NCBI GenBank assembly: GCA_024653355.1
Contig: JANLFQ010000001.1
Span: 1,076,576-1,140,575, forward strand
DNA length: 64,000 bases
Origin: a candidate division WOR-3 bacterium
GTDB taxonomy: Bacteria; Hydrothermota; Tepidihabitantia; Tepidihabitantales; Tepidihabitantaceae
Direction of reading: 5' to 3'
Shown here: positions 1-64,000 of the stretch, in pieces
How the letters are laid out: each line of letters begins with the position of its first letter
Numbering within the stretch: position 1 is the first letter of the stretch
Notes under the pieces: generated by a model
Seen by the model: only the letters and a program-made list of their open reading frames with translations
Told to the model about the DNA's origin: nothing
The model's database searches: none
Made by a program: the position numbers and the translations under genes

Positions 1-434
1 TCGAGCCGGGTGCCGGTCTCGGCATACTCGCGCAAGCCAATTTCCCGCTCTAACACGATTAAGGCGCCCACTCTTCGCTCCTTCATCTGTGCCGCGGCGG
101 CAACCAGTTCTTCAACCAGCGTTGCGTCCGCAGTGGGCCGGAACAAAAAACGCACCGGCCGGGTTCGACCGAAGCGCGATAGTAGGTTCCTGATCTCCGG
201 CTGGAAGATGATGACAAAGGCAACAAGCCAGACCGTGGTCAGGGAACTGACAATCAAGCCCAGCGCCTTGAAGTCAAGCCAGCGGGCAACGGCACCAATA
301 ACTAAAATAAAAAGCAGCGCATAGAGCATCCGGATTGCCCGGGTGCCACGCAGAAACCGCAAAAAGTAGTAGGCAAGCAGGGCAACGATGATGATGTCAA
401 TGGCATCAATCACCCTGAACCGCAAAAACCACAT
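1..434 (-). CDS. cdaA: CdaA-type diadenylate cyclase, C-terminus cut by window edge
   Basis: The first 144 residues of a membrane diadenylate cyclase (DacA/CdaA family), which makes c-di-AMP from two ATP. Three hydrophobic segments (about residues 10-28, 34-50 and 57-78) are followed by FQPEIR, the family anchor after the last membrane helix, and then the start of the cytoplasmic DAC domain (EELVAAA, GALIVLERE). The catalytic DGA and RHR motifs lie beyond the window edge. The ATG at 432-434 lies two bases after the folP stop codon, so the gene is the third member of the rocD-folP-cdaA transcript. A folP-cdaA pairing is common in several phyla. The family call rests on the N-terminal half only. 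Confidence 0.85.
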   Translation of the reverse strand, partial: MWFLRFRVIDAIDIIIVALLAYYFLRFLRGTRAIRMLYALLFILVIGAVARWLDFKALGLIVSSLTTVWLVAFVIIFQPEIRNLLSRFGRTRPVRFLFRPTADATLVEELVAAAAQMKERRVGALIVLEREIGLREYAETGTRL

Positions 435-436
435 AA

Positions 437-1663
437 CTACTTTGCCCGGTGCGCGCCCTTGCCCGCCAATGGCGGATAAATCGCATCGACCAGCGCCAGC
501 GCCCGGCGCAGCGCCCTGACATCATGCACCCGGACGATACGAGCGCCGTTCAACGCCGCAACAACACCAGCGGCAATTGTGCCTTCCAGCCGCTCTTCAA
601 CCGGCAGGTTCAAAACTGCACCGATAAAAGACTTGCGCGAGGGTCCGACCACAATCGGTTTCCCCAGCGTCTGCAACTCCCGGAGCCGGCGCAGAATTTC
701 CAGATTGTGCGCCACGGTTTTGCCAAAACCAATCCCCGGGTCAACAAGGAACTTGTCCGACGCGATACCAGCATCTTCACCCCGTTTTATTGAACGGGCA
801 AGACCATTGACAATCTCCGCCATCAAATCCTGATACACCGGATTTTTCTGCATCGTTCGGGGCTTACCCTTGATGTGCATCACAATCACCGGCACCCCTG
901 CCCGCGCCACCACCTTTGCCATCTGCGGGTCAAAGTTCAGCCCGGAGATGTCGTTGACCATCCCGGCACCGGCGTCAAGCGCCGCTTTTGCTACCCGGGC
1001 ACTGGTGGTGTCAACCGAAATCGGCACCTTGATTTGACGGGTAAGTTGCTTTAACACCGGCAACAGCCGGCGCAACTGCTCATTAGCCGGCACCGGGTTC
1101 GAACCGGGCCGGGTTGACTCGGCACCGATGTCGATGATGTCCGCACCCTCTTCGCTCAACCTTATCCCCTGTTCAACCGCCTGTTCCGGCGCCAAGTAGC
1201 GCCCGCCGTCATAGAACGAGTCCGGGGTGACATTCAAAATCCCCATTACCTGAACCCGGCGGGCTAAATCAAGCGCACACGACCCAACCTTTAAAATCGG
1301 GTTCGGACAAAAACTGTTTGCCCGCAACTCCTCTAAAAACGGCACCAACCTGCGGGCGCACTCCGGCTGGTGACTGAGCCGCTGGCAAATCTCCGCAATC
1401 TGCCGTTCGGTGGCGAAAAGAATCGCATCGGTCTGGCGCACTTTGCCACTGATTGTATTCCGGTGCACCGCACAGTCACCACCGGCAACGAGTGCGGTTT
1501 GCTTCAAGATGTTGGCACCGGCAACCGACAGCCCGCTGATTTTCAGCGCCCGGACCGCGCTCTTGGCGCGAAAAATCTCCCACGCCGCCGGGTCAACACC
1601 GACCCGCGCCAGTTCCTGATAAAGGTCCACGCTATAACTGATGTCAAGGAGCCGAATCATCAC
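437..1663 (-). CDS. folP: Dihydropteroate synthase with long N-terminal extension
   Basis: Condenses dihydropterin pyrophosphate with p-aminobenzoate in folate synthesis. The TIM-barrel domain starts near residue 137 with MGILNVTPDSF. It continues with IGAESTRPG, SVDT, NDISG, VDPGIGFGK and GPSRKSF, and ends with RVHDV, all classic DHPS loops. At 408 aa it is about 130 residues longer than the usual enzyme of about 280. The extension (about 1-136) is a predicted soluble domain that I recognise only as a type seen in some anaerobes; its role is unknown to me. The gene lies nine bases after rocD and two before cdaA, so it is co-transcribed with both. Confidence 0.93.
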   Translation of the reverse strand: MMIRLLDISYSVDLYQELARVGVDPAAWEIFRAKSAVRALKISGLSVAGANILKQTALVAGGDCAVHRNTISGKVRQTDAILFATERQIAEICQRLSHQPECARRLVPFLEELRANSFCPNPILKVGSCALDLARRVQVMGILNVTPDSFYDGGRYLAPEQAVEQGIRLSEEGADIIDIGAESTRPGSNPVPANEQLRRLLPVLKQLTRQIKVPISVDTTSARVAKAALDAGAGMVNDISGLNFDPQMAKVVARAGVPVIVMHIKGKPRTMQKNPVYQDLMAEIVNGLARSIKRGEDAGIASDKFLVDPGIGFGKTVAHNLEILRRLRELQTLGKPIVVGPSRKSFIGAVLNLPVEERLEGTIAAGVVAALNGARIVRVHDVRALRRALALVDAIYPPLAGKGAHRAK

Positions 1664-1672
1664 CCGCTTTTG

Positions 1673-2872
1673 CTACCCTTTAAGCACCGCCCCGATTCTT
1701 TCCAGCGCCCAGTCAATCTCCTCCTTCTTAATTACCAGCGGCGGCGCAAACCGAATCACCTTCTCATGTGTGTCCTTGGCAAGGATGCCCAGTTTGAGCA
1801 GTTCTTCGCAATAGAGCCGTGCCGGGCCGGCATCCGGCTTCAACTCCACGCCGATAAACAAACCCCGTCCCCGGACATCTGCCACCCGGGGCGAATTCAG
1901 TTTCTTCAGTTCGGCAAGAAAGTATTCGCCCAGTTCTGCCGACCGTTCGGGCAGTTTCTCCTCAAGAATCACCTCCACCGCCGCTCTACCAACCGCGCAG
2001 GCAAGCGGATTCCCACCAAAAGTTGAACCGTGATTCCCGGGAACAAATGCGTCCATCACCGCCCTGGGACCGCAAACCGCCGAAACCGGCATACACCCAC
2101 CACCCAGCGCCTTGCCTAAAATCAAAAGGTCGGGCTTGACATCCTCATACTGGTAGCAGAAAAGTTTACCGGTCCGCCCCATTCCGGTCTGAATCTCGTC
2201 CAAAATCAACAGCACCCGATTCTGTTGGCACACCTCCTGCGCCGCCTTCAGATACCCCTTATCGGGCACGATGATACCACCTTCGCCCTGAATCGGCTCA
2301 ACAAGAAAACCGACCGTATTCTCGTTTATCGCTCCCTGCAAAGCGTCGATGTCGTTGTAGGGAATCACCCTGAAACCAGGGGTGAACGGTCCAAACCCGT
2401 CCTGATAGAGCGGTTCGGTCGAGAAACTGATGATGGTGATTGTTCGGCCATGGAAGTTGTTGGCACAGACAACGATCTCCGCCTTGTCCGGCGCCACGCC
2501 CTTCTTCTTATAACCCCAGCGCCGGGCACATTTAATTGCCGTCTCCACGCCTTCGGCACCAGAGTTCATCAAAAGCACCTGGTCCTGACCAGTGATTTCA
2601 CAGAGCAGTTTACAGAACGGTCCTAACTGGTCGTTATGAAACGCCCTTGAAGTCAAACAAATCCGGCTAACCTGCTCAATCAACGCCTTCAAAATCTTCG
2701 GATGGCGATGACCTTGATTAAGCGCCGAATAAGACGCCAGCATATCAAGATAACGGTTGCCTTCAACATCCTCCACCCACACACCCTCGCCCCGCGTTAA
2801 AACCACGGGCAAAGGATGGTAGTTATGGGCGGCAAACTGCTCAACAAGGTTAATATGCTCCTGGGTATTCAA
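1673..2872 (-). CDS. rocD: Ornithine--oxo-acid aminotransferase (class III PLP enzyme)
   Basis: A class III aminotransferase of 399 aa, closest in pattern to ornithine delta-aminotransferase (ornithine to glutamate semialdehyde). Visible motifs are NSGAEGVETAIK, NNFHGRT, EPIQGEGG, the cofactor aspartate in LILDEIQTGMGRTG, the PLP lysine in LGKALGGG, and STFGGNPLAC. The start is TTG at 2870-2872, chosen because GAAAGGAG sits seven bases upstream and no in-frame ATG is nearby. It is the first gene of the operon with folP and cdaA. Acetylornithine aminotransferase is the main alternative. argF occurs elsewhere in the window, so either ornithine metabolism role is possible. Confidence 0.85.
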   Translation of the reverse strand: MNTQEHINLVEQFAAHNYHPLPVVLTRGEGVWVEDVEGNRYLDMLASYSALNQGHRHPKILKALIEQVSRICLTSRAFHNDQLGPFCKLLCEITGQDQVLLMNSGAEGVETAIKCARRWGYKKKGVAPDKAEIVVCANNFHGRTITIISFSTEPLYQDGFGPFTPGFRVIPYNDIDALQGAINENTVGFLVEPIQGEGGIIVPDKGYLKAAQEVCQQNRVLLILDEIQTGMGRTGKLFCYQYEDVKPDLLILGKALGGGCMPVSAVCGPRAVMDAFVPGNHGSTFGGNPLACAVGRAAVEVILEEKLPERSAELGEYFLAELKKLNSPRVADVRGRGLFIGVELKPDAGPARLYCEELLKLGILAKDTHEKVIRFAPPLVIKKEEIDWALERIGAVLKG

Positions 2873-2904
2873 ATGATACTCCTTTCTTGTTAAACTATCA
2901 TCTC

Positions 2905-2932
2905 ATTTTAGCCTGAAACAGGGTACAGTCAA
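2905..2932 (-). promoter_or_regulatory. Promoter of rocD-folP-cdaA
   Basis: Read on the minus strand: TTGACT (2927-2932), 16-base spacer, TAAAAT (2905-2910). The AAGGAG of rocD follows about 20 bases downstream. It is the only recognisable promoter for the three-gene operon. Confidence 0.55.
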
Positions 2933-3242
2933 TTGAGAGTCTCAATCACTCCCGCCTGAAACCCCAAGATAAACAGAGTCAGCGCTCATCCTGCAACCGT
3001 TATCATCAAACCACCGCCAAAACTCCATACCGCACCCCGTATAACATCAAAGACGGTTAAAATAGCAATTTCCCATACCATTCCCGTAACTATCCCGGGG
3101 TTGGGTTGGGAAATTCGGTCCCAATCTGCTAACGCCTTAAATTTCAAGATATTATGCCGAAACGCCCTTTGGGGTAAGTATACTTTAAAGTATACAGCTT
3201 GGCGGGCAATTTACCAACTACGAAAACCGTTTCGGTTTATGG
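2933..3242. other. Intergenic region between divergent rocD and the nuclease gene
   Basis: About 310 bases without a convincing gene. The only structured element I see is a perfect 18-base palindrome at 3178-3195. A short hairpin (AAACCG-TTT-CGGTTT) lies just before the nuclease start. A 102-codon frame across 3101-3409 has no ribosome site or family signal and overlaps the nuclease in another frame. Confidence 0.5.
3178..3195. repeat. Perfect 18-bp palindrome
   Basis: GTATACTTTAAAGTATAC is exactly self-complementary. It lies about 50-80 bases upstream of the possible nuclease starts, so it could be an operator or an AT-rich cruciform. No adjacent regulator gene supports a specific reading. 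Confidence 0.4.
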
Positions 3243-4064
3243 TTGAATTTAAACTCCTATGGGTTAAAATTGGGTGTGAGACGGCTTATTACCCTTTGTC
3301 TCTTATCCCTCTGCCTTCTTGGCGCATCAGGAGATTCATCGCTCCACCCTTATGGAATGCCCGCTTCTCAGGAACCAAACTTAAAAGTCCTGCACTATCG
3401 GGCGTTTGACTGCGGCTATTTGCCCCGGGCGAAAATCTCCCTCTGGGTATCCTACCTTTATCATCATCGCGCCGGACTTAACCGACCCCGTTATCAGGGC
3501 AAGTTTATGCCCGACACCTTCCGGTTAAAAAAATCCGAAGCCGCATTCCCGGCGGTTTACGAATCTGTGCCCCGATTTATTCGCCATCAACTGGACAAGG
3601 GACATCTCGCTCCCGATGCTGCGATCAAGGTGTTCGGCACCGAGGCGCAAAAGGAAACTTACTTCCTCACCAACATCATCCCTCAGTTTGCCAGCACCAA
3701 CCGCTTCATCTGGGCAGCACTGGAGAAAAAAATTCGGGATTGCGCCGGTGTAAAAGACACCGTTTGGGTAACGGTCGGTCCGGTCTTTTATCGGAACCGC
3801 GACACCATCTGGCTCGGCACCCATCAGGTGCCCATTCCCCACGCCTGTTACTGCGTGGTGTTCAGGCGACCAGCCGAACTTCTCGCCTTTGTCGTCCCGA
3901 ACGACTCAATCCGGCGCACCGGCAAGCACCTGCCCCAGTTTCTCGTCAGTGTGGAGTCGGTAGAGAAGTTGACCGGTCTTGACCTTTTCCCCGGTCTGGC
4001 GCCCGCTCGCGGAAAACAGACCCAACCGGTAAAACCGAAAAAAATTGGGCGATTTCGTCCTTAA
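3243..4064 (+). CDS. Secreted DNA/RNA non-specific endonuclease (NUC1 family)
   Basis: A sugar-non-specific ββα-metal nuclease. The catalytic signature reads DKGH (residues 118-121), a Lys variant of the usual DRGH, followed by LAPDA. The metal-binding asparagine region is TNIIPQ...TNRFIW. An N-terminal hydrophobic stretch (about 14-28, LITLCLLSLCLLGASG) is a signal peptide. The true start may be the GTG at 3276, which would give a normal signal peptide beginning VRRLITL; TTG starts at 3243 or 3270 are alternatives, and no strong ribosome site decides. It probably degrades extracellular or periplasmic nucleic acid. The 3' end overlaps a possible small gene on the other strand. Confidence 0.88.
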   Translation: MNLNSYGLKLGVRRLITLCLLSLCLLGASGDSSLHPYGMPASQEPNLKVLHYRAFDCGYLPRAKISLWVSYLYHHRAGLNRPRYQGKFMPDTFRLKKSEAAFPAVYESVPRFIRHQLDKGHLAPDAAIKVFGTEAQKETYFLTNIIPQFASTNRFIWAALEKKIRDCAGVKDTVWVTVGPVFYRNRDTIWLGTHQVPIPHACYCVVFRRPAELLAFVVPNDSIRRTGKHLPQFLVSVESVEKLTGLDLFPGLAPARGKQTQPVKPKKIGRFRP

Positions 4065-4167
4065 CGGTCAGAACGGTAAAATCGAGCAGTCCGACACTCT
4101 TCTGTTGCGCCTTCTTCTGCGCCAGCCGTTGCCGGTCTGAATAGTGATGTTTTTTTCCACCCCTCAT
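3946..4167 (-). CDS. Possible small protein antisense to the nuclease 3' end
   Basis: A 73-codon frame beginning MRGGKKHHYSDRQRL, very basic at the N-terminus. Support is contextual: a canonical promoter (TTGCCG, 17 bases, TATAAT) points at it, and GGGGTGAG lies five bases before the ATG. More than half of it overlaps the nuclease coding sequence on the opposite strand, where the composition looks like a shadow frame. The real gene could be shorter, or the promoter could drive a non-coding antisense RNA. I recognise no family. Confidence 0.3.
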   Translation of the reverse strand: MRGGKKHHYSDRQRLAQKKAQQKSVGLLDFTVLTVKDEIAQFFSVLPVGSVFRERAPDRGKGQDRSTSLPTPH

Positions 4168-4183
4168 TTCTCACCCCCATATA

Positions 4184-4212
4184 ATTATACCAGAAATCGC
4201 CCTTACCGGCAA
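4184..4212 (-). promoter_or_regulatory. Minus-strand promoter facing the nuclease 3' end
   Basis: TTGCCG (4207-4212), 17-base spacer, TATAAT (4184-4189), all on the minus strand. The -10 box is perfect. It is back-to-back with the serA promoter. Confidence 0.5.
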
Positions 4213-4216
4213 GGGG

Positions 4217-4244
4217 TTGACTGAAAACCGGTGTTAGTTATTAT
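4217..4244 (+). promoter_or_regulatory. Promoter of serA operon
   Basis: TTGACT (4217-4222), 16-base spacer, TATTAT (4239-4244), followed by a leader of about 30 bases and GAGGGAG (4269-4275) before the serA ATG. Confidence 0.55.
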
Positions 4245-4282
4245 TAATCAGGCTGTTAATACCAAATCGAGGGAGTTAAAAT

Positions 4283-5185
4283 ATGAAAGTAATCATTACC
4301 GACCCAATTGCCCCGGAAGGGGTAGAAATTTTGCGCGGTGCCGGCTTCACCGTTGATGAAAAGCTGGGCATTGCACCTGATGAGTTGTTAAAGGTCATTC
4401 CCGAATACGATGCCATCATCGTTCGCAGTGCCACCAAGGTCACCGCCGCGGTGATTGAGGCAGGCAAAAACCTCAAAGTCATTGGCCGCGCCGGTGTTGG
4501 CCTGGACAATGTGGACAAGAAGGCGGCTGACGCCCGTGGTATCAAGGTGGTCAATACACCGGAGGCGACCTCAATTTCGGTTGCCGAACTGGCGCTGGGA
4601 TTGATGTTCGCCTGTGCCCGTTCCATTCCGCAGGCAACCGCATCGTTACGCGCCGGAAAATGGGAGAAAAAGGCGTTTCACGGCATAGAACTTTACGGCA
4701 AAACCCTGGGCATCATCGGCGCCGGTCGCATCGGCACAGAACTGGCAAAAAGGGCACTGGCACTCGGGATGAGGGTGCTGGTAAACGACTTACCCGATGT
4801 CAAGGTCCAGTTTGGCGAGCCTTGCGAATTTGACCGCCTGTTAAAAGAGTCCGACTTCATTTCGCTCCACATCCCGAAGACCGATAAGACCTATCACCTC
4901 CTTAACAAAGAGGCGTTTGCGAAGATGAAGAAAGGGGTCATCATCATCAACTGTGCCCGCGGTGGCGTGGTTGATGAGGCGGCGCTGTACGAGGCGCTTC
5001 AGTCCGGTATTGTGGCGATGGCGGCGCTGGATGTGTTCGAAAAGGAACCGCCTGATGACTTCAAACTTTTTTCCCTGCCCCAGGTGATTGGTACGCCGCA
5101 CATCGGCGCCCAGACCAAAGAGGGTCAGCGCCGTGCCGGGGTCCAGATTGCCGAAAAGGTCCGGGATGCGCTCAAGGGGGCATAA
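4283..5185 (+). CDS. serA: D-3-phosphoglycerate dehydrogenase, short form
   Basis: Oxidises 3-phosphoglycerate in serine biosynthesis. A D-isomer-specific 2-hydroxyacid dehydrogenase of 300 aa. Substrate-side motif GRAGVGLDNVD, Rossmann glycine motif GIIGAGRIG (about 146-154), NCARGGVVDE and the catalytic-His region GTPHIGAQT are all present. It stops after the catalytic core, so the C-terminal ACT domain that gives serine feedback in longer SerA forms is absent. The start has GAGGGAG seven bases upstream. The stop overlaps the next start (TAATG), giving tight coupling to the DUF1015 gene, a pairing often seen in anaerobes. Confidence 0.9.
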   Translation: MKVIITDPIAPEGVEILRGAGFTVDEKLGIAPDELLKVIPEYDAIIVRSATKVTAAVIEAGKNLKVIGRAGVGLDNVDKKAADARGIKVVNTPEATSISVAELALGLMFACARSIPQATASLRAGKWEKKAFHGIELYGKTLGIIGAGRIGTELAKRALALGMRVLVNDLPDVKVQFGEPCEFDRLLKESDFISLHIPKTDKTYHLLNKEAFAKMKKGVIIINCARGGVVDEAALYEALQSGIVAMAALDVFEKEPPDDFKLFSLPQVIGTPHIGAQTKEGQRRAGVQIAEKVRDALKGA

Positions 5186-6471
5186 TGGCTGATGTTCGAC
5201 CGTTTCCCGCAATTCATTACAACCTGACAAAGATTGGTGACCTGAGTAAGGTGATTACCCAGCCTTACGACAAGGTCACACCCGAGATGCGCGAACGGTA
5301 CCTGCAACAGCACCAGTTCAGTTTCATCAATCTGATTCTGCCCAAAAGCGAAGACCCTTATACAACCTCGGCAAACACCTGTAACCGTTGGCTTGCGGAA
5401 GGGATTCTTGTGCGCGAAACCAAACCCGCCTTCTACATTCTTGAAGAGGAGTTTGATATTGAAGGCAGGCGCATGCGGCGCAAAGGGTTTATCGGTGCCA
5501 TCCGGGTTGAAGAGTTTGAAAAAGGAACAGTCCTGCCCCACGAGTTTACCCATTCCGGACCAAAGGCGGACCGGCTGGCACTCTTGCGCGCCACAAAAAA
5601 GGACTATGAACAGATATTCTTCCTCTATCCTGACCCGAAAGGCGAAATTGAACGGTTGCTGGACAGCAAAAAAGGCGCCGAGCCCGACCTGACCGCCACC
5701 GATGAGTTCGGTGTTGTCCACCGGCTCTGGCAAATCAACGACCAGAACTGGATTACGGCACTGCGTCAGGCGATGCAGGGACAGGTGGTCTTGATTGCCG
5801 ATGGCCACCACCGTTATGAGACGGCACTCAACTACCGCCGGGAGATGGAACAGAAGGGTAATGTGCCTGCCAGCGCCGCGCTCAGGTTCAAAACCGCCGC
5901 CTTCTTCAAAATCACCGACCCCGGACTTGTAATCCTACCTACCCATCGGTTGTTGAAAACAATAACCATCACTCCCGATGAGGCGCTGTCCCGCCTGAAC
6001 AGACTGTTTGAAGTCCGATTGGTTCCCGACGAGTCCGCAAAGTCCGAACTGGAGAAACACAAAAGCGAGCATGCGTTTGTTGCCTATTTCGGCAAAGGCA
6101 AAAGTTATCTGCTCCTCATGCGCGACCCCGAGGCGGCGAAAACTCTTCTCCCTGCGGAAAAGAGCCCGGAGTACAAAGAACTGGATGTGGCGCTCCTCCA
6201 CGCCCTGATAATTGACAATGTGTTTGGTATCAAACCGGCTGAGACCGAAAACCGGGTGCTCTATGAGCGCTACTGGCAGGATACCGTTGCCCGGGTCGAT
6301 TCCGGCGCAGCCGCCTGTGCTCTATTTTTGAACCCAACACGACCTGAACAGGTGCAGAAACTGGCAGAAAAGATGGAGCGGATGCCCCAGAAATCAACCG
6401 ACTTTTTCCCGAAACTGATTTCCGGAATGGTGTTTATGGATGTGGCGGAAACGGAGGTGCTTCCGGATTAA
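5185..6471 (+). CDS. DUF1015 family protein
   Basis: A 428-aa member of DUF1015 (some relatives are annotated as HTH-domain or SerC-linked proteins). Diagnostic parts are the N-terminal QPYDKV, the LPHEFTHSGPKADRL block, the DGHHRYETAL motif near residue 210, and the C-terminal NPTRPEQVQKLAEK. The biochemical role is unproven. Strict linkage to serA suggests a link to serine or phosphoserine metabolism. The ATG shares a base with the serA stop, and the following GTPase starts right after its TAA. Confidence 0.88.
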   Translation: MADVRPFPAIHYNLTKIGDLSKVITQPYDKVTPEMRERYLQQHQFSFINLILPKSEDPYTTSANTCNRWLAEGILVRETKPAFYILEEEFDIEGRRMRRKGFIGAIRVEEFEKGTVLPHEFTHSGPKADRLALLRATKKDYEQIFFLYPDPKGEIERLLDSKKGAEPDLTATDEFGVVHRLWQINDQNWITALRQAMQGQVVLIADGHHRYETALNYRREMEQKGNVPASAALRFKTAAFFKITDPGLVILPTHRLLKTITITPDEALSRLNRLFEVRLVPDESAKSELEKHKSEHAFVAYFGKGKSYLLLMRDPEAAKTLLPAEKSPEYKELDVALLHALIIDNVFGIKPAETENRVLYERYWQDTVARVDSGAAACALFLNPTRPEQVQKLAEKMERMPQKSTDFFPKLISGMVFMDVAETEVLPD

Positions 6472-7434
6472 ATGCCGGCAAACTTAACCCCGGAGTTTAA
6501 ACAAGCCGAAGAGCGGTTCCGGCAGGCAAAAACGCCCGAAGAAAAACTGCTCTGCCTTGAAGATATGCTCGCAACCATCCCCAAGCACAAAGGCACCGAA
6601 AAGATGCAGGCGGACATCAAGAGCCGCATCGCCCGGTTGCGCCGGGAACTCTCCGAAGGCAAAGGCGGCGGCAAACGCGCCGACTGGTTCCACATCGAGA
6701 AACAGGGTGCCGGTCAGGTAGCGATTTTCGGCCCTCCCAACTGCGGCAAATCGGCACTGGTTCGAGAATTGACCGGTTTAAACACCGAGGTCGCCGCTTA
6801 CCCGTTTACCACCACCCGTCCGCTGGCAGGAATGATGCGGTTTGAAGACATCCAGATTCAACTGATTGACACCCCACCGCTGGAAAAAGATTCCCCGGCA
6901 TGGCTCTTTCACATCCTGCGCACCGCCGATGCCCTTGTCTGGCTCATTGACCTTAGCGACGACACCCTGCTTGAGGTTACCGAGCAGATTGAACAACTTT
7001 TAATCCAGAACCACATCATCGGACCTGAGGCTTATCGCCAACCACCACTGCTCCGGGTTGGCACCAAAGTTGATGCCCCTGGTGCCCTGGACCGGCTTGC
7101 GGTGCTCAAGGAGCTGCTCGGTGAAATTCCATTGCTTCTGGTCTCAATTGAAACCAAACAGGGCTTGGATGAGTTCCGCCACGCCACTTTTACCAGTTTG
7201 AACATCATCCGTGTTTACACCAAGAAACCGGGCAAGCCGCCCGATATGCAGGACCCGGTAATTCTCAAAAACCCGGCAACGGTGATTGACGCCGCCTACT
7301 ATCTCCACAAAGACTTTGCCCGCAAACTTTCCTACGCCCGGCTCTGGAACACAAGCGGCTTTTCGGGACAGCGGGTGGAACGGGAGCACATCCTCGCCGA
7401 CAAGGACATCGTCGAGTTCCATATTCAGGAGTAG
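6472..7434 (+). CDS. DRG/Obg-like GTPase with C-terminal TGS domain
   Basis: A 320-aa TRAFAC-class GTPase. A helical N-terminus (1-65, rich in Lys/Glu) precedes the P-loop GPPNCGKS (87-94), a switch I region YPFTTTRPLAG, a G3 motif written DTPP instead of the usual DxxG, TKVD as G4, and a TGS domain at about 245-320 (RVYTKKPGK...LHKDFARKL). This is the layout of the DRG/YchF branch, whose members bind ribosomes. The DTPP variant lacks the catalytic-loop glycine, so hydrolysis may be altered. The ATG follows the DUF1015 TAA with no gap. Confidence 0.85.
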   Translation: MPANLTPEFKQAEERFRQAKTPEEKLLCLEDMLATIPKHKGTEKMQADIKSRIARLRRELSEGKGGGKRADWFHIEKQGAGQVAIFGPPNCGKSALVRELTGLNTEVAAYPFTTTRPLAGMMRFEDIQIQLIDTPPLEKDSPAWLFHILRTADALVWLIDLSDDTLLEVTEQIEQLLIQNHIIGPEAYRQPPLLRVGTKVDAPGALDRLAVLKELLGEIPLLLVSIETKQGLDEFRHATFTSLNIIRVYTKKPGKPPDMQDPVILKNPATVIDAAYYLHKDFARKLSYARLWNTSGFSGQRVEREHILADKDIVEFHIQE

Positions 7435-7515
7435 TTTTTAATCGGGCGCGGAATTGAACCGGTTGCGCGCCGAAACCTTTATGAGATTGCCAACAGTTTT
7501 ATTGAGCGACCGCTA

Positions 7516-9330
7516 TTACTTAAATAAGGTGGCACTGTCCGATGGGTGCAGGTACTCATAAATCTTTTCCGCCAGGCTCCGGCCGATGCCCTTAACCCGG
7601 GCGATGTCATCAACACCCGCCCCGCGCAGTTTGTTAAGCGAGCCAAAGTGCTGCAGTAGCGCCTGACGCCGCACCGTGCCAATTCCGGGAATTTTATCAA
7701 TTTCCGATTCCACCAGTTTCTTGCTGCGCAGTTTCCGGTGGAAGGTGATGGCAAAACGGTGCGACTCGTCCCGAATCCGCTTTAGAAGTTTCAAAGCCGC
7801 CGATGTTGCGGGTATCGAAATCTCTCTGCCATCGATGTAAAACAAACTGTCGGTTCGTTTCGCCAGCCCGAGAATCGGAATCTCCTGGTCAAATTGATGA
7901 TACGCCTTAACCGCTGCGGAAAGTTGCCCTTTGCCGCCATCAACCAGCACCAAATCGGGCAACGGCAGGTTTTTCTCCAAAAGCCCGCGCACCCGCCGCG
8001 CCAGCACCTCTTCCATCATCGCAAAGTCGTTTGGACCGGACACGGTTCGAATCTTAAACAGCCGGTACTGGCTCTTTATCGGTTTGCCGTCGCGGAACAC
8101 AACCACCGAACCCACCGCATTACTGCCCTGCGTATTGGAGATGTCAACCCCTTCAATCAAGCGTGGTGGGGTCGGCAGTCCCAAAATTTCTGCCAGTTGC
8201 CGGCTACCCTCCGGAATCCGTGCCGTTGCCGGCAACGCCTCAACTAACGCCTTTTCCGCATTACGCTGTGCCAGTTCAACCAGTTTCCGTTTTTCCCCCC
8301 GCTGGGGCGCGCTGATTTCAACCTTACGCCGTCCTTTCTCCCAGAACAGTTCCCGGAAAAGTTCCTCCTCGGCAATCGGTGCCGGCAGGACAATTTCCTC
8401 TGGTAGGTCTGCGGTGTGGGTGTAAATCGACCGTAAAAGCCCGTGGAGCAGTTCCTCTTCTGATATGTCGCGGGTGGCGTTGAGCAGGTACTCTTCACGG
8501 GCGACGATTTTACCCTCGCGAATGCGGAACAGCGTCGCGGCCGCACTTTTTTCCGCCCGTGCCAGCCCAATCACATCCCGCCCGATTCTGTCGGTAGTAG
8601 CAACCTGCTGATTGCGAATAATCTCGCGCAGCGCCATTAACTGGTCGCGCAACAGCGCCGCCTGCTCGTACCGCTGCGCCTGCGCCTCTTCCCACATCCG
8701 CCTTTCCAGTTCCCCGGTCAACTTTTCACTGTTGCCGGAAAGAAACTGAATCACATCGTTTACCCGTTGCCGGTACTCATCAGCATCCACATTGCCCCGG
8801 CAAGGTCCCAGACACCGTTTCATTTGAAAGTTGAGACAGGGCTCGGCACGGCTCGGGTCGGGCAAAGTCCGCTTGCAGGTCCGGATGCGAAAGATGCGTT
8901 TCACCGCGCGCAACGCCCGGCGTAACTCCCGGGCGCTTGTGTAAGGTCCGAACAAAACTGCACCATCCGGCTTGATGTTGCGCGTGACAAAAATCCGGGG
9001 AAACGGCTCATTTACGGTAATCTTGAGATAAGGGTACTTCTTGTCGTCGCGCAGCCGGACATTGTAGCGGGGCTTTTTAATCTTGATTAAACTCTCTTCT
9101 AAGAGTAGCGCCTCAACCTCAGACCGGGTGACGATGGTCTCGATGTCGCTGGTCCGGCGAACAAGCGCCGCAAGCCGGGGGTCCTTTTGCCCACCGAGAT
9201 AGGCACGCAACCGGTCACGCAGTATCCGTGCCTTTCCGATGTAGATAACCCGACCTTTATCGTCCTTTAGAAGGTAAACACCCGGCTCGGTTGGTGCCTG
9301 GGCAATTTTCTCGGCAACACGGTCCTTCAT
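7516..9330 (-). CDS. uvrC: UvrABC excinuclease subunit C
   Basis: Makes the two incisions in nucleotide excision repair. At 604 aa it is full length. In order: GIY-YIG nuclease (GVYLLKD...VIYIGKA, residues 17-35), a Cys cluster near 150-175, the UVR motif that contacts UvrB (about 205-235), the RNase H-like C-terminal endonuclease with GVDISN and LVDGGKGQL, and two helix-hairpin-helix motifs (IPGIG and VKGIG) at the end. It lies about 35 bases downstream of rtcB on the same strand and is likely co-transcribed. Confidence 0.96.
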   Translation of the reverse strand: MKDRVAEKIAQAPTEPGVYLLKDDKGRVIYIGKARILRDRLRAYLGGQKDPRLAALVRRTSDIETIVTRSEVEALLLEESLIKIKKPRYNVRLRDDKKYPYLKITVNEPFPRIFVTRNIKPDGAVLFGPYTSARELRRALRAVKRIFRIRTCKRTLPDPSRAEPCLNFQMKRCLGPCRGNVDADEYRQRVNDVIQFLSGNSEKLTGELERRMWEEAQAQRYEQAALLRDQLMALREIIRNQQVATTDRIGRDVIGLARAEKSAAATLFRIREGKIVAREEYLLNATRDISEEELLHGLLRSIYTHTADLPEEIVLPAPIAEEELFRELFWEKGRRKVEISAPQRGEKRKLVELAQRNAEKALVEALPATARIPEGSRQLAEILGLPTPPRLIEGVDISNTQGSNAVGSVVVFRDGKPIKSQYRLFKIRTVSGPNDFAMMEEVLARRVRGLLEKNLPLPDLVLVDGGKGQLSAAVKAYHQFDQEIPILGLAKRTDSLFYIDGREISIPATSAALKLLKRIRDESHRFAITFHRKLRSKKLVESEIDKIPGIGTVRRQALLQHFGSLNKLRGAGVDDIARVKGIGRSLAEKIYEYLHPSDSATLFK

Positions 9331-9366
9331 AACCGGCTCGCCTGCGGCGCAACCTGCTGGCTACGC

Positions 9367-10824
9367 TTAGCCCTTGACCACACCCAACGGCTTCATCCGC
9401 GCCACCTTGCGGGCGATGCCCGCCCGGTGACACACATCAACCACTTTGTCAACATCTTTATAGGCGTCCGGCACCTCTTCGTTCAAAACCTCCCGGCTTG
9501 CTGCCATAACCAAAATCCCCTGGGCGCGCAGTTCTGCCGCCACATCGCGCTTTTTCGTCTCCTCCAGCGCCCGGGTCCTTGACCACACCCGACCCGCGCC
9601 ATGACAGGCAGAACCGAAGGTCTCCTGTGCCGCCTTTTCGGTGCCCAGCAGCAGGTAAGAACTGGTACCCATATCTCCGGGAATTAAAACCGGCTGACCC
9701 AGATGCCGGTACTTCTCCGGTACTGCCGGATGCCCGGGTGGAAATGCGCGCGTTGCCCCCTTCCGGTGCACACACAGTTTCATCCTTTTACCGTTGACCT
9801 CGTGTTCCTCAATCTTGGCGATGTTGTGCGCCACATCGTAAACCTGACTCATCCCCAGCCTCTCAATTGGGATGCCAAGCACTTGAGAAAACGCCTCTCG
9901 TACCCAATGGGTGATTGCCTGGCGATTTGCCCAGGCGTAGTTCGCCGCCGCAACCATTGCCCCGAAATACTTCTTTCCCTCAGGTGAGTCAATCGGCGCA
10001 CAGGCAAGTTGCCGGTCAACGAGATGAATCCCGTACTTGCGCGCCGCGGCAACCAGACTCTTAACATTGTCATCACAAATCTGGTAACCCAAACCCCGGG
10101 AGCCGGTATGAATCATCACCGTAATCTGACCCAGATAAATGCCCAGTTCTGCTGCCGCCTTTGGGTCGTAGATTTCCACCACCTCCTGAATTTCAAGGAA
10201 ATGGTTGCCCGCGCCCAGCGTTCCCAATTGCGGCATCCCCCGTTCCAGCGCCCGGGCAGATACACCGGCAAGGTCGGCACCCTTCATCTCACCCTGCTCC
10301 TCAGTAAACTCTAAATCTTCCGGCGTGCCATAACCCTGTTCCACTGCCCAGCGCGCCCCTTTGGTTAAAACCTCGGCAACCGTCTTTTGCGAAATCCGGA
10401 TTTTACCCTTTGAGCCCACACCGGACGGAACATTGTAGAAAATCGCCTGTACCAGTTTTTCCAGTAGTTCCGGTTTCAGGTCCTTGCGCTCAAGATTGGT
10501 GCGCAAGAGGCGCACACCACAGTTGATGTCATAGCCCACGCCACCGGGCGAAATCACGCCCTGATTCAGGTCAAAGGCAGCAACACCACCAATCGCAAAA
10601 CCGTAACCCCAGTGGATATCGGGCATCGCGAGAGAGTTACCAACAATGCCCGGCAAGGTCGCCACATTGGCAACCTGTTCTGGTGCCTGGTCTGCCTTGA
10701 TGTCTTCAATCAAAGTCGCATCCGCATAAATCACACCATCAACCCGCATCTCCGGCTTATAACTTCTGGGAATTAGAAGTTTGGTGTCGTCCAGTCTCTC
10801 TAAAGGTCCATTCCATCCTGCCAT
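9367..10824 (-). CDS. rtcB: RNA-splicing ligase RtcB
   Basis: A 3'-phosphate/5'-OH RNA ligase that uses GTP and Mn2+ in RNA repair or tRNA splicing. Family motifs are GYDINCGVRLL (about residue 100), GAGNHFLEIQ, HTGSRGLGYQ, HRKGATRAFPPGH, GDMGTSSYLL and the guanylated-His region CHGAGR. The 485-aa length is normal. I chose the ATG at 10822-10824: a perfect TATAAT lies six bases upstream, which makes an upstream TTG impossible as a transcribed start and implies a leaderless mRNA. No archease or RtcA gene is adjacent. Confidence 0.95.
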   Translation of the reverse strand: MAGWNGPLERLDDTKLLIPRSYKPEMRVDGVIYADATLIEDIKADQAPEQVANVATLPGIVGNSLAMPDIHWGYGFAIGGVAAFDLNQGVISPGGVGYDINCGVRLLRTNLERKDLKPELLEKLVQAIFYNVPSGVGSKGKIRISQKTVAEVLTKGARWAVEQGYGTPEDLEFTEEQGEMKGADLAGVSARALERGMPQLGTLGAGNHFLEIQEVVEIYDPKAAAELGIYLGQITVMIHTGSRGLGYQICDDNVKSLVAAARKYGIHLVDRQLACAPIDSPEGKKYFGAMVAAANYAWANRQAITHWVREAFSQVLGIPIERLGMSQVYDVAHNIAKIEEHEVNGKRMKLCVHRKGATRAFPPGHPAVPEKYRHLGQPVLIPGDMGTSSYLLLGTEKAAQETFGSACHGAGRVWSRTRALEETKKRDVAAELRAQGILVMAASREVLNEEVPDAYKDVDKVVDVCHRAGIARKVARMKPLGVVKG

Positions 10825-10830
10825 CAAAAT

Positions 10831-10859
10831 ATTATAAAAGGATATCCTGAATCAGTCAA
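10831..10859 (-). promoter_or_regulatory. Promoter of rtcB-uvrC, leaderless spacing
   Basis: TTGACT (10854-10859), 17-base spacer, TATAAT (10831-10836), then only ATTTTG before the rtcB ATG. Transcription should start at or within a base or two of the start codon. Confidence 0.65.
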
Positions 10860-10891
10860 CCGCGTTGGGATTTTGTACGGCTATTGTCTCC

Positions 10892-10919
10892 TTGACTCTT
10901 TGTTTACCCCGGCGATAAT
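10892..10919 (+). promoter_or_regulatory. Promoter of the surface-protein gene
   Basis: TTGACT (10892-10897), 16 bases, GATAAT (10914-10919). AT-rich sequence follows, and AAGGAGG (10935-10941) lies six bases before the ATG at 10948. It is divergent from the rtcB promoter. Confidence 0.45.
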
Positions 10920-10947
10920 ATATATAAATGTATAAAGGAGGTTCGCA

Positions 10948-11511
10948 ATGCGTTTCAAGGTCGGTTTGCTGATTGTGCCGTTTGTTCTTGGCTTGTGTTT
11001 AAGCCAGGAACTTCTGGTTAATGGCAACTTCGAACAGGAGTTGTCTATTGGCTGGACTTATACCGATAGCGGTCTCGGCACCCATCAGGTACAGCGCGGC
11101 ACTGAATATCAACCGGACCCGGACTACGAAGCCTGGGTTTATCAATACGACAACCCGGGCTGGACAAGGCTCAGTCAAAAGGTTGATGTGCCGGGCATCG
11201 CCCTGAACCTATCCTTCTGGGCAAAGTTTACGGAAAGTGGTGGCACTTCGACCTGCTGGCCTGCAGCCTGCTTTCAGGTGTGCTACTATGATATCAACGA
11301 CAACCGCCTGGGTGAAACCCGTTACTACTACTCCACCTACGCCACCTGGACACCAACTCCGACTTTAAGCCTCTACCGCATCACCAACCCGGACTGGAAC
11401 CGGTACGAATTAAACATCGCCGATGAACTTATTGCCAATTTGCCCGGTATCAACCCGGGTGATATCGCCAAAGTTGAAGTTGCGCTCTGGAGTTATACCT
11501 ATTCGGGCTGA
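10948..11511 (+). CDS. Secreted surface protein, N-terminal part up to in-frame TGA
   Basis: The 187 codons before an in-frame TGA. The protein starts with a signal peptide (RFKVGLLIVPFVLGLCLS, cut near residue 19). A carbohydrate-binding-like β-sandwich follows, beginning LLVNGNFEQ and carrying three cysteines (STCWPAACFQVC). Excellent ribosome site AAGGAGG. The same frame continues directly after the TGA into the 450-codon segment at 11521-12873, so this is one 641-residue protein read through the TGA, not two genes. A SECIS-like hairpin follows the TGA, so selenocysteine is a possible reading. A nonsense mutation or sequencing error is the alternative, in which case this piece alone would be secreted without its anchor. 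Confidence 0.75.
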   Translation: MRFKVGLLIVPFVLGLCLSQELLVNGNFEQELSIGWTYTDSGLGTHQVQRGTEYQPDPDYEAWVYQYDNPGWTRLSQKVDVPGIALNLSFWAKFTESGGTSTCWPAACFQVCYYDINDNRLGETRYYYSTYATWTPTPTLSLYRITNPDWNRYELNIADELIANLPGINPGDIAKVEVALWSYTYSG

Positions 11512-11539
11512 GGCACTCCGGTGGCGGAGGTCTCCGCCG
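11509..11539 (+). promoter_or_regulatory. In-frame TGA with bacterial SECIS-like hairpin
   Basis: TGA at 11509-11511. The stem 11523-11528 (GGCGGA) pairs perfectly with 11533-11538 (TCCGCC) around the tetraloop GGTC (11529-11532). The first loop G is 18 bases after the TGA. From memory, the E. coli fdhF SECIS has an AGGUCU apical segment about 18-23 bases after its UGA, and SelB contacts the loop GU. The loop and spacing here match that closely. It is also ordinary coding sequence (Ala-Glu-Val-Ser-Ala), so coincidence in GC-rich DNA remains possible. Confidence 0.5.
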
Positions 11540-12873
11540 ATGACATCTCCTTAATTAACAACAATCAAGGTCCTTACATCCTGCTCAGCAGCAGAACCGT
11601 TCTGGACTCGCCGCCGGGCGGCAACAACAATGGGCGATTTGACCCGGGGGAAACGGGCGGTTTAATTGTCGGCTTGCGCAACATCGGTAATCAGGGAGTG
11701 GACAGTGTCTATGTCAAGTTACGCTCTTCTGACAGCCGCTTCGTTATCACCGACTCAATCAGCTCCTACGGCTCAATTCCTGCTGGCGCAACCCGAACCA
11801 ACGAAACCGACCCATTTGGCGTTCAGGTTGACCATTCAATCCCGATTGAAACACCGGTAACCCTTTACCTTTTCATCAACGGCACCGGCTACAACGACAC
11901 AATTCGCTTTAACATCGTGGTTGGCGAATTACGACCTTCCGACCCGATACCGGACAACGGCAATCCGCCCCGTTACTGGGCTTACGACGACATTGACACC
12001 CTCTATCCCCAGCATCCCAACTTCTCCTGGATAGAAATCAACAATCGGGGCACTCGCCTATCCCTTAGTGATGACCAGACGATTACCATTGACCTGCCGT
12101 TCACCTGGCAGTTCTACGGTTCAACCTATACTCAAATCTCCATCTGCTCCAATGGCTGGGTCGCACCGGGTTTCACCACCACCACCGCTTACAACAACAC
12201 ATCGTTACCCACGACATCTTTACCGGGTGCCATCTGCCTTAACTGGGATGACCTTTATCCACCGGTTGGTAACGGCGTCTGGTACTTTTACGACGCCGAT
12301 AACCACCGCTTTATTGTCGAATGGGATTCGGTACACTATTTCCCTGGCTCCGGTGCCCCTTATGAACGATTCCAGCTCGTCCTCTACGACCCAACGACCC
12401 CGACTCCGACCGGCGACAATCTAATTGTCGTCCAGTACCTCACCGCCAACCAGTACACTTCAAGCACCGTTGGTATCCAGGACCCGAGCCAGACCATCGC
12501 TATCCAGTGCCTGTTTGACAACAACTATCATCGAGGCAGCGCCCCAATCGCTCCGGGCCGGGCAATCAAATACACCACTGCGGCCCCAAGCGCAATCGCT
12601 GAAGAACCCAAAACCCATCCCGCTCAACTGGCACTCATCTGTTATCCCAACCCCAGCCGCGGAACGGTCCGATTCTTCTCAAACCTTGGCACCGATGTGC
12701 CTGTCAACATCTACGACCGCACCGGCCGGTTGGTGCGCACCCTTTCAGACCGTGAAAACTGGATTTGGGACGGCAAAGACGCACGGGGCAAACCCGTACC
12801 ACCCGGTGTTTACTTCTCCCGCCTGAACTCACCGGAAATTCAGGCTGAAACAAAGTTCGTTATCGCCCGCTAA
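11521..12873 (+). CDS. Surface protein, continuation after TGA, with C-terminal sorting-type domain
   Basis: The downstream 450 codons in the same frame as 10948-11511. No ribosome site precedes the nominal GTG at 11521, so independent initiation is unlikely. Content: a CARDB/Ig-like segment (about 20-135, DPGETGGLIVGLRNIGN), a β-rich domain with ICSNGWVAPG and NDDLYPP-like text, and a C-terminal tail of about 75 residues starting at CYPNPSRGTVRF. The tail continues through IYDRTGRLVRTL and ends GVYFSRL...KFVIAR. The tail is of the Por-secretion/FlgD-like type that directs export or attachment in FCB bacteria. A strong terminator follows the stop. Confidence 0.75.
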   Translation: MAEVSADDISLINNNQGPYILLSSRTVLDSPPGGNNNGRFDPGETGGLIVGLRNIGNQGVDSVYVKLRSSDSRFVITDSISSYGSIPAGATRTNETDPFGVQVDHSIPIETPVTLYLFINGTGYNDTIRFNIVVGELRPSDPIPDNGNPPRYWAYDDIDTLYPQHPNFSWIEINNRGTRLSLSDDQTITIDLPFTWQFYGSTYTQISICSNGWVAPGFTTTTAYNNTSLPTTSLPGAICLNWDDLYPPVGNGVWYFYDADNHRFIVEWDSVHYFPGSGAPYERFQLVLYDPTTPTPTGDNLIVVQYLTANQYTSSTVGIQDPSQTIAIQCLFDNNYHRGSAPIAPGRAIKYTTAAPSAIAEEPKTHPAQLALICYPNPSRGTVRFFSNLGTDVPVNIYDRTGRLVRTLSDRENWIWDGKDARGKPVPPGVYFSRLNSPEIQAETKFVIAR

Positions 12874-12888
12874 AGGTTACAAAAAGTT

Positions 12889-12925
12889 GCGGGGCGGTCA
12901 TTGGTTCCGCCCCGCCTTTTCTTTT
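12889..12925 (+). terminator. Rho-independent terminator
   Basis: GCGGGGCGG (12889-12897) pairs with CCGCCCCGC (12907-12915) over a nine-base loop, followed by CTTTTCTTTT. It ends the surface-protein transcript and overlaps the last codons of queH on the other strand. Confidence 0.8.
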
Positions 12926-13455
12926 ATAGAAAATTCGCAGCCGCAGTAGACCTGCCGATAAAGCCCTAACTCGCGCGAAATCTCAACACTGTGTTTAAAT
13001 CCATCCCGTTTTTTCCAGTCCTCTTCAATGAACTCAATCCCCGCCATCGCGGCAACCTCTCTGCCAATTTGGTTTATCACATCTGCGCGCTTATTTGGTC
13101 CTATTGTCAGCGTCGAGGCAATTGCGCCGCAACCGATTTCCCGTGCCCGTTTTCCGCACTCCTCCAGTCGCAATCGGAAACAGACCTCGCACCGCTTTCC
13201 ACCTTCCGGCTCATTCTCCAACCCCTTTACCGCTTCCCGAAACCGCCCGTGTTCATACGGGCCATACTCAATCGGAATGTGCCATAAGAAACTCAATCGC
13301 CGCACCGCATCTTGACGCCGTCGGAACTCCTCTTCCGGGAAGATGTTCGGGTTGTAGAAAAAACCGGTCACCTCGTAAATCGGTTGCAGCCGACGCACCA
13401 CCGCGCTCGCACAGGGTGCGCAGCAGATATGAAGCAGGAGGCGGCTGGTGCTCAA
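12898..13455 (-). CDS. queH: Epoxyqueuosine reductase QueH
   Basis: The non-cobalamin epoxyqueuosine reductase (formerly DUF208), last step of queuosine formation in tRNA. Conserved cysteines are all visible: HICCAPC (C11, C12, C15), RCEVC, and YCGCEFS at the C-terminus, which together hold the iron-sulphur cluster and iron site. NPNIFPEEEF and LTIGPNKRAD are family blocks. The start is TTG one base after the upstream stop, with no clear ribosome site, implying translational coupling. A queuosine-precursor transporter is encoded near 34 kb, consistent with salvage. Confidence 0.92.
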   Translation of the reverse strand: MSTSRLLLHICCAPCASAVVRRLQPIYEVTGFFYNPNIFPEEEFRRRQDAVRRLSFLWHIPIEYGPYEHGRFREAVKGLENEPEGGKRCEVCFRLRLEECGKRAREIGCGAIASTLTIGPNKRADVINQIGREVAAMAGIEFIEEDWKKRDGFKHSVEISRELGLYRQVYCGCEFSIKEKAGRNQ

Positions 13456-13456
13456 A

Positions 13457-14593
13457 TCAAACCGGCGGTCGGGTCTGAGAAACTTCTTTTAACGCCTTTA
13501 ACTCATTGACCAACTGGGTTGCCTCAAATGGGTTGCGCGCCCACAAGAGCAGCGCCCCTTTGTGCTCCCGCTTCTCATCTCGGGGCAACAACCTTAAAAA
13601 GTCTTCAACCTCCTGCTGTTTCATCCTCAGAAAACCGGCAAGATGCTCCCGACCCGTGCGGACAACGACAACCACCTCGTCCTCACGGGGAAAGGGCCAG
13701 CGGGTTGGGTCAACTGCTACCACTATGGTGCCTTCTGCCTCGGGCCGTTGCGCTGCCCGGGGTGAGAAAAATTCAAATCCGCGGCGAATCAAGCCCAAAT
13801 CCTCAATGTAAACCAGCCGCTCCAGTATCGCCTGCTGTTTCGGTGTTGTGCCCGCGGTCGGAAACGGTTCGTATGTTTTGGGTGGTCCTGCCGCCGTTTT
13901 GCCGAAACTGGTAACGGTTGGGGTGTACTCTAAAAATGGCGACATTGGCTGTTCAACCGCCACCTTTTTCTCTTCCCGCTTCGGTGCTTCGCCCACCACC
14001 CGCGGCACAACAATCTCTATCCCGTTGTCACCAAACCGCTCATAGGTCAAAACCCGGACATTGATGTTCATCCCCTTGAGGTAAACAATCATATCTTCTA
14101 CCGCCTTGGTCACCTCATCAACGACCACGACAACCGGGAACTTACCCTCATCAAGACTCTTTGCCACCGCCTCTTGAAACTTCTTTTCCTCCCACCCTGA
14201 TTTGACCCGACTGCGAATTTTCTCGCTCAGCGTTTTACCGGACGGGTCGCCAAACATCGCCGCCAATTGAGCAAACGGCTGGTGCCACAACCGCCCGCTT
14301 GCCGCCAAAAGGTCGCCGACCATCAAACTTATTCCTGTTTCCTCTTTCTGGTCCGGACAACCAACTAACATCACTTTGCCCGCCTCGTCCACCGCCACCA
14401 GTACCCGATTCGATGCCGCGCCCGGTACCAGCGTAACCGCCCGGGGCAAAGGAGCGTCGGCAAACGCCATCCCAAGAAACTCCGGAGCCTGATTGATGAG
14501 TTCCATGCGGTCTACCACACCGGGCACCGGCTTCGTGGGAAACTCCAGCCAATCTGGTGTCTCCTTATTTGCTCTGATAATACAGGGCTGCAT
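13457..14593 (-). CDS. PD-(D/E)XK-nuclease-like protein with degenerate active site, copy 2
   Basis: A 378-aa protein homologous to its upstream neighbour. Residues 65-110 read LVAVDEAGKVMLVGCP then DLLAASGRLW. This is the pattern of restriction-endonuclease-like proteins where one expects D...VEVK and then a LDYA helix, but the E-x-K positions are G78-C79-P80. A second block, FQEAVAKSLDEGKFPVVVVV...YLKGMNINVRVLTYERF (about 140-190), also matches that superfamily's C-terminal half. The remainder (about 200-378) is a linker plus an unrecognised domain. I infer a non-catalytic nuclease fold; the family name and role are unknown to me. It sits between pil genes and queH on the minus strand. Confidence 0.6.
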   Translation of the reverse strand: MQPCIIRANKETPDWLEFPTKPVPGVVDRMELINQAPEFLGMAFADAPLPRAVTLVPGAASNRVLVAVDEAGKVMLVGCPDQKEETGISLMVGDLLAASGRLWHQPFAQLAAMFGDPSGKTLSEKIRSRVKSGWEEKKFQEAVAKSLDEGKFPVVVVVDEVTKAVEDMIVYLKGMNINVRVLTYERFGDNGIEIVVPRVVGEAPKREEKKVAVEQPMSPFLEYTPTVTSFGKTAAGPPKTYEPFPTAGTTPKQQAILERLVYIEDLGLIRRGFEFFSPRAAQRPEAEGTIVVAVDPTRWPFPREDEVVVVVRTGREHLAGFLRMKQQEVEDFLRLLPRDEKREHKGALLLWARNPFEATQLVNELKALKEVSQTRPPV

Positions 14594-14595
14594 CT

Positions 14596-15516
14596 TTACC
14601 CTTCCTTGGGTTTGGGCGGTGGTCTTTTACCAGCCATCACCCCGGGTTTGGTTCCGGGTCCGGGTGGCTTGGCAACATTTTTCGCCGGCTCGGTCGGTAG
14701 CGCACCTGCCGGTATCGAGCGTGTTGGTTCCTCTTCCCTTTTTTCTTCTTCCTCTTCCTCAACAACCGGCGGCAACTCTGCCTCAACCGGTCGTGGAACA
14801 ACCGGCGGCTCTTGTCGGGGCGGAGTTGAAGGCAGGGCAAAAGTTGCGGGCGTTGATAAAACACCAAGCGCGGTTCGGGATGGGCTGACCGGCTCAACCA
14901 CGAGTATGCCACCTCGAACCCAGATTGAATAACTGACCACCGCAACCACGAGATTCATTCCTTTTAGATAGTCCAGGACCTGGCGTACCTCGCCGGTTGG
15001 ATGAGCGGTAACAATCAAAATCGGAAACCGCCCCTTTTCGAGGTTCGCAGCAACGGTTGGCTCAAACTGGTCAAAATCCCAGTCCGCACGGCTCCGCAAA
15101 AGCATCAACTCCTCTAAAGAAGCACCCTCAACCTCGGCAAAAATCTGGGAGAACTGCTCATAACTCATCCGCCACAGTCGGGTGCTTGCCGCGAGCACAT
15201 CGGCAACAACCGTTTGATAGGCATTGGGACCGGACTCATCCGGACACCCAACAAGAAAAACGCCCCCCATCTCATCGACCGCGACCAGAATCGGAGAACT
15301 AACACCAAAACTTTTCGAAACCGGTGCTGCAACCCGAAACGGTGCTGCTGACCGCTCTGCGAAGTTCAAAAATTCCGGCTTGCGCCGGATTAGCTCGGCA
15401 ACTTCGACAATTTTTATGTCAGCCGAATCGGGTGCATCCTGGGCAAAAGGAAAAACCTGCCAGCCTGGTTCCGCGGCTCGTGCCCGGATAAAAACCCGTG
15501 TTCCTCTTGGTGTCAT
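14596..15516 (-). CDS. PD-(D/E)XK-nuclease-like protein with degenerate active site, copy 1
   Basis: A 306-aa paralogue of the next gene. It shows the same blocks: LVAVDEMGGVFLVGCP (76-92), VLAASTRLWRMSYEQF, FEPTVAANLEKGRFPILIV and LDYLKGMNLVVAVVSY. The catalytic V-E-x-K is again replaced by VGCP (G90, P92). After residue 215 comes a low-complexity Pro/Glu tail with a run of glutamates and a basic Pro-rich end (about 240-306), probably disordered. Only two bases separate it from the second copy. I infer tandem duplication of an inactive nuclease-like domain used for binding. Confidence 0.6.
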   Translation of the reverse strand: MTPRGTRVFIRARAAEPGWQVFPFAQDAPDSADIKIVEVAELIRRKPEFLNFAERSAAPFRVAAPVSKSFGVSSPILVAVDEMGGVFLVGCPDESGPNAYQTVVADVLAASTRLWRMSYEQFSQIFAEVEGASLEELMLLRSRADWDFDQFEPTVAANLEKGRFPILIVTAHPTGEVRQVLDYLKGMNLVVAVVSYSIWVRGGILVVEPVSPSRTALGVLSTPATFALPSTPPRQEPPVVPRPVEAELPPVVEEEEEEKREEEPTRSIPAGALPTEPAKNVAKPPGPGTKPGVMAGKRPPPKPKEG

Positions 15517-15559
15517 CTCTGCGCCCTGGGTCTTGCGGTGAAAATCTTACTATTAAACC

Positions 15560-16801
15560 TCAGTGCACTCCGTAGCCGCCGCCCGAACCGAAACTGGTGA
15601 GAATCGACATATAGGGCATAATAATGGCGACAATCAGGAACACCGCGGCAACGCCCATAAACAGAATCATTATCGGTTCAATCATTCCGGTAAGGTTCTT
15701 TACCGCATATTCAACTTCGCTGTCGTAGTAGTCGGAAACCTGTTTTAACATATCGTCCAGCGCTCCCGACTCCTCACCGGTTGCCACCATCTGCACCACC
15801 ATCGGCGGAAATACACCCAGTTCGCGCATCGGCGTTGCCAGGCCTCGGCCCCGGCGCACACTCTCCGCCAGTTTATCAATCGCCTGTGACAGATAAACAT
15901 TGCCCACGGTCTTCGAAACTAAGTTCAAACTGCGCAAAATCGGTAAACCGGTTCGGTCCAGGGTCTCAAACATCCGGGCAAATCGGGAAAGAGCCATCTT
16001 GTAGATAATGGGTCCGAATATCGGCAGCCGCAACTTAAATCGGTCAAACCACATCCGCCCCACACTTGTTCGGATGAACATATAGAACAACACCACCGCC
16101 GCGGCAATAATTAGAACCAGCAGGTACCAGTACTTGCCCATGAAATTGGTCACGATGAGTAGAATCTGCGTTGGCAACGGCATCTTACCACCTACGGTGG
16201 CAATTAACGACACGAACTTGGGCAACACGAATGTTGCCAGTACCGCCACCGCGATGACAAAGGTAACCATCAGGATAATCGGATAGCGCATCGCACTGCC
16301 GACATCGGACTTCAGTTTCCGCTCGTGGTCTAAAAGCATCACCAACCGGTCAAGGATGTCATCAAGAACACCACCGGTTTCACCCGCCCAGATGGAGTTG
16401 ACATAAAGTTCGTTGAAAATTCGGGGGTGCTTTGCCATCGCCACCGACAGCGCCGCGCCACCCATCAAATCCTTGCGGATGGCGTCCAGCGCCTTGGCGA
16501 GCGGTTTCGACTTCGTCTGTGCCTGGAGCGCGCCGATTGCGGTCAGCATCGGCAGACCGGCACGGTGCAGCGTAACAAACTGCCGGGTAAAGTTAATCAA
16601 ATCGGCTGGCTTTACCCGTTCAAAGAACCGACTCAAATCAAACGACGGGCCCGCCGCCGCCGCCTTTTCCTCCCGAATTGTAATTGGGACATAACCGAAA
16701 CTGTCAAGTTTTTCGGTTACGCTCGCCACATCCGTGCCCTCAATTGTCCCGGAAATTATCTTTCCTTCTTTATCACGGACTTTATAACGAAACAGCGGCA
16801 T
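15560..16801 (-). CDS. pilC: Type IV pilus / type II secretion inner-membrane platform protein
   Basis: A GspF/PilC family platform protein of 413 aa. It has an N-terminal cytoplasmic segment beginning FRYKVRDKEGKIISG, and two T2SSF domains with the motif Q-F-x(2)-L-x(2)-G-x-P. Three membrane helices lie at about 170-195, 222-242 and 377-402. GETGG and GEESGALDDML are the conserved domain ends. It couples the assembly ATPase to pilin polymerisation. It lies 18 bases downstream of pilB in the same operon. No pilin, pilT or secretin gene is in the window, so pilus versus secretion use is undecided. Confidence 0.93.
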   Translation of the reverse strand: MPLFRYKVRDKEGKIISGTIEGTDVASVTEKLDSFGYVPITIREEKAAAAGPSFDLSRFFERVKPADLINFTRQFVTLHRAGLPMLTAIGALQAQTKSKPLAKALDAIRKDLMGGAALSVAMAKHPRIFNELYVNSIWAGETGGVLDDILDRLVMLLDHERKLKSDVGSAMRYPIILMVTFVIAVAVLATFVLPKFVSLIATVGGKMPLPTQILLIVTNFMGKYWYLLVLIIAAAVVLFYMFIRTSVGRMWFDRFKLRLPIFGPIIYKMALSRFARMFETLDRTGLPILRSLNLVSKTVGNVYLSQAIDKLAESVRRGRGLATPMRELGVFPPMVVQMVATGEESGALDDMLKQVSDYYDSEVEYAVKNLTGMIEPIMILFMGVAAVFLIVAIIMPYMSILTSFGSGGGYGVH

Positions 16802-16819
16802 TGCTCCTCCCTTTCTAAA

Positions 16820-18403
16820 TTACTCGACCTTTTCCGCCTCGTCCATCACTTCTTCAATCGTCGTCACGCCATTGAGGACCTTACGCATTCCGTCCTCCCA
16901 CAATGTCTTCATTCCGTACTCCCGGGCTAAAGCCCGAATTGCCGAAGTTGGCGGCCGGGTCACGACCAGTTCCCGAATTCGGTCGTTCAACTTCATAACC
17001 TCAAATATTCCCATCCGGCCCCGGTACCCGGTGTTCCGACAGTGCTCACACCCCTTACCTTTGTAAAACTTTGTTCCCGGCGGTAGGTCAAACTCCTCCA
17101 GCATCTTTGCCGGTGGGTCATAGGGAACTTTACATTTCGGACAAATCCGGCGCACCAATCGCTGGGCAACAACACCTTCAAGACCGGAGGCAACCAGAAA
17201 TGGCTCAATCCCCATATCAATCAATCGGGTCACAGTGCCCGGTGCGTCGTTGGTGTGAATCGTTGAGAAAACCAGCTGACCGGTAAGAGCGGCACGAATC
17301 GCCACCCCGGCGGTTTCGGCGTCACGAATTTCACCAATCATAATCACATCCGGGTCCTGACGCAGAATGTGCCGCAATCCAACCAGATAGGTATAGCCGG
17401 CGCGCTCATTCACCTGCGATTGGCAGATGTCGTCAATATCGTACTCCACCGGGTCCTCAATCGTAATGATATTTTTATCACTGGAACGAATCTCATTTAA
17501 AATCGCATACAGCGTCGTGGACTTACCCGAACCGGTCGGACCGGTGATGAGAATAACGCCGTGCGGTTTGGCAATCATCTCCCGCAATGTCTCATAAGAC
17601 TCCTCAACCAGACCCAGTTCGTCCAGCGACAGCAGGCGCATCCGGTCGAGGATACGCATCACCACCTTTTCGCCGTAAGTCGTCGGGAATGTGGAAACAC
17701 GGAAGTCAATCTCCCGGCCATCAACGATTGCGCCGTAGCGCCCGTCCTGCGGCACCCGCTTTTCGGCGATGTTCATTTTTGACATAATCTTGATACGGGA
17801 AACGACCGCCAGCTGCAGCGCCTTTTTCGGCGAGACAATGGGATGGAGAATACCGTCAATGCGGAACCGGACCCGCAACCCTTCCCGGGTCGGTTCGATA
17901 TGGATGTCACTTGCCCGTTCGCGCACCGCCCGAATAATCATCTGGTTCACCCATCGTACCACCGGTGCTTCGGAAGCCATCTCCTCCAGTTTGCGCGGTT
18001 CCAGCCCCTGCTCGGCAACCGCCGCGCTTTCCTCCTCGGGCAGGTCATCAAGGCTGGTGACCTCGGGCTCATCCGGGATGTCCGCGGGTTCGGGCGCGGC
18101 GTAGTACTGATTCAGCGCCTGGTAAAGGTCAATCTCCCGGCAAACCATCGGTTCAACCTCCATCCCGGTTGTCCGCCTTACCTCATCAATGGTAAAAATG
18201 TCGCCCGGGTCAACCATTGCGACCGCCAGGGTGTTGCCGGAACGGAAAAGGGGTATTAACTTATTCTTACGCAAAAACTCTTCGGGGAAGAGTTGCAATA
18301 CCTCAGAATCAAGTTTAAAAGTTGTCAAGTCAATAAACGGAACCCCGTAACGCTGTTCCAGTACAGAACCACTTTCTTCAACCGGCGTCTGCTCGTCTGC
18401 CAT
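16820..18403 (-). CDS. pilB: Type IV pilus assembly / secretion ATPase
   Basis: A GspE/PilB hexameric ATPase of 527 aa. It contains an N-terminal T2SSE_N domain (20-130), an acidic linker (about 105-135), Walker A GPTGSGKSTTL, Walker B region MIGEIRDAETA, His box TGQLVFSTIHTND, and a zinc-binding tetracysteine segment CPKC...CEHCRNTGYRGR. The ATG has AAAGGAGG six bases upstream. The promoter region carries a conspicuous inverted repeat. It powers pilin extension together with PilC. Confidence 0.94.
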   Translation of the reverse strand: MADEQTPVEESGSVLEQRYGVPFIDLTTFKLDSEVLQLFPEEFLRKNKLIPLFRSGNTLAVAMVDPGDIFTIDEVRRTTGMEVEPMVCREIDLYQALNQYYAAPEPADIPDEPEVTSLDDLPEEESAAVAEQGLEPRKLEEMASEAPVVRWVNQMIIRAVRERASDIHIEPTREGLRVRFRIDGILHPIVSPKKALQLAVVSRIKIMSKMNIAEKRVPQDGRYGAIVDGREIDFRVSTFPTTYGEKVVMRILDRMRLLSLDELGLVEESYETLREMIAKPHGVILITGPTGSGKSTTLYAILNEIRSSDKNIITIEDPVEYDIDDICQSQVNERAGYTYLVGLRHILRQDPDVIMIGEIRDAETAGVAIRAALTGQLVFSTIHTNDAPGTVTRLIDMGIEPFLVASGLEGVVAQRLVRRICPKCKVPYDPPAKMLEEFDLPPGTKFYKGKGCEHCRNTGYRGRMGIFEVMKLNDRIRELVVTRPPTSAIRALAREYGMKTLWEDGMRKVLNGVTTIEEVMDEAEKVE

Positions 18404-18430
18404 CTTACGCCTCCTTTAACGGGCAACTGC

Positions 18431-18504
18431 CCGATTAGTTGTCTTAATAAATCTCATTAGTGAAATATTATACACCAAAATTTCACCCCTTGTCAACTAA
18501 TCGG
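18431..18504. repeat. 11-bp inverted repeat bracketing the pilB promoter
   Basis: CCGATTAGTTG at 18431-18441 and its exact reverse complement CAACTAATCGG at 18494-18504. The upstream arm (minus-strand sense) overlaps the pilB -35 box and the other lies just downstream of the start site, the geometry of paired operators for looping repression. Confidence 0.5.
18467..18496 (-). promoter_or_regulatory. Promoter of pilB-pilC
   Basis: TTGACA (18491-18496), 18-base spacer, TATAAT (18467-18472), both boxes perfect. The leader is about 60 bases, contains the short hairpin CGGGC-AGTT-GCCCG and ends with AAAGGAGG. Confidence 0.7.
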
Positions 18505-18571
18505 TGTAACTTGTGAATCATCAATAAAATGCCTTAGGCTGATGCCAGTCGTACTAAAAACTTTTTACACT

Positions 18572-18655
18572 ATTTTATTAATACGAAAAATGGGCAAAAA
18601 GTGACAAAATTCCATCCCCTCCGTTGTCCGGGAGCAGTTCCCAGGATAGCCTCCA
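18572..18655. repeat. Dispersed intergenic repeat, copy A
   Basis: Shares TACGAAAAAT, GTGACAAAA, TGTCCGGG-GCAGTTC and GGATAGCC, in the same order and spacing, with 60857-60943. Both copies lie in gene-poor DNA upstream of a minus-strand operon. Read on the minus strand, both end with TTGTCA, 18 bases, TATTAA or TATATA, which resembles a promoter. Confidence 0.6.
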
Positions 18656-18942
18656 GCGCGCCCTTGCTCATCACCCCTTTTCCCCTCCCTTTAAACAACT
18701 TGAACACCATTCTAAAACCCATCTTATTTACTATCTTATTGGCACTCCGTACATTTATGCCCGATTGCATATCTGAAACCCTATCCTGCAAGATAAAGTC
18801 CTTAACCTCCTGCCCTCTCTTTGATACCGTTTTCGATTCTGTCTTCAGATGTGCTCCCCAAGTTACCTTCAGGTCAGCAGTCCAAAGCCCGCCTTGAACC
18901 CAGTCCCAACGGCTTACGGTGGAAGAATCTGATATGGCACAT

Positions 18943-18970
18943 TTGACAATTAGCCAATTGCTGGTAGATT
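18943..18970 (+). promoter_or_regulatory. Probable purD promoter
   Basis: TTGACA (18943-18948), 16 bases, TAGATT (18965-18970). GAAGGA follows, 12 bases before the purD ATG. Confidence 0.4.
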
Positions 18971-18988
18971 GAAGGATAATATAAAAAT

Positions 18989-20275
18989 ATGAGAGTTTTA
19001 GTAATCGGCAGCGGTGGTCGCGAGCATGCCCTTGTCTGGGCATTTTCCCGGTCGGGCCATAATGTTTACTGCGCACCGGGTAACGCTGGAATTTCCCGGT
19101 TGGCAGAGTGCGCTGATATTGACCCGTTAAACATCAACAGCCTTGCGCAATTTGCCCGCAAGCAGAAAATCGACCTCACCGTGGTTGGACCCGAAGCGCC
19201 GCTTGTTGCCGGGCTTGCCGACGAGTTTGAGAAAAAGGGGTTGAAGGTGTTTGGACCAAATAAGACCGCTGCCCAACTGGAAGGCGACAAGGCGTTCACC
19301 AAAAATCTCCTTGCTAAATACAACATCCCCACCGCCCGGTTTGCGGTGTTTGAAGACTATAACCAGGCGGCGAAGTTTATATCGAGCCAGCGGTTCCCGA
19401 TTGTTGTAAAAGCCACCGGTCTGGCAGCGGGCAAAGGTGTTGTTGTTGCCAATTCGGTTGAACAGGCACTGACCACACTTAACAGTTTTATGAAGGAGGG
19501 CAAACTGGGTGAAGCGGGCAAACAGGTGGTGATTGAGGAGTTTCTTGAAGGTGAAGAGGCGTCAATCATCGCCCTGTGCGATGGCGCCCACCTCCACTTT
19601 TTCGTGCCTTCTCAGGACCACAAACGGCTCCTGGATGGCGATGCCGGACCGAACACCGGCGGTATGGGTGCCTATGCACCGGTGCCCGTGGTAACGAGAG
19701 AAATCTTCAATAGAGTGGTAAATGAAATCTTCAACCCCCTGCTGCTGGCTCTTAAAAAGGAGGGGATTGATTACCGGGGTGCAATCTATGCCGGACTGAT
19801 GCTCACTCCTGAGGGACCAAAGGTTCTGGAGTTCAACTGTCGGTTTGGCGACCCCGAAACCCAGGTTATTGTTCCCCTTTTCGAAGGCGACCTTGCCGAA
19901 CTGTGCCTTGAATGTGCACTCGGCAACTTAAAAGAGCAGGCATCTCCTGAATGGGGCAAACGCTGGGCACTGTGTGTTGTTGCCGCATCCCAGGGGTACC
20001 CGGGCAACTACGAAAAGGGCTTGCCCATCTCCGGCAAACTGGAAGAGGGCGAACAGACAATCGTTTTCCATGCCGGGACAAAAATGGTGGACGACCGGAT
20101 TGTCACCAATGGTGGAAGAGTACTGGCTGTTACCGGGTTGGGCTCGACTTTGTCTGAAGCCCGGGACCGGGCATATTACGGACTCGGACTTATCCACTTT
20201 TCCGGCATGCATTACCGCCGGGACATCGGTGAAAAGGGGCTGAGACACCTCGCCCGCACGGTTATCAGCCCCTGA
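18989..20275 (+). CDS. purD: Phosphoribosylamine--glycine ligase
   Basis: GAR synthetase, second step of purine synthesis, an ATP-grasp enzyme of 428 aa. Motifs: GSGGREHALVW at the N-terminus, APGNAGI, VVGPEAPL, KATGLAAGKGV, DHKRLLDGDAGPNTGGMGAY, and LEFNCRFGDPETQV for metal binding. Full length, TGA stop. The next gene starts six bases later. No other purine gene is nearby. Confidence 0.96.
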   Translation: MRVLVIGSGGREHALVWAFSRSGHNVYCAPGNAGISRLAECADIDPLNINSLAQFARKQKIDLTVVGPEAPLVAGLADEFEKKGLKVFGPNKTAAQLEGDKAFTKNLLAKYNIPTARFAVFEDYNQAAKFISSQRFPIVVKATGLAAGKGVVVANSVEQALTTLNSFMKEGKLGEAGKQVVIEEFLEGEEASIIALCDGAHLHFFVPSQDHKRLLDGDAGPNTGGMGAYAPVPVVTREIFNRVVNEIFNPLLLALKKEGIDYRGAIYAGLMLTPEGPKVLEFNCRFGDPETQVIVPLFEGDLAELCLECALGNLKEQASPEWGKRWALCVVAASQGYPGNYEKGLPISGKLEEGEQTIVFHAGTKMVDDRIVTNGGRVLAVTGLGSTLSEARDRAYYGLGLIHFSGMHYRRDIGEKGLRHLARTVISP

Positions 20276-20281
20276 ACTGCT

Positions 20282-21256
20282 ATGGGTAAGGAAAAGGACA
20301 TCGCCCGGGCTCTTAAACAGGGCGGAGTTATCGCCCCGCTGTTCGGCACAACCTGCCTGTTGAGCACAGATAAAGAGAAGATTGTCCAACTTTTGGGCAC
20401 CGCCTATCAACTCGTTCACCCGGAAAAATTACCCCCCGGTGAGTTGAAACACCCCGAACTTTTAAACCTGCCGTTAGTAATGATTACCGAAACACAACAA
20501 CCGGGCTGGGCCGTTGCACCGTCAGGGTTATTAGCGGCGGCAGTTGCCTCAATTGCGCAGCCGGTCTGGTTCGGCATCCCAGACCAAGCAGAAGATATTG
20601 AAGAGACCGTTGAGATTGCTGGTAACTGGATAAAAATGCAACTTGACAATGATATGCCCGCCGATATTGGACCCACCGTCCTTGACCTGTCCGATTTACC
20701 CCCGGTTGTTCTGCGTAAAGGCACACCGGGCATACTTAAACTGGAGCAGATTCTCGGGACAAAAATTCATCTCGGTCCGAAAGTGATACTTTCCGTCCTT
20801 GTGGTCTGCACCGGCAACTCCTGCCGCAGCCCGCTTGCCGCGGCGATTCTCTCTCAGATTTGCACCGAACTGCCGGTCGTGGTCAGTTCCGCAGGAATTG
20901 CGGCACCGGTTGGTAATCCGGCAACCCAGTTCGCAATCGCCGTGGGTAAAGAGATGGGTGTTGACCTCACGAGCCATCGGGCACGGCAACTGGACCAAAA
21001 GATGGTTGAAACCGCAGACCTGATTCTCGTAATGGAACAGGGTCAGCGTCGGTTCATTCTTGAACAGGTGCCTGGGGCGGCAGAGAAAGTCCGGCTTTTG
21101 GGCGGCTATCCGGAAAAAGAAGAGGAGATTCCAGACCCAATCGGACGCTCGATAGAGTTTTATCGCCAAATCGCACTGCTCCTTAAATCGGGTGCACTCC
21201 GGGTTGCCGCAGACATCAAAAGTAGATTAAAACCAAAACATCGCCTTGAAAATTAA
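20282..21256 (+). CDS. YrdC/Sua5-like domain fused to low-molecular-weight phosphatase
   Basis: A 324-aa fusion. The N-terminal half (1-165) resembles the YrdC/Sua5 fold: GGVIAPLFGTTCLLSTD, then LPLVMITE, then GPTVLDLSDLPPVVLRKG. It lacks several of the basic substrate residues of true threonylcarbamoyl-AMP synthases, so it looks divergent. The C-terminal half is a low-molecular-weight protein phosphatase/arsenate reductase domain with C176-TGNSC-R182-S and a late DP (IPDPIG). Such fusions are known to me in other bacteria, annotated either way. The real activity is probably the phosphatase. It is the second gene of the purD operon. Confidence 0.75.
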   Translation: MGKEKDIARALKQGGVIAPLFGTTCLLSTDKEKIVQLLGTAYQLVHPEKLPPGELKHPELLNLPLVMITETQQPGWAVAPSGLLAAAVASIAQPVWFGIPDQAEDIEETVEIAGNWIKMQLDNDMPADIGPTVLDLSDLPPVVLRKGTPGILKLEQILGTKIHLGPKVILSVLVVCTGNSCRSPLAAAILSQICTELPVVVSSAGIAAPVGNPATQFAIAVGKEMGVDLTSHRARQLDQKMVETADLILVMEQGQRRFILEQVPGAAEKVRLLGGYPEKEEEIPDPIGRSIEFYRQIALLLKSGALRVAADIKSRLKPKHRLEN

Positions 21257-21278
21257 ACAAAGATAAAAAGGAGTGTTT

Positions 21279-22430
21279 ATGGAGTATTTTTTAACCGATA
21301 GTCAAAAAGAAATCCGGGACCTTGCCCGGCGTTTTGCTCAGGAGAAAATCAAGCCGGTACGAGCGGAACTGGACCGCACCGGTGAATTCCCCTTTGCCCT
21401 GATGAAAGAGATGGCAGAACTGGGGCTGATGGGTGTTTACATTCCAGAAGAGTACGGTGGTTTTGGCGGCGGCATAATGGAGATGTGTCTTGTTGTTGAA
21501 GAACTCTCCCGGATTGACGGTGCTGTTGCCCTCTGTTACGCCGCCTGTGGCCTTGGTACCTTCCCCATCCTCCTTGCCGGCACCGAAGAGCAGAAAAAGA
21601 AGTACCTACCCCGACTCGCCGCGGGCGAACTCGCGGCATTTGCGATTACCGAAGCCCAAGCCGGTTCTGACGCCAGCAATGTAAAAACCCGGGCACGCCG
21701 CGAAGGCGACCACTATGTGCTCAACGGCACCAAGCAGTTCATCACCAATGGCAGTGTTGCCAAGATTTATACGGTTATTGCTTCTACCGATCCGGCACGC
21801 GGGGCACGCGGGTTGTCCGCCTTCATCGTTGAAGATGGCACACCGGGCTTCACCTACGGCAAGATTGAAGACAAGATGGGCATCCGCTGCTCAAAAACCG
21901 CGGAACTCGTTTTCCAGGACTGCCGGGTGCCCGCAGAAAATCTCATCGGTGGCCGCGAAGGTATGGGTTTTGTCCATACGATGCGCACCTTTGACCGTAC
22001 CCGGCCTGGAGTTGGTGCTCAGGCACTGGGAATTGCCCAGGGTGCCCTTGACGAAGCCCTGGAGTACGCCAAAACCCGCATTCAATTTGACCAGCCTATC
22101 GCCAGTTTCCAGGCGGTGCAACTGATGCTCGCCGATATGGCGATTCAGATTGAAGCCTCGCGCGCTCTGGTTTACGAAGCGGCGCGCGCCGCCGATGCCG
22201 GAGTCAAAAACATCGCCGGCATCGCGGCAATGGCAAAGGTGATGGCGTCCGACACCGCAATGCGCGTCACCACCGATGCGGTGCAACTTCTGGGCGGCTA
22301 CGGCTATATGAAAGACTATCCGGTAGAGAAGATGATGCGCGACGCCAAAATCACCCAGATTTACGAAGGGACAAACCAGATTCAACGCCTGGTCATCGCC
22401 TCGGAGTTGATCAAAGGAACCCTCTGGTGA
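21279..22430 (+). CDS. Acyl-CoA dehydrogenase
   Basis: A short-chain-type FAD-dependent acyl-CoA dehydrogenase of 383 aa. Signatures: AFAITEAQAGSD, the flavin segment FITNGS, FGKIEDKMGIR-like text, YLLGGYGYMKDYPVEKMMRDAK, and the catalytic Glu in IYEGTNQIQR. I chose the ATG at 21279 because AAGGAG ends five bases before it; an in-frame GTG six bases upstream overlaps that site. No electron-transfer flavoprotein genes are next to it. Its stop overlaps the lpd start, so β-oxidation or branched-chain acyl-CoA metabolism is coupled to a lipoamide enzyme. Confidence 0.92.
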   Translation: MEYFLTDSQKEIRDLARRFAQEKIKPVRAELDRTGEFPFALMKEMAELGLMGVYIPEEYGGFGGGIMEMCLVVEELSRIDGAVALCYAACGLGTFPILLAGTEEQKKKYLPRLAAGELAAFAITEAQAGSDASNVKTRARREGDHYVLNGTKQFITNGSVAKIYTVIASTDPARGARGLSAFIVEDGTPGFTYGKIEDKMGIRCSKTAELVFQDCRVPAENLIGGREGMGFVHTMRTFDRTRPGVGAQALGIAQGALDEALEYAKTRIQFDQPIASFQAVQLMLADMAIQIEASRALVYEAARAADAGVKNIAGIAAMAKVMASDTAMRVTTDAVQLLGGYGYMKDYPVEKMMRDAKITQIYEGTNQIQRLVIASELIKGTLW

Positions 22431-23839
22431 AAGGTATGGAAAGCAAATTTGATGCGGTACTGATCGGTGCCGGTCCTGCCGGTTATGTTGGGGCAATCCG
22501 TCTTGCCCAACTGGGCAAAAGGGTTGCCGTGGTGGAAGAAGCCCGAGTCGGCGGGGTCTGTTTAAATCGCGGCTGCATTCCGGTAAAATCACTGCTCCAT
22601 GCCGCGGCTGTGGTGCGCAATGCCCAGGAAGCCCGGACAATGGGTATCACATTTCAGACACCCGAACTGGACCCGGTAAGCCTTAACTCCTGGAAGGCAC
22701 GCATCATCGACCGCTTGGCACGGGGTATTGAGTTCCTGTTCAAAGCCAATGGTGTCGAACTGTTCCGGGGTAAAGCCCGACTCGTTGCACCGGACCGGGT
22801 TGTTGTCCAGGGAAACGAAAACGAAACTGAACTTTCTGCCCCCCATATCATCGTCGCCACCGGCTCGGAGCCAGCGGTTTTACCCGGGCTGGAACCGGAC
22901 CACAAAAAGGTCATCGACTCCAACAGCGCCCTGAACTTAGTCCAGTTGCCCGAAAGCATCGTCATCGTCGGCGCGGGCGCAATTGGACTGGAGTTCGCAA
23001 CCATCTTCCGGCGTCTTGGTGCTAAAGTGACCGTGCTTGAACTGTGCGACTCAATTTTGCCCGGGATTGACCGCGACCTTACCACCCTGCTCCAGCGCCA
23101 GATGGAACGGGAAGGAGTCCAGTTTCACACCGGGGTCAAAGGCTTATTTTGCCCTCCGCCAGCGGAAACCGCCCGGGTTTGCGCCCAGGAACCACAACCC
23201 CTTGAATGGCAGGCGGACACGGTACTAATCGCGGTGGGCAGAACCGCCCGCACTGCGGGACTGGGAATTGAAAATCTGGGGATAAAGGTCGACCGCCGCG
23301 GCTTTATTGTGACCGACCAGAAATACGAGACAAACATCAAGGGCGTTTACGCAATCGGTGATGTCCGGGGCGGGCATCTTCTTGCCCATAAGGCGATGTA
23401 CGAAGGTTTCAACCTTGCCGAGGCGCTTGCTTTAAATAAGAAACCGGTTCTCGGAGAAAAGAAGCCCATCCCCGCAGTTGTTTACACCGACCCAGAAATT
23501 GCCACCGTCGGCTTGACCGAAACAATTGCCAACGAACAGGGTTTAAAGGTTAAAATCGCCCGGGTACCGGTGAACGCCATTGGCAGGTCTTTGACATTAA
23601 ACCGCGCCGAAGGTGTTTGCAAACTCGTGATGGACGAAAAAACCGGTAAAATCGTTGGTGGTGGCGTTGTTGCACCCGGCGCTGATGTCCTCATCGCCGA
23701 AATCACCATTGCGGTCGAACTGGGTTTGACCGCGGAACAGTTAGGTAAACCGGTTCATCCCCATCCGACGATGAGCGAACTGGTGTTTGAAACCGCCCAC
23801 GCCCTGCTCGGCAGTGCCATTCACATCGTGAACCGCTAA
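22427..23839 (+). CDS. lpdA: Dihydrolipoyl dehydrogenase
   Basis: The E3 flavoprotein of 2-oxoacid dehydrogenase or glycine cleavage complexes, 470 aa. FAD motif GAGPAGYVGA, redox disulphide GVCLNRGCIPVKS, NAD motif IVGAGAIGLEFA, second FAD block YAIGDVRGG, and active-site HPHPTMSE near the C-terminus. The start is GTG at 22427 in a GTGA overlap with the acyl-CoA dehydrogenase stop, supported by AAAGGA eight bases upstream. It is followed by lipB, which supplies its lipoyl partner. Confidence 0.95.
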   Translation: MKGMESKFDAVLIGAGPAGYVGAIRLAQLGKRVAVVEEARVGGVCLNRGCIPVKSLLHAAAVVRNAQEARTMGITFQTPELDPVSLNSWKARIIDRLARGIEFLFKANGVELFRGKARLVAPDRVVVQGNENETELSAPHIIVATGSEPAVLPGLEPDHKKVIDSNSALNLVQLPESIVIVGAGAIGLEFATIFRRLGAKVTVLELCDSILPGIDRDLTTLLQRQMEREGVQFHTGVKGLFCPPPAETARVCAQEPQPLEWQADTVLIAVGRTARTAGLGIENLGIKVDRRGFIVTDQKYETNIKGVYAIGDVRGGHLLAHKAMYEGFNLAEALALNKKPVLGEKKPIPAVVYTDPEIATVGLTETIANEQGLKVKIARVPVNAIGRSLTLNRAEGVCKLVMDEKTGKIVGGGVVAPGADVLIAEITIAVELGLTAEQLGKPVHPHPTMSELVFETAHALLGSAIHIVNR

Positions 23840-23848
23840 ACATCCAGG

Positions 23849-24568
23849 ATGCGTCCGGCAATTTTGCTGCAACTTGGCTCGGTTGACTATCTGACCGCGC
23901 TCGAACTCCAGCACGAACTGCACCGGCTCCGGCACAACGGGACGATTGAAGATATCCTGCTACTCCTCGAACACCCGCCCGTCATCACCATTGGCCGCCG
24001 GGCAAACAGAAAAAACCTTCTCGTCCCAGAAGAAGAACTTGCTCGCCGGGGCATAAAAGTCTATCAGATTGAGCGGGGTGGAGACATCACCTATCACGGT
24101 CCCGGACAACTTATCGGCTACACCATCTTTCATTTAGGCGCCGGGCTCCTCGGAGTGCGCCGTTTTGTCGAAGGGGTGGAACAGGCATTGATATTTGCCC
24201 TGAAACAACTCGGTGTTGACGCCGGTGTAAAACCAAAACAGATTGGCGTCTGGGTCCAGGACAAAAAAATCGCCTCCCTGGGCATCGCGGTAAAAGACCA
24301 CATCACCCTGCACGGCTTTGCCCTCAATGTCCAGGGCGACCTCGCCAACTTTCAACTCATCAACCCCTGCGGTTTAAACCCTTCGGTAATGACCACGATT
24401 GAACGCGCCGGCGGTCAGACCGCAATGCCTCTGGTTCGCAAGGCGGTCATCGCCGGATTCGAACAGGTTTTCGGGATTAAATTTCAGAAAAATTTGCCCC
24501 GCAGCTTGACCTCGCTGACAAAACGACTCAGCGTTTTCTGCATCTCCTCGGCATCAGACCGGGAATAA
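23849..24568 (+). CDS. lipB: Octanoyl-[acyl carrier protein]:protein transferase
   Basis: Moves octanoate from ACP to lipoyl domains. Motifs: EHPPVITIGRR, the GGDITYHGPGQLIGY block, lysine in KIASLGI, and the catalytic cysteine in INPCGLNP. Normal homology ends near residue 212 (VFGIKF). The final 27 or so residues run across the 3' end of the convergent radical SAM gene (overlap 24484-24568), so the tail is probably not conserved. It clusters with lpdA. No lipA gene is in view. Confidence 0.93.
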   Translation: MRPAILLQLGSVDYLTALELQHELHRLRHNGTIEDILLLLEHPPVITIGRRANRKNLLVPEEELARRGIKVYQIERGGDITYHGPGQLIGYTIFHLGAGLLGVRRFVEGVEQALIFALKQLGVDAGVKPKQIGVWVQDKKIASLGIAVKDHITLHGFALNVQGDLANFQLINPCGLNPSVMTTIERAGGQTAMPLVRKAVIAGFEQVFGIKFQKNLPRSLTSLTKRLSVFCISSASDRE

Positions 24569-25191
24569 GGTACCTTTTCCCGATAACTTTTCAACCGGGC
24601 GTTCTCCGGGACAAACTGCTGCAAAATCACCCGTTTTGCCCCTTTCAAAATGGTACCAATAGCCTCCATATCACCCTTCTCCACCAGACCGGGCACCAGT
24701 GTAATCCGGAACTCAGCCTCCTTGTCCCATTGCAGCAGTAACTTAACAGAACGGCGCAACGGTGCCAGATTCGGCAAATCCCGACCGCAGGCGATTGAAT
24801 AACGCTCGTTAAATGGTGCCTTGACATCCATCGCCACAAAGTCAACCAGTTGCAACGCCATTGCCCTTTTCAGGGCATAGGGAAACGAGCCATTGGTATC
24901 CAGTTTCACTTTCAACCCCAGCCGCTTGATATCCGCGCACAACTCAAATATCTCCGGATGCATCAACGGTTCACCACCGGTTACGACAACACCATCGAGC
25001 CAGCCCAGTTTCCGCTCTAGTTCCGGTTTAAGTTCCTCCCAGGTAATCTCGGGCAACGCCGGGTCGTCGTTGGCGATTGAACTGTTATGGCAGAAAGGAC
25101 AGACAAAATTACACCCGCCAATGAAAATCACCGAACTGATTTTGCCATCCCAGTCAATCAGTGATGTCGGGACAAAACCGAGGATGCGCAT
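24484..25191 (-). CDS. NrdG/PflA-type glycyl-radical enzyme activase (radical SAM)
   Basis: A 235-aa radical SAM protein. The cluster motif is GCNFVCPFCHN (C-x3-C-x2-C), followed by VVTGGEPLMHPE, KLDTNGSFP, and FVAMDVKAPF. This is the short form annotated as anaerobic ribonucleoside-triphosphate reductase activating protein (TIGR02495-like), so its target would be an NrdD-type enzyme not seen here. The start ATG is only six bases from a -10 box (TATTAT), implying a leaderless mRNA. Its 3' end overlaps lipB by 85 bases. Confidence 0.88.
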   Translation of the reverse strand: MRILGFVPTSLIDWDGKISSVIFIGGCNFVCPFCHNSSIANDDPALPEITWEELKPELERKLGWLDGVVVTGGEPLMHPEIFELCADIKRLGLKVKLDTNGSFPYALKRAMALQLVDFVAMDVKAPFNERYSIACGRDLPNLAPLRRSVKLLLQWDKEAEFRITLVPGLVEKGDMEAIGTILKGAKRVILQQFVPENARLKSYREKVPYSRSDAEEMQKTLSRFVSEVKLRGKFF

Positions 25192-25197
25192 CCCCGA

Positions 25198-25225
25198 ATA
25201 ATAAACCGTGCGCCCCTTGAGTCAA
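25198..25225 (-). promoter_or_regulatory. Promoter of the activase gene, leaderless spacing
   Basis: TTGACT (25220-25225), 16-base spacer, TATTAT (25198-25203), then six bases to the ATG. There is no room for a ribosome-binding site. Confidence 0.6.
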
Positions 25226-25276
25226 GCAAAGAATTAAAAAAGAATTAGAATCCGGGCACGGTGCAGAGTGCCCGCT

Positions 25277-26197
25277 CTATCCGTGCAGGTTTAAATACTC
25301 GTGCGCCATCATCGCGGCCAGCGCGCCATCACCAACCGCGGTCGCAATCTGGCGCAGCGACTTACGCCGCACATCGCCAGCGGCAAAAACACCGGGCAGA
25401 GAGGTCTGCAGATTCTCATCGGTGATGATAAACCCGGCTTCGTCCAGGTTGAGCATACCCTGACACCAACCGGTGTTGGGCACCAGCCCGACATAGATAA
25501 ACAGTGCGGCGACCGGCAGGGTCGTCAGCGCCCCGGTTTTCAAATCTTTTATCGTCAGACCCTCCAGCCGGTTGGTGCCGTTGAAACCTGTTATCACGCG
25601 GGAAAGCAACAGTTCTATCTTCGGGTTCTGCCGGGTGCGCTCCTGACAGACCTTTGCCGCCCGGAACTCATCCCGGCGGTGAATAAGATACACCCGGGAG
25701 CAGAACCGGGTTAGATAGTTCGCCTCAGCCAGCGCCGAATCACCGCCCCCAACAACCGCCACCGCCTGGTCGCGAAACAAAGGACCGTCACATATCGCAC
25801 AGTACGATATCCCCCTGCCAACAAACCGCTCCTCACCCTCAACACCCAGTTGCCTTGGCTTGGTGCCGGTGCAGATAATCACCGCACCGGGATTAAAATT
25901 ACCCAGCGATGTTTTCACCTCCAGACCCTGAGCGCTGCGGTCAATTCCCGTAACCTCCCCGGTCTCAAACTGGCACCCGAACCGGCGTGCCTGCGCCTCC
26001 ATCCGCGCCACCAGTTCCACCGCATCAATCGGCTCAGCAAAACCCGGATAGTTTTCCACAATCGCCGTCTTTGCCACCTGACCGCCAATCAGTTCGCTCT
26101 CAATCACCAACGCCTTGCGCCCGGCGCGACTGGCGTAAATCCCCGCGGTCATACCCGCAGGTCCGGCACCAACAATCAGTACTTCAGGTTCAGCCAT
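25277..26197 (-). CDS. trxB: Thioredoxin reductase
   Basis: An NADPH- or ferredoxin-dependent class II flavoprotein disulphide reductase, 306 aa. FAD motif GAGPAGMTAGIYASRAG, redox pair CAICDG, NAD(P) motif VVGGGDSALAEA followed by LIHRRDEFRA, whose HRR fits NADPH use, and C-terminal FAAGDVRRKSLRQIATAVGDGA. Its start overlaps the argF end by eight bases. No thioredoxin gene is adjacent. Confidence 0.94.
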   Translation of the reverse strand: MAEPEVLIVGAGPAGMTAGIYASRAGRKALVIESELIGGQVAKTAIVENYPGFAEPIDAVELVARMEAQARRFGCQFETGEVTGIDRSAQGLEVKTSLGNFNPGAVIICTGTKPRQLGVEGEERFVGRGISYCAICDGPLFRDQAVAVVGGGDSALAEANYLTRFCSRVYLIHRRDEFRAAKVCQERTRQNPKIELLLSRVITGFNGTNRLEGLTIKDLKTGALTTLPVAALFIYVGLVPNTGWCQGMLNLDEAGFIITDENLQTSLPGVFAAGDVRRKSLRQIATAVGDGALAAMMAHEYLNLHG

Positions 26198-27116
26198 CTT
26201 TCAACAAACGGGCAAGAAGCGCGCGCTGAATGTGCAACCGATTCTCTGCCTGGTCATAAACAATCGCCTGGGGACCATCAAGCACATCGTCGGTAATCTC
26301 TTCGCCCCGATGTGCCGGCAGACAGTGCAAAACTTTGGTCGTTGGTTTTGCCCGTGCCAGCAGCGCCCGGTTCACCTGAAACGGCTGGAATATCTGGCGC
26401 CGTTGCGCCGCCTCATCCTCCTGGCCCATTGAAGCCCATACATCGGTGTAGATAAAATCGGCATTCGCCACCGCCTCACACGGGTCATAAGTGAATTTCA
26501 ACATTGCCCCGCTCTTTGCCGCAAATTCGCGGCTCTGGGCGGTGATTTCGGCGTTGGGCTCAAACCCTCGGGGTGTTGCCACATTCAGATTAAACCCAAC
26601 AATCCCGGCGGCAAGAAGCAAAGAGTGACACACATTGTTGCCATCACCGGTCCAGGCGATGGTTACCCCATCAAGCCGGCCATAATGCTGGCGAATCGTC
26701 AAAAGGTCGGCAAGAATCTGGCAGGGGTGTTCAAGGTCCGAAAGGGCGTTGATAACCGGAATAGTTGCCGCCTGTGCCAGCCCGGTTACCTTTTCATGCT
26801 CAAAAACCCGGGCGATAATCACATCCACCCAGCGCGACAGATTCCGGGCAACATCGGGCACACTTTCCCTGGTTCCGAGTCCGATATCGGTCGGACTCAA
26901 GTAGGTACTGGTTGCGCCCAGTTGATGCAGCGCGCGCTCAAATGTCACCCGGGTGCGCAGACTGGGCTTCTCAAAAATCAAAACCCCCATCTTGCCCCGG
27001 GCGTTAGATAGCACCTTTTCCTTTTTAACCGCAGCCTTGAGTTGTTCCGCTTCGTCCAGAAGCGTCACAATCTCTTCCTTTGTTAAATCGGCAATTGATG
27101 TTAAGTCCTTCTTCAT
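26190..27116 (-). CDS. argF: Ornithine carbamoyltransferase
   Basis: Makes citrulline from ornithine and carbamoyl phosphate, 308 aa. Motifs: FEKPSLRTRVTFE for carbamoyl phosphate (SLRTR form), LGTRESVPDVARNL, HPCQILADLLT, and HCLPAHRGEEITDDV, where HCLP is the ornithine site. It starts two bases after the hslU stop and overlaps trxB by eight bases. The three form one operon, hslU-argF-trxB, with no evident functional theme. Confidence 0.95.
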   Translation of the reverse strand: MKKDLTSIADLTKEEIVTLLDEAEQLKAAVKKEKVLSNARGKMGVLIFEKPSLRTRVTFERALHQLGATSTYLSPTDIGLGTRESVPDVARNLSRWVDVIIARVFEHEKVTGLAQAATIPVINALSDLEHPCQILADLLTIRQHYGRLDGVTIAWTGDGNNVCHSLLLAAGIVGFNLNVATPRGFEPNAEITAQSREFAAKSGAMLKFTYDPCEAVANADFIYTDVWASMGQEDEAAQRRQIFQPFQVNRALLARAKPTTKVLHCLPAHRGEEITDDVLDGPQAIVYDQAENRLHIQRALLARLLKDG

Positions 27117-27118
27117 AA

Positions 27119-28483
27119 TTATAAAATATAGCGACTTAAATCCTTGCTGGCAACTATGTCTTTGAGCCGCCGGTGCACATAGCCGGCATCAATCCGCACC
27201 ACCTTTGTCTTCGGGTTGGGCAAATCAAACAGGATGTCCTCAAGCAGCGTGGTCATCACCGTATGCAGGCGCCGGGCACCGATGTTCTCGGTCTCGCTGT
27301 TCACCTGAAACGCAATCTCGGCAACCGCATCAATTGCCGTTTTGGTAAATGTCAACTCCACCCCCTCAGCGGCAAGCAGGGCGGTGTACTGCTTGATGAG
27401 CGCATTCTCGGGCTCAATTAGAATCCGCTTAAAGTCGCTTGCCGTCAAAGGCTGCAACTCCACCCGAATCGGAAACCGCCCCTGCAACTCCGGTATCATA
27501 TCAGACGGCTTGACCTTGTGAAATGCGCCCGCGGCAATAAACAGAATATGGTCGGTCCGCACCATCCCGTACTTGGTCAAAACCGTTGACCCTTCAACCA
27601 CCGGCAACAGGTCGCGCTGCACCCCTTCCCGTGACACATCCGGTCCAGAACTGGCGGGCGTCGTGCTCACCACCTTGTCAATCTCATCGATAAACACAAT
27701 CCCGCTCTCTTCCACCCGGCGTTTTGCCTCAGCAACCACCTCGTCCATATCAATCAACTTCTGTGCCTCCTCCTGAACAAGCACCCGTTTCGCCTCGGCA
27801 ACGGTCAGTTTGCGCCGCTTTGTCTGCTTGGGCAGGGTTGGACCCAGAATGTCCTGCAACTGAATCAAAATCTCCTCGCCACCCAGCGGTGCGAGCGCGT
27901 CGGCAAAAGGAAAGGTGGTCGTGGTTGACTTCACCTCCACCATTTGGCTATCCAGTTCCCCGGCACGCAACTTTGCCCTTAACCGCTCCCGGGCGCCTGA
28001 TGCTCGCCCCTCATCATCGGGCAACAGCAACTTCAGCAACTTCTCCTCGGCAAGCGCCTCAGCCCGACTCTGCACCTCGCGGGTTTTCTCTGCCCGCACC
28101 ATATTGACGCCAATCTCCATCAAATCCCGAATCATTGAATCAACATCCCGCCCCACATAGCCGACCTCGGTAAACTTTGACGCCTCAACCTTGACAAAAG
28201 GTGCCTGAGCGAGCCGGGCAAGACGCCGGGCAATCTCGGTCTTACCGACTCCGGTTGGTCCAATGAGAATGATGTTGTTGGGCAGAATCTCCTCCCGCAG
28301 CCGCTCCGGCACCTGTTGTCGGCGCCAGCGGTTGCGCAGCGCAATCGCCACCGCCCGCTTTGCCTTATGCTGACCAACGATAAACCGGTCAAGTTCGGCA
28401 ACAATCTCTTTCGGGGTCAGCGTGCGCTCCGGCGCTACCGGCACCAGTTCTGAAGAAAACCGGTCAGATGGAGTAACATTCAT
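27119..28483 (-). CDS. hslU: ATP-dependent protease ATPase subunit HslU
   Basis: The AAA+ unfoldase of the HslUV (ClpYQ) protease, 454 aa. N-terminal [16 protein letters not shown], Walker [16 protein letters not shown], pore loop [11 protein letters not shown]-domain (about 110-240), Walker [11 protein letters not shown], sensor and C-terminal [10 protein letters not shown]; the C-terminal YIL tail fits the HslV docking end. I use the ATG at 28483, since the upstream TTG lies inside the -10 box. hslV, which normally precedes it, is absent here. Confidence 0.95.
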
Positions 28484-28494
28484 CGGGATAAACA

Positions 28495-28522
28495 ATTATA
28501 GAAGGGATTGGAGACAAGTCAA
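28495..28522 (-). promoter_or_regulatory. Promoter of hslU-argF-trxB
   Basis: TTGACT (28517-28522), 16 bases, TATAAT (28495-28500), 11 bases to the ATG. The untranslated leader would be about four bases. Confidence 0.6.
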
Positions 28523-28595
28523 TGCCAATTGACAGACAACTGCGACAATGGAAATTTGTCAGTGCCCTTTGCTTCGGATTTTAGGGGTAAAAGGT

Positions 28596-29819
28596 TTAGT
28601 CCGTAAAATCTCTTCGTATATATTTTTCTCTTTTCATTTTGGGACGAATATCTGCGTAATCATCTTTATCCATGTAGTAAATGACCAATTCTTTAATCTT
28701 GAGATTTTCCCCTTTTGTATGTTTATCCATGTTTAATAAAGGTTCATTATCACCGCTTCCAAAAGGTGTTGTTGCAATTTTTGTGACCCCTTTATCCACT
28801 GCTAACCGGTTAAGCCATAATATACGCTTAGCCACCGTGCCTTTTAACAATTTCTTTTCGTGAATGATGGTCACTTTCTTACTTTTCAATTTTTCTGTAT
28901 CTTCATGCGAGAGCGACAACGAGGTAACGAATAAACTATTTTCTTCTATGGAGTCCAGGCATGCTAAAATGTTGTAATTTATCAATGAAAGCTTGTAACT
29001 ATCGGTTTCAAAGATATATCTTTCTTCGGTCTTCTTATTGAATTCGAATACCTTGACTTTAGCATAATTATAGCCGTTTGGCCACAATTCCTTTTCTATT
29101 ATTCTATCTATGGTGCTGAAATATCTATTGCCAGTCCACCTATGTTCAGTAAGCCAATAGCGGGGTTTTATGTTGCCGAACAAGATGGTTTGGAAAAAAT
29201 TACTATCCTCATCATTGCTGCATTCCCAATTGCCTCCTTTACCACATCCGTCACAAACAGTGCAAAGATATTTCAATTTAAGCTCAAATGGATTTATAAT
29301 TTCATTGTAACAGGAGGTATTTGTAAAAAACATAAAGATTATTATGAATTCATATTTACTTTGTACGGCTTTGATAATAAACCCTTGAGGAAAACTATCA
29401 ATGTTATATTTCGTATACTCCTTTCGGACCCGTGCCTGCTCACAGCACTGGCTTTGTCTTATTATCGCAAATTCTTCTTCTGAAAAGATATTTATTGGGA
29501 AAATCTTCTCAATAAAAATGTCACCCCCTGCATACCTGTCATGCTCCTCTCCATGATAAATTAAAGAATACAACCGTTGGTTGCGCGATTTTTGTTTGCT
29601 GTAAACCTCGTAGATTTTGCGTGCAATATTCTGAGAGTAGTCCGAATACAGAAACACATTGACATCCCTAAAAAGATAAAATGGATGCGGGTCAGTACCT
29701 GATGAAACGTACCAAAATAATCCGCTACGATATTTATCCAGAATTTCTTTTTTCAGCGTTTCCAGCTCAGCCTTTTCAGTATCGTTATATGCATAAATTT
29801 TCTTAATAAAAGCTTCCAT
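28596..29819 (-). CDS. Uncharacterised island protein with Cys cluster
   Basis: A 407-aa protein I cannot assign. Composition is Lys/Ile/Tyr-rich and AT-biased, unlike the flanking core genes. The N-terminus has WYVSSGTDPHP (36-46) and DVNVFLYSDYS (52-62), resembling the opening of uncharacterised families in which a short SSGxD motif is conserved. Four cysteines at 186, 189, 192 and 200 (CTVCDGCG...C) could bind zinc. CC at 125-126 adds two more. The C-terminal third has SLSLSHEDTEKL and a basic end. The ATG has GGGAGGTTGT just upstream. It could be a cassette-type accessory gene. Confidence 0.6.
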   Translation of the reverse strand: MEAFIKKIYAYNDTEKAELETLKKEILDKYRSGLFWYVSSGTDPHPFYLFRDVNVFLYSDYSQNIARKIYEVYSKQKSRNQRLYSLIYHGEEHDRYAGGDIFIEKIFPINIFSEEEFAIIRQSQCCEQARVRKEYTKYNIDSFPQGFIIKAVQSKYEFIIIFMFFTNTSCYNEIINPFELKLKYLCTVCDGCGKGGNWECSNDEDSNFFQTILFGNIKPRYWLTEHRWTGNRYFSTIDRIIEKELWPNGYNYAKVKVFEFNKKTEERYIFETDSYKLSLINYNILACLDSIEENSLFVTSLSLSHEDTEKLKSKKVTIIHEKKLLKGTVAKRILWLNRLAVDKGVTKIATTPFGSGDNEPLLNMDKHTKGENLKIKELVIYYMDKDDYADIRPKMKREKYIRRDFTD

Positions 29820-30251
29820 TTACAACCTCCCTTTTCCGCTTAAGCAGGCTTTGTTCTTTTTTGAAACTCCAACTTTATTGCTCCTCATCGCCAAATATAA
29901 TTAGAGACAAAACTTAATCCTTGTCAAGCCAAAAGCGATGCGTGTAAATGTTCCTTACGGTTCACGGATAGCGCCCAAGCCCAAAAACCTCCCTCGCACC
30001 CTTTAAAATCAGGAAAAGGTTTCAGCCAAACCTGCTACAACAAAAATTATTTATGCGGGGTTAGGCGAAGTTGCCCTGAAATTAGTAACATCCTTTTAAT
30101 TCAACCTTGAGCGATTAGTCTGTCAAACGTTCTGAGCGTATCAGAAGTCCAGCCGTTAGGCTGGATTTAGGAGCAGTGCCGAAGGCAAAAAAATAATGCT
30201 GTATTAGCCGATTGTTTTGCTTGGCAAATTTTACTTGCATGTCTTAATGCA
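29820..30251. other. Noncoding stretch with partial attC-like segments
   Basis: About 430 AT-rich bases between two island genes. It contains two segments similar to the attC-like element at 31541-31628: its head-like part (GGCAACTTC, GCCTAAC, CCGCATAAA on the minus strand, 30046-30075) and its middle-like part (TTTTGCCTTCGGCA, near 30175-30190). A hairpin CCAGCC-GTTA-GGCTGG lies at 30149-30164. No gene is supported. Confidence 0.45.
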
Positions 30252-31493
30252 TCAATCGATTCTTGCCAAAACCGTGCATCTACATCCAATATGTAATGGA
30301 ACTTTTGGGCGCTGTTTTTTAGGATATTTTCCCGATGCTGCACGTTTACAATATGGACAAGTTGCATCATCACCCGCCGGCAATATTTCCCAACCCTTAA
30401 TGAAAGTAGAATCAACATCATCTTGATGCATATCCCGACTGGAATATGCTCCCATTACATAAGTGTGAGTAATAAGGGTTGCGATTTCATTAGTATATCG
30501 CCATGCGCTCGAAATTCTGTTTAAATCAATATTAGAAAACTCATCAGGCAAAGGTTTTAACTGGAAAAGTTCACGAAAGGCAATTACTTTACCGATTCTT
30601 TCTCTTATATCTGGCAAATTCATCAAAAACTCAATAGCCTTAGCTTTGCGACTGAAAGGCTTTTGTTTCAAATCAGCTACTAACTCATTCATGTCTTTCA
30701 ACTTTAGAGTTTCCAAAATGGCAGGCAAAGAAATATCTGCACCTCTTCTCGCCAAACCTAATTCGACTAATTTCTCAAATCCACTACGATCAAAATGATC
30801 GGCTGGGATAACAAAGACTCTGTCCAGATTGTTGGCGTAACGAAGGTAAAGTAAAAGATTTTCATAGCCAAATTGGTCGATCACAGCATCGTCAATAGTA
30901 ACATCAGCTGGCTCGCACTCAAACAGAGTTTCTAAATCACAATACGGTCTTATATCAAGCGATTCAATAGCCTGCTTTCGAAATCCCGCGAGTAAATCTT
31001 CTTTATCTCTATCTGATGCTAATGCCCATTCTGTTGAAGATTTTTTGAGTTCTTCTATTTTGGTGAAATATAGTGGTTTAAATTTTTTGATATAGTCTTC
31101 AATTTCCTTACAGCGAAGATTGAAACGAGCAATAATAGATATAATAGTTCGAGCATGAGCATAACTTCCAAGAGAATATCCTGCATCAAGGAGTGCTTTA
31201 AGTTCAGAAGCAATCGTCTGGTTAGCTCCATAAATTGTTAGGGGGAACGTGCTTTTAGGATTTAACACCCACCCTCCATCTTGTGTAGGAGTGATGTCGC
31301 CAGTATCGGGGTTCTCAAAACTAGTGGATGGTCTAGTATGGATAGAAGCCGTAATTTGGGGCTTGGATGCTTGGGGTTTCAAGTCTATAGTCTTTTGTGT
31401 TGAGTATTTTTTATATTTCTCATGTTTCTTATGTTTCTTATACACCCAAATAATGACTAACCCCATAATGATCAAAATTATTAATGTTCCCAT
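30252..31493 (-). CDS. Membrane-anchored protein with phage Mu F-like zinc motif at C-terminus
   Basis: 413 aa. A single N-terminal membrane helix (2-18, TLIILIIMGLVIIWVY) is followed by a Lys-rich stretch, a low-complexity linker (about 30-80) and a helical central region. The last 45 residues carry TCPYCKRAASG and then PLHIGCRCTVLARID. CPYC...H-x3-CRC is the pattern at the end of SPP1 gp7/Mu F phage head-morphogenesis proteins. In those, the preceding domain is different, so here the motif seems to be attached to a membrane-tethered body. It sits directly after the attC-like element, in an AT-rich island. Function unknown; an anti-phage or toxin role would be speculation. Confidence 0.6.
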   Translation of the reverse strand: MGTLIILIIMGLVIIWVYKKHKKHEKYKKYSTQKTIDLKPQASKPQITASIHTRPSTSFENPDTGDITPTQDGGWVLNPKSTFPLTIYGANQTIASELKALLDAGYSLGSYAHARTIISIIARFNLRCKEIEDYIKKFKPLYFTKIEELKKSSTEWALASDRDKEDLLAGFRKQAIESLDIRPYCDLETLFECEPADVTIDDAVIDQFGYENLLLYLRYANNLDRVFVIPADHFDRSGFEKLVELGLARRGADISLPAILETLKLKDMNELVADLKQKPFSRKAKAIEFLMNLPDIRERIGKVIAFRELFQLKPLPDEFSNIDLNRISSAWRYTNEIATLITHTYVMGAYSSRDMHQDDVDSTFIKGWEILPAGDDATCPYCKRAASGKYPKKQRPKVPLHIGCRCTVLARID

Positions 31494-31540
31494 AAAATCA
31501 CCTCGATTTATTTGTCCTCAAAACTACCAAACAAAATGTC

Positions 31541-31628
31541 GCCTAACATTTCAAACATAAGATAAGTTTTTGCAAAGTTAAAATTCGGGCGGAATGCCGA
31601 AGGCAAAACCTTTTATGCGGTGTTAAAT
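31541..31628 (-). repeat. attC-like (integron cassette) element
   Basis: On the minus strand it starts ATTTAAC (fits RYYYAAC) 18 bases after a stop codon, and ends GTTAGGC (fits GTTRRRY) 47 bases before the next gene's ATG. That is the placement of an attC site. Inside, ATAA..AAGGTTTTGC is nearly complementary to GCAAAAACTT...TTAT, and a small hairpin TGCC-TTC-GGCA lies between. Total 88 bases, within the attC size range. No integrase gene is in the window, and the outer arms pair only at the core. Confidence 0.4.
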
Positions 31629-31645
31629 GAAGTTGCCAACACATC

Positions 31646-32176
31646 TTAAAACTCGCAATTATATTTTCCCAGAAAATACCTAAATGATTTATTTTTCTGC
31701 CTCGCTATTTCTGTAGAGTAACAGTTTAGAATTTCTATCATGAAATCTATTCTGGAAGCAAACCTCTTAGGAATCAAATCGTTAAATTGCTCCTTGGTAA
31801 TACCATCTGTATTATTGAAAACAGGAATCTTAAATTGTTTAGAGCGAGCACTATCTAGCCCAGCGATGTACCAGCTTTCTATTTCCTTGATCACAACTAT
31901 TATCTTGTCTGTATTAATGTTCTGAAACTTATTTCGTATTTTTTTCTTCTTGCCAGTGACGCATAGTGCGCTATTAATGTCTACTACATAAATATAATCA
32001 GCACCCATTTCTTTGATACTTTTAAGGAGCTTATTAATTTTCGCATTTTGTACTTGTGCATATTTCCGTATTAACACCCGCTCGTATTTTTCTTCAAGTT
32101 TGGGTTTTATGATGTTTTGAAAAAACCGTTCATCGTCATCGCCTTCAACAAGAAGAAACAATATTCTATTCTTCAC
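31646..32176 (-). CDS. TOPRIM/DUF4276-like partner of the AAA ATPase
   Basis: 176 aa. The N-terminus LLVEGDDDERFF (E11, then D13-E16) and the later VVDIN (D66) fit a TOPRIM-type acidic site, as in DUF4276 and OLD-type proteins; KEIESWYIAGLD (97-108) is a further conserved-looking block. The C-terminus KNKSFRYFLGKY is basic and aromatic. It overlaps the ATPase gene by four bases, so the two are translationally coupled. By analogy with ATPase plus TOPRIM anti-phage modules (PARIS, OLD-like), it would be the nuclease effector. The subfamily is not certain. Confidence 0.65.
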   Translation of the reverse strand: MKNRILFLLVEGDDDERFFQNIIKPKLEEKYERVLIRKYAQVQNAKINKLLKSIKEMGADYIYVVDINSALCVTGKKKKIRNKFQNINTDKIIVVIKEIESWYIAGLDSARSKQFKIPVFNNTDGITKEQFNDLIPKRFASRIDFMIEILNCYSTEIARQKNKSFRYFLGKYNCEF

Positions 32177-33435
32177 GCTTTTAAATCCAACAAGTTGTGT
32201 ATGTAAAGGTCTTCGATTCCTAACTCATTTTTGAGAAATGTTTTCACGGTTTCTTTTTCATGCGGCTTGGAGATAATAGAAAAACCTTCATTATCTCGCG
32301 AGATGAGCAAAATATTTTCTAAACCTGCGTGTTTTACTATCTCATGATTGTGTGTGGTAACAATAATCTGCTTTTTCTGTGATGCATCTTTCATCATGTC
32401 TACTACTTTAGAAATAAGGTAGGGGTGTATGTTCCTTTCAGGTTCTTCGATTACAGTTAACCATTTTTGTGTAAAATATAATGCTATAATTAAAGCAGTT
32501 ATATTTATTGTCCCATCAGAAATCAAAGATGCTGGTAGATACTGTTTCTTAGCGTATATTTCTCGTAATTTAAATAGTAATGACTTATCTGCAAACTTTT
32601 CTACATCTAATTCATCTACAAAAGGCAAAAGATCTTTCACTAGATTGAAGAGTTTTCTCTTTTTTTCCTTGTCTTCTATGATATTTTTGAGAACGATGGC
32701 TAGATTGTTTCCATCCTCCTCTATTTCAGCCCTTCCAGTTATAGGGATAGCCTTTTTAGGAAGTTTAGGGTCAAAATCGTATATTGAAATTTCACCGAAA
32801 ATAGGTGGCATCACAAAGGATGGAAGTCTCTCGATAAGAAGGGTTCTGGGTCCCAGTTTCGCCTCTTTCAAAAATGATAAAAAAATGTAATGTTCCTTTA
32901 ATGGACCCACCTCGGGAGGAAATCCTAAAAAATCGACGCTGATTTTCTCTTTATCGTTAGAAAAGACAATTTCTCCATTCCCTGATAGTGCTCCCCCTTC
33001 GCTCTCTCTCCCCCGACGCCCTAATTTAAAAAACTCAACTTTCTGGGTTAATTTGTCCTCTACAATTTCAAATCCCGGACCTCTTCTTTTAAACTTTATG
33101 ATAAACCTATAAATCGTTTCGTAGGTAACCATTCCTATCAATTCTTTTTCTTTCCCCCTCACCGGAGGTGTATTATATCTTTGGTCTGAAACAACTTCTA
33201 CCAAAAGGTTTTGAGATGAACCAATATTTAGATTCCTGAGATATTCAATGCCCCCCTGCATAGATATTGCATTATCAAGGTGATAATTTGTTATATCCCT
33301 AAGAAATTTAAGGATCTGTACGAAATTTGACTTCCCGGAAGCATTGGTACCAATTAATACATTAAACTTACCAAGTTCGATTTCTAGATCCTTGAAGCTT
33401 TTAAAGTTTGATATTTTGACTTTCTTTATGGCCAT
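32173..33435 (-). CDS. SMC/OLD-like AAA ATPase of a two-gene defence-type module
   Basis: A 420-aa AAA_21-type ATPase. ISNFKSFKDLEIELGKFNVLIG, then Walker A GTNASGKS (29-36); signature-like LISDGTINITA, Walker B TVIEEPERNIHP, and switch histidine TTHNHEIV follow in the last third. This is the RecF/OLD-like compact form without long coiled coils. AGGAGGGGGAGC gives a strong ribosome site. It overlaps the TOPRIM-like gene. Family precedent suggests the ATPase senses phage or plasmid DNA or proteins and controls the partner; here that is inferred from architecture only. AT-rich like the rest of the island. Confidence 0.82.
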   Translation of the reverse strand: MAIKKVKISNFKSFKDLEIELGKFNVLIGTNASGKSNFVQILKFLRDITNYHLDNAISMQGGIEYLRNLNIGSSQNLLVEVVSDQRYNTPPVRGKEKELIGMVTYETIYRFIIKFKRRGPGFEIVEDKLTQKVEFFKLGRRGRESEGGALSGNGEIVFSNDKEKISVDFLGFPPEVGPLKEHYIFLSFLKEAKLGPRTLLIERLPSFVMPPIFGEISIYDFDPKLPKKAIPITGRAEIEEDGNNLAIVLKNIIEDKEKKRKLFNLVKDLLPFVDELDVEKFADKSLLFKLREIYAKKQYLPASLISDGTINITALIIALYFTQKWLTVIEEPERNIHPYLISKVVDMMKDASQKKQIIVTTHNHEIVKHAGLENILLISRDNEGFSIISKPHEKETVKTFLKNELGIEDLYIHNLLDLKA

Positions 33436-33447
33436 GCTCCCCCTCCT

Positions 33448-33570
33448 TTATGTACTATTATTCATTTCATTTATATCTTTACTGGCAATGTTCCCTAACT
33501 TGTTCATATCAGAACCAAGGGCGGATATTTTACCTTTACCTGAACCTCCTAACCTCACTAATAATATCAT
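33448..33570 (-). CDS. Possible 40-aa leader peptide upstream of the ATPase
   Basis: A short frame MILLVRLGGSGKGK...NNST whose TAA overlaps the AAAGGAGG of the ATPase gene. A weak GGGTAAG lies before its ATG. Glycine/lysine-rich; it could be a degraded P-loop fragment (GGSGKGK) or a coupling peptide. No family seen. Confidence 0.25.
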   Translation of the reverse strand: MILLVRLGGSGKGKISALGSDMNKLGNIASKDINEMNNST

Positions 33571-33709
33571 TTCTTACCCTATTTTTTATGGGCCGTAATC
33601 TTCTTTAACATTTCACCGAGAGAATTCATCATATTTGTCCTGCAATTAAAAGTAATATATTCTCAATTTAATGTCAAGCCGGAAATTTGGGTGCGCGATG
33701 GTAAATATT

Positions 33710-33979
33710 TCATCCAGTGATATCTGATTTTGGGGAATCTTTATCATTGGCAGAATTTTTTCTCATTACATCCTCAATCGCATATAAAACCACTTCTTCC
33801 CAGCATTCCAGCCCGAATTGTATTCTTTTTTGAACATCTTTAATTTCAGTCTCATCTAAATATCTGCCAAATCGCTTTTTCGCTAAGTGTTGCACCTCGC
33901 ACAATTTTATTGCGAATATATCCTCATAGGCTTCGCTTTGCCTTACCTTTTTCACAATATCATTATATGGAAGTCCCAT
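33710..33979 (-). CDS. Small uncharacterised acidic-helical protein
   Basis: 89 aa, predicted mostly helical (VKKVRQSEAYEDIFAIKLCEVQHLAKKRFG, then DVQKRIQFGLECWEEVVLYAIEDV). Two cysteines, no motif I recognise. AT-rich codon use matches the island. Only a weak ribosome site (GATAGG) precedes the ATG. It is the last island gene before core genes resume at 34 kb. Confidence 0.5.
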   Translation of the reverse strand: MGLPYNDIVKKVRQSEAYEDIFAIKLCEVQHLAKKRFGRYLDETEIKDVQKRIQFGLECWEEVVLYAIEDVMRKNSANDKDSPKSDITG

Positions 33980-34038
33980 AGCCTATCAAGGTTTTGAACA
34001 GGGCGGTGTCTTGGTTGGTTCTAACTTACCGGCCGGAG

Positions 34039-34066
34039 TTGACATTTGCAAGCAAGTGTCTAAATT
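34039..34066 (+). promoter_or_regulatory. Promoter of queuosine-precursor transporter, leaderless spacing
   Basis: TTGACA (34039-34044), 16 bases, TAAATT (34061-34066), six bases to the ATG. The layout is the same as at aspS 700 bases further on. Confidence 0.6.
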
Positions 34067-34072
34067 GTCCGG

Positions 34073-34717
34073 ATGAACGAGACCGAGGCAAGGCAGGTCA
34101 GTTCCCGTCTGATTTCTGATGTGGCGCTGGTTACGGCGGCGTATATCGCTGCCCAGATTCTTTCGGACATCGCCAGCCTGCGCATCGTGTTTCTTTTCGG
34201 CTTCAGCATTGACGCCGGCACTTTGATTTACCCGTTCACCTTCACCATCCGCGACCTGGTGCACAAGACCGCCGGCATCCGCACCGCGCGCCGCGTTGTT
34301 GTTGCCGCCGGTGTCATCAACCTGTTTATGGCGTTTCTTTTCTGGCTGGTGGCAAAACTGCCGCCGGACAAAACGGTCGGTCCGCAACTGGAGTTTGGCA
34401 TCGTTCTTTCGCCGGTCTGGCGCATCGTCATCGCCTCAATCATCGCCGAGGTGGCATCAGAACTGGTTGATGGCGAAATCTATCAGTTATGGGTGAATAA
34501 GGTCGGGTACCGGCGTCAGTGGTTACGGGTTCTTGTCTCCAACTCGGTAAGCGTGCCCTTGGATTCGGCACTGTTCTGCTCGCTTGCCTTCATCGGCCGG
34601 ATGCCGTTGTTTGTCGTGATTAGCATCTTCTGGGCAAATGTCATTCTCAAGGGCATCTGTACCCTGATCTCTTTGCCCACAATTTATCTCGTTCGGGAAC
34701 GCCATTCCCAGACCTGA
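34073..34717 (+). CDS. Queuosine precursor transporter (YhhQ/VUT family)
   Basis: A 214-aa integral membrane protein with about six hydrophobic segments. The signature region is ASLRIVFLFGFSIDAGTLIYPFTFTIRDLV followed by the AEVASELVDGEIYQ loop, typical of COG1738 transporters that import preQ0/preQ1 or queuine. Together with queH at 13 kb it indicates queuosine salvage and completion. The ATG sits six bases after a -10 box, so the mRNA is probably leaderless. Confidence 0.88.
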   Translation: MNETEARQVSSRLISDVALVTAAYIAAQILSDIASLRIVFLFGFSIDAGTLIYPFTFTIRDLVHKTAGIRTARRVVVAAGVINLFMAFLFWLVAKLPPDKTVGPQLEFGIVLSPVWRIVIASIIAEVASELVDGEIYQLWVNKVGYRRQWLRVLVSNSVSVPLDSALFCSLAFIGRMPLFVVISIFWANVILKGICTLISLPTIYLVRERHSQT

Positions 34718-34733
34718 ACCCTGCGGCGTCTTG

Positions 34734-34761
34734 TTGACATTCTAAATCTGTTCAATAAATT
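34734..34761 (+). promoter_or_regulatory. Promoter of aspS, leaderless spacing
   Basis: TTGACA (34734-34739), 16 bases, TAAATT (34756-34761), six bases to the ATG. No Shine-Dalgarno sequence fits in the gap. Confidence 0.6.
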
Positions 34762-34767
34762 GATTCT

Positions 34768-36072
34768 ATGGAACGAACCCTCACCAAGGAACTTCCCCAC
34801 CGGATTGGCGCGCGTGTCCGGCTGCTGGGCTGGGTACACCAAATCCGTCAGGTGGGCAAAATCTCCTTCGTTGTCCTGCGCGACCGGACCGGCATCGCTC
34901 AGGTGATAACCACCGACCCGGCAAAGTTTCACCTTGACGATGTCAAACGGGAGTCAATCGTGGAAATCATCGGCACGGTCAAACCGGAACCGCAAGCCCG
35001 GCAGGGATGCGAACTGGAACTGGAAGAACTGAAAGTGTTGATTGAACCGGTTGCCCCCCTGCCCTTTGAGGTCAACCGCTCAAAGAAGAAGTTAAACCTC
35101 AAACTGGATATGATTTTAGACCACCGCGCCTTTGCCCTGCGCAACCCGGAGTTTGGTGCCGTGTTCAAGGTCCAGGCAGAAATCGTCCGTTCCTTTGCCG
35201 AATTCCTCCGGCAGGAAGGTTTCCTTGAAGTCCACACCTCAAAGATTGTCGCCGCCGGCACCGAAGGTGGCACCGCCCTGTTTCCGATTCAATACTTTGA
35301 GCAGAAGGCATATCTTGCCCAGAGCCCACAGTTCTACAAACAGATGCTGGTTGGTGCCGGCTATGAGCGGGTGTTTGAAGTCGGCTTTGTCTATCGGGCT
35401 GAAGACCACGCCACATCCCGGCACATCAACGAATACCTTTCCCTTGACATCGAGATGGGCTTTATCAACTCCTACCGCGATGTCACCCAGCTGGAAAACC
35501 GGTTCCTCAAGCAACTGGTGGCGAATCTGGCAAAAAACTGTGCCGAAGAAATTCAACTGCTTGATGCCCACCTGCCCGAAGTGGGCGAAATTCCGGAAAT
35601 CCACTTCCGGGATGCGCTTCAAGTTTTAAGCAAAGACTATGGCCGCGACACCACCGGCATGCTTGACCTGGACCCGGAAGGAGAACGGCAACTGTGCGAC
35701 TACGCCCAGAAGACCTACAACTCCGAATTCCTCTTTGTCACCCACTACCCGCGCAAGACCCGGCCCTTTTACACGATGTGGGACCCTGATGACCCGGAGT
35801 ACACCTTTGGCTTTGACCTGCTCTTCCGTGGACTGGAGGTCACAACCGGCAGCCAGCGTATCCACGACTACCACCAGTTAGTAGAAAACATCCGCCATTT
35901 CGGCTTGAACCCGGAAAACTTCTCCTTCTACCTTGAGATATTCCAGTATGCGGTGCCGCCCCATGGTGGCTTGGCGATTGGTGCCGAACGGTTGACCCAG
36001 CAGTTTCTGGGATTGAGCAACATCCGGGAAGCCAGTTTCTTTCCCCGTGACCGTTACCGCTTAACACCATAA
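34768..36072 (+). CDS. aspS: Aspartyl-tRNA synthetase, archaeal/eukaryal type
   Basis: A class IIb synthetase of 434 aa, the compact archaeal-type AspRS without the bacterial GAD insertion (bacterial AspRS is about 590 aa). N-terminal OB-fold anticodon domain (15-100, LLGWVHQIR...LRDRTGIAQV). Motif 2 VYRAEDHATSRHINEY, then THYPRKTRPFYT, and motif 3 GLAIGAERLTQQFLG. The His in GWVHQIR is, as I recall, a feature of non-discriminating AspRS that also charges tRNA-Asn; this needs gatCAB data elsewhere in the genome. It converges on gyrB. Confidence 0.9.
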   Translation: MERTLTKELPHRIGARVRLLGWVHQIRQVGKISFVVLRDRTGIAQVITTDPAKFHLDDVKRESIVEIIGTVKPEPQARQGCELELEELKVLIEPVAPLPFEVNRSKKKLNLKLDMILDHRAFALRNPEFGAVFKVQAEIVRSFAEFLRQEGFLEVHTSKIVAAGTEGGTALFPIQYFEQKAYLAQSPQFYKQMLVGAGYERVFEVGFVYRAEDHATSRHINEYLSLDIEMGFINSYRDVTQLENRFLKQLVANLAKNCAEEIQLLDAHLPEVGEIPEIHFRDALQVLSKDYGRDTTGMLDLDPEGERQLCDYAQKTYNSEFLFVTHYPRKTRPFYTMWDPDDPEYTFGFDLLFRGLEVTTGSQRIHDYHQLVENIRHFGLNPENFSFYLEIFQYAVPPHGGLAIGAERLTQQFLGLSNIREASFFPRDRYRLTP

Positions 36073-36138
36073 GACCGACCCCGATACCATCACCCTAACG
36101 GTGCTATGGTCAACCCGACACTTTTTACCGCTAATTTC

Positions 36139-36165
36139 CTAACTCTTTACCAGTAAAAAAGTTAG
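36139..36165. terminator. Hairpin between convergent aspS and gyrB
   Basis: CTAACT (36139-36144) pairs with AGTTAG (36160-36165), with an inner TTTAC/GTAAA stem. It lies in the 200-base gap where two transcripts meet. No long U-run follows, so it is only a candidate bidirectional terminator. Confidence 0.3.
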
Positions 36166-36275
36166 CCGGGGTAAATAAGATTGGGGCGTTAAGATTTTAA
36201 CATTTCGGGGTCTAAAATTATGGTGCAAGCGGTCTATCTATCTAAAAATCAAGGTAAAATCAGGCCGTCCTGCAC

Positions 36276-38174
<1,899 letters not shown>

Positions 38175-38200
38175 TTATCCTAACAAATATATTGCGAAAA

Positions 38201-38524
38201 TCAAGCGGTGTCCGTGTGCCGCTTGAGAAAAAATCTGATGTCGGTTAACCGTCGCGAACCGATATGCGAGCAAATTTTTTCCAGCAACTGGTCTTTAAGA
38301 AAGGTCAACTGGGTCATCCACGCCGGTGAATCAACCGCCACTAAAATGGTCTGACCCTCAACGCCAATCGCCACCGTATGACGGGCAATCGACTCACCCA
38401 CCAGCAACTTCCAGTCGCTAACCGCCCGATAAACCACGACCTTATCCTCCATCCCCAACCGGCGTAAAACCCGGGGTAAGGTTTCGTTGACCGTTTGAAA
38501 CCGGCGCTGCTTCTTACGGCGCAT
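38201..38524 (-). CDS. DUF721/DciA-like protein
   Basis: A 107-aa DUF721 protein. The core VYRAVSDWKLLVGESIARHTVAIGVEGQTILVAVDSPAWMTQLTFLKDQLLEKI is the family signature (W in the VW-x-VG block, then S-x-AW-x-x-ELs). Members related to DciA load the replicative helicase, and the genes lie beside gyrB or recF in many genomes, as here. The start is five bases from a -10-like TATATG. Confidence 0.82.
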   Translation of the reverse strand: MRRKKQRRFQTVNETLPRVLRRLGMEDKVVVYRAVSDWKLLVGESIARHTVAIGVEGQTILVAVDSPAWMTQLTFLKDQLLEKICSHIGSRRLTDIRFFLKRHTDTA

Positions 38525-38529
38525 AACTA

Positions 38530-38558
38530 CATATACCCGATGAACCCGCTCTGGTCAA
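38530..38558 (-). promoter_or_regulatory. Promoter of dciA-gyrB, leaderless spacing
   Basis: TTGACC (38553-38558), 17 bases, TATATG (38530-38535), five bases to the ATG. Confidence 0.5.
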
Positions 38559-38636
38559 GAACACCTTAAACCGTTAACCGATGTCAGGATGCTCACCCTT
38601 CTTCACCCGAACAATATCCGGGCATAATGCCTTTTA

Positions 38637-39656
38637 ATGTTAAGGCAGTCCAAGGATATGTTACCTTTCGTTGCGGAAATAATGTCCGGGCCGGTTGCCA
38701 AGTGCCCTTCTGGACTTCAACCCTACCGCTTGTTAAACTGTAATGTGCTCACACGCCGCTCAACCGACACAACCAAATTGGCGCTCAAACCAGAACTGGT
38801 TGCCAAACTTAAAGGCATTGACTTGAAGGCGCGGCTGGTCGTTGAAGGGTTTCTCGCCGGCCTGCACCGCTCGCCTTACAAGGGGTTCTCGGTCGAGTTT
38901 ACCGAGCACCGACCCTATATGCCGGGCGATGAACTGAAACGCATCGACTGGCGCGTCTATGGCCGAACCGACCGCTTCTTTATCCGCGAGTTTGAAGAGG
39001 AAACCAACCTCCGCGCCTACATCCTCCTTGACGCCTCGGGCTCAATGCACTACCCGGCAGATGGCATTACCAAACTGGACTACAGCCGCTGGCTCAGTGC
39101 CAGCCTTGCCTATCTGCTCACCCGCCAGAAGGACTCGGTCGGCTTAATCGTCTTCACCGACCGCATCAACACCTACATCCCGCCCCGTGCCTCGGGCGCT
39201 CACCTCCGCATCATCTTCCGGGAACTGGAAAACACAAAACCGGGGGGCGACACCAACCTCGCCTACACCCTGCACCAGCTTGCCGAGCGCCTTAAACGGC
39301 GTGGCCTGGTCATCATCATCTCCGACCTCTGGGACGACCAAACCCAGGTGCTCTCGGGTTTGCGCCACTTCCGGGCACGCAAACACGAACTGCTCCTGTT
39401 CCACATCTTCCACCCCGATGAAGCAAATTTGAACTTTCCTGCCCCGCTCCTCCTGCGCGACCTGGAAACCGGTGTTGAATTGACCGTTGACCCGCGCCTC
39501 ATCAAAACGCGCTATCAAGAGGGCTTCCACCAGCGCAGTGCCGACTTCAAAAAGGGTTGTAGCGAAGCCCGCATTGACTATCAACCGTTATCGCTCGCTA
39601 CGCCATTTGACCAGGCGCTCCTCAAATACCTTGAGCGCCGAAGTCGTCTGTCCTGA
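38637..39656 (+). CDS. DUF58 domain protein (MoxR-associated)
   Basis: 339 aa. The conserved DUF58 block GLHRSPYKGFSVEFTEHRPYMPGDELKRIDWRVYGRTDRFFIREFEEETN is followed by a von Willebrand A-like half with DASGSM. About 45 residues precede the usual start of homology (KLALKPELVAKLKG). The first ATG is 8 bases after CATAAT and could be leaderless; a GTG near 38747 is an alternative. DUF58 and BatA-type proteins act with MoxR AAA+ ATPases in complex assembly or stress tolerance; moxR is not in view. It is immediately followed (TGA-ATG) by the BatA-like gene. Confidence 0.85.
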   Translation: MLRQSKDMLPFVAEIMSGPVAKCPSGLQPYRLLNCNVLTRRSTDTTKLALKPELVAKLKGIDLKARLVVEGFLAGLHRSPYKGFSVEFTEHRPYMPGDELKRIDWRVYGRTDRFFIREFEEETNLRAYILLDASGSMHYPADGITKLDYSRWLSASLAYLLTRQKDSVGLIVFTDRINTYIPPRASGAHLRIIFRELENTKPGGDTNLAYTLHQLAERLKRRGLVIIISDLWDDQTQVLSGLRHFRARKHELLLFHIFHPDEANLNFPAPLLLRDLETGVELTVDPRLIKTRYQEGFHQRSADFKKGCSEARIDYQPLSLATPFDQALLKYLERRSRLS

Positions 39657-41534
39657 ATGCGGTTCCTTGCGCCAGGATTTTTGCTTCTTTTGCCCCTTGC
39701 CTTCCTGCCGGTCATCATCCATCTCTTGAGCCGGTTCCGGCTGCGCCGGCTTCCATTTCCCTCTTTACTCCTTCTCCAGACCGTGCGCCGCGAACGTTTC
39801 TCCTGGCTGCGCCTGCGCGAAATCGTTTTGCTCATCCTCCGTACCCTCGCCCTGCTCTTTTTGCTCTTTGCCCTGAGCCGCCCCTACCTGCCCCGCCTTT
39901 TACCGGGTTTGAAAACCGAAGACCTCCTTGTCATCCTTGACGACTCTTACAGTATGGGTTATGGCAGCCGCTGGACTCACGCCCGCCTTGCCGCCCAGCG
40001 CTTCATCAGCGCTGCCGCCCGACCCCGGCTCATCCTTGCCAGCCAGCCCGATACAATTTTCACCGGCAAAAAATTGCTCGGTAATCTTCTCGACACCCTG
40101 CAGCCGACGAACACTGTTCCAACTCTGACCCCGGCACTCAACCGGGCGTTTGCCGAAAGCCGTACCGGCACCCCACCGCTTGTCCTTATCACCGACCTTC
40201 AGCGTGTTGCTTTGCCCGAAACGGGTTTGGGCAAGCCGCCCGCACCGCTGCACATCGTTAATCTCGGTCGTAGCGAATTCGTCAACGCCGGTATTCAGCG
40301 CCTCTATCTTGACAACAAATCTATCCGGGCGCAAATCACCAACTACAGCACCCGCCCCATCACGCGCACTGTTCGCCTCCAGCGCAACAACACTGTTGAA
40401 GAGCAGACGGTTAACATCGCGCCTCGCACCACCACTACCGTTTCTTTTACCACCCCGCATACTGATTTGGGACTGGACACCGGCTGCGTTATCATCACCG
40501 CCGACTCTTTGCCCCTTGACGACACCCGCTACTTTGCCTTCGCCGTCCCGACCCGGGTGCCGGTCCTCGTCGTCCGCACCGCCGCGGCACTGGACCGCTA
40601 CCTCAACCTTGTCCTTGCCGCCGACCGCACCGGGCAATTTTTACCCACCATTGTGGACCGTGCCGAACTGCGCCGCCTTGACCTGCGCCGCTACCCGCTC
40701 CTTATCATCACCGATGCTGCGGCGCTGCAATCCGGGGACTGGGACCGCATTGAATTTTACCTCGGCGCCGGCGGTGCGGCGCTCATCATCGCGGGCACGC
40801 CGCTTCCCGACCCTTCCGGACTCAACCGCCTCTTAAAATCCCAGGGCTTCAACCGGCCCACCGGTTTCCTCACCGTTGCCCGAATCGACACCACCCATCC
40901 CATCCTCAACATCTTCCAGCCCCGGGACTTCTCATCAGCCCGCTTCTTTTCCGTCAATCGCCTCACCGGCGGCAGAAACCTGATGCAACTTTCCAGCGGT
41001 GACCCGCTCATCATCGAACTCCCGGAGAAGAGACTGATTGTCTGGACCTTTGTCCCGGCACCATCGGCAACCGATTTCGTGTTCAAGGCACCCTTTGCCC
41101 CGCTTTTCATCCGCACCCTGAACTACCTTACCACCTCCACCTTACGCACCGAATACACTATCGGCGACACCATCATCCTGCCGGTAAAGAGCACCGCACC
41201 CGTAACACTGTCAACTCCGGAAGGAGTTGTATCCCTTTCGCCCCAGCCCGGACAATTACGTCCCCGCGTTGTTTTCACCGCGCCCCGCACCCCGGGGATT
41301 TACCGTGTTGACAGCGTTGCCGTCGCCGTCAACCCTGATGCCCGCGAAGGCGACCTGACTCCGCTCCCTGACAACCTCCTGCCCCGCATTGGTATTACAG
41401 TACAAACTCAGGCGCTGCCCGCTGCTGACCTGACCGCGCCGCTCTTACTCCTCGCACTGCTGGCGTTTGTATTTGAAATGGTTATCCTGGTCTTCGAACT
41501 TTTCTTTCAGAAAAGAAGTCCGGTGCGCAAATAG
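39657..41534 (+). CDS. BatA-like membrane protein with von Willebrand A-type domain
   Basis: 625 aa. The N-terminus is the aerotolerance/BatA N-terminal module: a first helix (2-22), the RFRLRRLPFPSLLLLQ turn, and a second helix (49-70). Then comes a VWA-like domain opening LLVILDDSYSMGYG, a large extracytoplasmic β-rich region, and a last membrane helix (about 595-617, LLLLALLAFVFEMVILVFELFF). It forms an operon with the DUF58 protein. The 3' end overlaps the convergent 123-aa gene by 28 bases. Confidence 0.85.
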   Translation: MRFLAPGFLLLLPLAFLPVIIHLLSRFRLRRLPFPSLLLLQTVRRERFSWLRLREIVLLILRTLALLFLLFALSRPYLPRLLPGLKTEDLLVILDDSYSMGYGSRWTHARLAAQRFISAAARPRLILASQPDTIFTGKKLLGNLLDTLQPTNTVPTLTPALNRAFAESRTGTPPLVLITDLQRVALPETGLGKPPAPLHIVNLGRSEFVNAGIQRLYLDNKSIRAQITNYSTRPITRTVRLQRNNTVEEQTVNIAPRTTTTVSFTTPHTDLGLDTGCVIITADSLPLDDTRYFAFAVPTRVPVLVVRTAAALDRYLNLVLAADRTGQFLPTIVDRAELRRLDLRRYPLLIITDAAALQSGDWDRIEFYLGAGGAALIIAGTPLPDPSGLNRLLKSQGFNRPTGFLTVARIDTTHPILNIFQPRDFSSARFFSVNRLTGGRNLMQLSSGDPLIIELPEKRLIVWTFVPAPSATDFVFKAPFAPLFIRTLNYLTTSTLRTEYTIGDTIILPVKSTAPVTLSTPEGVVSLSPQPGQLRPRVVFTAPRTPGIYRVDSVAVAVNPDAREGDLTPLPDNLLPRIGITVQTQALPAADLTAPLLLLALLAFVFEMVILVFELFFQKRSPVRK

Positions 41535-41878
41535 TCGGCATAGCGCCGGAAAATCGACTCGTCCTCCAGAATCGCAATCCGGGATATCACCACCATGCCA
41601 CCTTCCGCATTGACCTTTAAGCCAAAAGCCTGATGGCCCGGTTCGCGCACCACATAGCCCAGTTCGTAAACCTCTTCCGCCTTCTGATAGCCCCGACCGG
41701 TAACCTGTTCCATAAACCAGGCAAGATTGTCCGCCACCGCGCCCAATGCCGGTAAAGGGGCAAAAGGGTTCAAAAGCGGAATCAAAATGACCTCGCCACC
41801 TTTGGCGCGCTCATCAACCACCTGGGTCCGGTCAATCTCAACAAACGGCCTCAACTCCTCCGGAGACCTCAACTCCAT
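41507..41878 (-). CDS. Uncharacterised 123-aa protein
   Basis: A soluble protein beginning MELRSPEELRPFVEID, mixed α/β by composition, with no motif I know. It starts four bases after the M20 peptidase stop and so is its likely operon partner. FMEQVTGRGYQKAEEVYELGYVV suggests a small-molecule or protein-binding fold, but no function can be assigned. The 3' end overlaps the BatA-like gene on the other strand by 28 bases. Confidence 0.65.
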   Translation of the reverse strand: MELRSPEELRPFVEIDRTQVVDERAKGGEVILIPLLNPFAPLPALGAVADNLAWFMEQVTGRGYQKAEEVYELGYVVREPGHQAFGLKVNAEGGMVVISRIAILEDESIFRRYADYLRTGLLF

Positions 41879-41881
41879 CGC

Positions 41882-43123
41882 CTAAACCTCCACGCCATAA
41901 AGATACGCATAAACCTTGGCATTGCCCACCATATTGGCAATAATACAGTACTCATTCGGTTTATGTGCCTGACCGGCATTTTTCCCCCACACCACCGCCG
42001 GTATCCCGCACCGCCGGAAAAATGCCGCTACAGTACCGCCACCAATCCCTTTGACAAACGGCTCAACCCGATACACCGTCCTTACCGCCTGCGCGAGAAG
42101 TTGAACGACCGGTGCATCCGCCGGTGTCGGCGGTGCTGCGGGCGCTGCCTGCTCAATATCAACCTTGATTTTTACCCCAAACTCCTGCTCAACCGCTGCC
42201 ACCACCTCGCGCACCACATTCAGCACTTCATCCAGTTGATAAACGGGCAGTATTCGGCAGTCAAAGTAGAAAACATCCTCGCCCGGAATCGTATTGACAT
42301 TGGGAACATTCGCCTCCTTTTTTGTCGGTTCCATCGTGGAATAGGGCGGCGAAAACAGCTCATCCCGGGCATTGAACCGTTCGTGCAGGAGCCGGTCCAG
42401 TTTGATTAGCAGATGGGCACCAGCCCGGTGCGCATTGTTGCCGTGATGGGGTGTTGAACCGTGCGCCTGGTGCCCGAACGTTGTAAATTTCATCCAGAGG
42501 ATTGACTTCTCGGCAATCTCCAGCAGCGTACCTTCCTCGTTGCCGGCATCGGGTACAACAACCAGGTCCTCGCTACTGCACAACCGGTGCTCCCTCAACA
42601 GCGGCTCAACTCCGAAAAGGGAACCGGTCTCCTCATCCGCCACCAACATCAAACCCACCGGCAAGCGCGGCTTCAGCCCGAGGTCGATAAGCGCCTTCAG
42701 GGCAAAAATACTCGCCACCATCTCCTGCTGATTATCCTCGACACCCCGGCCATAGATTTTGCCGTTTTCCACCCGGGCACAAAACGGGTCCGAATCCCAC
42801 AACTCTCTTGGTCCTGCCGGCACAACATCAAGATGGGTCATCACCCAGATTTTAGGCCCTTTCAATTCCCCGGGCTTCTGGACAACAAGACTGGGACGAT
42901 AACCGCAAACCGCGAGCGAATCGGGAACACGAAACTCCTCAACTTCAAGCCCCCAGCTCGCCAGTACCCCTTTCAGATAATCAACCCTTGCCTTCTCTCC
43001 TTCGCCGCCCGATTTCGGGCTGATTGCCGGTAGCGCCACGAGCCGCCGCTGCATCTCCACCATCTCCGGCTCCAGCGCTTCAATCCGCTGCACGATTTTA
43101 TCAAAAGTTTCTTTGTCCCACAT
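41882..43123 (-). CDS. M20 family metallopeptidase (ArgE/DapE-like)
   Basis: A di-zinc amidohydrolase/peptidase, 413 aa from the chosen ATG. Metal and catalytic sites: THLDVVPAG (His, Asp), GRGVEDNQQEM (bridging Asp), VADEETGS (catalytic Glu pair), VPDAG, and GGGTVAAFFR with a late histidine (AGQAHKPNEY). Residues 190-310 form the dimerisation lid with HGSTPHHGNNA. A longer frame starting at 43231 overlaps the upstream kinase; the ATG at 43123 (GATAAAG upstream) is the sensible start. Substrate is open: an acylated amino acid or a dipeptide. Confidence 0.88.
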   Translation of the reverse strand: MWDKETFDKIVQRIEALEPEMVEMQRRLVALPAISPKSGGEGEKARVDYLKGVLASWGLEVEEFRVPDSLAVCGYRPSLVVQKPGELKGPKIWVMTHLDVVPAGPRELWDSDPFCARVENGKIYGRGVEDNQQEMVASIFALKALIDLGLKPRLPVGLMLVADEETGSLFGVEPLLREHRLCSSEDLVVVPDAGNEEGTLLEIAEKSILWMKFTTFGHQAHGSTPHHGNNAHRAGAHLLIKLDRLLHERFNARDELFSPPYSTMEPTKKEANVPNVNTIPGEDVFYFDCRILPVYQLDEVLNVVREVVAAVEQEFGVKIKVDIEQAAPAAPPTPADAPVVQLLAQAVRTVYRVEPFVKGIGGGTVAAFFRRCGIPAVVWGKNAGQAHKPNEYCIIANMVGNAKVYAYLYGVEV

Positions 43124-43169
43124 TTCTTTATCATATCCAGTTTGCGGACTCTGGTCAACACCGGTTTTA

Positions 43170-44291
43170 TTAAACAACCGGCAGCCAGAAAAAGAATGTT
43201 GAACCTTTACCAGGCTCTGACTCGGCGCCAATTACGCCTTTATGCGCCTCGATTATCTGCCGGCAAATCGCCAGTCCCAGACCGGTGGAACGCTCTCCCG
43301 CCGTGCTCCGGACACTGGTTTTCTGAAACGGCTTAAACAGCCTGCCCATCTCCTCTCTTGGAATACCCTGCCCCTGGTCCTGCACCGCAACCTTCCAACC
43401 CCCGTTCTCCTTTTTAACCGTCACCCGCACCTTTGTACCCGGTGCCGAAAACTTAAACGCATTACTCAACAAATTGTTCAGTACCTGGGTAATCCGTGCC
43501 GGGTCCGCATTCACCCGGGCACCATTACCTTCAACCACCAGTTCCAGTTCAATCCCCTTCTGTGCACCTAACAGCCGATTCTCCTCCGCATTCCTTGCCA
43601 CCAATTCTGTCAACACGACCGGCTCCAGATTCAACTCAATCTGCCCCGCCTCAATCCGGGTAAAGTCCAGCAGGTCGTTGATTAAATTTACCATAAATTC
43701 GGCATTCACCTTAATCCGCTCGATAAACTCCCGCTTCTTCGCCTCAGGTAGGACTTTAGCCGTTTCCTCTAAGAGAAAGCCGGCACAGGTGATTATCACC
43801 GTCAATGGGTTACGGAGGTCGTGCGCTGCCATTCCGAGAAATTGATTCTTCAACTCGCTCAACTTTGCCAGTTGGGCATTTTTCTCCGCCAGTTCCAGCT
43901 CCTGTCGTTTCCGCTCCCGTGCATAACGTAAACTCCGCACCAGTCCCCGACTGTCAATATGCCCTTTTACCAGATAGTCCTGTGCCCCGATTTTTGCTGC
44001 CGCCACCGCCATCTCTTCATCATCAAGCCCGGTCATAATCACAATCGGCACTTGCGGCGCTGCAGTGTTGACCCGCGCCACCGTCTCCAGTCCTTGGCTG
44101 TCTGGCAGCGAAAGGTCAAGTAACACCACATCAAAACGGTCCTCAACCAACCTTTTTGTCGCCTCATCACACCGTACCAGATGGGTGATTTCAAAACGAC
44201 CGCCGTCGGCATCAGCAATCGTCTCCTGGAGCAACCGGGCATCACCCGGATTGTCTTCAACCAGAAGGATTCGCAACCTCTCTTCCACCAT
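43170..44291 (-). CDS. Hybrid response regulator-histidine kinase
   Basis: 373 aa, soluble. An N-terminal receiver domain (1-125) has the acidic pair in VEDNPGD, the phospho-Asp in VVLLDLSLPDSQG, and K in LVKGH. A short coiled coil (125-150) leads to HisKA with the phospho-His in MAAHDLRNPLTV, and HATPase with NLLSNAFKFS, DQGQGIPREEM and GLGLAICRQI. This REC-first layout is used to pass a phosphoryl group from another kinase. It is third in an operon after a sensor kinase and a single-domain regulator. Confidence 0.93.
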   Translation of the reverse strand: MVEERLRILLVEDNPGDARLLQETIADADGGRFEITHLVRCDEATKRLVEDRFDVVLLDLSLPDSQGLETVARVNTAAPQVPIVIMTGLDDEEMAVAAAKIGAQDYLVKGHIDSRGLVRSLRYARERKRQELELAEKNAQLAKLSELKNQFLGMAAHDLRNPLTVIITCAGFLLEETAKVLPEAKKREFIERIKVNAEFMVNLINDLLDFTRIEAGQIELNLEPVVLTELVARNAEENRLLGAQKGIELELVVEGNGARVNADPARITQVLNNLLSNAFKFSAPGTKVRVTVKKENGGWKVAVQDQGQGIPREEMGRLFKPFQKTSVRSTAGERSTGLGLAICRQIIEAHKGVIGAESEPGKGSTFFFWLPVV

Positions 44292-44302
44292 CTTATTAAA
44301 CC

Positions 44303-44746
44303 TTACTCGGGCAACTTGACCACCGTCAACCAGAACTCTTGAATCGACTGTATCACCCGGATAAACTGCTCAAAATCAACCGGCTTTGTCACATAGCAGT
44401 TGGCATGCAGGTCATAACTCTTCAGGATATCCTCATCTGCCTTGGAAGTAGTGAGAATCACCACCGGAATCCGGCGTAAACCGGGGTCCGCCTTAATCTC
44501 GGCAAGAACCTCCTGGCCGTTCTTCTTCGGCAGATTTAAATCCAGCAGAATGATGTCCGGTCGTGGTGCATCGCTGTAGCCGTCGCGCCGATAAAGGAAC
44601 TTCAACGCCTCTTCGCCATCACTTACCACATGAAGATTGTTGCGCACCTTTGCCTCGCGCAACGCCTCCTGGGTCAAACGCACATCACCCGGATTGTCCT
44701 CAACCAAGAGGATTTCAACCGGTGTGCCATTTTCCCCTTTTGTCAT
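44303..44746 (-). CDS. Single-domain response regulator (Rcp1-like)
   Basis: 147 aa, receiver domain only. [12 protein letters not shown] (acidic pocket), [13 protein letters not shown] (phospho-Asp), [12 protein letters not shown] (Thr switch), and [12 protein letters not shown] (Lys). The EDNPGDVRL text and length are typical of Rcp1/cyanobacterial-phytochrome-type regulators that shuttle phosphate. It overlaps the sensor kinase by four bases. Confidence 0.93.
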
Positions 44747-46866
44747 TCTCCCTCCTTTTCTTTGGGCACATTGCCCTGTGCCCCAACGCTCGTCTCCGAC
44801 TTATTTTCCTCTATCTCTGCCGGTGGCAGGGTGAAGAAAAAGGTTGTCCCCTTGCCCACTTCAGACTCAAACCAAATCTTGCCACCGTGCCGTTCCACAA
44901 TCTTCTTGCAAACCGCTAAACCAATTCCGGTTCCCGGATACTCCTCCCGGGTATGCAACCGCAGAAAAATCTCAAAAACCTTTTCCGAAAACTTCGGGTC
45001 AATCCCGATGCCGTTGTCCTTGACCGCAAATCGCCACATCCCATCAACCCGTTCTGCCCGAACTTCAACCCGTGGTTTCTCGCGCGTGAACTTTAATGCG
45101 TTTCCAATCAGATTCTGAAACAACTGCTCCAGTTGCCGTTCATCGGCAAGCACTACCGGTAACGGCTGACACTCAATTTCGGCATTCTTTTCCTCAATTG
45201 CGACTTTAAGGTTGGTCAGCGCCCGCTTTAAAACCTCATTGCTATCGGTGGGCACCGGCTCTTTTCCTCTCGTTCCCACCCGGGAGTAGGTCAGCAGGTC
45301 GTTAATCAACCGCTGCATCCTCGTCACGCCGTCAACCGCAAAGTTGATAAACTCATCCGCATCGCTGTCAAGTTTCCCTTTATACCGCCGGGCTAAAAGC
45401 CCGACATAACTACCCACCATCCGCAACGGCTCCTGCAAATCGTGCGACGCCACATAGGCAAACCGTTCCAGCTCCTGATTTGAGCGGCGCAACTCCTCTG
45501 CCTTCTCCTGCAACTCCCGCTCCGCCTTCTTTTTCTCGGTGATGTCCTCGCCCGAACTTAAAGTCCCGACAATTTTACCCGCTTCGTCCTTGATCACTAC
45601 ATTGTGCCAGTGGATTAAACGCTCTGTTCCGTCCCGGGTTAGAACCGGATTCTCATACTCGGCAAGGGGTTCAACCTCACCAGCCATCAACCGTTTAAAA
45701 ACCGCCCGGGGTTTGTCCCGTGCCGTTGCGGGCAAAAAGTTTTCAAACCACTCTTTTCCTAAAACCTCTTCCTCTTGATAACCCAGAACCTGGCGACCTT
45801 TACGATTAATCAATGTAACCTTACCTTCCCGGTCCATGGCAACAATTATCACCCCGGCAACATCAAGATACATCTGTGTCCGCTCCTTTTCGCGACGCAA
45901 CTCTGTCTCCTGAACAAAATAGCGGGTGAGCATCCGGCTCAGTTCACCAAACTCAGAGCGGCTTTTATTAAGTTGTGCCAACCCGCTGCTGTCCTTACTA
46001 TTCAAGGCATACGTTATATATTTAAGCGGTCTTGTAACCCAGAACACCAGACCGAGTCCGACCGTCAAAAAAGTTGCCAGCGCCACTATAATTAACCACC
46101 CCAACTGCTGCATCGCACCCCGATGAAACTGGTTAATAACTCCACAAATGGATCTCAATTTAAGTTCGGCAACCGGTTTGTTATCAACGCCTTTGAGGGG
46201 ATAGCGAATCACAATCAATCCCCGGGCTTGGTTTGTGCCCTCACCATCGCCCCCAGGAGGAACGAGCTGCGCCGTGCCATTAACCATTTGTGCCATACCA
46301 TTGACATAACTTTCATTCCATAATCGGACAGCAAATAAGACCCCCTGGGGTTCAGTTTTATGCTCCGGGTCGTCACTCGGATGCACCGTTGCGCCCCGCA
46401 CCTCAACTAATCCTAAAGGCGTCTTTGCCCAGAAATGGCAAAACCGCTGTGAATCAGCCAGCATCTCTTGCGCCTTATCCGCAGGACAAAACCCGGCTAA
46501 ACTGTCTTTACCTTCAGCCAGCGCCCTGTAAACCAGTTCCCCTTTTCGGTTGTAAACCCAGGCACCATCCACCTGGTAAGTGCCTAACGCTTCAGAGATA
46601 TTCTCATCAAAAAACTTCCTATTGTTATTCCGTATTGCGCTCACCATCTCATCCCAGTAGGTATAGTCGTAGGCAAAATTTTCCAGCGAAGCGCCTTTCA
46701 ACTCCAAGAGACGCTGGAATATCCCTGTCAGTGCATGCTCCTGGGTGTAAAAAATCTGACTCGTACGTTCTTTCTCTTTGTGGTAGAAAAAAAACAACCC
46801 TGTACCAATAAGTAGTGCAATCCCGAGAAGAAGAGTAAAAAACCTTATTGGTGTGCGCGAAAACAT
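44743..46866 (-). CDS. CHASE4-HAMP-PAS sensor histidine kinase
   Basis: 707 aa. TM1 (about 7-27), a periplasmic CHASE4-type sensor ([15 protein letters not shown]), TM2 (about 258-280), a HAMP-like linker, a PAS domain (about 335-455, [12 protein letters not shown]-type text, GEDITE end), HisKA with [13 protein letters not shown], and HATPase with [26 protein letters not shown] and [13 protein letters not shown]. The start shares a base with the stop of the upstream outer-membrane gene. The ligand is unknown. The order porin, sensor, shuttle regulator, hybrid kinase suggests a single signalling unit. Confidence 0.93.
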
Positions 46867-47597
46867 TATAACCCCCTTGTGATGGTCAATCCCCCCACAG
46901 CTTCAATTAACCTCTCACCCCCGTCGTTGCGCAGGGTTTTGTCGGGGACAACGCTCAACGCAATAAACGGTTTGACATCAACCAGCCCTTTCAATGCGTA
47001 ATTCAATCCCGCCCCAGACTCTATAACATTCAACGCCCAGCGTGCTACCCCATAATTAATCTCGTTGAACTTCGTTGACCCCCAGCCACAGGCAAGCCAC
47101 ATTTCCGGTGCCAACCCATAGCCAACTTCGCGAGAAAAAACGGCACCGATTGTCCCGAAATAACCACCCGCTGACGGAAAAACCACTGAGGTGTGTTCGC
47201 TGGACAACTCTAATTCGCCAACTTCATAACCAAAATTGACTCCCAGTGCCAGTTCCGGCTCGGTCCAATCATCGGGATAAAAACATCCGGTGGCTGACGG
47301 CTCAACCTTAACCCCCAATAAATCCAGTTGATAACCAAGGTTAAGGTCAAGTTCTTTCAAACCCCAGCCATCTACCTTGTTACCCAGAGTGATGTTCGCC
47401 CAGGGAGAAATTGTCCAGCCGGCAAATGACAACCAGACCGTTGGTTGCGCCACCGGACCCCGACTCAATCTTAACCCGCGCCACACATAGCGGGTTTGTC
47501 CGGTGAGCTCAACCCCAACTTCAATGGGCAGACCAGAAATAACTAAAAAAGGAAATAAGATAAGAAAAACTGAAAACCGCTCCCTGAACTTTCCCAT
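46866..47597 (-). CDS. TorF/TIGR02001-like outer-membrane protein
   Basis: 243 aa with a signal peptide (ERFSVFLILFPFLVISG). Mature text opens GVELTGQTRYVWRGLRLSRGP, the signature of TIGR02001-type β-barrel proteins, and continues with alternating β-strands ending in an aromatic-poor ITRGL. Gram-negative outer-membrane location is implied. I use the ATG at 47597 because GGGAGGG lies two to eight bases upstream; the frame extends a further nine codons. It heads the sensor-kinase operon. Confidence 0.7.
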   Translation of the reverse strand: MGKFRERFSVFLILFPFLVISGLPIEVGVELTGQTRYVWRGLRLSRGPVAQPTVWLSFAGWTISPWANITLGNKVDGWGLKELDLNLGYQLDLLGVKVEPSATGCFYPDDWTEPELALGVNFGYEVGELELSSEHTSVVFPSAGGYFGTIGAVFSREVGYGLAPEMWLACGWGSTKFNEINYGVARWALNVIESGAGLNYALKGLVDVKPFIALSVVPDKTLRNDGGERLIEAVGGLTITRGL

Positions 47598-47615
47598 AAT
47601 CCCTCCCTTTTTAAA

Positions 47616-47644
47616 ATTATACACAACAAAACCTCTCCTGGCAA
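47616..47644 (-). promoter_or_regulatory. Promoter of the outer-membrane protein/kinase operon
   Basis: TTGCCA (47639-47644), 17 bases, TATAAT (47616-47621). Unlike the leaderless set, it is followed by a short leader with AGGGAGGG. Confidence 0.55.
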
Positions 47645-47713
47645 GATTGCCCCAACCGTCAGGCTGTGTTGACTCCGATAACTCCTAACTTATAATCAAT
47701 CAGGAGGTCAGAA

Positions 47714-49195
47714 ATGAAACCCCTGTTCTCTTTTTCCTGGATGATTGTCTTCATATTGCTCGGCACCGGTGGAGCAACAACTAAAATTGACACCATCGGC
47801 ACCACCGGTGTTGACGCCCAGAACTACGGACCAATCTGGCAACGTATCGTTTACTTGCCTGGCACCGGTATCTACACCGCCTGGGTCAAGACCGGGATGT
47901 TTGCCAGTTTCTACAGTTTCACCACCCACACCTGGTCCGGTGAAGTTGAGGTGTTTGGCTCCCAGCGAAACGCCAGCGGTAGCCTTGATGTTCCAAAAGA
48001 CCCAACCTCTCCTTACTATCGCAGCACTTTTATATCCAGTTTTATCAACCGTAACCCGCGCTGGCCCATCCTCGCAGTGGAGAGTATCCCGGGCACCAAC
48101 AACTTTGTGATGCGGCCACCCGACTCCAGCCTGATGGGCTGCTCCCGTGCGCCCATCGCCTTTACCGCCAACAACTGGCTTCACCTCCTCTGCGTTGACT
48201 CTGCTACTCAGGACACGCTACTCTACTCCCGCTCTACCGATTACGGTGTTCATTGGTCTTCGCCCGTGTCAATCTGTGAGGGTATCATCCCGGCGAATCC
48301 AACTTACAACATCACCGCATCAGAAAACTCTTTGCGCATCGCCGCAATCTGGACCAATGAAGATTCAGAAGCACTGTGGCTCAACATCTCCGAAGACGGC
48401 GGTACCACCTGGACCGGTGTTCGGGACATCTTTCCCCCGCCGACAACAATCTCTAACCCTAAACCGGGCAAGTTCGGTGCCTACGGTCTGTTTGACTCCG
48501 CAGACCGGCTTAACATCGTCACTCAGGTGTGGAACGGCACCAATCAAAACCCGGCAGAAATCTGGCACTGGCAGGAGAACAGAAATCCTCAATGGACCCT
48601 AATTTATCGTTTTGCCCCTTCATCAGTTCTTGCGCCCCCTGAACCTGGCGAACCATTTGTGGTTAGACCGAGTATCGGTTTTAGAGAGAGCGACGCATCA
48701 CTCTTTGCCCTCTGGCTCAATTACGACTCCTTAAACTACGAACCCCAGACCCAGCTCGCACGCGCCGACCTTTTCATCGCCCAATCCCGGAACAACGGCA
48801 TAAACTGGAGCCGTCCCTACCGTTTGACCGGACCGGACGCATACTCCCGGCTTTCACCCTGTCTTGCTCCAGAAGTTGGCGAATCTCTCTACATTATCAC
48901 CATCTTTGACCAGATTGCTGGTGTCTATGAGCAAGGACACGGGCCCCAGACAACCAACCCGGTATGTGTATTACGCGTCCCGGTATCGGACCTGCCCGGC
49001 ATTGAAGAAAAACTGCCCGGCAGGCTGAACCATTATTTTCACACCACCATCTGTCCAGTTTCTCAACTCCACATCTTACCCGATGTAAAACTCTACTCCC
49101 CGCTTGGTAGACCAATAGAAACACCAACTCGAAGCGGTGTTTACTTCCTGCGTCAGGATAACCAAACTCTCCGTAAGGTACTGCTCGTTCCTTAA
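47714..49195 (+). CDS. Secreted Asp-box (sialidase-like propeller) protein, copy 1
   Basis: 493 aa. AGGAGG six bases before the ATG; signal peptide FSWMIVFILLGTGGA. At least three Asp-boxes (S-x-D-x-G-x-x-W type) are visible: STDYGVHWSSP, SEDGGTTWTG and SRNNGINWSRP, the repeats of six-bladed sialidase/BNR propellers. A short C-terminal element (VKLYSPLGRPIE...GVYFLR...KVLLVP) resembles a degenerate Por-type sorting tail. The catalytic sialidase arginine triad is not evident, so it may bind rather than cleave glycans. The next gene is a paralogue that starts right after its TAA. Confidence 0.75.
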   Translation: MKPLFSFSWMIVFILLGTGGATTKIDTIGTTGVDAQNYGPIWQRIVYLPGTGIYTAWVKTGMFASFYSFTTHTWSGEVEVFGSQRNASGSLDVPKDPTSPYYRSTFISSFINRNPRWPILAVESIPGTNNFVMRPPDSSLMGCSRAPIAFTANNWLHLLCVDSATQDTLLYSRSTDYGVHWSSPVSICEGIIPANPTYNITASENSLRIAAIWTNEDSEALWLNISEDGGTTWTGVRDIFPPPTTISNPKPGKFGAYGLFDSADRLNIVTQVWNGTNQNPAEIWHWQENRNPQWTLIYRFAPSSVLAPPEPGEPFVVRPSIGFRESDASLFALWLNYDSLNYEPQTQLARADLFIAQSRNNGINWSRPYRLTGPDAYSRLSPCLAPEVGESLYIITIFDQIAGVYEQGHGPQTTNPVCVLRVPVSDLPGIEEKLPGRLNHYFHTTICPVSQLHILPDVKLYSPLGRPIETPTRSGVYFLRQDNQTLRKVLLVP

Positions 49196-50605
49196 ATGAT
49201 TTTATTCCTCTTCCTGCTACCTACCCAGATTTTAATTGATACCATAGGCTGGACCGACCGCGACCGGCAATTTCTCTTCCCGGCGACACGCTACTTGATT
49301 TACGACTCCATTTACGGCGTATCCGCCGTGTACAAATCGGGCTACGGTGAAATTCGCTACAACTTTCGCCCCAAAGGCGGCAACTGGCTCTTTCCCTCTG
49401 GTGTTTTGGTCAATCAATATCAGCGCAACCTCGGCTGCCTTGAATACAACATCCGTAACGGCAGAACTTTCATTTCCACCGACTACCTTGACCACGGGAC
49501 ACGAACCATCACCAACTTCATCGACTCGGCGCCCGGTGCTGGCAGATTTCAGGAAACTTTTATCGCCATCAGCGCCCAGTTTCCTCTAATCGCCGCCGGC
49601 CGCTATGGCTACCCGAAATTCGCCGCAATAAGAAACGACACCTTGTACTATCTCAGCGCCTGGTCCAGTTATCGCCTTGGTCATATTGGTCCTTTTCCTC
49701 GGCACAACATCATTGCTTCCAAAAAATCGTCCCGCCTTGGGTTCGTCTGGGCTGATGAGCAGGGCAACCTGAACCTCAGAGAAACGCCCGATGGCGGTGG
49801 TACCTGGTATCCCCGACGCCTCATTACCGATAGTGTCCCATCAATCTGCAACCGGTCGCTGTTTGGCGCCCAGGCAACCTACGACTCAATACAGATCCAC
49901 ATCGTCGCCGACCTCTACGACGGTAACAACCGGGGCAGGGTTCAACTCTGGCACTACTGTGCTTCAGACACACCTTCCTGGCGTTTCATCCACGCCTTCT
50001 CATTTCCCGACACCACAAAACTTGGACGCTACACCGCTGCCCTGTGCCGACCCAGTATCGGCATTGACCGCCGCCCTCATAACTCCGACCTTAATCAACT
50101 GTATGTCGTCTGGGAACAGTTTGACCCGACGAACATCGACCCGCGAACCGGAATCGCCCGCGCCGACATCTGGGTTTCCCATTCACCCGACAATGGAAAA
50201 ACCTGGACAGAGCCCATCCGTCTCACATCCCCGGACTCCACATCAAAACGTTTCCCCTTCCTTGCCGAGACCGTTGACGACACCCTGCACATCATCTACT
50301 TTGCCGACAAGATAGCCGGCTGCTGGGAACTTGATGAAGGTCAACAGACCTTAAACCCGGTTTTATACCTTAGGGTACCAACCCGCATTTTCACCGAACT
50401 AAATGTCGCCTACTCACCATTCCAGCCCACTCCTCTCAACCCGCTACCCACAATTACCGCTACTCCATCATCAACCAACCTTATAATCTACGACCCGCTT
50501 GGCAGAAAAGTGCAATCAAACAAAATCAACCGCCTGCCCGCCGGCATCTACTTCGTCGGTTCCAAAACCACCGCACCGATACAAAAACTGCTCAAAGTTC
50601 GCTAA
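49196..50605 (+). CDS. Secreted Asp-box (sialidase-like propeller) protein, copy 2
   Basis: 469 aa, tandem paralogue of the preceding gene. A short hydrophobic N-terminus (ILFLFLLPTQILI) serves as signal. Asp-boxes TPDGGGTWYPR and SPDNGKTWTEP match copy 1 in position, as does the segment TGIARADIWVSHSPDNG. The C-terminal tail LIIYDPLGRKVQ...PAGIYFVG...KLLKVR is again of sorting type. The ATG follows the TAA of copy 1 with no gap. Confidence 0.75.
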   Translation: MILFLFLLPTQILIDTIGWTDRDRQFLFPATRYLIYDSIYGVSAVYKSGYGEIRYNFRPKGGNWLFPSGVLVNQYQRNLGCLEYNIRNGRTFISTDYLDHGTRTITNFIDSAPGAGRFQETFIAISAQFPLIAAGRYGYPKFAAIRNDTLYYLSAWSSYRLGHIGPFPRHNIIASKKSSRLGFVWADEQGNLNLRETPDGGGTWYPRRLITDSVPSICNRSLFGAQATYDSIQIHIVADLYDGNNRGRVQLWHYCASDTPSWRFIHAFSFPDTTKLGRYTAALCRPSIGIDRRPHNSDLNQLYVVWEQFDPTNIDPRTGIARADIWVSHSPDNGKTWTEPIRLTSPDSTSKRFPFLAETVDDTLHIIYFADKIAGCWELDEGQQTLNPVLYLRVPTRIFTELNVAYSPFQPTPLNPLPTITATPSSTNLIIYDPLGRKVQSNKINRLPAGIYFVGSKTTAPIQKLLKVR

Positions 50606-50641
50606 CCAGTTTACGGCGTCTTGTTTCCCCGGGCTTATTTC

Positions 50642-50670
50642 TTGACACTTCTGGTGATTGTCATTATCCT
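50642..50670 (+). promoter_or_regulatory. Promoter of rpmB
   Basis: TTGACA (50642-50647), 17 bases, TATCCT (50665-50670), then a leader of under 20 bases with AGGAGG (50685-50690). Confidence 0.45.
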
Positions 50671-50694
50671 TTGTAAAAGTTAATAGGAGGACAC

Positions 50695-50883
50695 TTGGCA
50701 AAGCATTGTGAAATATGTGGAAAAGTTGCAATTGTTGGCTCAAACATCAGCCACGCCCATAATGTAACCAAAAGACGCTGGGAGCCGAATCTCCAGCGGG
50801 TTCGCATCAAGGAAGGTACCGCTACGCGCCGCATCTGGGTCTGCACCCGTTGCTTGCGCTCCGGCAAGGTGCAAAAGGCTTGA
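50695..50883 (+). CDS. rpmB: Ribosomal protein bL28
   Basis: 62 aa, full length for the family. KHCEICGK...GSNISHAHNVTKRRWEPNLQ is the signature. CEIC and CTRC form the zinc ribbon of C+ type L28. The start is TTG, four bases after AGGAGG, and no ATG is available. Confidence 0.95.
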   Translation: MAKHCEICGKVAIVGSNISHAHNVTKRRWEPNLQRVRIKEGTATRRIWVCTRCLRSGKVQKA

Positions 50884-51001
50884 TGCCATTAAACAAATTC
50901 GCGGACATAGCGTTCCAATTCACCGATTCCGTCTGGATACAAATATGTTGTTAACGGCTCTCGGTTCGGCATACGATTTGCTTTCCCTGAAAGGAGGGTA
51001 A

Positions 51002-51955
51002 TTGAACTGTTTAATTACTGGTATTACCGGCTTTGCCGGCAGCCATCTGGCTGAATATCTTTTAAGTTTAGGCAACTGCGAGGTCCACGGCACCATCCGC
51101 TGGCGCTCACGTACCGAAAACATCGACCATTTAAAAGGGAAAATCCATCTCCACGACTGCGACCTGCGGGACTCCGGTTCGGTTTACCGTTTAATCGCCG
51201 ATTTAAAACCCGACCGCATCTACCACCTTGCCGCCCAGAGTTATGTCCCGATGTCCTGGACCGCACCTCAGGAGACATTCGTCACCAATGTCATTGGCCA
51301 GTTGAACATCTTCGAAGCGGTCCGTGCCACCGGTTGCTCTTGCCGGATTCAGATTGCCGGTTCGAGCGAGGAGTACGGGCTGGTTATGCCCGATGAAACC
51401 CCCATCAAGGAGACCAACCCACTGCGGCCACTTTCGCCCTACGCGGTTAGTAAGGTGGCGCAGGACTTAATGGGCTACCAGTACCATCAGAGCTACAAAA
51501 TGCACATCATCCGTACCCGGGGCTTCAATCACACCGGACCAAGACGCGGAATGGTATTTGTTACCTCCAACTTTGCCCGACAAATCGCCGAAATTGAAAA
51601 GGGCAAAAGAGAACCGGTCCTCTATGTTGGCAACCTCGAAGCGGTTCGGGACTTCACCGATGTCCGCGATACGGTCCGCGCCTACTATTTAATTCTCGAA
51701 AAAGGGGTGCCGGGTGAGGTTTACAATGTTGCCACTGGTAAAGGCTACAAAATCCGCCAGGTTCTTGAAATCCTGCAAGGTCTTTCCACCGCTAAGTTTC
51801 AGATTAAACAGGACCCAAAGCGGCTCCGTCCCAGCGATGTAGAACTTCTAATCGGCGACCCGACAAAGTTAAAATCGGCGACCGGCTGGGAACCGCAGTA
51901 CTCGTTTGAACAAACCTTAAAAGACCTGCTCGACTACTGGCGGGAGCGGGTGTGA
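51002..51955 (+). CDS. GDP-mannose 4,6-dehydratase-like NAD-dependent epimerase/dehydratase
   Basis: 317 aa extended SDR. GITGFAGSHLAEYL dinucleotide motif, HLAAQSYVPMSW, catalytic SSEEYG and Y-A-V-S-K, and RGFNHTGPRRG. The text is closest to GDP-mannose 4,6-dehydratase and the paired reductase (Gmd/Rmd). Start TTG at 51002 with AAGGAGG four to ten bases before. It is the first of three genes for nucleotide-sugar synthesis and glycosyl transfer, overlapping the next by four bases (GTGA). Confidence 0.88.
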   Translation: MNCLITGITGFAGSHLAEYLLSLGNCEVHGTIRWRSRTENIDHLKGKIHLHDCDLRDSGSVYRLIADLKPDRIYHLAAQSYVPMSWTAPQETFVTNVIGQLNIFEAVRATGCSCRIQIAGSSEEYGLVMPDETPIKETNPLRPLSPYAVSKVAQDLMGYQYHQSYKMHIIRTRGFNHTGPRRGMVFVTSNFARQIAEIEKGKREPVLYVGNLEAVRDFTDVRDTVRAYYLILEKGVPGEVYNVATGKGYKIRQVLEILQGLSTAKFQIKQDPKRLRPSDVELLIGDPTKLKSATGWEPQYSFEQTLKDLLDYWRERV

Positions 51956-52872
51956 GGGTTTTTGTCACCGGCATTGAAGGGTTTGTCGGCGGCCATCTTG
52001 CCCGTCATCTTAAAGAGCGCGGTGACGAAGTTTACGGCATACATTACGCACCCCCGGGTGAAGAACTACCCGCAAACCTCTTTCCCTGTGACATCAACGA
52101 CTTCAACACCTTAAAAAAAGCGCTGGAGGAAAGCCGACCCGACTGGATTATTCATCTCGCCGGCATCTCCTCGGTTGCGGAAGCAGAAAAAAACCCCATT
52201 CCTACCTATGAGGTGAACACCATCGGCACATTAAAACTGCTCATCGCCGTGCACCAGCTGATGCTCCCCTGCCGAATTCTCCTAATATCCTCGGCTGATG
52301 TTTATGGCCGGGGCGACAGGCCCCATTCCGAAACCGACCCGGTCCAACCACTTACCGCCTATGCCCGAAGCAAATATCTTGCCGAAGAAATCGCCCGCCT
52401 TTACTATCAAACCTGGGATATGGATATCGTAATCTTGCGCTCGTTCAGCCACACCGGACCGGGCCAGGCTGAACGGTTTATCTTTGCCAAGGTCGCAAGC
52501 CACATCGCTAAGGTCGAACAGGGCAAAGCCAGCCCGATTCTCGAAATGGGCGACCTCGAAGTTCGGCGCGACTACACCGATGTCCGGGACATCGTCCGTG
52601 CCTACATTTGTGCGCTGGAAAACTGTCCTGCCGGTGAAACCTACAATGTAACCTCAGGCAGACCGGTTCGGCTCCGCGACGGTGTAGAAATCCTCCTGGG
52701 TCTTGCCCGCCAGAAGATAGAAATCCGACAGGGTGTTAGCGAGAAAAGACCTTACGACATTCCGTTCCTTTCCGGCAATCCCGAAAAGTTCCATCGGGCA
52801 ACCGGATGGACCCCACAAATTCCCTTTGAAAAAACCTTGTCCGACCTGCTCGAATACTACCGGAACCGTTGA
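51952..52872 (+). CDS. NAD-dependent sugar-nucleotide epimerase/reductase
   Basis: 306 aa extended SDR. GIEGFVGGHLARHL at the N-terminus, HLAGISSVAEAE, SSADVYGRG, catalytic Y-A-R-S-K, SFSHTGPGQ. It is about 35-40% similar by eye to its neighbour. Together they probably convert GDP-mannose to a 6-deoxyhexose such as GDP-rhamnose (Gmd then Rmd); GDP-fucose is an alternative. GTG start within the previous gene's end. Confidence 0.85.
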   Translation: MRVFVTGIEGFVGGHLARHLKERGDEVYGIHYAPPGEELPANLFPCDINDFNTLKKALEESRPDWIIHLAGISSVAEAEKNPIPTYEVNTIGTLKLLIAVHQLMLPCRILLISSADVYGRGDRPHSETDPVQPLTAYARSKYLAEEIARLYYQTWDMDIVILRSFSHTGPGQAERFIFAKVASHIAKVEQGKASPILEMGDLEVRRDYTDVRDIVRAYICALENCPAGETYNVTSGRPVRLRDGVEILLGLARQKIEIRQGVSEKRPYDIPFLSGNPEKFHRATGWTPQIPFEKTLSDLLEYYRNR

Positions 52873-53753
52873 AACTCTCGGTCATTATCGTCACCTACAA
52901 CAGTGAGCAGGACATAACTTCCTGTCTTGACGCCATTTCCGCATCCCAGCCTGACGCCGAAATCCTCGTAATCGACAACGCCTCTCAGGACCGGACTCGA
53001 GAAATTTTGCAATCCTATCCCGGCATCAAAACCTTGTTCAACCCCCAAAACCTTGGCTATGCCCGAGCCAACAACCAAGGCATCTCTATTGCCCAGGGTG
53101 ATTACATTCTGCTTCTCAACCCGGATACCCGGGTCGAACCCGCAGCGCTTCCCCTCCTTATTGAACACCTTGACCGCAACCCGGACTACGCCGCAGTCGC
53201 CCCCCGACTTTTAAATCCTGATGGCTCCCAGCAACTGTCAATCCGCTCCTTCCCCACATTCTCCTCTGTGCTTATTGAAATGACCGGAATTCCGCGCTTG
53301 TTTCCCAGCTGCCCGCGCCTTAACACCTGGCGTCTGCGCCACTTTGACTACGAAAAACCCGGACCGGTAGCGCAACCAATGGCATCTTGCCTCTTAATCC
53401 GGCGCTCGGTTCTTGTTGAACTGGGCGGGTTCGACGAAAACTTCCCCATCTACTACAATGATGTTGACCTCCTGTACCGGATGGCACGCAGAGGTTACCA
53501 GACCTACTACCTGCCAGCCGCGCGTGTTTACCACAGAATTGGTGGTAGCACCAACGCAATCAAACCAAAAATGATTTACGAAAACCACCGGTCCCTTTTT
53601 AACTTCCTAAGAAAACACACACCGAAAACCCGTTTCTTCTTTCAGGCGATAATCCTTTTGCCGCTCCTTGAGATTTCGGCTCTGCTCCGCGTCCTCTACT
53701 GGCGCCTGTCCGGACGCGCTGCTATGCGTCCATCCAATAACCGCCCGAAATAA
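52869..53753 (+). CDS. Glycosyltransferase family 2 (rhamnosyltransferase-like)
   Basis: 294 aa GT-A fold. LSVIIVTYNSEQDITSCLDAI, IDNASQDRT, GYARANNQGI, LLLNPDTRV (DxD-equivalent), VELGGFDENFPIYYNDVDLLYRMARRG (acceptor site). Typical of rhamnosyltransferases of cell-surface glycan synthesis. Start TTG in a TTGA overlap. The last 58 bases overlap the convergent GT4 gene; a hydrophobic helix near 255-275 may hold it to the membrane. Confidence 0.9.
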   Translation: MKLSVIIVTYNSEQDITSCLDAISASQPDAEILVIDNASQDRTREILQSYPGIKTLFNPQNLGYARANNQGISIAQGDYILLLNPDTRVEPAALPLLIEHLDRNPDYAAVAPRLLNPDGSQQLSIRSFPTFSSVLIEMTGIPRLFPSCPRLNTWRLRHFDYEKPGPVAQPMASCLLIRRSVLVELGGFDENFPIYYNDVDLLYRMARRGYQTYYLPAARVYHRIGGSTNAIKPKMIYENHRSLFNFLRKHTPKTRFFFQAIILLPLLEISALLRVLYWRLSGRAAMRPSNNRPK

Positions 53754-54955
53754 TCCGCCAGCCTTTTTGCCTGAAACCGCCGGTTGTAACGGTCAACTTC
53801 TCCTTGTAAGGGCACATCGCCAAGAGCCCTTACAACCGGCGTACCAACCCCCTTTTCCCGGATTTCCTTCAAAACGGCAACGAAACCCTGCCGGTCCTGA
53901 CAGATAAACCCCTGCCCTGCCTCTCTAACAATCTGCGCCGGCTCCGAATCTTCATCCGCCCAGACAACAATCGGCTTGCCACTGCCCAGATACTCGTAAA
54001 GTTTCAATCCGACCGGTTGACCCGGCTTGCCGAGATACAAAAGCACCTGCGCCCCTTTCATCAGGCTCATAGTCCGTTGATGGGAAACAACCCCAAAAAA
54101 ACGCACCTGAGGATTGGTTCTGAACCGACGCCCGATTTCTTCGGAAACGCCACCCGCAATGTACAGTCGGGCATCAGGTATCTCAACTAAAGCCTGAACA
54201 ACGTCGCTCAAAACCTTTTCCTGGTGCCACAGATTACCCGCATACAGAATACTGAAACCTTCAAGTTGTTCGGGCTCAACATTAAATTCTTCCGGGTCAA
54301 ACCCATTTTCGAGCACCTCCACCATTTCCCCAACCAGACGTGCAGTCCCTTGATTTACAGCAAGAACCAGTTTTGCCTGTTGTAATATCCGCTCCCTTAA
54401 CCTCAAAAGCCTTTTCTTTTGCCCTAAGGGTGGCTCTTCAAACCCTCCGGGCCACGGGTCACGGAAGTCGGCAACAAAAGGCAGCCCGCTCAACCGGGAT
54501 AGTTTCTCCCCGACCATCAGTGCGGTCCAGGGTGGCGCCGATGCGAAAATCACTTGGGGGTTAAATCGGGCGATAACCTTCTTACCCGTTCTTACTGCAA
54601 ACGGCAACCACCCGACCTTGCTATCCGGGAAGAAAAACCGCCGGAAAAAGGCAGGGGCACCTTCAATTGTGCCCTTCAAGGTTTGTCCGGTTTCCCCTGA
54701 ACCACCTTTTATCTGCCTAACGCCAAGAACCCTTAACAACCGATTCGGGTCCAAACTTTCGGTACGAAATACCTTAGCCCTCCTTAAATCGGCAACAAGT
54801 TCCGGGTCATAGGCGTAGTAGGCAACATCCTTTACCGTTAAAAGCAGCACCTCCCAGCCAAATTCGGGCAAAAACTTGGCAAGTTTGGTGACCCGCATCA
54901 CACCGGAAAGCCCGAGCGGCGGGGTGTAGTAGGCGATAAAAAGTACCCTATTCAT
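53696..54955 (-). CDS. Glycosyltransferase family 4
   Basis: 419 aa GT-B fold. The N-terminal domain has YYTPPLGLSGVMRVTKLAKFLPEFGWEV (GPR-like donor loop), the central DFRDPWPGG. The C-terminal domain has ILYAGNLWHQEKVLSDVV and EYLGSGKPIVVWADEDSEPAQIV (E-x7-E motif). It should act on a surface glycan. It overlaps the upstream helicase gene by four bases (ATGA), so it is translationally coupled to the ATPase/helicase operon. It may, however, functionally belong with the plus-strand sugar genes it converges on. Confidence 0.9.
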   Translation of the reverse strand: MNRVLFIAYYTPPLGLSGVMRVTKLAKFLPEFGWEVLLLTVKDVAYYAYDPELVADLRRAKVFRTESLDPNRLLRVLGVRQIKGGSGETGQTLKGTIEGAPAFFRRFFFPDSKVGWLPFAVRTGKKVIARFNPQVIFASAPPWTALMVGEKLSRLSGLPFVADFRDPWPGGFEEPPLGQKKRLLRLRERILQQAKLVLAVNQGTARLVGEMVEVLENGFDPEEFNVEPEQLEGFSILYAGNLWHQEKVLSDVVQALVEIPDARLYIAGGVSEEIGRRFRTNPQVRFFGVVSHQRTMSLMKGAQVLLYLGKPGQPVGLKLYEYLGSGKPIVVWADEDSEPAQIVREAGQGFICQDRQGFVAVLKEIREKGVGTPVVRALGDVPLQGEVDRYNRRFQAKRLADYFGRLLDGRIAARPDRRQ

Positions 54956-57012
54956 CCCTTACGCTCTTCTGCGCTTCTATTGCCTTCTCCGGGCATATGT
55001 TCGGTGATTTGCGCCTTGACGACCGCCGGCTCCATCCGCACCAGCTGGACTGAATCGAGAAACTCATAAAGCCCATCGATATCAAGGGTCAAAAGATGGT
55101 CCTCGATTTGTAAATCGACGGGTAAGTTCCGGAAAAAAGCGCCGGAGCCAAGACTATCTTCAAACTCAAGAAGATGGTCTCGCACCACCCGTTTGAGCGC
55201 CTCCCGTCCTGGTAATGGAAATCGTCCCTCCGGCAAACGTGCGGCGGGCAGCATCATAACCTTACCAGCCATATCCACCGCCGCTACCCCTTCCGCCTGT
55301 AAAGCGAGGGCTAAAATTCCACCATAAACCGCGCCGAGAAGATGCACCAGATACGCTTGACCACCTTCAAAAAAATAGGGAAATTCACCCGATTTCAACC
55401 CCGGGAAAATTCTCGACTTCAACACTTCTGCCATCCGGTAAAAGTAACCTCCGGTTCCGGTCCCTTCAAAAACTTTGGTACTGGAAGAAACCGCCCCAAG
55501 CGGCTGGACAAGGAGTTTTTTATCCTTCTCCTTTCGCTCCACAATCTCCCACGACCTGCCTCCGAGAACGAAGCGCTCAAACACAAAGAATACCGAACCA
55601 ACCTCCTGACCACTGGTAACATCAATCACCTGATACTGCCCAAAACTTTTCTCCTGAATATTGGAGTGAATTTTCCCGGTCTCAACCCGGTGTTCAAGTG
55701 CCGAAGTAAGAAAATAAACTCCACCCCTTCTTTCCTGCAACATCCCCTCCTGCAACAGATGGGAAAAAACCTTTTCCACCACCGGGCTGTTTCCAAACAG
55801 CGGCTGAAAAATCCGCCGCACCGACTCTAATGTTGTTCCGATGCGGCGGCGCTGAAAACAGTAGGAGATAATCTGCTGGGGCAGAACTGAAAGGCAGGGG
55901 GTATACCTTTTGTCAAAAAGTTTTCCTTCGCGGGCGCAGTCGATAAAGGTCTCAAACAAAAGCCTCTCCCAGGGGTCAAGGTAAACCCCAATCATATACA
56001 GCCCATTTCCCCGGCGACGATTTCCCCGCCCGATACGCTGCAGCAGTGAAGAAACATTAAACGGCGGCCGAAACAGCACAACCGCATCGACATCGCCGAT
56101 ATCTATCCCAAGCTCAAGAGTGGAAGTACAGCAGAGAATTCCGCTCCTTTCCCTTGTCATCCTTGCCTCAACCTCTTCCCGAACCTGACGGGTCAAACTC
56201 GCATGGTGTACCCACACCCGACCGGAAAAAGGCGGCAGGTCAAAAAGTTTCACCCCGCTTTCCGCCAGCGACCGGGCGTTGAAGAACACCAGCGCTTTAT
56301 CACAACCCTGTTCTGTCAAACGCTGCACAACCCGTGCCGGCCAGTCCTTGCTTCCGGGCAACAGTTCGGCGTTTATCTCCCGCCGTTTTGCCACCTGTAC
56401 CACGCCGGCACCAGGAAAGTACCGCTCACCAATCAACACATCATCAACCGTCGCCGAGAGCGCATACCCATTAAAATTGGCATTAATTAGCCGCAAACGT
56501 TCGAGGAGCACCCTTAACTGGTCACCACGTGGCGTGTTGTCAAGAAGATGTATCTCATCCAGAATTACCGCACCCAGCGTTTTGAAAATCCGGGGATGAC
56601 GGCACAAAAGCGAGTCCAAAGACTCCGGGGTAGTTATAAGGATAAAAGGCAATTTGCGTTCATCAATCTGCGGGTGGTCTCCGGTCTTGCGCTCCAGTTT
56701 GAGCCCCAGGTACTCAATCGGTTCCAAAAGCCGGCGATACAGGTCGTTAACCAGCGCCCGGGTGGGCGAAACATACAGAACAGAAAACCCTTTTTTCCCC
56801 ATTCCCAATAGACGCTCAACCACCGGCGCCACGACCGCTTCAGTTTTACCCGATGCCGCGGGCGAAATCACCACCAGATTCTCACCCTTGAGAATTCGGG
56901 GAATCGTCTCCATCTGAACTTCGGTCAACATTCCGAACCGGGCAAAAAACGCTGAATAGGTTCGGGGTAGTTGCGCCTTTACCGCCCGTTGCTCCTTAAT
57001 CTCGTTCCACAT
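54952..57012 (-). CDS. Lhr-like DEAD/DEAH helicase (BrxHI-type)
   Basis: 686 aa superfamily 2 helicase. Motif Q region near 30, Walker A PAASGKTE (51-58), PTRALVNDL, TTPESL, DEIH (152-155), SATVD, TSTLELGIDIGDVD, and motif VI QRIGRGNRRRG. The C-terminal half (about 370-686) holds a winged-helix-like region and a domain with GGQAYLVHLLGAVYGG, reduced compared with full Lhr (about 1,500 aa). It is the fourth gene of the operon after two DUF2791 ATPases; BrxD next to BrxHI is the arrangement of type 2 BREX. No methylase or PglZ accompanies it. Confidence 0.85.
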   Translation of the reverse strand: MWNEIKEQRAVKAQLPRTYSAFFARFGMLTEVQMETIPRILKGENLVVISPAASGKTEAVVAPVVERLLGMGKKGFSVLYVSPTRALVNDLYRRLLEPIEYLGLKLERKTGDHPQIDERKLPFILITTPESLDSLLCRHPRIFKTLGAVILDEIHLLDNTPRGDQLRVLLERLRLINANFNGYALSATVDDVLIGERYFPGAGVVQVAKRREINAELLPGSKDWPARVVQRLTEQGCDKALVFFNARSLAESGVKLFDLPPFSGRVWVHHASLTRQVREEVEARMTRERSGILCCTSTLELGIDIGDVDAVVLFRPPFNVSSLLQRIGRGNRRRGNGLYMIGVYLDPWERLLFETFIDCAREGKLFDKRYTPCLSVLPQQIISYCFQRRRIGTTLESVRRIFQPLFGNSPVVEKVFSHLLQEGMLQERRGGVYFLTSALEHRVETGKIHSNIQEKSFGQYQVIDVTSGQEVGSVFFVFERFVLGGRSWEIVERKEKDKKLLVQPLGAVSSSTKVFEGTGTGGYFYRMAEVLKSRIFPGLKSGEFPYFFEGGQAYLVHLLGAVYGGILALALQAEGVAAVDMAGKVMMLPAARLPEGRFPLPGREALKRVVRDHLLEFEDSLGSGAFFRNLPVDLQIEDHLLTLDIDGLYEFLDSVQLVRMEPAVVKAQITEHMPGEGNRSAEERKG

Positions 57013-57027
57013 CCGCTATTTTAATTA

Positions 57028-58392
57028 TCAGCGGTTAGCGACCAGTTGGGGCAAAACACCCTGTTGCTGAAGCCGGGCGATATCCAGTGCCTCAACACAG
57101 AACTTGATAAAAGCCCGGACCCCGTTGCTGCTCTGCCGGGCAGCACGGGACAGAAGATGTTTCTGCTCTTCAATTGGCAACTTGAACCCCGGGTAGGCGC
57201 GTTCGTAAATCCGTACCATCGTGGCAAACGCATCAGCGAGCGCCTGGTCTTCAAGCGGCGTTAGGGCAATCCGATGTCGCACCGCATTGGTAAGCCGGAT
57301 ATAACCGTACTCGCCCGGGGTTGGCGTCGTGGCAAAAATAATTAACAGTGCCGGGTCCCGATAAATGTAGGGCACAGGCCGAACCTGATTGTGAATCAAC
57401 CGTTCGTTTACCACCTTTAACTCCGGGTCGTTCTGGGCACAGCGCACCAGCCCATCCATAAAGTTAACGCTCTTGGTCAGATAGACAACATCCCACAGCC
57501 GGGTTACGGTCTCTGCCTCGTCAATCAACAAAACCAGCCCCTTCAGCCCTAACTCCCGGGCAATACAGGAAATCCCGGTAATGATGTGACAGTAAAAGTC
57601 AGCCGCTGTAGAAAAATCGTAAAGTGCCGGAATCCCCTGCGCGCCTCGTACCCGAGAAGCGGTCGGCATCTCCACCGCATACTCCTTGGTACTTTCGCCT
57701 TCAATCCACTGCCAGAAAACTTCACTCTCCGGTGAACCAGCATCCAGGCGGCGCAATTTGTTAAGCACCGGACCAAAGAAAATGTGGTCGTGAAAATTCA
57801 ACTGTGTGGCTGCCCGCAACAAATCCCGATACCCCTGCTCCATTCCATCCTTGATGTAACGGAAGTTGCGCACCAGTTCCCGGTAAACCCGCTTGGGCCG
57901 ATGGGGTGAAACCTCTACCGGATCAAACTGGATAAGACTCGCCGCCATCCCTTCCTGCAGCGCCCGATGTAAACAGTACTCCAGAAGATGGGTCTTGCCC
58001 GAACCGTATTCCCCCTCTAACATATAAACATCACTCCGATTACGGGCAAGGTTGCGCAGTGCATCTTCCACCACCTTGACCTCTTGTTCCCGGCCAAAGG
58101 TAAAATGCTCCACATCCTGATGCGGCACAATGCCCAGCCGGAACGCCTCAATCATTCGACAGGCACTAACCCGGTCAATCGCCGCAACACTGGCGGTTGC
58201 CGATTCCAGCAAATCGCCGTCAAATTCAAAAAGAAACCGCACCCGGTTGCGCGGCAACCACAACCGTAAACCGGTCTGAAACCGCACCAGCAACTCACTG
58301 CCCTGCCAGCGGCTGTCAACAATCTCGCCTTCGCCGAAAACCGGATGCGATACCAGTTTAGAACTCTTCACGCTCAACTTTCTCCTGCTCAC
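57028..58392 (-). CDS. BrxD-type (DUF2791) ATPase with N-terminal tudor-like domain
   Basis: 454 aa from the first GTG. A GTG at 58371 with AGGAGA nine bases upstream is the more likely start. Residues 12-50 (VSHPVFGEGEIVDSRW...LLVRFQTGLRLWLP) resemble the small β-barrel at the C-terminus of PcrA/UvrD that contacts RNA polymerase. The DUF2791 P-loop domain follows with GEYGSGKT (127-134), VLLIDEAETV, and FATTPTPGEYG. It belongs to the same family as the preceding gene. It overlaps the end of that gene. Confidence 0.82.
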   Translation of the reverse strand: MSRRKLSVKSSKLVSHPVFGEGEIVDSRWQGSELLVRFQTGLRLWLPRNRVRFLFEFDGDLLESATASVAAIDRVSACRMIEAFRLGIVPHQDVEHFTFGREQEVKVVEDALRNLARNRSDVYMLEGEYGSGKTHLLEYCLHRALQEGMAASLIQFDPVEVSPHRPKRVYRELVRNFRYIKDGMEQGYRDLLRAATQLNFHDHIFFGPVLNKLRRLDAGSPESEVFWQWIEGESTKEYAVEMPTASRVRGAQGIPALYDFSTAADFYCHIITGISCIARELGLKGLVLLIDEAETVTRLWDVVYLTKSVNFMDGLVRCAQNDPELKVVNERLIHNQVRPVPYIYRDPALLIIFATTPTPGEYGYIRLTNAVRHRIALTPLEDQALADAFATMVRIYERAYPGFKLPIEEQKHLLSRAARQSSNGVRAFIKFCVEALDIARLQQQGVLPQLVANR

Positions 58393-59623
58393 TCCTATCC
58401 AGCCGCTGGGTTGTTACCCGTAAAAGTTTCTCCGCATCCCGCTCGGTCAACACCATTCCCGGATTGGCACGCGCCTGGTGCAAAAACTCGACTGCCGCCA
58501 CGACAAACAACCGCCGGTAACTGACATCCAGCACAAACCCCTTGACCGCGGTCTCGGCAAGAAGTTTCAAACTCCGTTCCACCCCATTGATTTTGGTGCC
58601 GTAAGCGGTCTCAAAAAGGTCAACGAGCCGCTTACCCAGTTCCTCAAGAAACGGCACCGGCTCAATGCCCAACTCCTCCAGATTAATCCGCACTCCAACC
58701 GGATTTGCCTCAGAAAACCCGCTGCGCAACCGCTGCTTCAGCGCCTCGTAAACCGGTCCCGAACCCTCGAGCAGCAAATTCTCATCCGGTACCGCATAGA
58801 AAAACATCGCGCCCGGCAAACGTGAGTTGCCACATTCATCAACCAACTGCCGCAAGTTGTCCAGTGCCCGGCGTCTATCCCTTGACGAAGAAATCGATAC
58901 CCCCCGCTCCGCCTCATCAAACAGCAAAACCACTCCCCGAAACCCAATCGTATGCACCCACTGAATCAACGACCGCAGCATCCGGAATGCCGTCGACTTG
59001 TCAATCCGCTCGGAAATCTTAAACCGTGCCCGCGCCTCCCGGGAAATCTCCTCACCTTTGAGCCACTGCACCGCCTCAGTAAAACCATCAATGTCTTCGG
59101 CAAGCAGGGCGCTAAACGCCCCCTTTACCGCGTTAAAAAAACTCGTTGAGTCCGGTACCGGCAACTGTAAAAGATAATCCTGCAACCGCTCCGGGTTGTC
59201 CTCCTTACTCCGCCAGTTCGCCGCCCACTGCCGAATCACCGCATCAATCCCCTTGTCGGTTAGCGTTGCCAGCCGGCTTGTATCCTGGGGTGCGGTCAGA
59301 TTAAGCGCCACCATCTTATAAACCAGTTCCAGTTTATCAAACGGGCACTCGGTCGGCGACAGACTCACATACGCAACACAGTAATTGTGCTTAAACGCCC
59401 GGTTACGCACCGCGTAGAGAAAATGTGTCTTGCCCCCGCCGTAATTCCCGGTCACCAGCTTAAAACTGGACAGATTGTACTTCAGGATACCGTTAAGATA
59501 CTCATCCTCAACCACCTGCAACAGCCGGTCCAGTCCGACCGTAAACGCCTCAATCCCGAACTCCGGCGGAGTACCGGTTGAACCCAGTTTGTTGATTATT
59601 GCCCTTGCCAGTTCTCTATCCAT
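58358..59623 (-). CDS. BrxD-type (DUF2791) ATPase
   Basis: 421 aa P-loop ATPase. An N-terminal helical segment with GIEAFTVGLDRLL, Walker A GNYGGGKT (59-66), YVSLSPTECPFDKLELVY, Walker B VVLLFDEAERG, and YAVPDENLL (sensor region) match BREX BrxD/DUF2791 proteins. GAGGAG lies seven to twelve bases before the ATG. The two ATPases probably form a hetero-oligomer, since both keep intact Walker A and B. Second gene of the operon. Confidence 0.85.
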   Translation of the reverse strand: MDRELARAIINKLGSTGTPPEFGIEAFTVGLDRLLQVVEDEYLNGILKYNLSSFKLVTGNYGGGKTHFLYAVRNRAFKHNYCVAYVSLSPTECPFDKLELVYKMVALNLTAPQDTSRLATLTDKGIDAVIRQWAANWRSKEDNPERLQDYLLQLPVPDSTSFFNAVKGAFSALLAEDIDGFTEAVQWLKGEEISREARARFKISERIDKSTAFRMLRSLIQWVHTIGFRGVVLLFDEAERGVSISSSRDRRRALDNLRQLVDECGNSRLPGAMFFYAVPDENLLLEGSGPVYEALKQRLRSGFSEANPVGVRINLEELGIEPVPFLEELGKRLVDLFETAYGTKINGVERSLKLLAETAVKGFVLDVSYRRLFVVAAVEFLHQARANPGMVLTERDAEKLLRVTTQRLDRSEQEKVEREEF

Positions 59624-59646
59624 TTGACAACTCCTCAGTCTAAATA

Positions 59647-60495
59647 CTATCCGTTGACAAAAGAAATATACGAATAGTAGGTGCCTTCGCCCTCCTCGTT
59701 ATCCGGCACCCAGAGCGACTTTGCCTTCTCACCGGTGGCATCAAAATTTGCCACCGACAACCGTAACCCCTTACCGCCCACCGTTCGAACACCCGACCGC
59801 TTTAAAATGTACAGGTCATAACTGAAGCGGATGCGCGGGTACTCAACAAATCGCTCCCGCACCGGATTCACCCTGAACCCCTCCGACTGCATCAAAAACA
59901 CCATCTCACTCAGCAAATCAACTAAAAAAACCCGCTCCCCCTCAACGATATTCCGGGCGAGACAAATCCGGCGGTAAGCGGTAAAAAGCCGCTCAACAAA
60001 CTCTGCCGGATCCTTAATCGCCCGCTTCTTCAAACTCTCATCATAACTCCGCAGTATCTTCGCCAGAGCCAGCGGCTCCAGTTTCACCCCGCTTTTCAAC
60101 CGCTCAATCTCCGGGCCCCAGAAAACGGTGGCTCTGCCTGTGGCGAAATCAACCCGCACCGAAAACAACCCGCACCGCAAAAAAGGCAACTGTCCCTTAA
60201 CGGTCAAACCGCTGCCTTCCAGACCGGCAAGCAACTGCCTGCCAAACTCAAACTTAAACTCTTCCTTTGCCGCCTCAATCTGCCTCTTCTCCTCATCGAG
60301 CCACTGTCGAACCTTATCCCTTACCTCACCCGGAGCAAAACCTTCAATAGCCTTCTCAACCTCAACCACCATCCGTTCTCTTTCATACGCATTACGAATC
60401 GGCTCACTCACCAGTCGGCTATAACCGGCAAGCAGTTTTGCTACCTTCTGGGACCGCAAAGCGGTATCCTTCAAAACGCCAATTAGCCCTTCCAT
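59647..60495 (-). CDS. Uncharacterised first protein of the ATPase/helicase operon
   Basis: 282 aa, no family recognised. Predicted helical N-terminal half with a likely coiled coil (about 60-105, charged Lys/Glu heptads), then a β-containing middle (RCGLFSVRVDFATGRATVFWGPEIERL) and a C-terminal half ending WVPDNEEGEGTYYSYISFVNG. No signal peptide or membrane segment. It starts eight bases after a -10 box, so translation is probably leaderless. Being first in an operon of two BrxD-type ATPases and a helicase, it may be the target-recognition or effector subunit; that is inference. Confidence 0.7.
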   Translation of the reverse strand: MEGLIGVLKDTALRSQKVAKLLAGYSRLVSEPIRNAYERERMVVEVEKAIEGFAPGEVRDKVRQWLDEEKRQIEAAKEEFKFEFGRQLLAGLEGSGLTVKGQLPFLRCGLFSVRVDFATGRATVFWGPEIERLKSGVKLEPLALAKILRSYDESLKKRAIKDPAEFVERLFTAYRRICLARNIVEGERVFLVDLLSEMVFLMQSEGFRVNPVRERFVEYPRIRFSYDLYILKRSGVRTVGGKGLRLSVANFDATGEKAKSLWVPDNEEGEGTYYSYISFVNG

Positions 60496-60503
60496 AATTT
60501 ATC

Positions 60504-60532
60504 AGTATATTATCCCGCCCTTTTAATGTCAA
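60504..60532 (-). promoter_or_regulatory. Promoter of the ATPase/helicase operon
   Basis: TTGACA (60527-60532), 17 bases, TATACT (60504-60509), then GATAAATT and the ATG. Near-consensus, suggesting strong constitutive expression with no ribosome-binding site. Confidence 0.7.
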
Positions 60533-60856
60533 CAACCCAGTATCGGCACTGTAAATCACGGGAAAAATTTCCATTCCAACTGTAAAAAGCATTACACCAT
60601 TACTGCCATCGGATTTTAAAGAGTATATTTATGTTTTGTGCTTATCCGAAGAAACGCTAAAAGCAGTCGTCACCTTCAGCAGGGCATTCTCTGCTTCTGC
60701 GCTGTCTGCCTTCCGGGCTTCTGCTCCTATCTCCCTTTAACGATTAACTTGTCGGTTCGGTTGCCCGTTCGCACTGCCTGTCAATGCTTATTTGCCCATC
60801 CTGAGAATCCATATCGAAACTTTGGCAGTCAAAGGCAGATGTAACACACACCCTCC

Positions 60857-60943
60857 ATTATATTTATATACGAAAAATCAGGTAAAAGTGACAAAAAACC
60901 ACCTACCCGGCTGTCCGGGTGCAGTTCTGGGGATAGCCCCTGA
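60857..60943. repeat. Dispersed intergenic repeat, copy B
   Basis: Matches copy A (18572-18655): TACGAAAAAT, GTGACAAAA, CTGTCCGGG-GCAGTTC, GGATAGCC in the same order, with substitutions between and one indel. On the minus strand both encode the same short frame end (TAPGQ...FVTF), but no start or gene body is shared. Confidence 0.6.
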
Positions 60944-61503
60944 CTCACCCTTTCGGAACCATAGCACGATGGCGTAGAAGCCTGATAGCCCAGAAGCCGG
61001 AACCGTATCCTTCGGTTCTATCTTATTGATAATCAACAGTGTTATGCCCGATAAGCCACAACCCGCCACTCACTGCTGAATAAACCCTGTAATACCCTAC
61101 CCGATTTTTGCTACCCTTTACCTGCATCTCCCCATTTCTGCCTCTGGGGCGCTTTTCTAACCTGCGGTTATGAGTAAGGCAGGAAGAATTTCCAATCTGC
61201 CCTATCCTGTTTTACCCCGATTCTACCCTATCAGCCGATATCGCCCTGATGTGCTGGTAAATATATCCGGAGAATATACAAGAAATTAACTGATGGAAGG
61301 GAATTTTTCCGGTTTAATCCAGAACACGCCACTCACAAAATATACAGTTTTCTAACCACCATTTATAAACAAAGCAACTTGTATTCAGGGAGACTGTATA
61401 AGACATTATTTATTTGCCTTTTGTTCCATACCCCAGTATCCTATCCTTGGCAGAACACCGTTATAAAGTTATCGGACGCTTGGTATTGACAGGTTGTTTA
61501 TCA

Positions 61504-61531
61504 TTGACTTTTATTAAATCTCATTTAGAGT
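61504..61531 (+). promoter_or_regulatory. Promoter candidate for the tRNA-Ser genes
   Basis: TTGACT (61504-61509), 16 bases, TAGAGT (61526-61531), 50 bases before the first tRNA. A second TTGACA at 61486-61491 could pair with a weaker -10. Confidence 0.35.
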
Positions 61532-61580
61532 AATAAGAAGCGGTCAGGCGTTTTTTTCGGGCTGCTGAAGCACTACACCA

Positions 61581-61667
61581 GGAGGGCTAGCCTAACTGGT
61601 AAGGCAGCAGACTTGAAATCTGCCGACCCTTCAACGGGTCTTGCGGGTTCGAATCCTGCGCCCTCCG
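61581..61667 (+). tRNA. tRNA-Ser (anticodon UGA)
   Basis: Class II tRNA. Acceptor GGAGGGC pairs with GCCCTCC; anticodon stem GCAGA/TCTGC with loop CTTGAAA gives anticodon TGA; long variable arm GACCC-TTCAAC-GGGTC; T arm GCGGG-TTCGAAT-CCTGC. Discriminator G. Acceptor plus T stem is 7+5 bp, so it is serine and not selenocysteine tRNA (which has anticodon UCA and a longer acceptor). Confidence 0.93.
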
Positions 61668-61685
61668 TAGTAAGGATAGAGCAGG

Positions 61686-61747
61686 AGAGCAGTAGCCGGA
61701 TAGCGCAGAATAGCAAAACTATCGCTTGGCTCTTGTGCTACTGTGCT
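61686..61747 (+). other. Imperfect hairpin in the tRNA-Ser spacer
   Basis: AGAGCAGTAGC (61686-61696) pairs with GCTACTGTGCT (61737-61747) at 9 of 11 positions, enclosing GATAG/CTATC (61699-61703 with 61719-61723). It may be a processing signal or a small structured RNA. Confidence 0.35.
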
Positions 61748-61767
61748 GCTAACTTCTGCTAAAATCT

Positions 61768-61856
61768 GGAGAGGTGGCCGAGCGGCTGAAGGCAACCGCT
61801 TGCTAAGCGGTTATACGGCTAACCCCGTATCAAGGGTTCGAATCCCTTCCTCTCCG
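61768..61856 (+). tRNA. tRNA-Ser (anticodon GCU)
   Basis: Class II tRNA. Acceptor GGAGAGG/CCTCTCC; D arm GCCGAGCGGCTGAAGGC; anticodon stem ACCGC/GCGGT with loop TTGCTAA gives anticodon GCT; variable arm TACGGCTAACCCCGTA; T arm AAGGG-TTCGAAT-CCCTT. Discriminator G. Confidence 0.95.
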
Positions 61857-61943
61857 TTAACAACGCTACCTCTTGCCCGCTTGTGCAAAAAATCGGATGG
61901 GCAGGGGAAAAATGGTTTGACGGTAACTCAATAACATTAAACT

Positions 61944-63521
61944 ATGAATAACGAGCCTGTGCGCGTCCGCATTGCCCCTTCACCAACCGGTGCGATGCAC
62001 CTCGGTCTTGCCCGCACCGCGCTTTACAACTACCTTTTTGCCCGCCAGCATAAGGGTGTATTTATCCTTCGGATTGACGACACCGACCAGGTGCGTAATC
62101 AGGCGGAGATGCTTGAACCCATCCTCAACGGCTTGCGCTGGCTCGGACTGGATTGGGATGAAGGTCCGGAAAAGGGCGGACCTTACGAACCTTACTACCA
62201 ATCGCAACGCACTGCGGTCTATCAGGCGGCGGTGGCGAAACTGATTGCGGTCGGCGCCGCCTATCTTGACTACGCCACACCGGAAGAAATCGCCGCCGAA
62301 AGGGAACAGGCGCGCCAGCGCGGGGAAACCTTCCGTTACAGCCGACGCTGGATGGCAGAAACACCGCAGCAGCGGGCGCAGTTTGAAGCCCAGGGTCGCA
62401 AGCCGGTTGTCCGGTTGAAGATGCCCCAAACCGGCACAATGGTGATTGATGACCTGATTCGCGGTCGGGTTGAGTTTGACCTTGCTCTGGAACAGGACCA
62501 CATTGTCCAGCGCCAGGACGGCACATTTCTCTATCATCTCACCAGCGCGGTTGACGACGGTGAGATGAAAATCAGCCATATCATCCGGGCAGAAGAACAC
62601 CTGTCCAACACCCCGCGTCAGGTTTTTATCCTTCAGGCGCTCGGTTATCCGCTGCCCCGCTTTGCCCATCTGCCGTTCGTTGCCGAACCGGGCAGTAAGA
62701 ACAAGTTGAGCAAGCGCCGGCTCAAAGAGTACCTGAAGCGTGCCGAGTTTAAGGAGTTGATGACCAAAGGTGAAGCGATTGCCCGGCGCCTGAACCTGAC
62801 CACCAACCCTGACCTGTTCAATCCGGTGGTGGTTGACTTCTACCAGAAGATTGGCTTTCTGCCCGAGGCGCTCCTTAACTACCTCGCCCTGTTAGGCTGG
62901 GCACTGGACGACCACACCGAGTATTTCACAAAAGATGACCTCATCCGCTCGTTTTCCCTTGAAAAGGTAAACCGGGCGCCGGCAAGTTTTGACCCCCAGA
63001 AACTTCTCGCATTTCAGGTCCATTATATGATGCAACTGCCCGTGGCAAAAAGGGTGGAACTCGTTTTACCCTATCTGATAAAAGCCGGACTGGTAAAAAC
63101 ACCGGTTGCGTCCGAAATTCAGGAAATGGTCGCCGCAATTGTCCTGGCTGCTGGTGACCGCATCAAGGTCGCAGGCGACATCCTTGAATATGAATATTTC
63201 TTTGTGCCTGATGAGCAACTAATCCTTGATCCCAAGGCGTTGGCGCGCTGGGTGGCACCCGAAGGGCAAAGGAGTTTGCTTGCCGAGTTTGAAGCCGCTT
63301 TGACCGATGACCTCAACTTCACCAAACCGGTGATTGAATCGCTCGTTGCCCAGCTTGCCGCTGCCACCAACACCAAACCGATGGCGGTGAGTCAGGCGCT
63401 AAGGGTTGCCTTGACCGGAAAGGATTACGGGTTTGCGATTGCCGACTGTGCAGTGATTCTCGGTAAAAAGCGGGTGCGCAACCGCATCCGGCAGGCGTTG
63501 AATGCGGTGCAAAAAGTTTAA
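61944..63521 (+). CDS. gltX: Glutamyl-tRNA synthetase
   Basis: Class I synthetase of 525 aa. RIAPSPTGAMHLGLARTALYN (HIGH-type HLGL), LRIDDTDQVR, LEQDHIVQRQDG-like text before YHLTSAVDDGEMKISHIIRAEEH, and NKLSKRR (KMSKS). An Ala-x-x-helical C-terminal anticodon domain follows, longer than average, with GDRIKVAGDILEYEYFF. Whether it is discriminating is unclear, but a dedicated GlnRS gene follows directly. Confidence 0.94.
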   Translation: MNNEPVRVRIAPSPTGAMHLGLARTALYNYLFARQHKGVFILRIDDTDQVRNQAEMLEPILNGLRWLGLDWDEGPEKGGPYEPYYQSQRTAVYQAAVAKLIAVGAAYLDYATPEEIAAEREQARQRGETFRYSRRWMAETPQQRAQFEAQGRKPVVRLKMPQTGTMVIDDLIRGRVEFDLALEQDHIVQRQDGTFLYHLTSAVDDGEMKISHIIRAEEHLSNTPRQVFILQALGYPLPRFAHLPFVAEPGSKNKLSKRRLKEYLKRAEFKELMTKGEAIARRLNLTTNPDLFNPVVVDFYQKIGFLPEALLNYLALLGWALDDHTEYFTKDDLIRSFSLEKVNRAPASFDPQKLLAFQVHYMMQLPVAKRVELVLPYLIKAGLVKTPVASEIQEMVAAIVLAAGDRIKVAGDILEYEYFFVPDEQLILDPKALARWVAPEGQRSLLAEFEAALTDDLNFTKPVIESLVAQLAAATNTKPMAVSQALRVALTGKDYGFAIADCAVILGKKRVRNRIRQALNAVQKV

Positions 63522-63536
63522 CTTTCAGGAGTTGTT

Positions 63537-64000
63537 ATGACAGAAAAAGCCCCTGTTGAACCGGAAAAATCCGGACCGGACTTTATCCGGCGCATCATCA
63601 ACGAAGACTTAAAGAGTGGCAGGTTTTCGCCGCCGGTGGTCACGCGCTTTCCACCTGAACCCAACGGCTATCTCCACATTGGCCATGCCAAATCTATCTG
63701 CTTAAACTTCGGCATCGCCCGCGAGTACGGCGGCAGGTGCCATCTGCGGTTTGACGACACCAACCCGGAAAAAGAAGAAGAAGAGTTTGTCCGCTCCATC
63801 ATTGAGGATGTCCGCTGGCTCGGGTTTGACTGGGGTGAGCATCTGTACTACGCCTCCGACTACTTTGAGCAGTTGTACCAATGGGCGGTTGAGTTAATCA
63901 AAAAGGGCAAGGCGTATGTCTGCGACCTTTCGCCCGAACAGGTCCGCGAATACCGGGGGACTTTAACCGAACCGGGCAAGGAGAGCCCGTATCGCAACCG
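63537..64000 (+). CDS. glnS: Glutaminyl-tRNA synthetase, N-terminal part
   Basis: The first 154 residues of a class I GlnRS, cut by the window end. Typical N-terminus [15 protein letters not shown], then [26 protein letters not shown] with the HIGH motif, [23 protein letters not shown], and [16 protein letters not shown] lies five to ten bases before the ATG. A direct GlnRS route implies that Gln-tRNA does not depend on an amidotransferase. Confidence 0.94.

Follow-up and report, generated by a model that had tools for sequence, protein, structure and literature searches.

Introduction

How does a bacterium read a gene that is open from end to end except for one stop codon? The question arises in a 64,000-nucleotide stretch of DNA (hereafter the window; G000:C1:1076576-1140575) from a 1.88-Mb, 98% complete genome of candidate division WOR-3/Stahlbacteria (NCBI phylum Caldifarciminota), where a frame running from 10948 to 12873 is interrupted solely by the TGA at 11509-11511 and, translated through it, gives 641 residues ending at TAA. 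The initial annotation, which had described this frame correctly, proposed that the TGA encodes selenocysteine (Sec) in a secreted surface protein. Redox enzymes, many of them thioredoxin-like, make up most of the prokaryotic selenoproteins, and nearly every one of these selenoproteins has numerous Cys homologues. Here, drawing on comparison of the gene with its homologues, we conclude that UGA-188 is almost certainly decoded as Sec in a secreted protein, and we consider what the residue may do there. The features of the gene are collected in the table below.

Table. Features of the window gene, numbered from the first base of the window
Feature	Position	Strand	Evidence
Shine-Dalgarno AGGAGG, strong, ahead of the gene's ATG	10936..10941	+	sequence
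Predicted selenoprotein gene, 641 codons plus TAA, UGA-188 read as Sec	10948..12873	+	translation; orthologue alignment
Signal peptide, residues 1-20	10948..11007	+	sequence; model helix 2-17
Sec domain, residues 21-205, CBM-like beta-sandwich	11008..11562	+	AlphaFold2 pLDDT 96.5; Foldseek
Candidate thiol partners of Sec188: Cys103, Cys108, Cys112 (STCWPAACFQVC)	11254..11283	+	alignment
In-frame TGA, predicted Sec188	11509..11511	+	column U in 99/100 domains, Cys in 1
SECIS hairpin; stem 11523-11528/11533-11538, loop GGTC 11529-11532	11523..11538	+	covariation
Ig/CARDB-like beta domain, residues 206-325	11563..11922	+	orthologue alignment; full-length model
T9SS type A sorting domain, residues 566-639	12643..12864	+	TIGR04183, 29.8 bits, cut-off 23

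Gene structure and domain organization

The strong ribosome-binding site of the window gene has counterparts in its relatives, GGAGG-type sites lying upstream of most orthologues. The two halves of the frame had been proposed to form one secreted protein with a sorting-type tail, and this was borne out by the signal peptide and by a TIGR04183 match above its curated cut-off. The tail falls just under the cut-off of Pfam PF18962 (25 vs 27 bits), and the host genome encodes the SprA translocon (454.9 vs 200 bits). Both the sorting domain of a type IX secretion system (T9SS) cargo and, as judged by SprA, the matching machinery are present. After the Sec domain comes an Ig/CARDB-like module, where the part begins that numerous stop-free proteins of these genomes share. 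A middle module, found in many of their stop-free surface proteins, and the T9SS tail follow. Domain boundaries are all that was taken from the full-length model (pLDDT 72). Some members of the family are about 300 aa long, and, going by such members, the Sec domain with a short remainder is its smallest unit.

The Sec domain, modelled with AlphaFold2 from a 100-domain alignment, is a beta-sandwich (pLDDT 96.5) in which Sec188 occupies the loop between the last two strands. Foldseek matched it to the carbohydrate-binding modules CBM16, CBM61, CBM4 and CBM11 (E about 1e-5 to 1e-8, TM about 0.5-0.6) and to similar phage tailspike domains. Neither Pfam nor NCBIfam has a model that covers the domain, which is CBM-like by its modelled fold and matches no Pfam CBM family by sequence.

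The initial annotation had also stated that no ribosome site precedes the downstream half. This needs a caveat, as a weak GAGG (11510-11513) stands 7 nt ahead of an in-frame GTG at 11521, and the locus could accordingly be read as two cistrons, with translation stopping at the UGA and reinitiating at this GTG or a nearby start. Its substance nevertheless stands: the GTG is not kept as a start, being replaced in homologues by codons for E, L, W, S, P or T, and a separate downstream product would have no signal peptide and, of the sandwich, just the last strand. We consider reinitiation extremely unlikely and a single product read through the UGA the better account.

Conservation of the UGA codon

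Orthologues from the same genus, family, order and class, 35-86% identical to the window protein, align full length across the UGA, each with one internal TGA. Searched with a profile built on residues 21-205, the N-terminal domain, 45 of the 65 genomes of the class and 50 of the 147 of the phylum proved to carry the family, at up to nine copies each. Exactly one stop, a TGA at the Sec column, is present in 112 of 114 distinct full-length domains; TGA fills that column in 113 of them, one with an extra TGA, and none of the 114 contains a TAA or TAG stop. U stands at this column in 99 sequences of the 100-domain alignment, and Cys in one.

A single TGA within a frame that is otherwise open looks like a point mutation, and a nonsense mutation or assembly error splitting one gene had been named as the main rival to Sec. 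The alignment of homologues called for in the initial annotation refutes this reading through the conserved TGA column, to which Cys is the lone exception: the same codon recurs across some 50 WOR-3 genomes and in records assigned by their labels to other phyla, both halves of the gene stay conserved, and the hairpin described below covaries. The probability left to mutation or error is vanishingly small.

Two members depart from the common pattern. L118 (G003:C1:2500109-2500666) is alone among full-length members in having Cys (TGC) at the Sec column, and thus the single case of Cys in a non-Sec homologue; its motif VRVLADN is still able to pair across an AGTC loop and resembles a former SECIS. 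L095 (G064:C196:4692-5246) carries, beside the Sec codon, a second TGA at the invariant Trp36, which is probably a TGG-to-TGA mutation or a sequencing error.

The first search profile contains the SECIS-coded motif and favours Sec forms, and exclusivity was judged by a query without the Sec part. This query, ending before Sec (residues 21 to about 177), recovers the same family, the Cys copy being the only close non-Sec relative, so the near absence of non-Sec forms is not an artefact of the query. On the sequences sampled, then, nearly every member of the family is a Sec form. Three very weak matches to the Sec-less query, in G119, G117 and G025, were rejected as members, being distant, stop-free CBM-like domains without UGA at the site.

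Family copies are also found in contigs labelled Eisenbacteria, Krumholzibacteriota, Cloacimonadota, Thermoanaerobaculales and Desulfuromonas (L165-L215). The labels are the records' own, and some of them may be old or may come from wrong binning.

A conserved in-frame UGA does not by itself name the residue inserted, and an ordinary amino acid could be placed there by code reassignment or a programmed leaky stop, with no selenium involved. UGA is, however, a normal stop in this host, ending 14 of the 41 long genes of the window, which is too common for reassignment, and the sole stop-free copy of the family has Cys at the site. Moreover, the element downstream of the UGA matches a bacterial SECIS kept by covariation, and genomes that lack sel genes also lack the family, as detailed in the next two sections. 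An ordinary residue is thus very unlikely, and Sec remains the reading that we follow.

The downstream hairpin

The 6-bp stem with a GGTC loop reported directly after the TGA was found as described (GGCGGA-GGTC-TCCGCC, 11523-11538), its first loop G at +18. It ties for the top hairpin score among the 54 TGA sites in the window with the frame open on both sides. The folding energy of the site alone is ordinary (z -1.1), so the case rests on comparative evidence, and Rfam returned no SECIS family match at the site.

Across 116 Sec copies, the distance from UGA to loop takes four values, 3 bases apart, which put the first loop G at +18, +21, +24 or +27. Among 63 distinct sequences, 99.2% of the cells for the six stem pairs are paired, and changes on both sides occur in 49 cells against 11 expected. 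None of 500 shuffles equalled the real alignment in pairing, in covariation score or in how many pair types it holds, pairing fell to 20-60% in slid-partner controls, and the two loop-closing base pairs were 100% paired vs 83% when shuffled (0 of 10,000). The loop is GGTC, rarely AGTT or GGTT, with an invariant G at its second position.

The strand encoded by the hairpin reads A-x-V-z-A-D-D, and the hairpin might therefore be a by-product of this protein motif, with no RNA signal; the last strand of distant CBM-like domains indeed ends similarly (xxxDDVSL). Against this, x and z co-change as paired codons (E/S, K/F, R/L, Q/C, W/Y). The x/z pairs observed (KF 60, ES 40, RL 6, EF 5, RF 2, QC 1, WY 1, KL 1) can be understood only as codons pairing across the GGTC loop. 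Synonymous choice is restricted as well: the Val codon in the loop is GTC or GTT in 117 of 118 copies, almost always GTC, whereas all four Val codons are used elsewhere, and for the flanking Ala residues GCG prevails on the 5' side and GCC on the 3' side, a preference that Ala codons at other places in these domains do not show. On a tree computed with the hairpin-coded columns left out, the x/z pair type changed at least 12 times, with about three independent pairs on well-supported branches; taken alone, this tree test of a compensatory E/S to K/F switch is weak.

A constraint on the protein alone is hardly credible given these codon patterns. Lying just 3' of the UGA, with G at the first two loop positions and under selection, the hairpin has the attributes of a bacterial SECIS, and its conservation with compensatory changes among homologues upholds the proposal that it functions as one.

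Selenocysteine machinery and co-occurrence

The genome search suggested by the initial annotation, for sel genes and a tRNA-Sec with a UCA anticodon, found the complete set: tRNA-Sec (74.2 bits, anticodon tca), SelA (553.5 bits), SelB (386.6 bits) and, directly after selB, a selD gene whose own active-site codon is UGA (TCAG-U-ASKLS). UGA-containing SelD is an accepted kind of selenoprotein, and its presence in the same genome therefore serves as an internal positive control. The host has two selD genes (G000:C3:221946-222854 and G000:C3:28006-28923), one, adjoining selB, with UGA and the other free of TGA.

Each of the 45 class genomes with the family carries at least one Sec-machinery gene, and a full-scoring SelB is found in 40. 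The five family-bearing MAGs without a full selB in the assembly are G002, G015 and G059, which have selA, G029, which has a UGA-containing selD, and G061, which has tRNA-Sec. Conversely, the 11 class genomes without selA, selB or selD above cut-off, comprising all eight of family f8 together with G042, G008 and G019, hold zero family copies; in G008 and G019, weak tRNA-Sec-like matches just above the cut-off probably represent other tRNAs. The association between the family and selB has a Fisher p of 9e-5.

In G029, whose MAG is without selA or selB, probably through missing contigs, two family genes lie in tandem (G029:C11:29875-31352). In G051, two family genes stand beside selA, selB and tRNA-Sec, all within about 8 kb (G051:C48:44475-52586).

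Cysteine partners and possible function

The cysteines upstream of the UGA had been suggested as redox partners of Sec. The suggestion holds in part: at least one Cys at 103, 132 or 187 is present in every domain (100 of 100), but the position of the partner shifts between subfamilies. About half of the family has Cys187, which forms a vicinal C-U pair with Sec188. Cys103 and Cys187 are anticorrelated (Fisher p = 3e-8, a value not controlled for phylogeny and resting on few independent tree events). We rejected the Cys187/Cys103 swap as proof of a redox pair, as the independent tree pairs are too few and the pattern is confounded by descent.

In at least eight genomes of one WOR-3 clade, an Omp28-related, lipoprotein-like gene with its own in-frame UGA (UxxC) lies downstream of a family gene on the same strand. 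Its thioredoxin-like product carries UPxC in most cases and otherwise UGFC or UIFC. Where the ORF ends were mapped, the gene is immediately downstream (L190:7100, L201:7100, L173:9237 and, on the - strand, L042:3685); in other loci it lies within the flank (L172, L214, L175, L196). The window gene has no UxxC neighbour. The Omp28-like neighbour fits an extracytoplasmic redox pair in that clade, though a fit is not proof.

We lean moderately towards a surface thiol/selenol redox role for the Sec domain. A competing view of its function, which accepts that Sec is inserted, would have the residue bind a metal or metalloid, or form an intermolecular covalent cross-link at the surface. CBM-like scaffolds usually bind rather than catalyse, the position of the Cys partner varies, and some members, about 300 aa long, consist of little more than the Sec domain, all of which would suit such a role. 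It accounts less readily for the constant presence of at least one candidate thiol partner and for the UxxC selenolipoprotein neighbour in one clade, and we hold it to be possible, if somewhat doubtful.

Proposed mechanism

The sequence evidence above supports both Sec decoding and surface sorting well. In the mechanism that we propose, SelB and Sec-tRNA(UCA) would recognise the GGUC hairpin starting 11 nt after the UGA, and the full-length protein would be exported via its signal peptide, type IX secretion then sorting it to the surface. Sec would thereby be placed in the last loop of the CBM-like beta-sandwich, with the hairpin-coded motif A-x-V-z-A-D-D forming the next strand. If residues alternate along this strand, x and z would face outward and so be free to follow the demands of the RNA.

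On the redox interpretation, Sec may form a selenenylsulfide with a partner Cys, namely the vicinal Cys187 in about half of the family and Cys103, Cys108, Cys112 or Cys132 elsewhere. The Sec domain would then act as a surface redox module, perhaps served in one clade by the adjacent UxxC Omp28-like selenolipoprotein.

Relation to known systems

With E. coli FdhF and the SelD of the same genome, the window gene shares an in-frame UGA, a hairpin with a GGUC-type loop about 18-21 nt downstream and the presence of SelA, SelB, SelD and tRNA-Sec, while differing in fold, export, family and the near absence of Cys forms (1 of 114). Like other T9SS type A cargo (TIGR04183), its product has a signal peptide and a C-terminal sorting domain, with SprA in the genome, but in addition carries a predicted Sec; we know of no other selenoprotein among T9SS cargo. 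CBM16, CBM61, CBM4 and CBM11 share with the Sec domain the fold, an LxNGxFE start and a DDxSL last strand, whereas the Sec domain is only 10-18% identical to them, has no Pfam CBM match and bears Sec in its last loop, the likeness being one of predicted fold.

The Omp28-related selenoprotein (NF045500) and the Omp28 lipoprotein (NF033782) offer a parallel as extracytoplasmic selenoproteins, and a weak relative of them is encoded beside the family in one clade; these proteins are, however, thioredoxin-like with UxxC and not homologous to the Sec domain. The CU and GUxG selenoprotein families (among them SaoL, SaoC and hypothetical protein DG; PMC13188914, Table 1) have a similarly short Sec motif with similar letters (CU, GU), but no NCBIfam selenoprotein model matches the window family.

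A 2026 review counts 119 prokaryotic selenoprotein families or subfamilies, its table including those of Haft and Tolstoy 2025 (PMC13188914). None of the 119 is a CBM-like, T9SS-sorted family, and neither a Table 1 entry nor an NCBIfam model places the window family in a catalogued selenoprotein family. As far as the titles, abstracts and counts of open papers go, there is no report of a selenoprotein in connection with type IX secretion, WOR-3/Stahlbacteria/Caldifarciminota or carbohydrate-binding modules. A secreted, surface-sorted, CBM-like selenoprotein family has thus apparently been undescribed so far.

Two features of the family bear on its detection. Standard stop-to-stop gene calling cuts each copy into two false genes. 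Current finders rely on Cys homologues, and deep-Sep may miss selenoproteins without them (PMC12013277); with one Cys copy in 114, the family would be missed by homology-based finders.

Implications

Taken together, these observations may describe a large, near-Sec-only family of surface selenoproteins, in which a CBM-like binding scaffold has been turned into an extracellular selenol redox module. The family would have expanded across WOR-3, reaching up to nine copies in a genome, and would have been transferred to other phyla or be held in common with them; the codons of its last strand would be held by the SECIS, and a relay with an outer-membrane UxxC Omp28-like selenolipoprotein is possible. 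For this joint reading as a whole, we judge the case for and against to be evenly poised.

The family raises the question of why an organism would spend Sec outside the cell while almost never swapping it for Cys. It also offers a clean natural case in which an RNA signal dictates amino acids that co-vary. It would add to the selenoproteome a fold, the CBM-like beta-sandwich, a location, the T9SS surface cargo, and a phylum, WOR-3.
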